Below are positions 1-34,552 of a stretch of DNA of 34,552 bases, piece by piece. A model generated the notes under the pieces. That model did no database searches, was not told the DNA's origin, and worked only from the letters and a program-made list of their open reading frames with translations. The number at the start of each line of letters is the position of its first letter. Position 1 is the stretch's first letter. The position numbers and the translations under genes were made by a program. The stretch lies in NCBI GenBank assembly GCA_902806085.1, contig CADCVH010000054.1, positions 1 to 34,552 of the forward strand. The letters are read 5' to 3'. The stretch comes from an uncultured Rubrobacteraceae bacterium. GTDB taxonomy: Bacteria; Actinomycetota; Rubrobacteria; Rubrobacterales; Rubrobacteraceae.

Positions 1-2
1 GC

Positions 3-1418
3 TTCTACGACCTGAGGCTGCCGGAGGCGAGGCAGGCCCAGGCCGACCTCGCCCGCGAGCACGGCGTCGGGGGCTTCGTCTACTACCACTACTGGTTCGA
101 CGGCAGGCGGTTGCTGGAGAGGCCGTTCGAGGAGGTGCTAAGAACGGGCGAGCCGGACTTCCCGTTCTGCCTGTGCTGGGCCAACCACAGGTGGACGTGG
201 AAGCGGGACCACAGCCTCGAAGGACGCCTGCAGGAGATGGACTACAGCGAAGAGGACGATCGGGAGCACATCCGCTACCTGCTCGGGGCCTTCGGGGACG
301 AGCGGTACATAAAGGTGAACGGCCGTCCCCTGTTCCTGATCTACTGGACGGACTCCATCCCCGACCCGAAGCGCACGTTTGCCCTTTGGCGCGAGGAAGC
401 AAGCCGGGCCGGCGTCGCCGAGCCGTTTATCTGCAAGGTGGATTCTTTCGGGAACTTCCGGGACCCGGCGGAGTTCGGGTGCGACGCGTCGGTGGAGTTC
501 TGGCCGCACGCGGTTGAGACCATGATCCAGCGCGTCCGCGAGCCAGGCGAGGTCTACGAGGAGAACCAGATCTTCGAGTACCGCCAGCTCGTCGCCAACC
601 ACCTCGAACGCCCGTGGCCCGACCACAAAAGGTTCCCTTGCGTCGTCCCCCACTGGGACAACACGGCCCGGTGGAAGGCCACCGGCGCCCGCATGATCCG
701 CAACTCCACCCCCGAGCTTTACGGGGCCTGGCTCGAGGGCGTGGTCCGCAAGACCGCCGCCGCCTACGACCCCGAGGAGCAGCTCGTCTTCGTGAACGCC
801 TGGAACGAGTGGGGCGAGGGCACCTACCTGGAGCCGGACCTCGTGCACGGCCGCGCCTACCTGGAGGCGACGAGGACCGCCCTCAAGAGGGCCGGCGCCC
901 GCGTCCCGGCCCGGAACGTTTCGGTCGGGGAGGCCCCGGAACCCGCCTCCGCCGAGGAGCGCAACCGGCTGCTGCTCGCCAAGTACGAGGACCTCCAGCG
1001 CCGCTACAACGAGCAGCTCGCGTTCGAGGAGCGCTCGCCGCTCTTGCAAAAGTCCGAGCAGCGCTACGAGGAGCTGCTGGGCGAACACAACAAGCTGCGC
1101 CACGAGAACGGGCTGCTGGAGCGGCGCTACGCCGACCTGCAGCGCAGGTCGGCCAAGACCGAGGAGAGGCTCGCCAGGATCTCCGCCAACCAGCCCCTCG
1201 CGGACATCGAGCGGTTGACCACCTGGATGCGGCAACTCGACGATGGCGTCCAGGCCTTCCTCCAATCCAGCCGCTACAGGGCGGGCGAGAAGGTAGGACG
1301 GACCCTCGACACCGTCCTGCGCCGCCCCCAGACGAAGACCTCCGCCGACCACCTGCAGGACGTTCTCCGCGAGTACCGGGCCTGGTCGAAGAGGCCGGGC
1401 AAAGGAAAAGACCGGTAG
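3..1418 (+). CDS. WbsX / GH99-like polysaccharide biosynthesis protein, 5'-truncated by window edge
   Basis: The frame is open from base 3 (FYDLRLPEARQ..., then GGFVYYHYWFDGRRLLERPF), so the real start lies left of the window. The GH99-like/WbsX family is recognised by YYHYWF near the N-terminus, the CWANHRWTW block at about 170-200 and the conserved NAWNEWGEGTYLEPD block near 795-840. Family members sit in O-antigen, exopolysaccharide or rhamnan clusters as glycan-processing enzymes; the substrate cannot be told here. After the catalytic domain there is a charged, heptad-like stretch (about bases 940-1200, rich in E, R, L, K) that looks like a coiled coil, followed by a short basic tail. The stop TAG is at 1416-1418. 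The downstream DMT gene begins almost immediately. The family call is good; the donor/acceptor chemistry is unknown. Confidence 0.85.
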   Translation, partial: FYDLRLPEARQAQADLAREHGVGGFVYYHYWFDGRRLLERPFEEVLRTGEPDFPFCLCWANHRWTWKRDHSLEGRLQEMDYSEEDDREHIRYLLGAFGDERYIKVNGRPLFLIYWTDSIPDPKRTFALWREEASRAGVAEPFICKVDSFGNFRDPAEFGCDASVEFWPHAVETMIQRVREPGEVYEENQIFEYRQLVANHLERPWPDHKRFPCVVPHWDNTARWKATGARMIRNSTPELYGAWLEGVVRKTAAAYDPEEQLVFVNAWNEWGEGTYLEPDLVHGRAYLEATRTALKRAGARVPARNVSVGEAPEPASAEERNRLLLAKYEDLQRRYNEQLAFEERSPLLQKSEQRYEELLGEHNKLRHENGLLERRYADLQRRSAKTEERLARISANQPLADIERLTTWMRQLDDGVQAFLQSSRYRAGEKVGRTLDTVLRRPQTKTSADHLQDVLREYRAWSKRPGKGKDR

Positions 1419-1423
1419 GACTC

Positions 1424-2323
1424 CTGGAAGAGAGGCCGCAGAGAGACGGCGGGGCCGTCGGGACGGAGGTCGGGACGGAGGTCGCGCTGGTCTTCGCGGC
1501 CGTCTTCTGGGGCCTCAACTTCGCGGCGACCAAGTACGCGGCCGGCTCCATCCCGCCGCTCGTGCTCGTGGGCGTCCGGTTCGCGCTGGGGGGCGGGTTG
1601 CTGTACTGCGTGCTGCGGTTCATGGAGCCCAAGAGCAGGCTGGCCAAGAAGGACCTTCTCCCGATGGCGGCGCTCGGGTGCTTCGGGGTGGCGACCGCCC
1701 AGACCGGCTTCACCTACGGCGTCAGCCTCAGCAGCGCGGCCAGCACCGGCCTGATCTTCGCCACCGCCCCCGTCTGGGGTCTCCTCCTGGGTTCCCTGCT
1801 GGGCCTCGAACGGCCCACCGCGAGGGGCGTCCTCGGTGTGGGCCTCTCCGTGGCGGGCGTCGCCGCCGTGGTCTCCGAGGGGCTCGGGTCCGGCGGCACC
1901 AACCTTATCGGCGACGCGCTCGTCCTGATGGCCGCCGTCTGCGTCGGGGCGTACGCGGTGCTCTCGATGCCGCTCCTGGAGCGCTACTCGCCGCTGGCTG
2001 TGGCGACCTATCCGGTGCTCTTCGGGGCGCCCCTTCTCTTGCTGCTCTCCTCGCCGCAACTCGTTAACATGGAGTGGGGGAGGGTCGGGCTCTGGCCGCT
2101 TCTGGCGGTGGGTTACGCGGCCGTCTTCGCGACCGCCTTCGCCTTCGCGGCGTGGCAGAGGGGCATAAGCCGCATCGGGGCCAACCGGGTGCTCGTCTAC
2201 CAGTACCTGATAACACTCGTGGGCGTCACCTCCGGCATCGTCTTTTTCGGCGAGACGCTGGGGTGGAACAAGATAGTCGGGGGCGCCATCATCCTGCTCG
2301 GCGTCTACCTGGCGCGGAGATAG
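1424..2323 (+). CDS. EamA/DMT-family transporter (10-TM metabolite exporter), start uncertain
   Basis: The translation from about 1478 onward is a classic drug/metabolite transporter: ALVFAAVFWGLNFAATKYAAG as TM1, then further hydrophobic helices and the second EamA repeat ending in LGWNKIVGGAIILLGVYLARR. About 290 residues is the normal family length. It acts in the cytoplasmic membrane, usually exporting amino acids or other small metabolites; the substrate is not predictable. The start is odd: between the upstream stop (1418) and TM1 there is no in-frame ATG, GTG or TTG. The nearest candidates are CTG at 1424 (shown here) or GTGs near 1561, which would delete TM1. The frame stays open far upstream inside the WbsX gene, but that part is a shadow. 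It may be translationally coupled to the gene before it. Confidence 0.8.
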   Translation: MEERPQRDGGAVGTEVGTEVALVFAAVFWGLNFAATKYAAGSIPPLVLVGVRFALGGGLLYCVLRFMEPKSRLAKKDLLPMAALGCFGVATAQTGFTYGVSLSSAASTGLIFATAPVWGLLLGSLLGLERPTARGVLGVGLSVAGVAAVVSEGLGSGGTNLIGDALVLMAAVCVGAYAVLSMPLLERYSPLAVATYPVLFGAPLLLLLSSPQLVNMEWGRVGLWPLLAVGYAAVFATAFAFAAWQRGISRIGANRVLVYQYLITLVGVTSGIVFFGETLGWNKIVGGAIILLGVYLARR

Positions 2324-2415
2324 CCGCCCGAAGTCGCCGTACGGGGCCGCAGGTATCGGGGGCACACTTGGCATAGTCTCCGGGGCTCTCGCCGACGCGG
2401 CCTTTGCGGACCGCC

Positions 2416-2841
2416 CTAAGCGCCGCCCGGGGTAGAGGAGCGGGCGGCGCGCCGCTGGGGCGAGTCCTCCGAGAGCTGCATCAGCTCGATCTCGTTGCCG
2501 TCCGGGTCGCGCGTCCAGGCCTGCAGGTTGCCGTCGAGGCCGCGCGCCGCCTCGCGGTCTATCGGCGCGCCGTTCTTACGCAGGTGCTCGACGGCCGCGT
2601 TTATGTCGTCGGTGAGTAAGCATATGTGCATGAAGCTCCCCTCCCGGTTCGGGCTCGGCGGCGGTCCGCCGGGGAAGACCTCTATAAAGCGGTCGCCCGC
2701 GACGTGCAGGTAGGCGAGCATGAGGGAGCCGTCGTCGTGGCGCAGGCGGAACGCCTCTTCGATGCCGAGTAGGGCGTAGAACCGCAGGGTTCTTCCAACG
2801 TCGTGCGCCGCGAAGGCGGGGTGGCCGAGGTCCGTTATCAT
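2416..2841 (-). CDS. VOC superfamily protein (glyoxalase/dioxygenase fold)
   Basis: The protein has 141 residues. It starts MITDLGHPAFAAHDVGRTLRFYALLG, the typical VOC opening where His7 is the first metal ligand. FIEVFPGG supplies a Glu, HICLLTDD near residue 92 a His, and DPDGNEIELMQ the final Glu, so the four-ligand metal site looks complete. VOC enzymes include lactoylglutathione lyases, dioxygenases, epimerases and antibiotic-resistance proteins; nothing here picks one. The ATG overlaps the stop of the preceding SDR gene in an ATGA arrangement (2838-2841), so it is the last gene of the mannosidase operon and is translationally coupled. A role in isomerising or detoxifying a sugar-derived carbonyl is my inference from context. 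Confidence 0.85.
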   Translation of the reverse strand: MITDLGHPAFAAHDVGRTLRFYALLGIEEAFRLRHDDGSLMLAYLHVAGDRFIEVFPGGPPPSPNREGSFMHICLLTDDINAAVEHLRKNGAPIDREAARGLDGNLQAWTRDPDGNEIELMQLSEDSPQRRAARSSTPGGA

Positions 2842-3689
2842 GCGTCCCTTTCCTCCGTCTTGCCGTGCAGCAGGCGGGCGATGTCCCTCGCGAACCGGGC
2901 CTCCGAGTCGTCTTGCGGATCGTAGCCGATCACCTTCCTGGCGTTGGTGATGCTCCAGAACCGGCGGGCGTTGTTCGAGATGCCGTAGAAGATGTGGAAC
3001 GGGACGCCGTGTTCGTCATCTATGCCCGGCGTCTCGATGGACCTGCAGAAGAGTTGCCGCATGTCCCGTTCGCTTATGTAGCCGGCGAGCTCTCGGACGT
3101 AGCGTTCGGGGGGCGCGTCCTCGAAGGGCGTCGCGTCTATCTCACGCGGGACGACTATCCGGATCTGAACGACCTCCAGCTTCCGCCCAAGGCTGCCGCA
3201 GGCGTAGAGGAACCCGAGCGGCTCCCAGGCCGCCTTGGCCCAGCCGTAGAAGGAGTCGGGCCGCGGGTAGTCCTCCGGGTCCACGCGGTCTTTAAGCCCC
3301 GCGTAGTAAGGGTTCTCGTACCACTTCGCGGCCTGGTTGGTGCTCGCCGCGACGACTCGCCGAACGCCGTGCTCCAGCGAGAGTTGGTAGACGCGCTGCA
3401 TCATGTCCAGATTCCGCCGCTCGCCTTCGTACTGCCTCTGCGGGTCTTCCCCCTCGGGCTTTGAATGCCCGCAGTGGACGACCGCGTCCACGCCTGAGAA
3501 GAGGGGCGCGAGCTCCGTTTCGTCGGCTGAGAGCAGGTCGAGGATCTCGACGCCCTCGACCCCCCTTCCAGGGCCGTCGGTGTCCCGAACGTCGATTATC
3601 CTGAGGTCGTAGCGCTCCCGAAAGGCCGGCAGGAGCTGGCCCGCGATGTAGCCCGTGGCGCCGGTGAGCAGAACGCGCAAGCCGCTCAT
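2838..3689 (-). CDS. NAD(P)-dependent epimerase/dehydratase (extended SDR), uronate-dehydrogenase-like
   Basis: I place the start at ATG 3689, giving MSGLRVLLTGATGYIAGQLL and 283 residues, because this begins right at the Rossmann fold and overlaps the GH38 stop by ATGA; the open frame continues upstream only as shadow. The nucleotide-binding loop is TGATGYIAG (residues 9-17), with Ala where the third Gly of GxxGxxG is expected. An acidic residue after beta-2 (IIDVRD) suggests NAD. VVHCGH and VVAASTNQAAKW are the beta-4 and beta-5 regions, and YGWAK is the catalytic YxxxK. The overall layout resembles uronate dehydrogenases and related small extended SDRs. Sitting after an alpha-mannosidase, it may oxidise or epimerise a released sugar; the substrate is inferred only. 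Confidence 0.85.
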   Translation of the reverse strand: MSGLRVLLTGATGYIAGQLLPAFRERYDLRIIDVRDTDGPGRGVEGVEILDLLSADETELAPLFSGVDAVVHCGHSKPEGEDPQRQYEGERRNLDMMQRVYQLSLEHGVRRVVAASTNQAAKWYENPYYAGLKDRVDPEDYPRPDSFYGWAKAAWEPLGFLYACGSLGRKLEVVQIRIVVPREIDATPFEDAPPERYVRELAGYISERDMRQLFCRSIETPGIDDEHGVPFHIFYGISNNARRFWSITNARKVIGYDPQDDSEARFARDIARLLHGKTEERDA

Positions 3690-5977
3690 CCTTCCCTGTC
3701 CTGCTCGGCCTTCTCGAAGAGGGGCCTGGCCGCGCCGATCTCGGCGCTCTTCTCCAGCCCCGGAAGCTTCCCGTCGGCGAAGGCGCGCTCTTCCGCCTCC
3801 AGCCACAGGCCCCGCGGCGGGCTGTTGCCCCACGGAGGGCGATCCATCCCCTCGTAGCGGTCGAAGAGGATCGGGGGCTGGGCCTGCCGGCGCGCCGCGG
3901 CGTGCAGCGCCGCCTCGTCCAACTTTTCCCCGGCGAGCACCACGAACTCGAAGGCGTGCGGGCCCTGGTCGGTGTGCCAGTCGCGCCCGCCGTAGACGAG
4001 CGGCTCCCCGCCACCCCAGGCCATCTTGGGGCTGCGCAGGAGGGTCCACTGCCACAGGTTCCCGTCCCCGCTCAGGCTGTAGGCATCAGCGGTTACGAGG
4101 GCAAGCTGCCGGTCCTCCGTGTCTACCCGGGACCACCCCTGCATCGGCCACTCCGTCGGGCCGGGGTCGCGGTCCACCTGACCGCCGGCGAGGCCGTCAG
4201 TCCGGCGCGTGGGGGGGCCTGCAAGATGCACCGGCATCTGCAGCAGTTTGAAGCGCTCGTTGAAGTTGACCTCTACCGCGACGCGCAGCCCCGGGTCGTC
4301 GCGGTGCAGGGTGAGCGTCAGGCGCACCCGCGATTCGCCTAAAGTTCCGTCGAGACGGACGCGGGCCCGCAGGGGGCCTTTCTCCTCGACGACCCATCCC
4401 TCCCCCTCGAGGACAGTCGCGACCGGCTCGTCGAAGCGGTCGGTGTGGAAGGTCCAGGTGTCGGTGTGGTCCTCGCGCAGGTGCAGCCCGACGCCGCCCT
4501 CCCCGAGCACGTTCCGGCTGTCGACCGTTAGGGACCGTATGCCGGTGGCGTCCAGGTCGGCGCGCAGGTGGGCATTCGAGATGTGGCGGGCGGAGGCTTC
4601 GAGATCGGTTCGGGGCTCCGGGGGTGGGGGCGGGTCGTCGTCGCGGACCAGGATCCGGGCGTGGCCGCCGGGGGGGAGGGAGGCCGGGAAGATCACGCGC
4701 TCCACGTGCGCCCCGGCCTCGGGTTGGATGAGCTGGAAGTCCACGGGGTTGCCGGCATCGTCGCTCAGCCAGCGGTTCCCCCAGGCGTCGAAGTCCAGGT
4801 AAGGCTCGTGCTCGATCATCCCATCCCACGGCCCCTCGTTGGGGTTCAGGACGACGATCTGCTGCTGGTTCACCGGCGGGAGCGCGCGCCGGGCCCACCG
4901 GCGCGTCGCCTCGACGGCCACCTCCTCGCCGATTATCCTGGCGCGCCCCTGCATCGCCCGCACCGACCTCCAGGCCGCCGGTATGCTCGTCCCCGCCAGG
5001 ATGTCGTGGAACTCGGTGAAGAGCAGGTCCTTCCAGGCCGCGTCGATCAGGTCTCGCAGGCCCCGCCTCTCCCCCTCGTCTTCGACCAGGTTCTCCACGA
5101 GGCGCCCAGACTGGTCGAGGAGGTGCTCGCCGTGACGCTGCTCCTGCTTTATGTCGTGCATCACGCTGTAGCAGCCGGGGAAGGTGCGCTGGAGTTCTTC
5201 GGTAACGACGGGGAGTTCGTCGCGGCGTTCGGCGATGGCGTCGAAGAAGGCCCGCGGGGTGCTGAAGCGAAGTTCGGCGTCGGGGAAGGCGTCCTTATTC
5301 TCCAGGATGTACTCGATGTTGCCCTTCGTGGGGCCGCCGCCGTGGTTGCCGACGCCGTAGAAGCACATCGTGTGGCCGAGGTCCGGGTCGGCGGCTTCGA
5401 TGGCTATGGAGATCTGGCCGTAGAGGTCGTCGGTGCGGGTGACGTAGGCCGGCGAGATCCTGAACCCGATCACCTCCCCGCCGCCGCTTCCGCGCCACCT
5501 GAATGTCTGCGCCGGGAGGCCGACCTGGTGCGCCGCCGGCCGGTGGAAGACGTACCCCTCGTACCCGAGGTCCGCGAGTATGTCGGGCAGCGTCGCCGGG
5601 TGGCCGAAGGAGTCCACGTTGTAGCCGACCTTCGGGCTCACCCCGAAGCGGTCTTTGAAGTACCTCTGGCCGTGCAGGACCTGGCGCCTCAGGCCCATCT
5701 CCGTCGGGGCGTTGACGTCGGGCTGGAGGTACTGGCCGCCCGTGACGTGCCACCGGCCCTCGGAGATCAGGCGCCGCGCCCGCCCGAAGAGCCCGGGGTC
5801 GATCTTCTCGACCTGCTCGTAGAGCCACGCCTCTCCGCGGGTAAAGACGAACTCCGGGTACTCGTCCAGGCGGTCGGCCGCCGAGCGGAACGAGGCTAAA
5901 GCTTCGTCCACCCCGGCCTGCCACCGCCACAGCCAGACCGGGTCGATGTGGGCGTTGCCTATCATGTGGACGATCAA
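3686..5977 (-). CDS. Alpha-mannosidase, glycoside hydrolase family 38
   Basis: The protein has 763 residues. It opens with HMIGNAHIDPVWLWRW, in which His10 and Asp12 are the family zinc ligands and the WLW motif is typical of GH38. The catalytic nucleophile Asp is Asp122 in GYNVDSFGH. A second His-containing motif, FTEFHDILAGTSIP, precedes the C-terminal beta-sandwich domains. There is no signal peptide, so the enzyme is cytosolic and would cleave alpha-mannosides brought in by the ABC system encoded just upstream. The start is TTG at 5977, chosen because GGAGGT lies 5 bases upstream and because the family begins at this point. The gene is 63 bp after the second permease and overlaps the SDR gene by 4 bases. 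Length is somewhat shorter than the large GH38 enzymes but normal for compact bacterial ones. Confidence 0.92.
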   Translation of the reverse strand: MIVHMIGNAHIDPVWLWRWQAGVDEALASFRSAADRLDEYPEFVFTRGEAWLYEQVEKIDPGLFGRARRLISEGRWHVTGGQYLQPDVNAPTEMGLRRQVLHGQRYFKDRFGVSPKVGYNVDSFGHPATLPDILADLGYEGYVFHRPAAHQVGLPAQTFRWRGSGGGEVIGFRISPAYVTRTDDLYGQISIAIEAADPDLGHTMCFYGVGNHGGGPTKGNIEYILENKDAFPDAELRFSTPRAFFDAIAERRDELPVVTEELQRTFPGCYSVMHDIKQEQRHGEHLLDQSGRLVENLVEDEGERRGLRDLIDAAWKDLLFTEFHDILAGTSIPAAWRSVRAMQGRARIIGEEVAVEATRRWARRALPPVNQQQIVVLNPNEGPWDGMIEHEPYLDFDAWGNRWLSDDAGNPVDFQLIQPEAGAHVERVIFPASLPPGGHARILVRDDDPPPPPEPRTDLEASARHISNAHLRADLDATGIRSLTVDSRNVLGEGGVGLHLREDHTDTWTFHTDRFDEPVATVLEGEGWVVEEKGPLRARVRLDGTLGESRVRLTLTLHRDDPGLRVAVEVNFNERFKLLQMPVHLAGPPTRRTDGLAGGQVDRDPGPTEWPMQGWSRVDTEDRQLALVTADAYSLSGDGNLWQWTLLRSPKMAWGGGEPLVYGGRDWHTDQGPHAFEFVVLAGEKLDEAALHAAARRQAQPPILFDRYEGMDRPPWGNSPPRGLWLEAEERAFADGKLPGLEKSAEIGAARPLFEKAEQDREG

Positions 5978-6040
5978 GGGCGACCTCCGGGCGTCGTGGG
6001 CGTCACGGTAAGGGAACGTTTGGGGGAGGAGCCTCTGCGC

Positions 6041-6883
6041 CTAGCCTTTGATGGCCCCGGAGGTGAGGGCGCGGACGATGAAGCGTTGCAGGATCACGAA
6101 GGTCGCTATGGCCGGGAGCATCGCTAGCACGCCGCCGGCGGCGAGAACGTTCGTCGAGTTCGAGGCGTAGTTGCCCTGGAAGTTGAGGATGCCGATGGAG
6201 ATCGGCAAGAGCGACGGCTCGCTCAGGAGCACGTAGGGCACGACGAACTCGCCCCAGGCGAGGATCGCGGTGAGCACGAACGTGGAGGTGAGGCCGGGCA
6301 GGATCAGGGGCAGCGTCACCCGCCGGAACGCGCCGAAGCGGGTGCAGCCGTCCACCATCGCCGCCTCGTCAAGGGCGGGGGGGACGCCGTCGAAGAAGCC
6401 CTTGAGCATCCAGGTCGCGAGCGGGACCAGGATGGCGATGTAGACCATAGCGGTGCTGAAGTGCGAGTCCACGAGGTTCAGGCGGTCGAAGTAGCGGTAG
6501 AGCGGGATCACGACCACCAGCGGCGAGATCATCTGCAGCCCGAGCACCCCGATGAGGAAGAGTTTGTTGCCCCTGAAGGTCAGCCGGGAGAAGGCGTACG
6601 CCGCCGGCGCCGAGACCACCAGCGCCCCGATGCTCCCCGCGAGGGCGAGCTTGAGCGAGTTGAGGAGAAAGACGGAGAACTGGGCGGTGTAGAGCACCTC
6701 GGTGTAGTTCTCGAAGGTCGGGTTCTCCGGGATCAGGCGCAGCGAGGTTATGAAGATTTCCTGCTGCGTCCGGATCGAGAGCGAGAGCAGCCACAGGAGC
6801 GGCCCGCCGAAAAAGAGTAGCGCGAAGAAGAACACCAGGTAGGTCATCGCGTCGCCGACGCGCCGCTGGGCCCTGCGGCCCAT
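6041..6883 (-). CDS. ABC sugar transporter permease, CUT1 family (MalG/UgpE type)
   Basis: The protein has 280 residues from ATG 6883 (MGRRAQRRVGDAM...). The first TM is FFFALLFFGGPLLWLLSLSI, followed by the periplasmic loop and the usual core of six helices. The conserved EAA loop that contacts the ATPase is DEAAMVDGCTRFGAFRRVTLPLILPG. The C-terminus, QRFIVRALTSGAIKG, is a standard MalG-type ending. The start overlaps the stop of the MalF-type gene by one base (TGATG), indicating coupled translation. Together with the upstream permease and binding protein it forms an importer for an oligosaccharide, probably mannose-containing given the GH38 gene downstream. No ATPase is encoded in this operon. 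Confidence 0.93.
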   Translation of the reverse strand: MGRRAQRRVGDAMTYLVFFFALLFFGGPLLWLLSLSIRTQQEIFITSLRLIPENPTFENYTEVLYTAQFSVFLLNSLKLALAGSIGALVVSAPAAYAFSRLTFRGNKLFLIGVLGLQMISPLVVVIPLYRYFDRLNLVDSHFSTAMVYIAILVPLATWMLKGFFDGVPPALDEAAMVDGCTRFGAFRRVTLPLILPGLTSTFVLTAILAWGEFVVPYVLLSEPSLLPISIGILNFQGNYASNSTNVLAAGGVLAMLPAIATFVILQRFIVRALTSGAIKG

Positions 6884-7821
6884 CACAGCGACCCCTCCGA
6901 GCGCAGGAGGCGCTGGTAGATCAGGGTGAGGGCCATGGCTATGGCGAGCATCACCACGGCGAGCACCGCGCCGCCGGCGAGGCTGAAGTTCTGGAAGATG
7001 ACGTTGTACGTCCTCAGGGCGAGCACCTCCGTCGCCTGGCCCGGCCCGCCGCCGGTGAGCGGCAGGATCATGTCGAACGTGTTCAGCGTCGAGATGGTGA
7101 TGAGGATGATGTTGATCATCAATATGGGCCTGAGCTGGGGCAGGGTGATGTACCAGAACGACTGCAGCGCCCCGGCCCCGTCGACCTCGGCCGCCTCGTA
7201 GAGCTCCTCGGGTATTGACTGGAGCCCCGCGTACTGCAGGATCATGCTGAACGCCGTCCCCCGCCAGACGTTGGCGATGATCACTGACATCAGCGCGGTG
7301 TTCGGGGTGGCGAGCCACTGCACGCTGCCGAGGCCGACCGCACCGAGGAGCAGGTTGGCGAGGCCGTAGTCGGCGTCGTTCAGGATGATCGCCCACACGA
7401 TGCCGATGACGACCCCCGGCATCACCCACGCGGAGAGCACCAGCGAGCGCATAAAGACCATGCCTGGCAGGCGTCGCTTGCTGGCCCGGTTGACGGCGAC
7501 CGCGATCATGAGCCCCAGCAGGAGCTGCAGCACGATGCTGGCGATCACGAAGATCGCCGTGGTGCGGATGACCTTGTAGAGGACCGGGTCGCTTAGGACC
7601 CGCGTGAAGGTCTCAAGCGTGTACTCGTAGTCAGGGTCCAGAAGCGAGGCGTTCGTGACGCTGTAGCGCAGCACCTCGAAGGCCGGGTACAGGTAGAAGA
7701 GCGTGACCACGGCCAGGAGCGGCGCCAGCCAGAGCGTCGGCCTGTTCTCGCCCAGCATGCCCCGCGGCGAGAGCGCTCTCTTGACCGTGGGCGTCGTGCC
7801 CGCCCCCGCTCGCGAGGCCAC
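6883..7821 (-). CDS. ABC sugar transporter permease, CUT1 family (MalF/UgpA type)
   Basis: I chose GTG 7821, which overlaps the TAG of the binding-protein gene by one base (TAGTG). It gives 312 residues; longer open frame upstream is shadow inside the binding-protein gene. The cytoplasmic N-terminus is followed by LWLAPLLAVVTLFYLYPAFEV as TM1, then the large outer loop and five more helices. The EAA loop is present as ELYEAAEVDGAGALQSFWYITLPQLRPI, and the late LTGGGPGQATEVLALRTYN segment is typical of this family. It pairs with the MalG-type subunit directly downstream. Function is membrane import of oligosaccharides; the exact sugar is not visible in the sequence. Confidence 0.93.
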   Translation of the reverse strand: MASRAGAGTTPTVKRALSPRGMLGENRPTLWLAPLLAVVTLFYLYPAFEVLRYSVTNASLLDPDYEYTLETFTRVLSDPVLYKVIRTTAIFVIASIVLQLLLGLMIAVAVNRASKRRLPGMVFMRSLVLSAWVMPGVVIGIVWAIILNDADYGLANLLLGAVGLGSVQWLATPNTALMSVIIANVWRGTAFSMILQYAGLQSIPEELYEAAEVDGAGALQSFWYITLPQLRPILMINIILITISTLNTFDMILPLTGGGPGQATEVLALRTYNVIFQNFSLAGGAVLAVVMLAIAMALTLIYQRLLRSEGSL

Positions 7822-9152
7822 TAGTTGCTCTGCTGCTCGTAGGCCGCCATCGAGGCGTCCGCCGCCTCGTCGAGGGCCTCTTCGGGCGTCGCCTCGCCGG
7901 TGAGGACGGTGCCGATGGCGATCTGGAGCTGGTTGGAGATCTCCGGGTAGACCGGGACGCCCGGCCTGGCCTCGCCCTCCTTCAGCCCCTCGCGGAAGGT
8001 GTCGTAGATCGGGTCCTGGAACTTCTTCTCCTGCTCGAAGATCTCCGGGTTGGTCGGCAACTGGCCGGTGACCTGGTTGCCCTCGCCCACGTAGACTTCC
8101 TTGGTGAACTCTGCGCACATCTCGACCTTCTCCGGATCGTCGGAGAAGGCGCCCATCGTCCAGCCGCCGGTGCCGGTCCTCTGAAGATCGCCCTGGTTCA
8201 TCGTCGGGATGAAGGAGACCTCCCACTTCTTGAACTCCTCGGGGGGCAGCGATTCCTCCAGCGGCGGGTACTGGAAGTCCCCGCCCTGGAACATCGCGAC
8301 CGTCCCGGCCTGCGCCGCGGACTCGAACTCGCTGTAGTCCTTGATCGTGGCTACCCGCTCGGGCGAGGCGCCGCTGTCCACGGCCTCTTTCAGGAACTCC
8401 ATGGTATTGAGCATGTACTCGCGGTTCTGTCCCTCGTGGAAGATGGGCTTGCCCTGCCCGTCTACGAGCTCGCCGCCCTGGCTCCAGAAGTGGGCGAGGT
8501 TGTCGAAGACGGTCCCCTCCCAACGCCCGCCGTTGAAGAGGTAACCATCCACCTTCGAGTCCTTCTGCTCGGCCTCCTGGGCGGCCCGGATGAGCTCGTC
8601 CCAGGTCCTCGGCGCCTCGGGCACCAGATCCGACCTGCGGTACAGGAGCCGCAGGTCCGTCGCCCACCAGTACGCGTAAAGCTTGCCGTCGTCCCCGACT
8701 ACAACATCTTTGACGAAGGGGAAGAGGCCGTCTATCTCTTCCTGGTCGAAGTACTCGTCCATGGGCTGCAGGGCGTCCTGCTCGATGAACTGCGCGACCA
8801 CGAAGGAGTCCACGTTCGCGCAGTCCGGGGCGCGGCCGGCGCGGGCCTGCTCCAGGAGGCGGGCCTGGGCCTGGGTGCTCTGCTCGTCGGGGACGATCTT
8901 GAGCTCCAGCTTCCAGTCCGGGTGGTCCTCGGCGAACTTGGTGAACAGCCTCTCGAACCCATCAGCCCAAGTCGGCGTAGAGGACTGGTGCGTGTAGCTG
9001 TTGTTGAGCTGCAACGTCATCGTCTTCGGGGCGTCTTCCCTGCCTATGCGGTCGAGGGTCAGAACTCCGCCGCCACCGCCGCACCCCACGACGGCAAAAA
9101 CGACTAACAGAACGATGGCGACCCTGGCGGGTCCCGCAGCCCAACGCTTCAC
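7821..9152 (-). CDS. ABC sugar-binding lipoprotein, CUT1 family (solute-binding family 1)
   Basis: Start GTG 9152 (VKRWAAGPARVAIVLLVV) is preceded by GGGGAGGAGAATCGG, a strong ribosome binding site; the open frame continuing to 9251 lies in the untranslated leader. The product has 443 residues. A basic n-region, a hydrophobic stretch and the lipobox VVGC near residue 24 define a lipoprotein signal peptide. A Gly-rich linker follows. The mature part has the family-1 fold: FTKFAEDHPDWKLELKIVPDEQ, ARAGRAPDCANVDSF, YAYWWATDLRLLYRRSDLV, and a C-terminal IAIGTVLTGEATPEEALDEAADA. It would capture the transported sugar outside the membrane. It is first in the six-gene operon and sits under the promoter at 9252-9280. 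Confidence 0.93.
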   Translation of the reverse strand: MKRWAAGPARVAIVLLVVFAVVGCGGGGGVLTLDRIGREDAPKTMTLQLNNSYTHQSSTPTWADGFERLFTKFAEDHPDWKLELKIVPDEQSTQAQARLLEQARAGRAPDCANVDSFVVAQFIEQDALQPMDEYFDQEEIDGLFPFVKDVVVGDDGKLYAYWWATDLRLLYRRSDLVPEAPRTWDELIRAAQEAEQKDSKVDGYLFNGGRWEGTVFDNLAHFWSQGGELVDGQGKPIFHEGQNREYMLNTMEFLKEAVDSGASPERVATIKDYSEFESAAQAGTVAMFQGGDFQYPPLEESLPPEEFKKWEVSFIPTMNQGDLQRTGTGGWTMGAFSDDPEKVEMCAEFTKEVYVGEGNQVTGQLPTNPEIFEQEKKFQDPIYDTFREGLKEGEARPGVPVYPEISNQLQIAIGTVLTGEATPEEALDEAADASMAAYEQQSN

Positions 9153-9251
9153 CCGATTCTCCTCCCCACCACACGAACGCGGCACGACAAGGCAACCAGC
9201 GTCTCTCCGTCTCTCACCCCTTACCGGCCCCCTAAGCCGGGTACGAATCAC

Positions 9252-9280
9252 ACACTAGACCCCTGCCACGCTCGTGTCAA
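9252..9280 (-). promoter_or_regulatory. Promoter of the GH38/CUT1 operon
   Basis: On the minus strand a perfect TTGACA (9275-9280) is followed after exactly 17 bases by TAGTGT (9252-9257), a weak -10 that keeps the T, A and final T. Transcription would start near 9245, leaving an untranslated leader of about 90 bases before GTG 9152. The leader is rich in GGGG and GAGAG runs, but I see no recognised riboswitch in it. The -35 is convincing; the -10 is weak, which suits an activated promoter. Confidence 0.65.
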
Positions 9281-9357
9281 GCGCGCGGTTTTAGGCCGGA
9301 CGCGGCTGCCCGCTGCGGCCGCGTGTTCCGTAGTTCGGGGCTTTCAGGCGCCGGGGA

Positions 9358-9879
9358 TCAGTCGCGTTCGACGTCCTCGGCCGTCGTGGCCCCGGTCATG
9401 ATCGCCACGGCGTCGGACATGCTCACCTCGTCCGGCCTGACGACCGCCACGCGCTTCCCGAGGCGCTGGATGTGGATGCGGTCGGCTACGTCGAAGGCGT
9501 GGGGCATGGTGTGGCTTATGAGGATCACGGGCAGCCCCTTGTCCCGCACCTGGCGGATCAGGTCGAGCACCATCCCCGACTCCTTGACCCCGAGCGCCGC
9601 CGTCGGCTCGTCCATGATGACGACGTGACGCGCGAACGCGGCGCTGCGGGCCACGGCCACGCCCTGGCGCTGCCCGCCCGAGAGCGTCTCCACCGGCTGG
9701 CGCATCGAGCGGATGCCGATCTTGAGGTCGCTCATGTACGCGTCGGCCTCGCCCACCATGCGCTTTTTGTCCAGCATGCGGAAGACCTTTCCGAGGATGC
9801 CGGGCCGCCGTATCTCCCGGCCGAGAAAGAGGTTGTCCGCTATCGTCATGGCGGGCGCCACGGCGAGGTCCTGGTAGAC
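9358..9879 (-). pseudogene. Decapitated CUT2 sugar ABC ATPase (no Walker A)
   Basis: From VYQDLAVAPAMTIADNLFLGRE to the end this matches the second half of a ribose/fructose-type ABC ATPase: LSGGQRQGVAVARS signature, VVIMDEPTAALG Walker B, and LISHTMPHAFDVADRI with the H-loop His. Compared with the intact relative at 13471-14274, homology begins at that protein's residue 96, at the Q-loop. The Walker A (GDNGAGKST in the intact copy) is absent. The open frame continues to 9972 with an unrelated N-terminus (MAVRTMITLSALW...). Without Walker A it cannot bind ATP normally, so I treat it as a remnant. By eye it is only about half identical to the intact ATPase, so it is not a recent copy. It lies downstream of the FGGY kinase on the same strand and may be left from an older transporter operon. 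Confidence 0.8.
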
Positions 9880-10020
9880 GCCCCACGTCAGCCAACGTGA
9901 CCCGCCTGGCACTACCCCTCTCTGCTCCCTCGGCCAAAGTGCCGACAACGTTATCATCGTGCGAACCGCCACGTTACCGAAAGGGCGGCGCGCGTCCCCA
10001 CCGGAAGGCGCCCGGGTTGG

Positions 10021-11487
10021 TTACCCCAAGCCGGACATGTCGAGACGCCCGAGTCGCGCGCGCAGGGGTTCGTGGATCTCGGCGTAGAGACGCGCGTACT
10101 CCGCGTGTTCCCCGGAGGGGTCGAGGGCCGCCTCGTAGTCAGGGGCGGGGACGGAGCCCGTACCCGAAAAGACGCCGACTCCGACGCCCGCGAGCAGGGC
10201 CGCCCCCCGCGCGACGCACTCGGGGTCCGAGACGACGCGGACGGGCAGGCCCGACGCGTCGGCCTTCAACCGCGCCCACAGCCCGCTCTGCGCCCCGCCG
10301 CCGACGAGCGTTATGCGGGAGGGCCTGGTCCCCGAGACGGTTATCGCCCGTGTGAGGTCGTGGTTCATCTCGAGGGTGAGGCCCTCCAGCACCGCGCGGA
10401 GGAGGTGCCCCGGTCGCCCCCCGTTGCCCAGGGCGCAGAGGAGCAGGCCGTCCGCGCCGGGTTCCTCGTCTGACGGCGGCAGGCAGACGCCGCCCCCGCC
10501 CGGCGAAAGCCCGGCGGCCTCGCGCGTCCAGCGGGCCAGGTCGTCGTCGGTGCCTTCGAGCAGTCGCTTTAGCTGCTCGACCAGGCCGCCGGACCTCGGC
10601 AGGGTCGCGGCCACGTAGTAACTACCCGGCAGGACGTGGCGCCCGACGGGCAGGCCCAGGTCGTAGCCCGGCCCGTCTAGGGGTGGATCCGTGAGGGTGA
10701 GCAGCGAGGCCTCCGCCGTCCCCATGGAGTCCACCACCTCGCCGGGGGCCGTCGCCCCCGCGCCGAACGCGCCGCAGATGTGGTCGTGGCCGGCCAGGAC
10801 GACGGGCGTGCCCGCCGGCGCGGAGAGCCTCCGCGCCGCCTCTGGGGTGAGCCCGCCGAGGACGGTGCCCGCCGCGCGGACCGGCGGCAGCAGGCCGGAC
10901 GGGACGCCGGCCAGGCCGCACAGTTTCTCGTCCCACTCGTTCTCCCGGAGCCCGTAAAGCATGGTCCTCCCGGCGAGCGAAGGTTCGGTGGCGCGTTCCC
11001 CGGTCATCATGAAGGCCAGGTACTCGGACATCCCGAGCCAGCCTCTGGCCCGCGCGAAGAGGCCCGGCGAGTTCTCCCTGAGCCACTCCAGCTTGCACGC
11101 CGAGAAGAGCGGCGTGATATGGAGTCCCGTGCGCGAGAACAGTTCCCGGGGGGCCATGCGCCCTCTCCAGCGGCCAGCCTGCGGCGCGGTGCGCCCGTCG
11201 AACCACGCTATCGCCGGGGCCAGGGCCTCGCCTCTGTCCCCGAGAAGAAACCCGGATTCGGCCATGCTTGCGATGCCGATGGCCTTCGGGGGGCCGGCCC
11301 TGGCGACGACCTCGCGGGCCGTTCCGAAGGCGGCCTCCTCCAGGGCGTCCGCCGCGTACTCCGCGCCGCCGTGGGGGAGGCTTTTGGTGGGGGTCGGGCG
11401 GCGGGCGTCCGCCAGGAGGCGTCCGTCCTCGTCGTAGGCGCGCGCCTTCACGTGGGTCGTGCCGATATCTATACCCAGAAGCGTCAG
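10021..11487 (-). CDS. FGGY-family carbohydrate kinase, apparent CTG start
   Basis: The N-terminal phosphate-binding loop LLGIDIGTTHVKARAYDEDG lies upstream of the first ordinary start in frame (GTG 11451), and no ATG, GTG or TTG occurs before it. Starting at CTG 11487 gives (M)TLLGIDIGTT and 488 residues, the usual FGGY length, with GGGGGAG seven bases upstream. Other features are AIAWFDGRT, the substrate-site region, GHDHICGAFGAG, and TLVGGGAQSGLWARLKADASGLPV followed by ARGAALLAGVGVG in the second ATPase half. The enzyme phosphorylates a pentulose, hexulose or polyol with ATP; xylulokinase, ribulokinase and gluconokinase are all possible. It diverges from the aldolase/SorC/CUT2 genes, and probably acts in the same pathway. 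Confidence 0.88.
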   Translation of the reverse strand: MTLLGIDIGTTHVKARAYDEDGRLLADARRPTPTKSLPHGGAEYAADALEEAAFGTAREVVARAGPPKAIGIASMAESGFLLGDRGEALAPAIAWFDGRTAPQAGRWRGRMAPRELFSRTGLHITPLFSACKLEWLRENSPGLFARARGWLGMSEYLAFMMTGERATEPSLAGRTMLYGLRENEWDEKLCGLAGVPSGLLPPVRAAGTVLGGLTPEAARRLSAPAGTPVVLAGHDHICGAFGAGATAPGEVVDSMGTAEASLLTLTDPPLDGPGYDLGLPVGRHVLPGSYYVAATLPRSGGLVEQLKRLLEGTDDDLARWTREAAGLSPGGGGVCLPPSDEEPGADGLLLCALGNGGRPGHLLRAVLEGLTLEMNHDLTRAITVSGTRPSRITLVGGGAQSGLWARLKADASGLPVRVVSDPECVARGAALLAGVGVGVFSGTGSVPAPDYEAALDPSGEHAEYARLYAEIHEPLRARLGRLDMSGLG

Positions 11488-11521
11488 GACGTAGCTCCCC
11501 CACCTGCCATTGCGGCCCCGG

Positions 11522-11554
11522 CACTTTACACCGGTGCCGGGCGGCCGTAAAGTG
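11522..11554. promoter_or_regulatory. Inverted repeat in the divergent FGGY kinase / aldolase intergenic region
   Basis: CACTTTAC (11522-11529) and GTAAAGTG (11547-11554) are perfect inverted arms 17 bases apart; extending them gives CCGGCACTTTAC and GTAAAGTGTGCCGG with a two-base offset. The element sits midway between the divergent starts at 11487 and 11614. It is a good candidate for the operator of the SorC-type regulator encoded at 12472, or for another sugar-responsive factor. The inner sequence is also GC-rich, so a hairpin is possible. The role is inferred from position. Confidence 0.5.
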
Positions 11555-11613
11555 TGCCGGCGGCGGAGGTGCCGCCGCTTCCAGCCGGCAAAAGATCCCC
11601 AGGAGGAGCCCTC

Positions 11614-12429
11614 ATGGCCCAGATCTCAGACGCCCGAGCCCTGTACGCGCGGGCCTACGAGGAGCGCTTCGCGATGCCGTCCTTCAACGTCTGCAACCTG
11701 GAGATGGCCCAGGGCTGCCTGGCGGCGGCCGAGGACGAGCGGGCCCCGATCATGCTCCAAACCTACCCCGGCGACCTGGGACACGGGGGAGAGGCGCTCA
11801 TCGCCTTGCTCAAGACGCTTATCCAGAGGGCGAGCGTGCCGGTGCTACTGCACCTCGACCATGGCCAGGACCTGGAGATGATCGCGAACTGCCTGCGCCA
11901 GGGATACTCCTCGGTGATGTTCGACGGCGCTGACCTCGGCCTGGAGAGGAACATCTCGCAAACCCGGGAAGTGGCGGAAATGGCGCACGCCCACTCATCG
12001 TCGCTCGAAGGCGAGCTGGGCCTCTTCGGCGGGGACCACGGCTCCGTCCTCTACACCGACCCCGACGAGGCGGAGCGCTACACGACGGAGTCCGGTGCCG
12101 ACACTCTAGCCGTCTCCGTAGGTTCCGAGCACCATCAGCAGAGCCGCCTCGACCTCAAACGTCTGGAGTCCATCGCCGACCGCACGGGCCACCCGCTCGT
12201 GTTGCACGGGGGCTCGGGTATCCACCCGGACGACGTGCGCGAGGCCGTGGAGTTCGGGGTGGTCAAGATAAACATAGGCCACGCCATCTCCAAGGCGATG
12301 ACGGAAGGGGCGCGCGAAGGGATCGAGGAGAACCTCGACCACTACGCGATGCTCAAGGTCATGAGGGAGAAGGTGCGCGAGGTCGCCGCAGAGAAGATCC
12401 GTGTCATGGGCTCCGCCAACCGCGCCTGA
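11614..12429 (+). CDS. Class II (zinc) ketose-bisphosphate aldolase
   Basis: ATG 11614 follows AGGAGG at 11601-11606 with a spacing of 7 bases, and yields 271 residues. The open frame reaches back to 11554 but has no better start. Class II aldolase marks are MPSFNVCNLE near 21-30, HLDHGQD at 80-86 (catalytic Asp82 and zinc ligand His83), GELGLFGGDHG, the AVSVGSEHH segment with a zinc His near 173, LHGGSGI at 197-203 (zinc ligand His198) and VKINIGHA. The enzyme splits a ketose 1-phosphate or 1,6-bisphosphate into DHAP plus an aldehyde; fructose, tagatose or fuculose-type substrates are all feasible. Position next to an FGGY kinase, a SorC regulator and a CUT2 importer argues for a dedicated catabolic aldolase rather than the glycolytic one. 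Confidence 0.9.
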   Translation: MAQISDARALYARAYEERFAMPSFNVCNLEMAQGCLAAAEDERAPIMLQTYPGDLGHGGEALIALLKTLIQRASVPVLLHLDHGQDLEMIANCLRQGYSSVMFDGADLGLERNISQTREVAEMAHAHSSSLEGELGLFGGDHGSVLYTDPDEAERYTTESGADTLAVSVGSEHHQQSRLDLKRLESIADRTGHPLVLHGGSGIHPDDVREAVEFGVVKINIGHAISKAMTEGAREGIEENLDHYAMLKVMREKVREVAAEKIRVMGSANRA

Positions 12430-12451
12430 GGAGCCCGGCGCTCCGCCGCAC

Positions 12452-12480
12452 TTGACAAAAGTTCTGGACATATGCAATAT
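12452..12480 (+). promoter_or_regulatory. Probable promoter of the SorC-type regulator
   Basis: A perfect TTGACA (12452-12457) is followed after 17 bases by CAATAT (12475-12480), a poor -10. The -35 is embedded in ACTTGACAAAAGT, a small inverted repeat (ACTT and AAGT) that could allow self-regulation. Transcription would begin near 12487, just before GTG 12490. This would make the ATG at 12472 part of the promoter rather than the coding region. Confidence 0.45.
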
Positions 12481-13446
12481 CGCGGCAGGGTGAAAGGGAA
12501 AGAGTCGAATAGCGCATACGTGGTGGCGCACCTGTACTATGAGCAGAAGCTCATACAGGAAGAGATCGCGCGCCGGTTAAGCATCTCCCGTCCCACGGTG
12601 GCGCGGCTTTTGGCCCGGGCCCACGAGGATGGGATCGTGCGGATCGTCGTTCGGGAGCCGGGGAGGCGCGTCGCGGACCTCGAGGCCGCCCTCGTCGATG
12701 AGTTCCGGCTGACCGCCGCGGTGGTCGTCGCCGGGTCGTTCGACTCCGAGCATGCCCGCGACGTCTTGCTCTCGCGGGGGGCGCTTGAGCTCTTCAAAGA
12801 GAGTTCGGCGGGTATCGAGCGCGTAGGCCTGGGGTGGGGCCGGGCGGTCCTCACGTTCGTCGGGGCCGTCGAGGGAGGGGGCGTTCCCCTGGGGCCGGGC
12901 GCGGAGGTGATGCCACTGATCGGGGGCTCCGGACAGACGAGCGACGTGTTCCAGATCAACGAGATGGTCCGTCGGGCTGCCCGTACTCTGGGGGCTTCCG
13001 CGCGACTGCTGCACGTGCCGGCGCTGGTGGCCGGCGAGGACGTCCGCAGGGCCCTGGTTTCCGAGGTCTCCGTCAGGCCCGTGGTTGAGAGCTGGCGGAG
13101 GCTCGACGTCGCGGTGGTCGGGATCGGGGGGAGGGTGGACGAATCGTACCAACACGCCTTTCTGGGAGACTACCTGCGGGACGGGGCGCTCACGGGTGCC
13201 GCGGCGGGGGACGTCTGCGCCCACTACTTCGACATCGAGGGCCGGACGCTCGGGGAAGAGCTCGACGCGGGGCTGATAGCCATCGGACGGCAGGACCTCC
13301 GGCGGGTTCCGATGGCTATAGGGGTGGCGGGCGGTCCTGGAAAAGTCTCGGGGATACTGGGCGCCGTCCGCGCCAGGCTCATCAACGCGTTGGTCACCGA
13401 CGAGGAGACGGCGGCCAGTTGTCTGAGGCTGTCCGAGGCGGCCTAG
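12472..13446 (+). CDS. SorC/DeoR-type sugar-binding transcriptional regulator
   Basis: The longest frame from ATG 12472 has 324 residues. The N-terminal HTH reads YVVAHLYYEQKLIQEEIARRLSISRPTVARLLARA, the SorC-family pattern in which the second helix carries SRPTVARLL. The rest is the sugar-phosphate-binding domain (Rossmann-like): VGLGWGRAVLTFV, VMPLIGGSG, VAVVGIGGRVDESYQ and VAGGPGKVSGILGAVRARLINALVTDEETA. Such proteins sense a phosphorylated sugar and control the neighbouring operon. The start is uncertain: a TTGACA-based promoter overlaps ATG 12472, so GTG 12490 (six codons later) may be the true, almost leaderless start. The gene lies between the aldolase and the CUT2 transporter, all on one strand. 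Confidence 0.92.
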   Translation: MQYRGRVKGKESNSAYVVAHLYYEQKLIQEEIARRLSISRPTVARLLARAHEDGIVRIVVREPGRRVADLEAALVDEFRLTAAVVVAGSFDSEHARDVLLSRGALELFKESSAGIERVGLGWGRAVLTFVGAVEGGGVPLGPGAEVMPLIGGSGQTSDVFQINEMVRRAARTLGASARLLHVPALVAGEDVRRALVSEVSVRPVVESWRRLDVAVVGIGGRVDESYQHAFLGDYLRDGALTGAAAGDVCAHYFDIEGRTLGEELDAGLIAIGRQDLRRVPMAIGVAGGPGKVSGILGAVRARLINALVTDEETAASCLRLSEAA

Positions 13447-13470
13447 ATCCGGAACGGAAAGGGAAAAAGG

Positions 13471-14274
13471 GTGAATGTCCAGAGCCCCGAAAAGAACGGT
13501 TCCGACGGCAGGGCCGTGCTCAGCGCGAGGGGGGTCAGCAAGTCCTTTGGGGCCGTGGAGGCCTTGAAGAACGTCGACTTCGCGGTGCGCTCCGGGGAGG
13601 TCGTCGCGCTCATCGGGGACAACGGCGCCGGCAAGTCCACGTTCATCAACGCGATCACCGGCGTCTTTGCGCCCGACGCGGGGGAGATCACCTTCGAGGG
13701 CGAGCCCGTCCGGTTCGGGTCTCCCCACGACGCCCGCGAGAGGGGCATCGAGACGGTGTACCAGGACCTGGCCGTGGCGCCCCAGCTCGACGCCGTCGGG
13801 AACATCTTTCTCGGAAGAGAGCGGTACAGGCCCGGCTTCCTGGGATGGCTCGGATTCCTGGACCAGCCGCGGATGCGCCAGGAGACCGAAGAGCAGTTGT
13901 CGGAGCTCAACGTCCGCATCAGAGACCTCGGCAAGCCCTTGAGCACCTTCTCCGGCGGGCAGCGCCAGGGGGTGGCCGTGGCCCGGGCGGTCATGTGGGC
14001 GAGCAAGGTGGTCATAATGGACGAGCCCACCGCGGCGCTAGGCGTCGCCCAGGTCGAGATGGTGCTCGACCTTATCCGCCGGGTGCGCGAGACCGGCATA
14101 CCCGTCGTGTTCATAAGCCACAACATGCCCCACGTCTTCGACGTCGCGGACCGTATCTGTGTTTTGCGGCTCGGGGAGATGGTTACTGAGTTGGATCCTA
14201 AAAAGAACACCACGGACGACGCCGTTGCCGCCATGACCGGCGCCGTGCGGACGCGGAGAGGAGGCGCGCGGTGA
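13471..14274 (+). CDS. CUT2 sugar ABC transporter ATP-binding protein (single-domain, FrcA-like)
   Basis: The GTG at 13471 follows GGGAAAAAGG and gives 267 residues. Walker A is GDNGAGKST (49-57), the signature FSGGQRQG is at 160-167, Walker B VVIMDEP is around 180-186 and the H-loop FISHNM has His217. The long insert with GNIFLGRE is characteristic of ribose/fructose-type ATPases. Typical RbsA proteins have two fused ATPase domains of about 500 residues; this is the one-domain type seen with FrcB/FrcC systems, so it would act as a homodimer. The stop overlaps the permease start (GTGA at 14271-14274). It energises uptake of a monosaccharide through the next two gene products. Confidence 0.93.
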   Translation: MNVQSPEKNGSDGRAVLSARGVSKSFGAVEALKNVDFAVRSGEVVALIGDNGAGKSTFINAITGVFAPDAGEITFEGEPVRFGSPHDARERGIETVYQDLAVAPQLDAVGNIFLGRERYRPGFLGWLGFLDQPRMRQETEEQLSELNVRIRDLGKPLSTFSGGQRQGVAVARAVMWASKVVIMDEPTAALGVAQVEMVLDLIRRVRETGIPVVFISHNMPHVFDVADRICVLRLGEMVTELDPKKNTTDDAVAAMTGAVRTRRGGAR

Positions 14275-15311
14275 CCGGCCCGCAAACGGACCCCGGGCAG
14301 ACCCAGGAGCCCGGGCGCCGGCTCGCCGGGCTCTCGTCGGTGCTCATAGTCGGCATCCTCGCCTTTCTCGTCGTCGTTTTCACGATCCTCAACGGTACGG
14401 CGTTTCTGAACTTCGGCAACTTCGTCAACATAGCGGTCGACGCTTCCGTGCTGTTGCTGCTCGGCGTCGGGATGACGTTCGTCATCATCACGGCAGGTAT
14501 TGACCTCTCCGTCGGCTCCGTGCTCGTGCTCTCCGGGGTGGTCGGCGGGCAGGTGATGGTCGCGCTCTCGGGAACCTCCGAGCAGGTGCAGAACTACCAG
14601 TTCCCGAACCAGGCCATAGGCATACCGGCCGGGATCGCGGCCGGGCTCTTGACGGGGCTCGTGTTCGGGCTCTTCAACGGGCTGCTCATAACCAGGCTCA
14701 AGATGCAGCCGTTCATAGTGACGCTGGGGACGCTTGGCATCGGTCTTGGCCTGGCGCAGATACTGACCGGGGGCACCAACGTGCGCTTCGTGCCGACGGC
14801 GATACAGTCCCAGATAGGTACCAGGGAGTTCTTCGGTTTCCTGCCGGTACCGGTCGTGATCTCCCTCGTGGTCGCGGTGATCGCCGGCGTCGTACTCGCG
14901 AAGTGCGGTTTCGGACGCTACACCTACGCCATAGGCTCCAACGCCGAGGCGGCCCGCAGGGTGGGGATAGACGTGGACCGCCACCTGCTAAAGGTGTACG
15001 CCCTCAGCGGGCTGCTTGCCGGGCTCGCCGGCCTGCTGGACCTGTCCCGGTTCAACACGACCTCCATCGGCGCGCACACGGCGGATAACCTGGCCTCCAT
15101 CTCGGCCGTGGTCATAGGCGGGACGAGCCTGTTCGGGGGCATAGGGACCATGATAGGGACTGTGGTGGGGACCTTTATCCCAGCCGTGCTGAGGAACGGG
15201 TTCATCATCCAGGGGGTCCAGGCTTTCTGGCAGGAGGTGGCCGTGGGGGTGGTCCTGATCCTGGCCGTGTTTATCGACCAGCGACGCAGAAGCGCCGAGG
15301 AGCGGATGTAG
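14271..15311 (+). CDS. CUT2 sugar ABC transporter permease (RbsC/FrcC-like)
   Basis: The GTG at 14271 overlaps the ATPase stop. The 346-residue product is strongly hydrophobic, with TM segments starting at LSSVLIVGILAFLVVVFTIL. It carries the family blocks GVGMTFVIITAGIDLSVGSVLVLSGVV, GLFNGLLITRLKMQPFIVTLGTLGIGLGLA, YAIGSNAEAARRVGIDV and AVVIGGTSLFGGIGTMIGTVVGTFI. These are diagnostic of BPD_transp_2 permeases of the ribose/xylose/fructose group. It probably forms a homodimer in the membrane. A short gap of 28 bases separates it from the binding-protein gene. Confidence 0.95.
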   Translation: MTGPQTDPGQTQEPGRRLAGLSSVLIVGILAFLVVVFTILNGTAFLNFGNFVNIAVDASVLLLLGVGMTFVIITAGIDLSVGSVLVLSGVVGGQVMVALSGTSEQVQNYQFPNQAIGIPAGIAAGLLTGLVFGLFNGLLITRLKMQPFIVTLGTLGIGLGLAQILTGGTNVRFVPTAIQSQIGTREFFGFLPVPVVISLVVAVIAGVVLAKCGFGRYTYAIGSNAEAARRVGIDVDRHLLKVYALSGLLAGLAGLLDLSRFNTTSIGAHTADNLASISAVVIGGTSLFGGIGTMIGTVVGTFIPAVLRNGFIIQGVQAFWQEVAVGVVLILAVFIDQRRRSAEERM

Positions 15312-15339
15312 GGGCGAACGTGGGGAAGGGAGCGTAAGC

Positions 15340-16353
15340 ATGGCTGGAGGTTCTTGGGCGGCGCGCGGGATGACGCGCCGGAGGTTTCTGGGGCTCGCGG
15401 CGGCCGGCGCGGGCGTGACGATGCTCGGCGGCTGCGGGTCGGGGGGATCTGGCGGGGGACAGGGCGGCGGAGAGAACTACCGCATAACCCTGATCCAGGG
15501 CGTCCGCGGCGACGAGTTCTACATCTCGATGGAGTGCGGGGCCAGATCCAGGGCCGGCCAACTCGGCGCTGAGCTGAACGTGCAGGGGCCCGCCGAGTTC
15601 TCCCCGGCGGAGCAGACCCCGATCCTCAACGCCGCCATCCAGGCCGGTCCCGACGCCATCCTGATAGCGCCGACGGACACGACGGCGATGGTCGGGCCGA
15701 TCCAGAGCGCCATCAACCAGGACATCGCGGTCTTTACGGTGGATACGTTTATCGAGAAAGACATCGCGCTCGCCAACATCTCCTCTGACAACGTAGAGGG
15801 TGGAAGGCAGGCGGCCAAGGCCCTTGCGCAGGCCATCGGCGAGGGTGGCAAGGTCTTCTGCATAAGCGTGACACCGGGGATCTCGACAACCGACCAGCGC
15901 CAGCAGGGCTTCGAGGCGGGCCTCGAGGAATACCCGGACATCGAGTATCTCGGCACCGAGTTCTGCGACAACGACGCGAACAAGGCGGCCTCCATCGCGA
16001 ACGCGAAGATCCAGGCCGAGCCCGACCTCGCGGGCATCTTCGGTGCCAACCTGTTCTCCGCCCAGGGTGGCGCCGTCGGCTCCCGCCAGGCCGGCAAGGA
16101 GGATCAGGTCAAGATCGTCGGCTTCGACGCCGGACCTACCCAGGTGCGGGACCTGCGCTCGAAGACCGTGGACGCCCTGATCGCCCAGCACCCCGCGGAC
16201 ATCGGCTCCAAAGGCGTCCAGATGGCCGTCGACTACCTGAAGTCCGGCAATGAACCCTCCCAGAAGCAGGTCAAAACAGGCCTGACCATCGTTACCAGGC
16301 AGAACATAGAGCAGCCGGACGTCGAGAAATACCTCTACAAGGCCGAGTGTTAG
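15340..16353 (+). CDS. CUT2 sugar ABC transporter substrate-binding lipoprotein (FrcB/RbsB-like)
   Basis: ATG 15340 follows GGGAAGGGAGCG. The signal region has twin arginines in MTRRRFLGLAAAGAG and a lipobox ending LGGC near residue 34, so export is likely by Tat with lipid anchoring. The mature part is a periplasmic-binding-protein-like type I fold: YRITLIQGVRGDEFYISMECGARSRA, AILIAPTDTTAM, FTVDTFIEKDIALANISSDNVEGGRQAA, TDQRQQGFEAGLEEYPDIE, KIVGFDAGPTQVRDLRS and ALIAQHPADIGSKGVQMAVDYL. The DTF and DN segments suggest a fructose- or ribose-like ligand, but specificity is not certain. It completes the CUT2 importer; a hairpin (arms at 16366-16371 and 16385-16390) follows the stop. Confidence 0.94.
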   Translation: MAGGSWAARGMTRRRFLGLAAAGAGVTMLGGCGSGGSGGGQGGGENYRITLIQGVRGDEFYISMECGARSRAGQLGAELNVQGPAEFSPAEQTPILNAAIQAGPDAILIAPTDTTAMVGPIQSAINQDIAVFTVDTFIEKDIALANISSDNVEGGRQAAKALAQAIGEGGKVFCISVTPGISTTDQRQQGFEAGLEEYPDIEYLGTEFCDNDANKAASIANAKIQAEPDLAGIFGANLFSAQGGAVGSRQAGKEDQVKIVGFDAGPTQVRDLRSKTVDALIAQHPADIGSKGVQMAVDYLKSGNEPSQKQVKTGLTIVTRQNIEQPDVEKYLYKAEC

Positions 16354-16438
16354 AGAGGTTTTGCAGCGGCTTTCGAAAACTTTGAGCCGCCCGCCCGACG
16401 TGACGATAGGTGGCGAGGCCGAGGTACTCGGAGGCATA

Positions 16439-16512
16439 AGGTTTTGAGGTATTGAGTTTGAGATTGTTGCTGGAGCCCTCTGCAAGCCCCGCACACGCTA
16501 CCTTCAAAACCT
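16439..16512. repeat. Intergenic inverted repeat, copy A of an AGGTTTTGAGG-type element
   Basis: AGGTTTTGAGGT (16439-16450) pairs with ACCTTCAAAACCT (16500-16512) with a single-base bulge, closing a stem around a loop of about 50 bases. The right arm overlaps the last codons of the PfkB gene. The left arm and the flanking YAYT bases recur at 21950-21965. Lying between convergent genes, it could act as a bidirectional terminator or be a small non-autonomous dispersed repeat. Confidence 0.55.
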
Positions 16513-17656
16513 AAAATTTCCTGATCCACATCCCGGTTTCGTCCGTAGAGGACCAGTCACTGCCGGGTGGATCGGTCCTGCGCCGCCAACCGTCGGAGAT
16601 CCTGCGCCGGGTCTCTTCCCAGCCTTTGACGCCGCTCGTGGCGTCGGGGGCCTCCACGCTGGAGGCCCCGACCGCGACCGCCGCGGTCACGGCGTCCTCG
16701 GGGGAGTCGCCGCGCAGCAGGGCGTGCAGGAGGCCGGCGACGGTCGCGTCGCCCGCGCCCGCCGTTCCGGCCACCTCGACCTCGAAGACCGAGGACCACA
16801 ACTCCAGGTCCGCCCACGCCGCCGCGTCGGGGAACAAACCGGAGGCGCGGAGGCGATCCTCGGAGCCCGTCCGCAGGTAGAGGCCGAGATCTCCGCATTT
16901 GATCCCCACGATGCCCGCCCCCATCCCGAGTAGCCGCTCCCCGAGTCGGGAGACACGATCCGCCACCGCTCCGGCAGTGCCTTCGGGCCCGCCTTCTGGG
17001 GACCGGAAGCCCGGGTCGAGCATGAGCAGCGACTCCTCGAGGCTCGGCACGAAGACGTCCACCTCGGGCAGGACGCGCCCCAGGATACGTGGCCAATCCG
17101 CGCCCCCGGACGCCGTGGCGGGGTCCGGGTAGGCCATGTCCAGGGAGGTGACGAGGCCGGCCCTCTTGGCGCGGGCCATAAGCCCGGCGAGGTTTTCGCC
17201 GCCGTCCTCGTACATCCGGCGCATTATGGGCGGGTAGCCGAAGTGGAACATCCTGGCGCCGGAGAGGTCCGCGCCGATCAAATCGTCCTCGCCGAAGGAG
17301 TCGTTGGCCCCGGCGAAGTGGAGGAACATCCGATCCTCGCCGGGCGGGCTCAGGATCACGCTGTAGGAGGTGGACTCCTCGGGGACGACCCGTATATCGC
17401 CGCCCAACCCTTTCGGGGCAAGGCTCCGCCGGACGATGCCACCGAACGGGTCGTCGCCTACCCGGCCCACGAGCCGCACCCGCGAGCCCAGGCGGTGCAG
17501 CGTCCCGCCCGCGTTCGGGACGCACCCGCCCGTCGAGACGGTCGCGGGGCCGACCTCCAGAAGCGTGCCGGGGGCGTAGGAGAAACCGTCCGGGAGGTTC
17601 GGCAGCGTCGGGATCAGGTCCACGCAAATGTGGCCCGCGACGATCACGTCTACCAT
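16511..17656 (-). CDS. PfkB-family carbohydrate kinase
   Basis: ATG 17656 follows GGGAGGAC on the minus strand and gives 381 residues, somewhat long for the family. It starts VDVIVAGHICVDLIPTLPNL, followed by VSTGGCVPNAGGTLHRLGSRVRLVGRVGDDPFG, the PfkB signature 1 region with substrate-binding NAGG. Signature 2 is VAGTAGAGDATVAGLLHALL, in which the usual DTxGAGD has become GTAGAGD; the anion hole GAGD and catalytic Asp are kept. It phosphorylates a sugar or nucleoside with ATP; fructokinase, ribokinase and KDG-kinase-like roles are open. It diverges from the mannose-6-phosphate isomerase gene and converges with the CUT2 operon. Confidence 0.88.
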   Translation of the reverse strand: MVDVIVAGHICVDLIPTLPNLPDGFSYAPGTLLEVGPATVSTGGCVPNAGGTLHRLGSRVRLVGRVGDDPFGGIVRRSLAPKGLGGDIRVVPEESTSYSVILSPPGEDRMFLHFAGANDSFGEDDLIGADLSGARMFHFGYPPIMRRMYEDGGENLAGLMARAKRAGLVTSLDMAYPDPATASGGADWPRILGRVLPEVDVFVPSLEESLLMLDPGFRSPEGGPEGTAGAVADRVSRLGERLLGMGAGIVGIKCGDLGLYLRTGSEDRLRASGLFPDAAAWADLELWSSVFEVEVAGTAGAGDATVAGLLHALLRGDSPEDAVTAAVAVGASSVEAPDATSGVKGWEETRRRISDGWRRRTDPPGSDWSSTDETGMWIRKF

Positions 17657-17701
17657 CGGTTGTCCTCCCGTTTCCCCGGCACGTTCGCGCGCACCGTCCT
17701 G

Positions 17702-17707
17702 TATAGT
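17702..17707 (+). promoter_or_regulatory. Candidate -10 box for the PMI/PfkB operon
   Basis: TATAGT (17702-17707) matches five of six bases of the -10 consensus and lies about 50 bases before ATG 17757. The expected -35 position holds GCACGT, which is not a recognisable match, so an activator may be needed. It lies in the short divergent region shared with the PfkB gene at 16511-17656. Confidence 0.35.
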
Positions 17708-17756
17708 TGCGAAGGTATCACGATGGGGATAGAAGGGTCAAAAGAGAGAGGTGGGG

Positions 17757-18830
17757 ATGGAGAGATACCCGCTAAAGCTCACCTTCCACGTGCGCGAGTA
17801 TTCCTTCGGGGAGCGCCTGATACCCGAGGTTCTGGGCAAGGAGAACGTGCCTGACGGCGTCGTCGCGGAGACGTGGGAGATCAGCGACTACCGCGACGCG
17901 AGGGCTGGAGTGCGCAACGGCCCCTACGCCGGCAGGGCGCTGCACGACCTCGTCGGGGAGTTCCCGGACGAGCTCGTGGGGGAGGGGTGGCGCGGCCCGC
18001 ACTTCCCGATCCTTCTCAAGTTCCTGGATGCCTCCCACATGCTCCCCGTCCACCTGCACGCCGACGACGAGACCGCCCGCCGCAAGCACGGCGAGCCGCA
18101 CGGCAAGAGCGAGGCGTGGCACATCCTCTGGGCTGAGCCCGGCGCCTCGATCCTGGCCGGCATAAAGGAGGGCTCCTCCCGCGAAGAGCTCTTCGACGCC
18201 TTCAAGCGGCAGGATTACGACTCGGTGATGCCGCGCTACGGCATCCGGGCGGGCGACACGGTCTACGTGCCCGGCGGCATCCTGCACACCTTCGGGCCCG
18301 GGACCCTGATCGCCGAGGTCCAGCAGACCTCCGACCTCGGCCAGTTCGTCATGCCCGAAGACCTCTACGGCAACCGCCTGGACGAGGAGCAGTGGAACGC
18401 CAACATAGAGGCGACCCTAGACGAGCTGAAGACGGACTTCATGCCCCGCCCGAACCCAGGTCTCGCGCTCGAGAACGGGGCGAACCGCCGCGTCATCTGC
18501 TGCGCCGGGCCGCACTTCGCCCTCGAACGCTGGACCCTCTCCGAACCCCACACCGAGCCCGCGCATCCGCGGCGCTTCGTCGCGCTCTCCAACGTCGGGG
18601 AGACGGAGGTTGAGATAGAGCACGAGGGGGGAGGGGAGAGGCTCGGGCGGGCGGAGAGTTGCGTCCTTCCGGCCGCGATAGGGGAGGCGAGGGTCGTCCC
18701 TGGCGGGGCCGGGGAGGCGAGCGTGGTGGCCTGCTACGTCCCGGACCTTGAGGGGGACGTCGTGGGGCCGTTGCGGCAGGCCGGGTATTCTGATGAGGAG
18801 ATCCGGGGTCTCGGCGAGGTGGACGTCTAG
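17757..18830 (+). CDS. manA: Type I mannose-6-phosphate isomerase (cupin metalloenzyme)
   Basis: The ATG at 17757 is preceded by AGAGAGAGGTGGGG; an in-frame GTG two codons earlier lies inside that site, so ATG is preferred. The product has 357 residues. Zinc-site motifs are LPVHLHADDE (about residues 97-106, equivalent to the QVHPDDE block of PMI with Gln replaced by His), GKSEAWHILW and GGILHTFGPGTLIAEVQQTSD. The C-terminal half is a second cupin domain. It interconverts mannose 6-phosphate and fructose 6-phosphate, a natural companion to the alpha-mannosidase operon and to the flanking kinases. The next gene starts 28 bases downstream. The symbol rests on family similarity, not proven specificity; a few relatives act on other aldoses. 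Confidence 0.85.
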   Translation: MERYPLKLTFHVREYSFGERLIPEVLGKENVPDGVVAETWEISDYRDARAGVRNGPYAGRALHDLVGEFPDELVGEGWRGPHFPILLKFLDASHMLPVHLHADDETARRKHGEPHGKSEAWHILWAEPGASILAGIKEGSSREELFDAFKRQDYDSVMPRYGIRAGDTVYVPGGILHTFGPGTLIAEVQQTSDLGQFVMPEDLYGNRLDEEQWNANIEATLDELKTDFMPRPNPGLALENGANRRVICCAGPHFALERWTLSEPHTEPAHPRRFVALSNVGETEVEIEHEGGGERLGRAESCVLPAAIGEARVVPGGAGEASVVACYVPDLEGDVVGPLRQAGYSDEEIRGLGEVDV

Positions 18831-18858
18831 CCGCACAAGCGGAGGATTTGGGGGAGCT

Positions 18859-19815
18859 TTGGGGAAGATAGTTACGCTCGGCGAGGTCGTCTCGGACATC
18901 TACCGGGGTGAGCCCATCTCGGACGTCGAGATCGGCTTCGTCGCGCGGCCGGGCGGGGCGCCGGCGAACGTGGCGGTCGCCGCCTCCCGGCTGGGGTCCG
19001 AGGCCGCCTTCGTCGGCGGCGTGGGCTGGGACCTTTTCGGGGACTTTATCTTGCGGGCGCTGGAGTCCGAGGGCGTCGAGACGGCGGGCGTCCGCCGCCA
19101 GGAACAGCCGACGCGCACCTCGCTGGCCTTCGTCGAGATAAGCGCGGACGGGGACCGCGCGTTCACCTTCTACAGATCCAACCCCGCGGCCGACGAGCTT
19201 CTCTCGCCCGACGACGTGACGGAGGACCTCGTCTCGGGCGCCTCTTTCGTGAACTTCGGGAGCATACCGCTCATCCGGGAGCCGGTACGCTCCGCCACGC
19301 GACGCCTCGCGGAGCTGGCCCGGGGGCGAAACGTTCCGGTCGCCTTCGACGTGAACTACCGGGAGCACCTGTGGAAGAGTCGCGAGGCCGCCCGCGAGGC
19401 CGTCGACCCGCTGCTGGACCTCTCGACCATCGTGAAGCTCGGCGACGACGAGCTCGGGCCGCTCCTCGGCACGGACAGCGCGGAAGAGGCGACGAAGGCG
19501 TTGCTGGACCGCGGCGTGCTTCTGGTCCTGATCAGCAAAGGCCCGGACGGCGCCTTCTACGCCACCCGCGACTTCAGCGGAGAGGTCCCCTCCTTCGACG
19601 TCGGGAAGATCGTGGACGCCACCGGCGCCGGGGACGCCTTCCTCGCCGCCACCCTGGTCCACCTCTCGGACGCGCCCCTGGACGACGAGAGACGAATCCG
19701 CGAGGCGACGCTCCGCGGCTGCGCGGCCGGCGCCCTCGCCTGCACCGACTTCGGCGCCATGCGCGCCCTGCCAACGAAGGACGAACTGGAAAGGTTCATG
19801 TCGGCTGGCGGCTAG
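18859..19815 (+). CDS. PfkB-family sugar kinase (fructokinase-like)
   Basis: The frame opens upstream at 18748 inside the PMI gene, but homology begins at GKIVTLGEVVSDI. I choose TTG 18859 (LGKIVTLGEV), which has GGGGGAG just upstream, for 318 residues. Signature 1 is PGGAPANVAVAASRLGSEAAFVGGVGWDLFGDF; the substrate and lid region contains DGDRAFTFYRSNPAADELL, and signature 2 is VDATGAGDAFLAATLVHL with the catalytic Asp. The FYRSNPAAD segment is typical of fructokinases. It would phosphorylate fructose (or mannose) to feed the adjacent isomerase. Second PfkB in this block; the two flank manA but are on opposite strands. Confidence 0.9.
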   Translation: MGKIVTLGEVVSDIYRGEPISDVEIGFVARPGGAPANVAVAASRLGSEAAFVGGVGWDLFGDFILRALESEGVETAGVRRQEQPTRTSLAFVEISADGDRAFTFYRSNPAADELLSPDDVTEDLVSGASFVNFGSIPLIREPVRSATRRLAELARGRNVPVAFDVNYREHLWKSREAAREAVDPLLDLSTIVKLGDDELGPLLGTDSAEEATKALLDRGVLLVLISKGPDGAFYATRDFSGEVPSFDVGKIVDATGAGDAFLAATLVHLSDAPLDDERRIREATLRGCAAGALACTDFGAMRALPTKDELERFMSAGG

Positions 19816-19892
19816 AGAGCGGACCGCCCCCGGCTACGGAAGGGGGCTACGTGGAGAGTGGGCCGAGCCTCTCGACCTATTGCGTATACACC

Positions 19893-20174
19893 ATGAGACA
19901 CACCGACTGCCTGGTAAATGCCCTTCAAGAGGGAGGAGTCGGCACCGTTACCGAGAACAAAAGATGGGTGCGGGGCGAGGAGTTGTTCCGTCAAGCCAGA
20001 CGAAATGACGAGCGGATGCCCGTTCTGTTTGCCCCCGCCGAAAGGGACGGCGGCCTGATCTACTACGCGTTTCTAAACACCGTATGCGTCGAAGACGCCG
20101 ACTCCAAGACTACGTACAGCTTTAGCGGGCTGACGCCGTTCGATGAAGAGCGCCCGAAAAGCTCCCTCGTATAG
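19893..20174 (+). CDS. Hypothetical protein, 93 aa
   Basis: I do not recognise this protein. ATG 19893 gives MRHTDCLVNALQEGGVGT, and the longer open frame upstream (to 19371) is a shadow of the PfkB gene. The central part has ENKRWVRGEELFRQARRNDERMPVLFAPAERDGGLIYYAFLNTV and ends SFSGLTPFDEERPKSSLV, which looks like a small mixed alpha/beta domain cut off at its C-terminus. No clear ribosome binding site precedes the ATG. Codon use and GC (near 55%) differ from the neighbours, suggesting acquired DNA or the remains of a larger gene. It is followed by a short AT-rich palindrome at 20202-20214. Confidence 0.5.
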   Translation: MRHTDCLVNALQEGGVGTVTENKRWVRGEELFRQARRNDERMPVLFAPAERDGGLIYYAFLNTVCVEDADSKTTYSFSGLTPFDEERPKSSLV

Positions 20175-20201
20175 AGGAGCGACCGTAAACCGCTTTCCGA
20201 T

Positions 20202-20214
20202 GCTTAAATTAAGC
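20202..20214. terminator. Palindrome between convergent genes, possible terminator
   Basis: GCTTAAATTAAGC is a perfect 13-base inverted repeat in the 70-base gap between the small hypothetical gene and the Nif3 gene, which converge here. An imperfect outer pair (GTAAAC and GTTTTAC) surrounds it. There is no GC-rich stem with a T run, so a terminator role is only suggested by position. Confidence 0.25.
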
Positions 20215-20245
20215 CGTACGCCGTCTGTTTTACGCCGGATCTCCC

Positions 20246-21337
20246 TTAGCCCCGGACCCGGCTGGCCTCGACCGGCACCCCCACCAGCCCCGCCAGGCGA
20301 CTGGCCAGCGGTTCCAGGGCCGGCAACTCCGTGGCGGCGTGCCCGGCGTCTATCGCGGCGAGGCCTAAAGAGTCGGCTAGCAGCGCGTCGTGGTAGTCGA
20401 GGTCTCCGGTCACGAAGGCCCCCGCGCCCGAGGCGGCGACCTCGGCGATAAACGAACCGCCCGACCCCCCGAGCACGGCGACGCGCCCGATCTCGCGACC
20501 GGGGCCCGGGTCAGCCACCAAACGGGCCGGGAAACCCAACGAGTCGGAGATCCGCCGGCTCAATTCTTCGGTGGTGAGGGGTTCGGGGAGGTCCGCGATC
20601 CTGCCGTAGCCGCAGCCTTCCGGGAAGCCCTCGACCGGGTAGACGTCGAGCGCCACTTCCTCGTAAGGATGCGCGGCGACCGCCGCGTCGGCGGCGCCCC
20701 GCGCCAGGTGGGCCGGCACGACGGTCTCCAGCCGGACCTCCGCCGCCCGCTCCAGCTTGCCCCTCTCTCCCTGGTAGGGATCGCTCCCCTCGCCGGGGAG
20801 AAAAGTGCCGGTGCCCGGGGTTCTGAACGTGCACCGGGTGTAGTCCCCGATCACGCCGGCCCCGGCCTCCGAGAGGGCCGCAGCCACCGCCTCCTCATCC
20901 CCCTCCGGCACGAAAACTACCAGCTTGCGAAGGGCGCCCCTCGGGGAGACGACCTCCAGCGGGCCGCGCAGGCCGAGCGCTTCGGCCAGGGCGACCGAGA
21001 CGCCGCCGGGGGCGGCGTCGTAGCTCGTGTGGGCGGCGTAGACGGTGAGGTCGTTCGTGATCGCGCGTCGCACGAGGTCTCCCGGGTACGAGCTCGTGTC
21101 CACGCTTTTCAGGGGGGTGAAGATCAGGGGGTGGTGGAAGAGCAGGAAGTCCGCCCCGACCTCCTCGGCCTCCTCGAAGACCTCGGGCAGCGGCGTCAGC
21201 GCGGTTAGAACCCGGCTTATCTCCGCCTCCCCATCCCCGACCTGAAGCCCGCAGTTGTCCCAGCCCTCCGCGAGGGAGGGCGGGGCTAGCCGTTCGACGG
21301 CCGCGATGACGTCGCGTGCTTTGACCACGCCGGGCAT
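20246..21337 (-). CDS. Nif3-like dinuclear metal-centre protein (DUF34/YqfO type)
   Basis: The protein has 363 residues from ATG 21337; GTG three codons later (VVKARDV) is also possible. The family opening AAVERLAPPSLAEGWDNCGLQVGD is clear. Metal ligands appear as FHHPLIF (His68, His69), AAHTSYD (His103, Asp107) and DAGHAATE (His333, Glu337). The middle third, about residues 135-230, is the CutA-like inserted domain (LVVFVPEGDEEAVAAALSEAGAGVIGDYTRCTF...HPYEEVALDVYP) of the long YqfO type. Nif3 proteins are widespread, form hexameric rings and have an unsettled biochemical role. The gene ends convergent with the 93-aa ORF and starts divergently from the membrane-protein gene, sharing a palindrome at 21336-21345. 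Confidence 0.93.
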   Translation of the reverse strand: MPGVVKARDVIAAVERLAPPSLAEGWDNCGLQVGDGEAEISRVLTALTPLPEVFEEAEEVGADFLLFHHPLIFTPLKSVDTSSYPGDLVRRAITNDLTVYAAHTSYDAAPGGVSVALAEALGLRGPLEVVSPRGALRKLVVFVPEGDEEAVAAALSEAGAGVIGDYTRCTFRTPGTGTFLPGEGSDPYQGERGKLERAAEVRLETVVPAHLARGAADAAVAAHPYEEVALDVYPVEGFPEGCGYGRIADLPEPLTTEELSRRISDSLGFPARLVADPGPGREIGRVAVLGGSGGSFIAEVAASGAGAFVTGDLDYHDALLADSLGLAAIDAGHAATELPALEPLASRLAGLVGVPVEASRVRG

Positions 21338-21345
21338 TGTACAAT
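21336..21345. promoter_or_regulatory. Palindromic ATTGTACAAT, possible shared bidirectional -10 box
   Basis: The ten-base perfect palindrome places TACAAT (five of six consensus -10 bases) on both strands. On the plus strand it ends 9 bases before TTG 21355; on the minus strand it overlaps the Nif3 ATG and stands 7 bases before GTG at Nif3 codon 4. Both genes could therefore produce almost leaderless mRNAs. TTGACC at 21321-21326 is too close (13 bases) to be a standard -35 for the plus strand. Confidence 0.4.
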
Positions 21346-21354
21346 CCCCGGGCT

Positions 21355-21930
21355 TTGCGCCCCGACAGGCTCGCCCACCTCGTCTCCGCCGTCACCCGCC
21401 TTCCCCTGCTGGCCGTCCCGCTCTTCTTGGCCGTCGGCGCGGAAGCCGCGGGCGCGGGCGGCCTGCTCTGGGGCCTTCTGTGCGTCTCCCTGACGAGCGG
21501 TCTCTCGCTGCTCTACCTCTTCTACCTTGCAAGGTCCGGCAAGGTCCGCGACCCGCGCAGCATCCCGCGCGCCGAGCGGGTGGGACCCTTGCGCGTCGTT
21601 GCCGCGATGCACGCGGGGGCCTTCCTGATCGTCGCCTCGCTGGGAGGCCCCGCCCCGCTAACGGCGGCCCTCCTCTCCTACACGATAGCCACCGCGCTCT
21701 TCGCCCTGCTCACGCCCTTCATAAACATATCCCTCCACGCGGCCGGCGTGGCGGGCGCGGCGGTCTGCCTGGCCTTCGTCTTCGGTGCTTTAAGCCTGCC
21801 TGCCTTCGTGCTGCTGCCCGCCGTGTTCTGGGCGCGGCTAAGGCTCAGAAGGCACACGGTGCCCGAGCTCGCGCTGGGCGCGCTGGTCGGGGGCGGAGGC
21901 ACGGGGGTGGCGTTCGGCCTCCTCGCCTGA
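21355..21930 (+). CDS. Polytopic membrane protein of unknown function
   Basis: The frame can start at TTG 21337 (overlapping the Nif3 start codon) or TTG 21355, which I prefer because the first start would sit inside the presumed promoter. About 191 residues. The sequence alternates hydrophobic helices (LPLLAVPLFLAVGAEAAG, GLLWGLLCVSLTSGLSLLYLFYLA, VVAAMHAGAFLIVASLGG, LLSYTIATALFALLTPFINISLHAAG, AAVCLAFVFGALSLPAFVLLPAVFWARLRL, ALGALVGGGGTGVAFGLL), about six in all. A polar loop contains KVRDPRSIPRAERVGP. This layout resembles small phosphatase-like or phospholipid-related membrane proteins, but I see no complete PAP2 motif. Function unknown. Confidence 0.75.
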   Translation: MRPDRLAHLVSAVTRLPLLAVPLFLAVGAEAAGAGGLLWGLLCVSLTSGLSLLYLFYLARSGKVRDPRSIPRAERVGPLRVVAAMHAGAFLIVASLGGPAPLTAALLSYTIATALFALLTPFINISLHAAGVAGAAVCLAFVFGALSLPAFVLLPAVFWARLRLRRHTVPELALGALVGGGGTGVAFGLLA

Positions 21931-21935
21931 GGAAG

Positions 21936-22070
21936 AGGTTCTAGGCATTGAGGTTTTGAGGCACTAGGGGCACGTTACGCGGCTCGGGGTCGCAAGCCGG
22001 TGCAATCGTGGGGCGATGCTATCGTAGCAGTCCCCTTCTCCACCCCTCAAAAACCTGGAACCTCAAAGCC
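21936..22070. repeat. Intergenic inverted repeat, copy B of an AGGTTTTGAGG-type element
   Basis: GAGGTTTTGAGG (21950-21961) pairs with CCTCAAAAACC (22045-22055), and AACCTCAAAGCC (22059-22070) extends the pairing with GGCATTGAGG on the left. The left side also contains two tandem versions of a 15-base unit, GAGGTTCTAGGCATT and GAGGTTTTGAGGCACT. The block fills the gap between the membrane-protein gene and the convergent small ORF. It shares the GGTTTTGAGG core and arm geometry with copy A at 16439-16512. Confidence 0.55.
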
Positions 22071-22075
22071 TTATT

Positions 22076-22288
22076 TCAGCCCTGTTCGATAAAGCGGCGT
22101 AGCGCTCTGGCGTAGACGATCGGGACCTTGCGCGTGTTCGCCCAGTCCTCCAGGTCGATGCCGAGCCTCACGCCGCGCCGGATCTGGTGCAGGTCGTCGT
22201 CCAGGTCGTCGCCGCGGCCCCCGAGGGCGAACTCCTGGCGCAGGGCCTCCAGGTCTTCCCTCTCCAGCCTTCTGCTCTCGGAACCCAA
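22076..22288 (-). CDS. Small hypothetical protein, 70 aa
   Basis: Not recognised. TTG 22288 follows GGGGAAGGGCGAGC and gives GSESRRLEREDLEALRQEFALGG as a charged N-terminal helix, then LHQIRRGVRLGIDLEDWANTRKVPIVYARALRRFIEQG, a compact mixed helix pattern. The residue pattern looks like real protein rather than a shadow. It starts 36 bases downstream of tRNA-Ala on the same strand and may be co-transcribed with it. The gene ends within the hairpin repeat. Another reading of the region is non-coding. Confidence 0.5.
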   Translation of the reverse strand: MGSESRRLEREDLEALRQEFALGGRGDDLDDDLHQIRRGVRLGIDLEDWANTRKVPIVYARALRRFIEQG

Positions 22289-22324
22289 GCTCGCCCTTCC
22301 CCGGAACCGTGCAAGAGATCAGAG

Positions 22325-22397
22325 TGGACCCGACGAGACTCGAACTCGTGGCCTCCGCCATGCGAGGGCGGCGCTCTCCCAACTGAGCTACGGGCCC
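22325..22397 (-). tRNA. tRNA-Ala (anticodon CGC)
   Basis: Folding the minus strand gives a complete 73-base cloverleaf without encoded CCA. The acceptor stem is GGGCCCG with CGGGTCC, including the G3:U70 wobble that is the identity element of tRNA-Ala. The D stem is GCTC/GAGC, the anticodon stem CCGCC/GGCGG with loop CTCGCAT (anticodon CGC, reading GCG), the variable loop AGGCC, and the T stem ACGAG/CTCGT with loop TTCGAGA. The discriminator is A. GCG is a common alanine codon at this GC content. Confidence 0.95.
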
Positions 22398-22453
22398 AAA
22401 AAAGGCTCTAGAATCCTAGCAGCCGCCCACCCGATTGCAAGGAGTAGGGGCGG

Positions 22454-22500
22454 TTGGCGCTGCTGGCTCCGAACCAGCGACCTCTGCCGGGTGAAGGCGC
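22454..22500 (-). repeat. Degenerate tRNA-Val(CAC) 3'-half fragment, candidate attachment site (left)
   Basis: On the minus strand this reads as a decayed anticodon arm with loop TTCACCC, then variable bases AGGTC, a T arm GCTGG-TTCGGAG-CCAGC and a mutated acceptor end. It aligns without gaps to the fragment at 33575-33621 with about 39 of 47 identical bases, in the same orientation. There is no D arm or 5' acceptor strand beside it. The T loop has lost its conserved A, so it is a relic. It lies about 60 bases from the intact tRNA-Ala. Confidence 0.65.
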
Positions 22501-22557
22501 GCCGTTGGTGGCCTGGCGTACCCCCGTTCGTGACTTGGGTGGGGCGGTCCGGGCACG

Positions 22558-22583
22558 AAAAAGGCGGAGCAACCCTCCGCCTT
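22558..22583 (-). terminator. Rho-independent terminator of the LPXTG gene
   Basis: On the minus strand a perfect nine-base stem AAGGCGGAG / CTCCGCCTT with a five-base loop is followed by a T run (TTTTTCG overall). It starts about 20 bases past the stop of the LPXTG gene, in the right direction for it. Confidence 0.85.
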
Positions 22584-22604
22584 GAAGACGTTCGAGTGCT
22601 TGAG

Positions 22605-23120
22605 CTATCTTCTCACTAGCCCAATAGCGAAGACCCCGCCCGCGATCAGCAATGCCAGGGGTACGAGCGCCAGCGCCGGGGAGAGGCCGCCGGTCTCCGG
22701 CAGCACGACCGTTTCGGTCTCGGCCGTGGCAGAACCGTCCGCTACGGCGGAAGTGTCTTCTTCCGCGTCTGCGGTGGCGTCTGCGGTGGCGTCTGCGGTG
22801 GCGACCGGGGTTCCCCCCTCGATAACGTCGGGCAGGTCGCTCGCCTGACAGCCGTCCGGGGTCTCTCTCGGGAAGTCGGGGTCGGGGCAGGGGTCCGCCG
22901 AGGGACTGGCGGACGGGACACCCTCGCAATACGCGCCGTCGTCGGTCTGGTCGCAGGAGTAACCCTCTGCAGCGAGCTCCGAGGCCTCATCGACCGAAAG
23001 ACCCGTACAGACCTCCCCGCCTTCGCCGTTGGGTGTGCAGGAGGCGCTGGCCGACGCGCTGGCACCCGCGCTCGTGGACTGCGCCATCACCGGCGCGCTT
23101 AACACCAAAACCATCGCCAT
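22605..23120 (-). CDS. LPXTG cell-wall-anchored surface protein, signal peptide disrupted by frameshift
   Basis: The open frame from ATG 23120 has 171 residues: a hydrophobic start (MAMVLVLSAPVMAQ, probable cleavage after AQ), a Thr/Ser/Ala-rich body with six cysteines in about 100 residues, an ATADATADATADAEE tandem segment, then the sortase signal LPETGG, a hydrophobic helix (LALVPLALLIAGGVFAIGL) and terminal RR. ATG 23120 has no ribosome binding site. Instead, AAGGAG precedes GTG 23160, whose frame reads VRRLLLLFALCTM and would join perfectly onto AMVLVLSAPVMAQ if one of two tandem TATG copies were absent. So the true gene probably starts at 23160 and is out of frame as given. A class A sortase would anchor the product; none is encoded here. 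Confidence 0.85.
   Translation of the reverse strand: MAMVLVLSAPVMAQSTSAGASASASASCTPNGEGGEVCTGLSVDEASELAAEGYSCDQTDDGAYCEGVPSASPSADPCPDPDFPRETPDGCQASDLPDVIEGGTPVATADATADATADAEEDTSAVADGSATAETETVVLPETGGLSPALALVPLALLIAGGVFAIGLVRR
22766..22806 (-). repeat. 12-bp tandem repeat inside the LPXTG gene
   Basis: About three copies of a 12-base unit (GTCTGCGGTGGC on the plus strand) encode repeated ATAD in the protein. The repeats keep the frame, so copy number change would lengthen the stalk before the LPETG signal without disrupting it. Confidence 0.7.
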
Positions 23121-23125
23121 ACATA
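23118..23125 (-). other. TATG tandem duplication causing the LPXTG signal-peptide frameshift
   Basis: The plus strand reads CATACATA here. Removing one four-base copy restores a single frame from GTG 23160 (with AAGGAG upstream) through the signal peptide to the LPETG end. Short tandem duplications of this type arise by strand slippage. Confidence 0.7.
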
Positions 23126-23160
23126 GTACATAGCGCGAACAGCAACAATAATCTCCTCAC

Positions 23161-23519
23161 GGCGTCTCCTTCTTGCTTGCCTTCCCGAACCCCAAAGAGT
23201 ACCTACACCGCTCTTCCGGGAATGGTCGCATGTTGGGCAGGTTCCAATGTCTCGCGCAAGCTCGAACACCTGGAATCTCGAACGGTTGACCTGTTGCCCC
23301 AGGTGCGGCGCGCAGGTGGGGGCCCGTTTTTGCCGCAGGCGATGACCCGTCTTCTCTGCGACCTTCGTGCTGCCTCGCGTTCTGCACCCTCCGGCGGTAG
23401 TGCTTCTCGTCACCCGGCGCTTGCCGAAGGCGAGTTGACTCGCGTTTGGGCGGTTGTTAGGGTGGCCGCAAGTCGGCTCCGATGTTGAGGATGTCTCGGA
23501 GGGGGGAAGGGGAGAGCAA
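23161..23519. promoter_or_regulatory. Divergent intergenic region with promoter-like TTGACT and an inverted repeat
   Basis: This 359-base stretch separates the LPXTG gene from the second CUT1 operon. I see no convincing gene in it. TTGACT (23435-23440), 17 bases, then TAGGGT (23458-23463) is a plausible plus-strand promoter, about 57 bases before ATG 23520. Further upstream, CACCTGG (23267-23273) and CCAGGTG (23299-23305) are perfect seven-base inverted arms 25 bases apart, a possible operator. AAGGAG just left of 23160 on the minus strand is the ribosome binding site for the LPXTG gene. Confidence 0.4.
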
Positions 23520-24830
23520 ATGGGTGGACGCTCGGTGGGGCGTAGGTGGACGCGGCGCGATTTCTTGAAGGTCGGCGGCGGTGCCCTGGTGGGCGCGTAT
23601 GCATTGGGGACGGCCGGGTGCGGCGGGGGCGGGTCCGGGTCCAGTGAGTTGACGGTTTTGACGTGGGGGAGCACGAGCGGGGAGGAGAAGGGGTTCCGCG
23701 GGCTCGCCGAGCGTTACAACGCGCAGAACCCCGAGGTGCCGGTCAAGATGGAGTTCGTGCCGCCGGATCAGGCCTACGAGCAGCTCGACACCCGCCTGGC
23801 GGCCGGGGAGGCCCCGGACATCGCCCGCCTCCAGTACCAGCAGATGGGGAGGTACGCCTCCCAAGGGGCGCTCGTGGACCTCTCCGAGTACCTGGAGGAA
23901 GGCTACGGCGACGCGTTCACGCCGGCGTTGTGGCAGGCGGTCAACTACGAAGACAAGCCCTACGGCATGCCCCAGCACACCGACACCTTCGCCGTCTTCT
24001 ACAACACCGACATCTTCGAGAAGGTCGGCATAAAGGCGCCCCAGAGCATGGAAGAGGCCTGGACCTGGGACGAGTTTCTGGACATATCGACCGGGATCAA
24101 AGAAGAGGGGGCCGCGGACTACGCGTTCGCCTACAACTGGCAGGGCGACACGGCGGCCTACCGCTGGATGCCGCTGCTCTTCCAGCACGGCGGCCAACTC
24201 CTCGACGAGAGCCTCGGCGCGCCGGCCGTGGACGACCCCGCCGGCATCGAGACCGTGGCCTTCACGAAGCGGTGGTTCGACGAGGATCTGGTCCCGCCCA
24301 GCACCTCCATAAAGAGCGGCGAGCAGGTAGAGACCCTGTTCTCCAACGGCACGACGGCCATGATGCTCAACGGGGACTGGTTGATCCCCTTCGTGGTAGA
24401 CAACATGAAGGCCGGGTGGGACGTGACGTACATGATCCGGGACCAGGGGATGGCCTCCGACCTTGGCGGCAACGCGCTTGCCGTTACCAGGGACAGCCCG
24501 AACGCCGAGGCGGCGGCGGATTTTCTCAAGTTTGCAGGCAACGAGGAGAACATGAGCAGGTTCTGCATAGACGGGGGTTTCATCCCGGTCCGGACGTCTC
24601 TCGCGGAGCAGGGCCTGGATTACGAGCAGAGTCCCAAGCAGATGAACCGCTTCGTGGAGCAGGCCACGACCGTGCCGGAGAAGATGGCCCGGGAGCAGAC
24701 CGTCCCGGCCTTCGGCAACATCGTCCAGGTTCTGGCGGACCAGCTCGAATCCGCTTTCAAGACCGGCCAGTCGCCGGAGCAGACGGCGCGAAACATCTCC
24801 GGCGGCATCCAGGAAGCCCTGGATAGTTAA
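23520..24830 (+). CDS. ABC sugar-binding lipoprotein, CUT1 family, Tat signal
   Basis: ATG 23520 follows GGGGAGAG and gives 436 residues; the open frame to 23454 is upstream leader. The signal is a Tat type, RRWTRRDFLKVGGGALVGAYALG, followed by the lipobox TAGC and a Gly/Ser linker. The mature protein is a family-1 solute-binding protein: LTVLTWGSTSGEEKGFRGLAERYNAQNPEV, RLAAGEAPDIARLQYQQMGRYASQGALVDLSEYL, FAVFYNTDIFEKVG, TTAMMLNGDWLIPFV and NALAVTRDSPNAEAAADFLKFAGNEENM. It captures the oligosaccharide for the next two permeases. Substrate is probably a galactoside given GH4 and GH2 downstream, an inference from context. Confidence 0.94.
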   Translation: MGGRSVGRRWTRRDFLKVGGGALVGAYALGTAGCGGGGSGSSELTVLTWGSTSGEEKGFRGLAERYNAQNPEVPVKMEFVPPDQAYEQLDTRLAAGEAPDIARLQYQQMGRYASQGALVDLSEYLEEGYGDAFTPALWQAVNYEDKPYGMPQHTDTFAVFYNTDIFEKVGIKAPQSMEEAWTWDEFLDISTGIKEEGAADYAFAYNWQGDTAAYRWMPLLFQHGGQLLDESLGAPAVDDPAGIETVAFTKRWFDEDLVPPSTSIKSGEQVETLFSNGTTAMMLNGDWLIPFVVDNMKAGWDVTYMIRDQGMASDLGGNALAVTRDSPNAEAAADFLKFAGNEENMSRFCIDGGFIPVRTSLAEQGLDYEQSPKQMNRFVEQATTVPEKMAREQTVPAFGNIVQVLADQLESAFKTGQSPEQTARNISGGIQEALDS

Positions 24831-24860
24831 CCAAGCGCGCCGCCCCGAAGGAGGATTCGC

Positions 24861-25799
24861 GTGTCGGTGAAACAGTCTACTGAACCGGCGACGAGAGACA
24901 GGCGTCCGGGTGGGAACCGCGGCAGTTGGTGGGGCCGCAACCAGAAGCGTCTGGTGCCGTACCTGTTCATCGCCCCCAACATGATCGTCTTCACCGTGTT
25001 CGTGTTCGTGCCGATCCTGTTCGCGTTCTACATAAGCTTCAACGAGTGGTCGCTCATAGGGACCCCGCAGTTCATTGGTCTCGGCAACTACGTGGAGATG
25101 CTCGGGGACGGCCAGTTCTGGCGGGCGTTCTACAACACCCTCGTCTACACCGTTGGTACCGTGCCGGGCAGCATAGCCCTGGGGCTTCTCGTGGCGGTCG
25201 GGTTGAACCGCAAGCTGCCGGGGCTCGCGCTCTTGCGGAGCCTGTTTTTCGTGCCGGTGATCATCTCGCTCGTCGCGGTCGCCCTGATCGCCTCCTGGAT
25301 GTTCAACGACAACTACGGCGTCATCAACGCCGCTTTGGAAGCCCTGGGGTTCGAGGGCGTGCCTTGGCTCTCGTCGCCCGTGTGGGCCATGCCGTCCCTG
25401 ATCATCACGACGCTCTGGATCCGGATCGGGTTCTGCATGGTCATCTACCTGGCCGCCCTCCAGTCCATACCCGTCGAGCTCTACCAGGCCGCGCAGGTGG
25501 ACGGGGCCACGGCCTGGAGGCAGTTCAGGCACATAACCTGGCCGCTCCTCGGGCCGACGACGTTCCTTCTCTTGATCCTCAACGTCATCTACTCGCTGCA
25601 CGTCTTCGACCTGATCTACGTGATGACCGGCGGCGGCCCCGGGTCTTCCACCTCGGTGCTCGTCCAGTACATCTACCAGATGGCCTTCCAGGAGAGCCAG
25701 ATGGGCTACGCGAGCGCGGTCGGCGTGGTGCTCTACCTGATGTTGCTGGTCTTTACCGTGTTCCAATGGCGGATGACGAGGCAGGGCGAGAATGTCTGA
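24861..25799 (+). CDS. ABC sugar transporter permease, CUT1 family (MalF/UgpA type)
   Basis: GTG 24861 is preceded by GAAGGAGGATTCGC, an excellent ribosome binding site. The 312-residue product has a basic cytoplasmic N-terminus, TM1 LVPYLFIAPNMIVFTVFVFVPIL, and the EAA loop VELYQAAQVDGATAWRQFRHITWPLL. The VMTGGGPGSSTSVLVQYIYQMAF segment before the last helix is typical. It overlaps the next permease gene by 8 bases, so the pair is translationally coupled and forms the heterodimeric channel. Confidence 0.95.
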   Translation: MSVKQSTEPATRDRRPGGNRGSWWGRNQKRLVPYLFIAPNMIVFTVFVFVPILFAFYISFNEWSLIGTPQFIGLGNYVEMLGDGQFWRAFYNTLVYTVGTVPGSIALGLLVAVGLNRKLPGLALLRSLFFVPVIISLVAVALIASWMFNDNYGVINAALEALGFEGVPWLSSPVWAMPSLIITTLWIRIGFCMVIYLAALQSIPVELYQAAQVDGATAWRQFRHITWPLLGPTTFLLLILNVIYSLHVFDLIYVMTGGGPGSSTSVLVQYIYQMAFQESQMGYASAVGVVLYLMLLVFTVFQWRMTRQGENV

Positions 25800-26676
25800 A
25801 GAGAGGATCTCCGTGGCCGAACCGGCGCAGGCGGGCAGCAAGCCGAGAGCGTCCTGGCACAACCTGAAGGGCAAGAACGTCCTGATCTGGCTTTTGCTTG
25901 TGGCAGGAGCGTGCGTCATGCTCTTCCCGCTCTACTGGATGTTCGCGACCGCGATCCGTCCGAGGCAGGAGCTCTTCGGCGGCGAGTTCCGCCTGTTCCC
26001 CTCCGAGCTCGTGTGGAGCAACTTCTCCGAGGCGTGGGGCAAGCTCCCGTTCGCGCTGTTCTACCTGAACTCCATCCTGATAGCGGTCATCGCGGTGGTC
26101 GCGACGGTCTTTATCAACCTCCTCGCCGGCTACACGTTCGCCAAGTACGACTTCCCCGGGCGCAACGTCCTGTTCTTGCTCCTGATCAGCACCCTCATGA
26201 TCCCCATACAGGTGATCATGGTCCCCGAGTTCCTGATCGTCTCCGCGCTAGGATGGGTGAACACCTACGCGGGCGTCATCGCCCCGCGCGCGGCCGAGGC
26301 GTTCGGGATCTTCATGGTCAGGCAGTTCATGGTCAGCATCCCCGACGAGCTTATCGAGGCCGCCAGGCTCGACGGGGCCGGTGAGTTCAAGATCTTCTGG
26401 AGGGTTATCCTGCCGCTCTCGTGGCCCGTAGTCGCGGTACTGACCATCTTCACGTTCATGTGGCGTTGGAACGACTTCGCCTGGCCGCTGGTGGTCCTGC
26501 AGGACCAGGCGGCGTACACGGTCCCGCTCGGGCTGAACCTGATGAAGGGGCAGTTCTTTACCGACTGGACCGGCATCATGAGCATGTCGCTTGTCTCGAT
26601 CCTGCCCATGCTGGTGGTCTTCATCTTCTTCCAGCGCTACTTTATCCAGGGAATCGCCAGCACGGGCATAAAGTAG
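25792..26676 (+). CDS. ABC sugar transporter permease, CUT1 family (MalG/UgpE type)
   Basis: ATG 25792 lies inside the last codons of the preceding gene. The product has 294 residues with TM1 VLIWLLLVAGACVMLFPLYWMFATAI, the EAA loop DELIEAARLDGAGEFKIFWRVILPLSWPV and the standard end FFQRYFIQGIASTGIK. About 60 bases separate it from the GH4 gene, with no obvious terminator between them. There is no ATPase gene in the cluster, so the importer must borrow one from elsewhere, such as an MsiK-type protein. Confidence 0.95.
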   Translation: MSEERISVAEPAQAGSKPRASWHNLKGKNVLIWLLLVAGACVMLFPLYWMFATAIRPRQELFGGEFRLFPSELVWSNFSEAWGKLPFALFYLNSILIAVIAVVATVFINLLAGYTFAKYDFPGRNVLFLLLISTLMIPIQVIMVPEFLIVSALGWVNTYAGVIAPRAAEAFGIFMVRQFMVSIPDELIEAARLDGAGEFKIFWRVILPLSWPVVAVLTIFTFMWRWNDFAWPLVVLQDQAAYTVPLGLNLMKGQFFTDWTGIMSMSLVSILPMLVVFIFFQRYFIQGIASTGIK

Positions 26677-26737
26677 GGGCCTCGATAGAGACCCTCGACG
26701 GGCGTTATTCACGGAACGACACGGGAGGAGCGCGATC

Positions 26738-28063
26738 ATCAAGATAGCCTTTATCGGCGCCGGCAGCGTCGTTTTTACAAAGAACCTGCTGACCGACATC
26801 CTCAAGTTTCCGGAGCTGCGCGGGGCGACGATCGCTTTGCACGACATAAACGCCGAGCGCCTGGAGACCGCCGGCATGATGGCCCGCTGGACCTCCGGGC
26901 AACTAGAGGCCGGCGCGGTAGTTGAGGAGCATCTCGACCGGCGGGCGGCGCTCGAAGGGGCGAACTTCGTCATAAACGCCGTCCAGATCGGGATGCACGA
27001 GGCGACACTCCTTGACTTCGAGATCCCGCGCCGCCACGGGCTGAAGCAGACCATCGCGGACTCCATGGGGATAGGCGGGATCTTCCGGGGCCTGCGCACG
27101 ATCCCGTTCATGCTCGACCTCGCCGGCGAGATGGGGGAGCTGTGCCCGGGGGCGATCCTGCTCAACTACACGAACCCGATGAGCATGCTCACCTGGGCCG
27201 TCTACAAGGCCCACCCGGCCGTGCCCGTGGTGGGCCTGTGCCACAACGTGCCGTACACGGTGCGCGAGATCGCCTCCTACATCGGCGTGCCGCACGAGGA
27301 GCTCGCCTACAACGGCGCCGGCATAAACCACATCGTCTGGCTGACCCGCCTCGAGCACGGCGGGGAAGACGCCTACCCGCGCCTCTTCGCCGCGATGGAC
27401 GACCCGGAGGTCTACGCGAAGGACAAGGTGCGCTTCGAGCTGATGCGCCGCTTCGGCTACTTCGTCACCGAGTCCAGCGAGCACAACGCCGAGTACACCC
27501 CCTACTTTCTGCGCGACGACGAGCTCATAGAGCGCTACGACGTGCCGGTGGACGAGTACGTCCGGCGCAGCGAAGGGAACCTCCTCGAGTACGCGAACAC
27601 GAGAAAGAAGCTGCTCGCGGGCGAGTCGTTCCCGCTGGAGCGCAGCGTCGAGTACGGCTCGCTCATCATCCACTCGGTCGTCACGGGCGAGGCGCGCATG
27701 ATCTACGCGAGCGTCGAGAACACGAACCTCGTGGAGAACCTCCCCCGCGGGTGCTGCGTCGAGGTCGCCCTCGCCGTGGACGGGACGGGCCTCAGGCCCT
27801 GCCACTACGGCGAGCTCCCGCCCCAACTCGCCGCCCACTGCGCCCCGCACGCCGCGGTCCAGGACCTCACCGTGCGCGCCGCCCTCGAAGGCAACCGCGA
27901 CCACGTCTACCACGCCGCCATGCTCGACCGCCACGCCACGAGCGTCCTCTCCCTCGACGAGATAGCCGCCGTCGTTGACGAGCTCGTAGAGGCCCACGGC
28001 GACGCCCTGCCAGAGGGCCTGCGGGCGTCCGGCACGACGGCGAACCGGGGCGCCCGTGCCTGA
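26738..28063 (+). CDS. Glycoside hydrolase family 4 enzyme (alpha-galactosidase/galacturonidase type), apparent ATC start
   Basis: The NAD-binding N-terminus KIAFIGAGSVVFTKNLLTDILKFPEL lies before the first ordinary start (TTG 26837), and no ATG, GTG or TTG is in frame ahead of it. ATC 26738 occupies exactly the place of the initiator Met, with GGGAGGAG at 26723-26730 seven bases upstream. This gives 441 residues, normal for GH4. The metal motif is GLCHNV (Cys168, His169) with NGAGINHIVWL (His198) as the third ligand; SMGIGGIFRGLRTIP precedes them. GH4 enzymes use NAD and Mn2+ in an unusual redox-elimination mechanism. Substrate is not certain; alpha-galactosides or galacturonides are likely with a GH2 enzyme next to it. 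Cytosolic: no signal peptide. Confidence 0.9.
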   Translation: MKIAFIGAGSVVFTKNLLTDILKFPELRGATIALHDINAERLETAGMMARWTSGQLEAGAVVEEHLDRRAALEGANFVINAVQIGMHEATLLDFEIPRRHGLKQTIADSMGIGGIFRGLRTIPFMLDLAGEMGELCPGAILLNYTNPMSMLTWAVYKAHPAVPVVGLCHNVPYTVREIASYIGVPHEELAYNGAGINHIVWLTRLEHGGEDAYPRLFAAMDDPEVYAKDKVRFELMRRFGYFVTESSEHNAEYTPYFLRDDELIERYDVPVDEYVRRSEGNLLEYANTRKKLLAGESFPLERSVEYGSLIIHSVVTGEARMIYASVENTNLVENLPRGCCVEVALAVDGTGLRPCHYGELPPQLAAHCAPHAAVQDLTVRAALEGNRDHVYHAAMLDRHATSVLSLDEIAAVVDELVEAHGDALPEGLRASGTTANRGARA

Positions 28064-28095
28064 GAACCCGTTGCCCGTGCTCCTCACGCCGCCGC

Positions 28096-30390
28096 ATGGC
28101 AGGGCGTCCTTCTGGGGGGCTCTCTAACTTGGCGCGCGACGTGTTTTCGCTCGACCGCGACTGGCTCTACGGCGGGAGGGTCGTGCCCGGGTGCACCGAT
28201 CCCGGGTTCGACGACTCCGGTTTCGAGCGCGTCACGGTACCGCACACCAACCGCGTCCTCCCGTGGCACGGTTTCGACGACGAGGAGTACCGGTTCGTCT
28301 CCGTCTACCGCCGGCACTTCACGCCGCCAGAGATGCCGGGCGACCGGCGCGTCTTCGTGGACTTCGAGGGCGTGATGACGGCCGCGACCGTGACCCTCAA
28401 CGGCGAGGTTTTGGGCGAGCACCGCGGCGGCTACACGCCGTTCTCCTTCGAGATCTCCGGCCGCGCGCGGCCGGACGAGGACAACGTGCTCGCGGTTGAA
28501 GTGGACTCGACCGAGCGGGAGGACATCCCGCCTTTCGGGGGCAACGTCGATTACCTGACCTTCGGCGGCATCTACCGCGAGGTCTCCCTCCGGATCGTGC
28601 CGGCCACCTTCGTCGAGAACGTCTTCGCGAAGCCGGTGGATGTCATGGGAGAGGACCCTCGGGTGGAGGTGCGCTGCTTCCTGAACAGCCAGGACGCGCC
28701 GGAAGGTCCGCTGACTTTGACGGCGGACCTGCGCGACGGGGGACGCACAATTGCCTCGGCGAGCCGCGAGGTGGAGCCGGAGGGTGAGGGGTCGGCCTGG
28801 GACCTCGTCTTGGACGAGTTCGGGCCGGTCGAGCTGTGGGACATCGTGACCCCGAAGCTCTACGAGGTGGTCGTGCGGCTCCACGAGGGGGGAGAACGCA
28901 CCGACGAGTACGCCGTGCGCGTCGGTTTCAGGGAGGCGCGGTTCACGCCCGGCGGTTTCTTTCTCAACGGCAGGCGCCTCAAGCTGCGCGGCCTGAACCG
29001 GCACCAGACCTACCCCTACGTGGGGGCGGCGATGCCCGCCCGGGTGCAGCGGCGGGACGCCCTGATCCTCAAGAACGAGCTCAAGTGCAACGTCGCCCGC
29101 ACCTCGCACTACCCGCAGTCCAGGCATTTTTTGGACTGCTGCGACGAGGTTGGGCTTCTCGTCTTCGAGGAGATCCCCGGCTGGCAGCACATCGGAGACG
29201 AGGGCTGGAAAGACCTCGCCTGCCGGGACGTGGAGGCCATGATCCGGCGCGACTGGAACCGGCCCTCCATCATCCTCTGGGGCGTGCGGATAAACGAGTC
29301 GCAGGACGACCACGACTTCTACGCGAGGACCAACGGGATCGCCCACGCGATGGACGATTCGCGCCAGACGAGCGGCGTCCGCTACTTCTTCGAGTCGGAG
29401 CTGCTAGAAGACGTCTTCGGCATGAACGACTTCGACCCGGACTTCATCGCGCCGCCGCGCCACCCGCTCTACCTGAACACGGAGTTCGCCGGGCACATGT
29501 TCCCGACCAAACCCATCGACAACGCCGAGCGCACGCAGGAGCACGCGCTGCGCCACGCCCGCGTCCACCACATGCTTGGGGCGGACGACCGGTTCGCGGG
29601 CGGCATCGGCTGGTGCGCCTTCGACTACAACACCCACGCCAACTTCGGCTCGGGCGACCGGATCTGCTACCACGGGGTGTCGGACATCTTCCGGATCGCC
29701 AAGCCGGCCGCGGGGTTCTACAAGTCGCAGTGCGACCCCGAGGAAGAGGTCGTGCTGGAGCCGGGCTTTCACTGGTCCATCGGCGACCAGTCCGATTACG
29801 GGGGCCACGGCGAGGGCGCCATCTTCTCGAACTGCGACCGGCTAGTGGTGTACATCGCCGACGAGTTGCAGGGGGAGCTCGCGCCTGACCGGGAACGCTT
29901 CGGCAACCTGCCGCACCCGCCCTTCTTCTTCTCGGCGCTTAGCGGCACCGCGCCGTGGCGCCGGGTCTGGGGGGACCTTCGGATCGACGGTTACCTCGGC
30001 GACCGCAAGGTCGCCTCACGCGCGCTCTCGTCGAAAGGCGTGGACGGGCGGTTTAGCGTCGAGCCCGACGACTCGGGGCTGCTCGGCGACGGCATCGACG
30101 CGACGCGCGTGGTCTTGCGCGTGACGGACGAGTTCGGCTCTCCCCGGCCCTTCGCAACCGGCGCGGTCGCGTTGGAGATAGAGGGCCCGGGAGAGATTGT
30201 GGGGGAGAACCCCTTCGCGCTCTTCGGCGGCGTCGGCGCCGTCTGGGTAAGGACCAGGGAAGGAGAAGGAACCATCAGCCTCAGGGCGAAGCACCCCGTC
30301 CTCGGTACGAAGTCGGCCCGCATAGAGGTCAAAGCGCCCCCGGGCGATGCGGTCGAGGTCGGATCCGCCGCGGAGAAGAAGTGCCTGTAA
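28096..30390 (+). CDS. Glycoside hydrolase family 2 (beta-galactosidase/beta-glucuronidase type)
   Basis: The protein has 764 residues from ATG 28096; TTG 28129 (LARDVFSLDRDWLYGG) is an alternative because it begins closer to the first homologous residues. Domains in order: jelly-roll sugar-binding domain (about 20-170, VTVPHTNRVLPWHGF, FVDFEGVMTAATVTLNGEVLGEHRGGYTPF), Ig-like domain (175-280), TIM barrel (285-590) and a C-terminal domain with an Ig-like piece. The acid/base Glu is Glu401 in ILWGVRINES and the nucleophile is Glu463 in LNTEFAGH. No signal peptide, so it acts in the cytosol on sugars brought in by the CUT1 importer. It follows GH4 by 32 bases; together they could take apart a mixed galactoside. 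Confidence 0.92.
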   Translation: MAGRPSGGLSNLARDVFSLDRDWLYGGRVVPGCTDPGFDDSGFERVTVPHTNRVLPWHGFDDEEYRFVSVYRRHFTPPEMPGDRRVFVDFEGVMTAATVTLNGEVLGEHRGGYTPFSFEISGRARPDEDNVLAVEVDSTEREDIPPFGGNVDYLTFGGIYREVSLRIVPATFVENVFAKPVDVMGEDPRVEVRCFLNSQDAPEGPLTLTADLRDGGRTIASASREVEPEGEGSAWDLVLDEFGPVELWDIVTPKLYEVVVRLHEGGERTDEYAVRVGFREARFTPGGFFLNGRRLKLRGLNRHQTYPYVGAAMPARVQRRDALILKNELKCNVARTSHYPQSRHFLDCCDEVGLLVFEEIPGWQHIGDEGWKDLACRDVEAMIRRDWNRPSIILWGVRINESQDDHDFYARTNGIAHAMDDSRQTSGVRYFFESELLEDVFGMNDFDPDFIAPPRHPLYLNTEFAGHMFPTKPIDNAERTQEHALRHARVHHMLGADDRFAGGIGWCAFDYNTHANFGSGDRICYHGVSDIFRIAKPAAGFYKSQCDPEEEVVLEPGFHWSIGDQSDYGGHGEGAIFSNCDRLVVYIADELQGELAPDRERFGNLPHPPFFFSALSGTAPWRRVWGDLRIDGYLGDRKVASRALSSKGVDGRFSVEPDDSGLLGDGIDATRVVLRVTDEFGSPRPFATGAVALEIEGPGEIVGENPFALFGGVGAVWVRTREGEGTISLRAKHPVLGTKSARIEVKAPPGDAVEVGSAAEKKCL

Positions 30391-30430
30391 ACCGCGGTTG
30401 GGCCTCCGTCAGAAACCGTGGTCAGCATCC

Positions 30431-30735
30431 TCAAGAAAGCGGGGCATGGAGTTCGTAAGCCTGCGTGAGAGCATCGGTACGACGCCGGGGGAGAACTGAT
30501 GTTCCACGTCTTCGGGGCGGTGGACGAGTTCGAGAGGGGCCTGATCCTGGAGAGGACGGTGGCGGGTCTTGAGGCGGAGAAGGCCAGGGGGAGCCGCGGC
30601 GGCAAGCCCCGGGCGCTGGACGAGGGCAAGGCCAAACTCGCCATAAGGCCCAAGGACGAGCACCCCGCGGAGGAGATCCGCTCGATACCCGGGGCGGGCC
30701 GGCCCACCCCGTGCAGGTGTCCGGGCGAAGGCGGC
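30431..30735 (+). pseudogene. Serine recombinase (resolvase/invertase) remnant, frameshifted
   Basis: MEFVSLRESIGTTPG at 30445-30490 and MFHVFGAVDEFERGLILERTVAGLEAEKARGSRGGKPRALDE from 30499 correspond to the conserved middle and C-terminal part of Tn3-type resolvases, the pattern being FRSL-x-E-x-IDT...FHVFGALAEFERDLIRERT. The pieces are in different frames, shifting near 30493, and the HTH end (PAEEIRSIPGAGRPT) breaks again. The N-terminal catalytic serine region is missing. It is a dead relic, probably of a transposon. Confidence 0.75.
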
Positions 30736-30761
30736 GAGGAGCGGGCCGGGGAGGGAGGGGC

Positions 30762-30944
30762 GTGAGGGCCGGGGCGCTGGACATCGCCCTCTCGGCGGCG
30801 GCGTTCCTCTGCGCTGCGGGCTTCGCACGATACTACGTGGCCGCGGTGCTCGCCGGGGACCGGCAGCTCGCCAGGGCGGCGGGGATCGGGTTCGTGGTCC
30901 TCATCGTGGTGGCGGCAATATCCCTCCTGAAGATCCTTTCGTGA
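30762..30944 (+). CDS. Small membrane protein, 60 aa
   Basis: GTG 30762 follows GGGGAGGGAGGGGC. The product VRAGALDIALSAAAFLCAAGFARYYVAAVLAGDRQLARAAGIGFVVLIVVAAISLLKILS has two hydrophobic segments (about 7-30 and 40-58) around a short charged loop. Function unknown. It lies between resolvase and patatin remnants, but the clean ribosome site and intact helices suggest it is real. Homology is not recognised. Confidence 0.55.
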   Translation: MRAGALDIALSAAAFLCAAGFARYYVAAVLAGDRQLARAAGIGFVVLIVVAAISLLKILS

Positions 30945-31009
30945 GCACGCAAAGACCCCAAACGTACAAAGTCCCCATCTCGGTAGCTCCCCCAAAGTGG
31001 CCCAAGGCA

Positions 31010-31375
31010 AGGGCCTGGAATGCCGAGTTTGCGCCTCTCGTCCCGGTACGAAAGTCACCTCTTCCTTGCCCAATTTCTGGCTCAGTAGCCGCTTGATCCA
31101 GTCGCGAAACACCTTACCCTCAAAGACGCCCCTGTCCTTGAGCACGCTAAACGGCCGGGACAAGAGCCAAACGCGATCCTCCAAGCCTCGTCCGTGAGCT
31201 CGATGAACCTTTTCTCCATCATTATCCGGGGCAGCTCTTCGGCGGAATACCCCGCGGCCACTAGCGCGGCCACTACCGCCCCGGCCGAGGCACCCGCCAC
31301 GTTCACGGGCCGATAGCCCCGCTCCTCGAGCGGCTCGTCGGCCTCGTGATCGCCGTCCCCTTGACGGCGGCCTCG
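31010..31375 (-). pseudogene. Patatin-like phospholipase remnant, frameshifted
   Basis: On the minus strand, EERGYRPVNVAGASAGAVVAALVAAGYSAEELPRIMMEKRFIELTDEAW carries the patatin nucleophile motif GxSxG (GASAG). Upstream, in another frame, AAVKGTAI matches the oxyanion-hole block GGVKGIA, and downstream, in a third frame, VLKDRGVFEGKVFRDWIKRLLSQKLGKEEVTF continues the family. So there are at least two frameshifts and both ends are missing. No product is expected. Confidence 0.75.
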
Positions 31376-31476
31376 CAGGTCCTCGTGAACCGGCTGTGGG
31401 TCGAGAGGATGGACCGCAGCGGGGTGGACCCCAAACGCCCGTCGGAGCCCGAGCGCGGACCCGGGCCCTTGCGCCG

Positions 31477-31560
31477 TGCCCTCGGCGTGGCCCTTGGCGT
31501 GGCCCTTGGCGTGGCCCTTGGCGTGGCCCTTGGCGTGGCCCTTGGCGTCGCCCTTGGCGT
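31477..31560. repeat. 12-bp minisatellite
   Basis: The unit GGCCCTTGGCGT occurs five times without change (31489-31548), with one degenerate copy on each side (31477-31488 and 31549-31560). All six frames stay open across it, creating artefactual repeat ORFs (for example LGVA or KGHA repeats). It lies between the patatin remnant and the DAG-kinase-like gene, and I see no gene that includes it convincingly. Confidence 0.9.
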
Positions 31561-31687
31561 CGTCAAACGCCGGGGAGGGCCTGCGGCCGACCGGCTTCGT
31601 GGAGAGTTCTCCGGAAGCGGAGAGCGCCGCCGTCGAAGTGCCGGGATCGGCGCCCGTCAATAGGCAACCAGACGACGCGGCAGACCG

Positions 31688-32698
31688 ATGCATCGGACGA
31701 GGAAGATGCCTCCCGTGGCTGACGCCAGAGTCACCCCCGTGTACCTGATCCTCAACCCCGCCTCCGGCGGCGCGGCGCTCCTGCTGAGGCGGCTGAACAG
31801 GGCTGCGCGCGAGCGCGGGATCCGGGTGCGCGTGCTGGCGCCCGGGGAGGACGCGAGGCACGCCGCCATCGAGGCAGCGGATGACGGCGCCAAGGCGCTC
31901 GCCGTGGCCGGCGGCGACGGGTCGGTGGCGGCGGTCGCCGGGGTGGCCGTGGAGTGCGGCTTGCCCCTCGCGGTGGTGCCCACAGGCACGCTCAACCACT
32001 TCGCCCGCGACCTCGGATTGGACCTCGCGCGACCGCTGCGCGCCCTCGACGCGTTCGCCCCCGACCACCACGAGCGGCGCGTGGACGTCGGACGGATCAA
32101 CGGGCGGCTGTTCATCAACAACGTCTCGCTGGGCGTCTACGCGGAGATGCTGGGAGACCCGGGGTACAGGGGCGACAAGCTGCGTGTGGCGCAGACGAAA
32201 CTCCGGGCCGTCTTCTCCGACCCGACACTCCGACGAGCGCTGCGTATCACGCCACCCGACGGGGCCCCGCTCGAGAGCGTCGTCGCCGTGGTCGTCTCGA
32301 ACAATCCGTACGAGTTTTCGCGGTGGGACAAGTTCGGCCACCGGCATCGCCTGGACACCGGAGCGTTACAGATCTCCGTGCTCGACGCCGGCACGCTCGA
32401 CGAGCTCGAACGGCTGCTCGCGGGAACCTTGCTTGGTGCCATAGAGCTTCGATCCGCCATACACCATTGGACGTCCCGACGCCTGGAGACGGGCGTCCCT
32501 GGCGAGGTGGTGCGGACGGGGATAGACGGCGAGCCGATCGCCCTGGAGGCACCGCTCCACTTCTCGGTGGACCCCGGTGCGCTGCGCGTGCTCTTGCCTG
32601 TGGACTCGCCCGCGAGCCGGCAGGTACCGGCGCTAGAGGCCGGATGGCACGCCGCCCGAACCATGCGCCGCTGGCTGCGCCCGCCCCCGGGCTCCTAG
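31688..32698 (+). CDS. Diacylglycerol-kinase-family lipid kinase
   Basis: The frame from ATG 31688 has 336 residues; ATG 31706 or GTG 31718 are possible later starts. The N-terminal NAD-kinase-like domain has VYLILNPASGGAA, then VAGGDGSVAAVAG (GGDGS at 75-79) and VVPTGTLNHFARDLGLD, the DAGK-catalytic signature. The C-terminal beta domain has RRVDVGRINGRLFINNVSLGVYAEM, VSNNPYEFSRWDKFGHRHRLDTGALQIS and RTGIDGEPIALEAPLHFSVDPGALRVLLP. Such enzymes phosphorylate diacylglycerol, sphingoid or undecaprenol-type lipids at the membrane, using ATP. No hydrophobic segments. It is a stand-alone gene flanked by decayed DNA. Confidence 0.9.
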   Translation: MHRTRKMPPVADARVTPVYLILNPASGGAALLLRRLNRAARERGIRVRVLAPGEDARHAAIEAADDGAKALAVAGGDGSVAAVAGVAVECGLPLAVVPTGTLNHFARDLGLDLARPLRALDAFAPDHHERRVDVGRINGRLFINNVSLGVYAEMLGDPGYRGDKLRVAQTKLRAVFSDPTLRRALRITPPDGAPLESVVAVVVSNNPYEFSRWDKFGHRHRLDTGALQISVLDAGTLDELERLLAGTLLGAIELRSAIHHWTSRRLETGVPGEVVRTGIDGEPIALEAPLHFSVDPGALRVLLPVDSPASRQVPALEAGWHAARTMRRWLRPPPGS

Positions 32699-33228
32699 AC
32701 GCGTGTTGCGTGGGCTGGGAGTAAAACGGGGCAAACCAGGCCAGAAATAGTGGGCTCTGTCGCCCACTTGTTACTGCTGGCGAATCGCATCGGGTACCGT
32801 TTCCTCACCCCGCGGGCCGTCGTTGGATGCCCGCCCTCCGGCTTTTCGGATGGATCTTCGACGCCCGATGGTCGCTTACCAGACCATATTCGAGCCGTTT
32901 CCGAATCCGCCGCTCGCACGCCGGAAGAAGGCCGCCAACCGGTAGTAGCGCGTTGCTATCATGCTGCAACCGGACCTTGAGCCGGGCATCCCGGTTGATG
33001 TTGGACCGCTTTCTTCAAGATGCCCACAGAGCCCACGGTTTATGGCTGTGGCAATACGATGACGGTGTTTGCGGCGGATCCGACGGTCGGCCTGACCCAA
33101 CTTTTTGGTGGCCTCGTGCCTTGACCTAGACCGGTCGGCTCGGCGGTCCGCCTCGGTACCGAGGTCGGGGTAGCGCGTGGCCTCATAGGAGCATGCCCTT
33201 CCGTCGGGGGGCCCGTCACGGTCTCGGG
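32699..33228. other. Non-coding stretch with decayed sequence
   Basis: I see no convincing gene in this 530-base stretch. Short ORFs on both strands overlap and lack ribosome sites. The minus strand near 33030-33130 has a basic run (RRIRRKHRHRIATAI) that could come from a transposase, but the match is too weak to name. Confidence 0.4.
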
Positions 33229-33333
33229 GCTGTGGAGTCGCGGGCGCCCGCGGTGTTTGGGGCCCGGCAGGTGCGGCCCCGAGAGCGGCCATTCGGCGTC
33301 CGATAGACCCGTCGGGTATCTCCTGCTCGCCAT
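33229..33333 (-). pseudogene. IS5-family transposase N-terminal remnant
   Basis: MASRRYPTGLSDAEWPLSGPHLPGPKHRGRPRLHS matches the usual opening of IS5-type transposases (RYPTDLTDAEWALLEPLLPPPK-x-GGRPRKH). After that the frame loses similarity, so only about 35 residues remain. No inverted repeats or DDE core are visible nearby. Confidence 0.65.
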
Positions 33334-33574
33334 GGATCGGACCGTAGGCGATCCACCGACGCTTTTTCAGACGGTCTCTCTGCGAAAGCAGACGTAGTCG
33401 CGCGACGCCCTCTTGAATGCCGTCGCTCGTCGTACCGGAGATGGGTGCCGTAGGGGCCTCACTCTCCCGTTGGAGTCCCAACTGTCGTCAAACTGTCGCC
33501 AAAAGGGTCAGAGCCGCTGCACCGACGCATCCGCGGATTCGCGGTTCTACCTGCAAAGGGACTCTTTCTAGAAG

Positions 33575-33622
33575 TGGGCGATGCTGGTTTCGAACCAGCG
33601 GCCTCTGCCGTGTGAAGGCAGC
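33575..33622 (-). repeat. tRNA-Val(CAC) 3'-half fragment, candidate attachment site (right)
   Basis: On the minus strand: anticodon stem CTGCC/GGCAG with loop TTCACAC (anticodon CAC), variable AGGCC, T stem GCTGG/CCAGC with loop TTCGAAA, and the 3' acceptor strand ATCGCCC plus discriminator A. All pairs are intact. The D arm and the 5' acceptor strand (expected GGGCGAT) are not present upstream, so this is half a tRNA gene, as left at one end of an element that integrated into the 3' half of a tRNA. It is better preserved than the copy at 22454-22500. Confidence 0.75.
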
Positions 33623-34222
33623 GCGACGGTCTGCTGGAGTTTTCTGGAGCTTGCAAAATTCCCGCAAATGGCCGCATTGATGTGTTAAATCCTTTCCCGA
33701 GCTTTCAGGAGATTTACTCGGGTTGCTGCACGGTTGCTGCACGCTTCGATGACCGACGAGGCCTTGAAAGTTACTGGACGCAGGCTTCACGCCTCCCCGA
33801 GGCGAGACGAGGGTTAAATCGAGCTCCCAAGTTTTCGGCTAGACGACCAAACGCAGGTCGCCTGCAACAGACTCGGATTGAGGCTCCTCGTCCTCCTCTT
33901 GCGGAAGCTCGCCGCTTCCGCGAGAGAGATTCGCCGTGATCGTTAATGGTGGCCTTCATGCTACATGGACGGGCAGCTCGCACGGGCTCTGTGAAAATGT
34001 CCCTGATGTGGTCGATCGTCTCCGGTGCGCCAAGTTCCTGAACGAACGCTTTGTTCGCTAGGCGCGGGTTGGGAAACATCGTGGCGCCGCGCCGGGTGGC
34101 CGATGCCGTGTCCGTGACGTCCCGACTCAGGGGGACTTAGGTCCCATGATGTGAGACATTTCGGGTCCTAGAGCGGGCCCGGTTGTCGATGCGTGGACAA
34201 AGGAACAGAAGGGGTTGGCGAG
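33623..34222. other. Non-coding stretch beside the tRNA-Val fragment
   Basis: No gene is convincing. The AT content is higher than elsewhere. GTTGCTGCAC occurs twice in tandem near 33723-33744. A minus-strand frame (33771-34079) starts MFPNPRLANKAFVQELGAPETIDHIRDIFTEPV, which has a protein-like feel but quickly becomes low-complexity basic sequence; it may be the start of a broken gene. The position beside the tRNA fragment is where an integrase gene would be expected, yet I cannot see integrase catalytic residues. Confidence 0.4.
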
Positions 34223-34342
34223 ATGAAGCATTTGGCGCTGAAAAAGGGGATCGCGGTGTTGCTGTTGGGAATGTCGCAGGTCCACACCCTGAAGATAGCA
34301 TCCTTCTCCTGGCCGTGGGGCTGGTACGAAAGCCGGAGATAG
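34223..34342 (+). CDS. Possible short peptide or broken gene start, 39 aa
   Basis: ATG 34223 (after GAAGGGGTTGGCGAG) encodes MKHLALKKGIAVLLLGMSQV..., a basic start followed by a hydrophobic stretch, as in a signal peptide or single TM, ending at TAG 34340-34342 after WPWGWYESRR. It might be the 5' end of a decayed secreted-protein gene. Evidence is weak. Confidence 0.25.
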   Translation: MKHLALKKGIAVLLLGMSQVHTLKIASFSWPWGWYESRR

Positions 34343-34381
34343 GTGCCGTAGCGGGCGGGAAACCACGGTTGGGGCGCCCAC

Positions 34382-34552
34382 TCAGGAAGGTTCGTCCCGG
34401 CCCAGACCGGCTTCCCTGGCCCGCAGGACCGCCTGCGTTCGGTCGGCTAACTGTAGCTTGGTAAAGATGTGGGAGATGTGGTTGCGCACCGTCTTGGGGC
34501 TAACAAACAGGCGGCGGGCGATCCTATCGTTGGTGTGACCCTGGGCTATTTT
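34382..34552 (-). CDS. LuxR-family regulator, C-terminal HTH (5' end beyond window)
   Basis: The minus-strand frame is open from the window edge to TGA at 34382-34384. It encodes AQGHTNDRIARRLFVSPKTVRNHISHIFTKLQLADRTQAVLRAREAGLG, the LuxR/GerE HTH in which NDRIARRLFVS is the scaffold helix, and SPKTVRNHISHIFTKLQ the recognition helix with its conserved TVRNH and KL. Only 56 residues are visible. The N-terminal part (receiver, ATPase or other sensor) is outside the window. Confidence 0.88.
   Translation of the reverse strand, partial: KIAQGHTNDRIARRLFVSPKTVRNHISHIFTKLQLADRTQAVLRAREAGLGRDEPS

Follow-up and report, generated by a model that had tools for sequence, protein, structure and literature searches.

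The closest described systems in which a short duplication silences a surface feature are the tandem duplications in pneumococcal capsule genes (wchA/cap8E, tts and the type 3 locus; Waite et al. 2001, 2003, as summarized in a section of PMC4022640). There the duplication lies within an open reading frame, and exact reversion is conceivable. According to the same section, insertions no longer than 9 bp are expected to revert at about 1e-5 or below; an excerpt of PMC11868660 states that classic phase-variation assays detect down to about 1 variant in 1e5 colonies. The locus described here resembles the pneumococcal cases in that a perfect tandem copy, which the intact form as read from homologues lacks, breaks an open reading frame. 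It differs in its target, an LPXTG-type protein of a Rubrobacter-family bacterium, and in being known from one assembled allele.

Phase variation by simple sequence repeats (contingency loci, as outlined in part of PMC11868660) offers a second comparison. The repeat at this locus likewise lies early in the open reading frame and its unit (7 or 4 bp) is not a multiple of three, so adding or removing one unit shifts the frame. Unlike the tracts of contingency loci, it has two units only, forms no hypermutable multi-copy tract and is absent from five of five aligned homologues. In Mycobacterium tuberculosis, frameshift indels and their scars (PMC8339072, in the portion dealing with these) also represent indel-based silencing in an actinobacterium, where a second indel can reverse the first; the present case comes from one assembled genome. 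A literature search on 7-bp duplications gave no match, and one on Rubrobacter with LPXTG or sortase gave nothing on this subject, as judged by title.

The LPXTG gene and its two reading frames

The window (the whole stretch of DNA analysed, 34,552 bases) comes from a Rubrobacter-family bacterium and carries on its minus strand a gene predicted to encode a small LPXTG cell-wall protein of the sortase type. Its features are listed in Table 1.

Table 1. Features of the surface-protein gene and of the repeat at its frame break
Feature	Position	Strand	Remarks
Ribosome-binding site AAGGAG	23166..23171	minus	5 nt 5' of GTG 23160; AAGGAG precedes the start in 5/5 aligned homologues
GTG start and first half of signal peptide, VRRLLLLFALCTM, after which the frame departs	23121..23160	minus	
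Perfect 7-bp tandem duplication, CTATGTA x2 (CTATGTACTATGTA), probable frame-breaking lesion	23120..23133	minus	sole perfect period-7 tandem in the window
TATGTATG, 4-bp tandem of the first reading, overlapping the 7-bp duplication	23118..23125	minus	
TGA closing the GTG 23160 frame	22987..22989	minus	position by count
Out-of-frame body open reading frame, 171 aa plus stop	22605..23120	minus	remainder of signal peptide, Ser/Ala/Asp-rich region and DPCPDPDFPRETPDGCQASDLPDV stretch common to L002
LPETG sorting motif, followed by hydrophobic stretch and RR tail	22689..22703	minus	alignment with L002 and L009; position by count

The start context reads AAGGAG-ACGCC-GTG. An earlier note on this DNA had proposed that GTG 23160, with its AAGGAG site, begins a signal peptide that is not joined in frame to an LPETG-anchored body, and these points were borne out. 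The frame from GTG 23160 parts from the body frame after 13 codons and reaches a stop after 57. The frame beginning at ATG 23120 (MAMVLVLSAPVMAQ) has 171 open codons, a GC3 of 0.79 and a C-terminus consisting of VVLPETGG, a hydrophobic stretch and RR. DPDFPRETPDGCQASDLPDV is a region of the protein.

The gene shares with LPXTG cell-wall proteins (Gram_pos_anchor PF00746/TIGR01167) the C-terminal motif, hydrophobic segment and basic tail (LPETGG...LVRR, aligned with L002 and L009), and its signal peptide resembles those of L004 and L009, which both match PF00746 over the cut-off. It differs from them in that the signal peptide is out of frame with the body, and in that the body yields no Pfam or NCBIfam family at E<=1. 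The LPXTG assignment is based on motif, alignment and relatives, with no curated model match; the gene is absent among the TIGR01167 and PF00746 matches in its own genome. That genome has 13 sortase matches (PF04203) over the cut-off, 12 with open frames and one that runs off a contig end; the locus L108 was left out of the analysis.

The closest paralogue, L002, is in the same genome and shows 54% identity to the body; it too has no Pfam family at E<=0.1. Among the four homologues scanned with Pfam, matches over the cut-offs were Excalibur and Gram_pos_anchor in L004, Excalibur in L010, Gram_pos_anchor in L009 and nothing in L002. A search of 60 genomes (own included) with the body sequence gave a match at E<=0.01 in 18, many of them to the C-terminal part only. 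A scan of public genomes with the body alignment gave two loci, both in one Rubrobacter MAG.

A search for sigma-70-like promoters on the minus strand from 22400 to 23460 found none, and the gene may thus lack transcription from a standard promoter altogether. An Rfam scan of positions 21900–23600 gave nothing above the gathering score except tRNA-Ala. A terminator-like pattern with 9 pairs, including 3 G-C, extends across the repeat; 2 such sites were found versus 0.9 in shuffled sequences, and the pattern was given no weight.

The repeat unit at the frame break

The earlier note had placed the break at a short tandem repeat in the signal peptide, which holds, and had taken the unit to be TATG, which fits less well than the 7-bp unit CTATGTA. 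Both readings shift the frame equally; therefore the frame alone does not discriminate between them. As an exact word, TATGTATG occurs once in the window against a mean of 0.03 in 100 shuffles. Perfect 4-bp tandems of any sequence are common: 115 occur in the window (30 first-order Markov simulations average 153), and 253,849 bases sampled from the same genome contain 848, a density equal to that of the window (about one per 300 bp). Perfect period-7 tandems number one in the window (CTATGTACTATGTA), versus a mean of 3.0 in simulations, and 26 in the same genome sample. At the density of that sample, the chance of a 7-bp tandem within 20 bases of a given point is about 1 in 240 (hand calculation).

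The unmodified 5' ends of the window gene and five homologues, two of which are from the same genome, were aligned with MAFFT. AAGGAG is present in all six and all start at (A/G)TG AGG. At the lesion the alignment places a gap of exactly 7 nt in four of the five homologues and of 10 nt in the fifth, and the repeat is absent from all five. For example, L002 reads GCG CTA TGC ATG GCG where the window has GCG CTA TGT (ACTATGT) ATG GCG. Homologues that start at ATG 23120 and have two TATG copies were also looked for and none was found; the aligned homologues start at the codon matching GTG 23160.

The signal peptides of L002, L004, L010 and L027 have 25 residues to AQ (counted by hand). The 7-bp reading gives this same length and the 4-bp reading gives one residue more; signal peptides tolerate one extra residue, which weakens the length argument against the 4-bp unit. 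Because the sole period-7 tandem lies at the break, four of five homologues show a 7-nt gap and signal peptides of relatives have 25 residues, the lesion is most likely a 7-bp tandem duplication rather than a TATG unit, with the ancestral state read from homologues of 38–54% identity over the body.

Genomic surroundings and other LPXTG genes

The gene adjoins a tRNA-Ala(cgc). A DNA search of the region in nine genomes of the genus detected no orthologous stretch; of its 21 rows, 15 correspond to a tRNA-Val-like end and most others to parts of family members. The NIF3 neighbour is present in seven of the nine genus genomes (own included). The stretches around it in six relatives gave no match to the body at E<=1e-5, four of the six being short with a contig end nearby. 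In genome G006, the open reading frame before the same tRNA-Ala is one that we take, by eye, to be a short-chain dehydrogenase, and a search of the short G003 contig with the body gave no match; for these two reasons the window gene is probably accessory.

A tRNA-Val(cac)-like 3' fragment (22453–22502, minus strand) is located just before the tRNA-Ala (22324–22397). In G006 (L060), an intact tRNA-Val (312–384), an integrase fragment (1105–1560) and two tRNA-Val-like ends (6687–6738 and 7872–7930) are found before the same tRNA-Ala. This arrangement suggests an integration hotspot in the tRNA-Ala neighbourhood.

Elsewhere in the window, an ABC-transporter ATPase (9358–9972, minus strand) matches the second half of its domain model only (64–137 of 137) and is possibly truncated, and a 12-bp tandem array of about 8 copies, GGCCCTTGGCGT, occupies positions 31464–31560.

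Fourteen LPXTG genes of the genome were compared (12 TIGR01167 matches, the window gene and L002), a list that is incomplete, as there is a further anchor upstream of L081. Three of the 14 are frame-broken, each by a different lesion. Besides the window gene these are L080 (G000:C118, ~34.6–35.1 kb), in which signal peptide and anchor are in different frames, and L084 (G000:C106, ~64.1–64.6 kb), where reading beside its relative L077 reveals two or more frame changes plus a stop. In L080 the sole perfect tandem with a period between 5 and 39 is one of period 5 further downstream, at 1521–1530. In a loose test for an in-frame signal peptide, 9 of 12 genes of this genome passed. The failures were L080, L084 and L081; the last fails for want of a usual start codon alone, its signal stretch being in frame, and it was not counted as frame-broken. 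L081 (anchor at G000:C118:34518–34598) is a member of a tandem LPXTG array and has no usual start codon before its signal stretch.

Six relatives gave 57 matches, of which 30 had loci and 27 were readable (three without the motif were dropped). All 27 passed the same loose test, L131 and L133 being doubtful; L110 has a TAG within its match. Two other relatives do have broken LPXTG genes: L016 (G010:C7), whose signal peptide and anchor do not share a frame, and L026 (G026:C371), a gene fragment with neither a signal peptide nor an intact anchor.

Interpretation of the probable duplication

With good confidence, the LPXTG gene is considered to have been inactivated in this genome by the 7-bp CTATGTA tandem duplication within its signal peptide, and no evolved switch is indicated. 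The earlier note had raised reversible ON/OFF expression through slippage at the tandem repeat; with either a 4-bp or a 7-bp unit, cells of the population would then alternate between making and not making the surface protein. In favour of such switching are the out-of-frame tandem repeat early in a surface-protein open reading frame and the phase-variable capsule loss that spontaneous tandem duplications are reported to cause in pneumococci (Waite 2001, 2003, cited in the section of PMC4022640 referred to above). Switching is nevertheless unlikely, given that the repeat has two copies only and is missing from every aligned homologue. Moreover, reversion of so short an insertion is expected at about 1e-5 at most, near the limit of classic assays (excerpts of PMC4022640 and PMC11868660), and the two other broken genes carry different lesions, L080 having no such repeat and L084 having several lesions. 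As the lesions differ in kind, those in the three genes fit decay or turnover of surface genes better than a shared switch. A broader proposal is that frequent indels disrupt the frames of the organism's many LPXTG genes and so diversify its sortase-anchored surface, with part of the repertoire off at any time in each cell lineage and the window gene representing one off state. The excess of broken LPXTG genes in this genome is also predicted by this proposal, which is held to be quite improbable.

A sequencing or assembly error, the true gene being one-copy and intact, might be suspected in a draft assembly of 133 contigs with a contamination value of 4.55. When 288 kb of this genome, including the window and comprising 283 coding segments, were scanned with a codon model, 12 frame changes were called; as a control the scan is imperfect, being blind to a 13-codon offset such as that of the window gene. 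In nine of the 12 the stop of the upstream frame lies within 75 nt, as at a gene border, and four of these nine have no listed start codon for the next gene. The remaining three look like broken genes and all are in one 12-kb stretch of contig C2 (L106, G000:C2:5001–17000, near 3334, 3815 and 9877), the only non-border frame changes in the scan. With just three such changes in 288 kb the assembly does not appear to be rich in frameshifts; 12 of the 13 sortases also have open frames, and widespread base-calling problems are unlikely. Nor is a perfect 7-bp tandem in mixed-base sequence an error of the homopolymer type, and an error at this site seems improbable.

Continued production of the protein, either from ATG 23120 as start codon or through ribosomal frameshifting, is very unlikely. 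ATG 23120 does open the whole body frame, and MAMVLVLSAPVMAQ is hydrophobic with a V-M-A/Q end as in relatives. Against this, no purine-rich site before ATG 23120 and no slippery motif were seen by eye, the product would have no basic n-region, the upstream codon is the start in homologues, and the stop of the GTG frame lies ~130 nt downstream, which is unfavourable to coupling.

Under the preferred reading, inactivation by the 7-bp duplication, a second, adjacent copy of CTATGTA would have arisen within the hydrophobic portion of the signal peptide, probably via replication slippage. Ribosomes starting at GTG 23160 would leave the body frame after the 13th codon and terminate after codon 57; with the export signal unjoined to the body, no anchored protein would be formed. 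Exact reversal would be possible in principle. As the body frame remains uninterrupted, the loss is likely to be recent or polymorphic.

If the duplication represents inactivation only, the annotation would be corrected, as a start at ATG 23120 is probably false, and the locus would be one more case of surface-gene decay. If alleles are mixed in the population, it would provide a lead to phase variation in a Rubrobacter-family organism.
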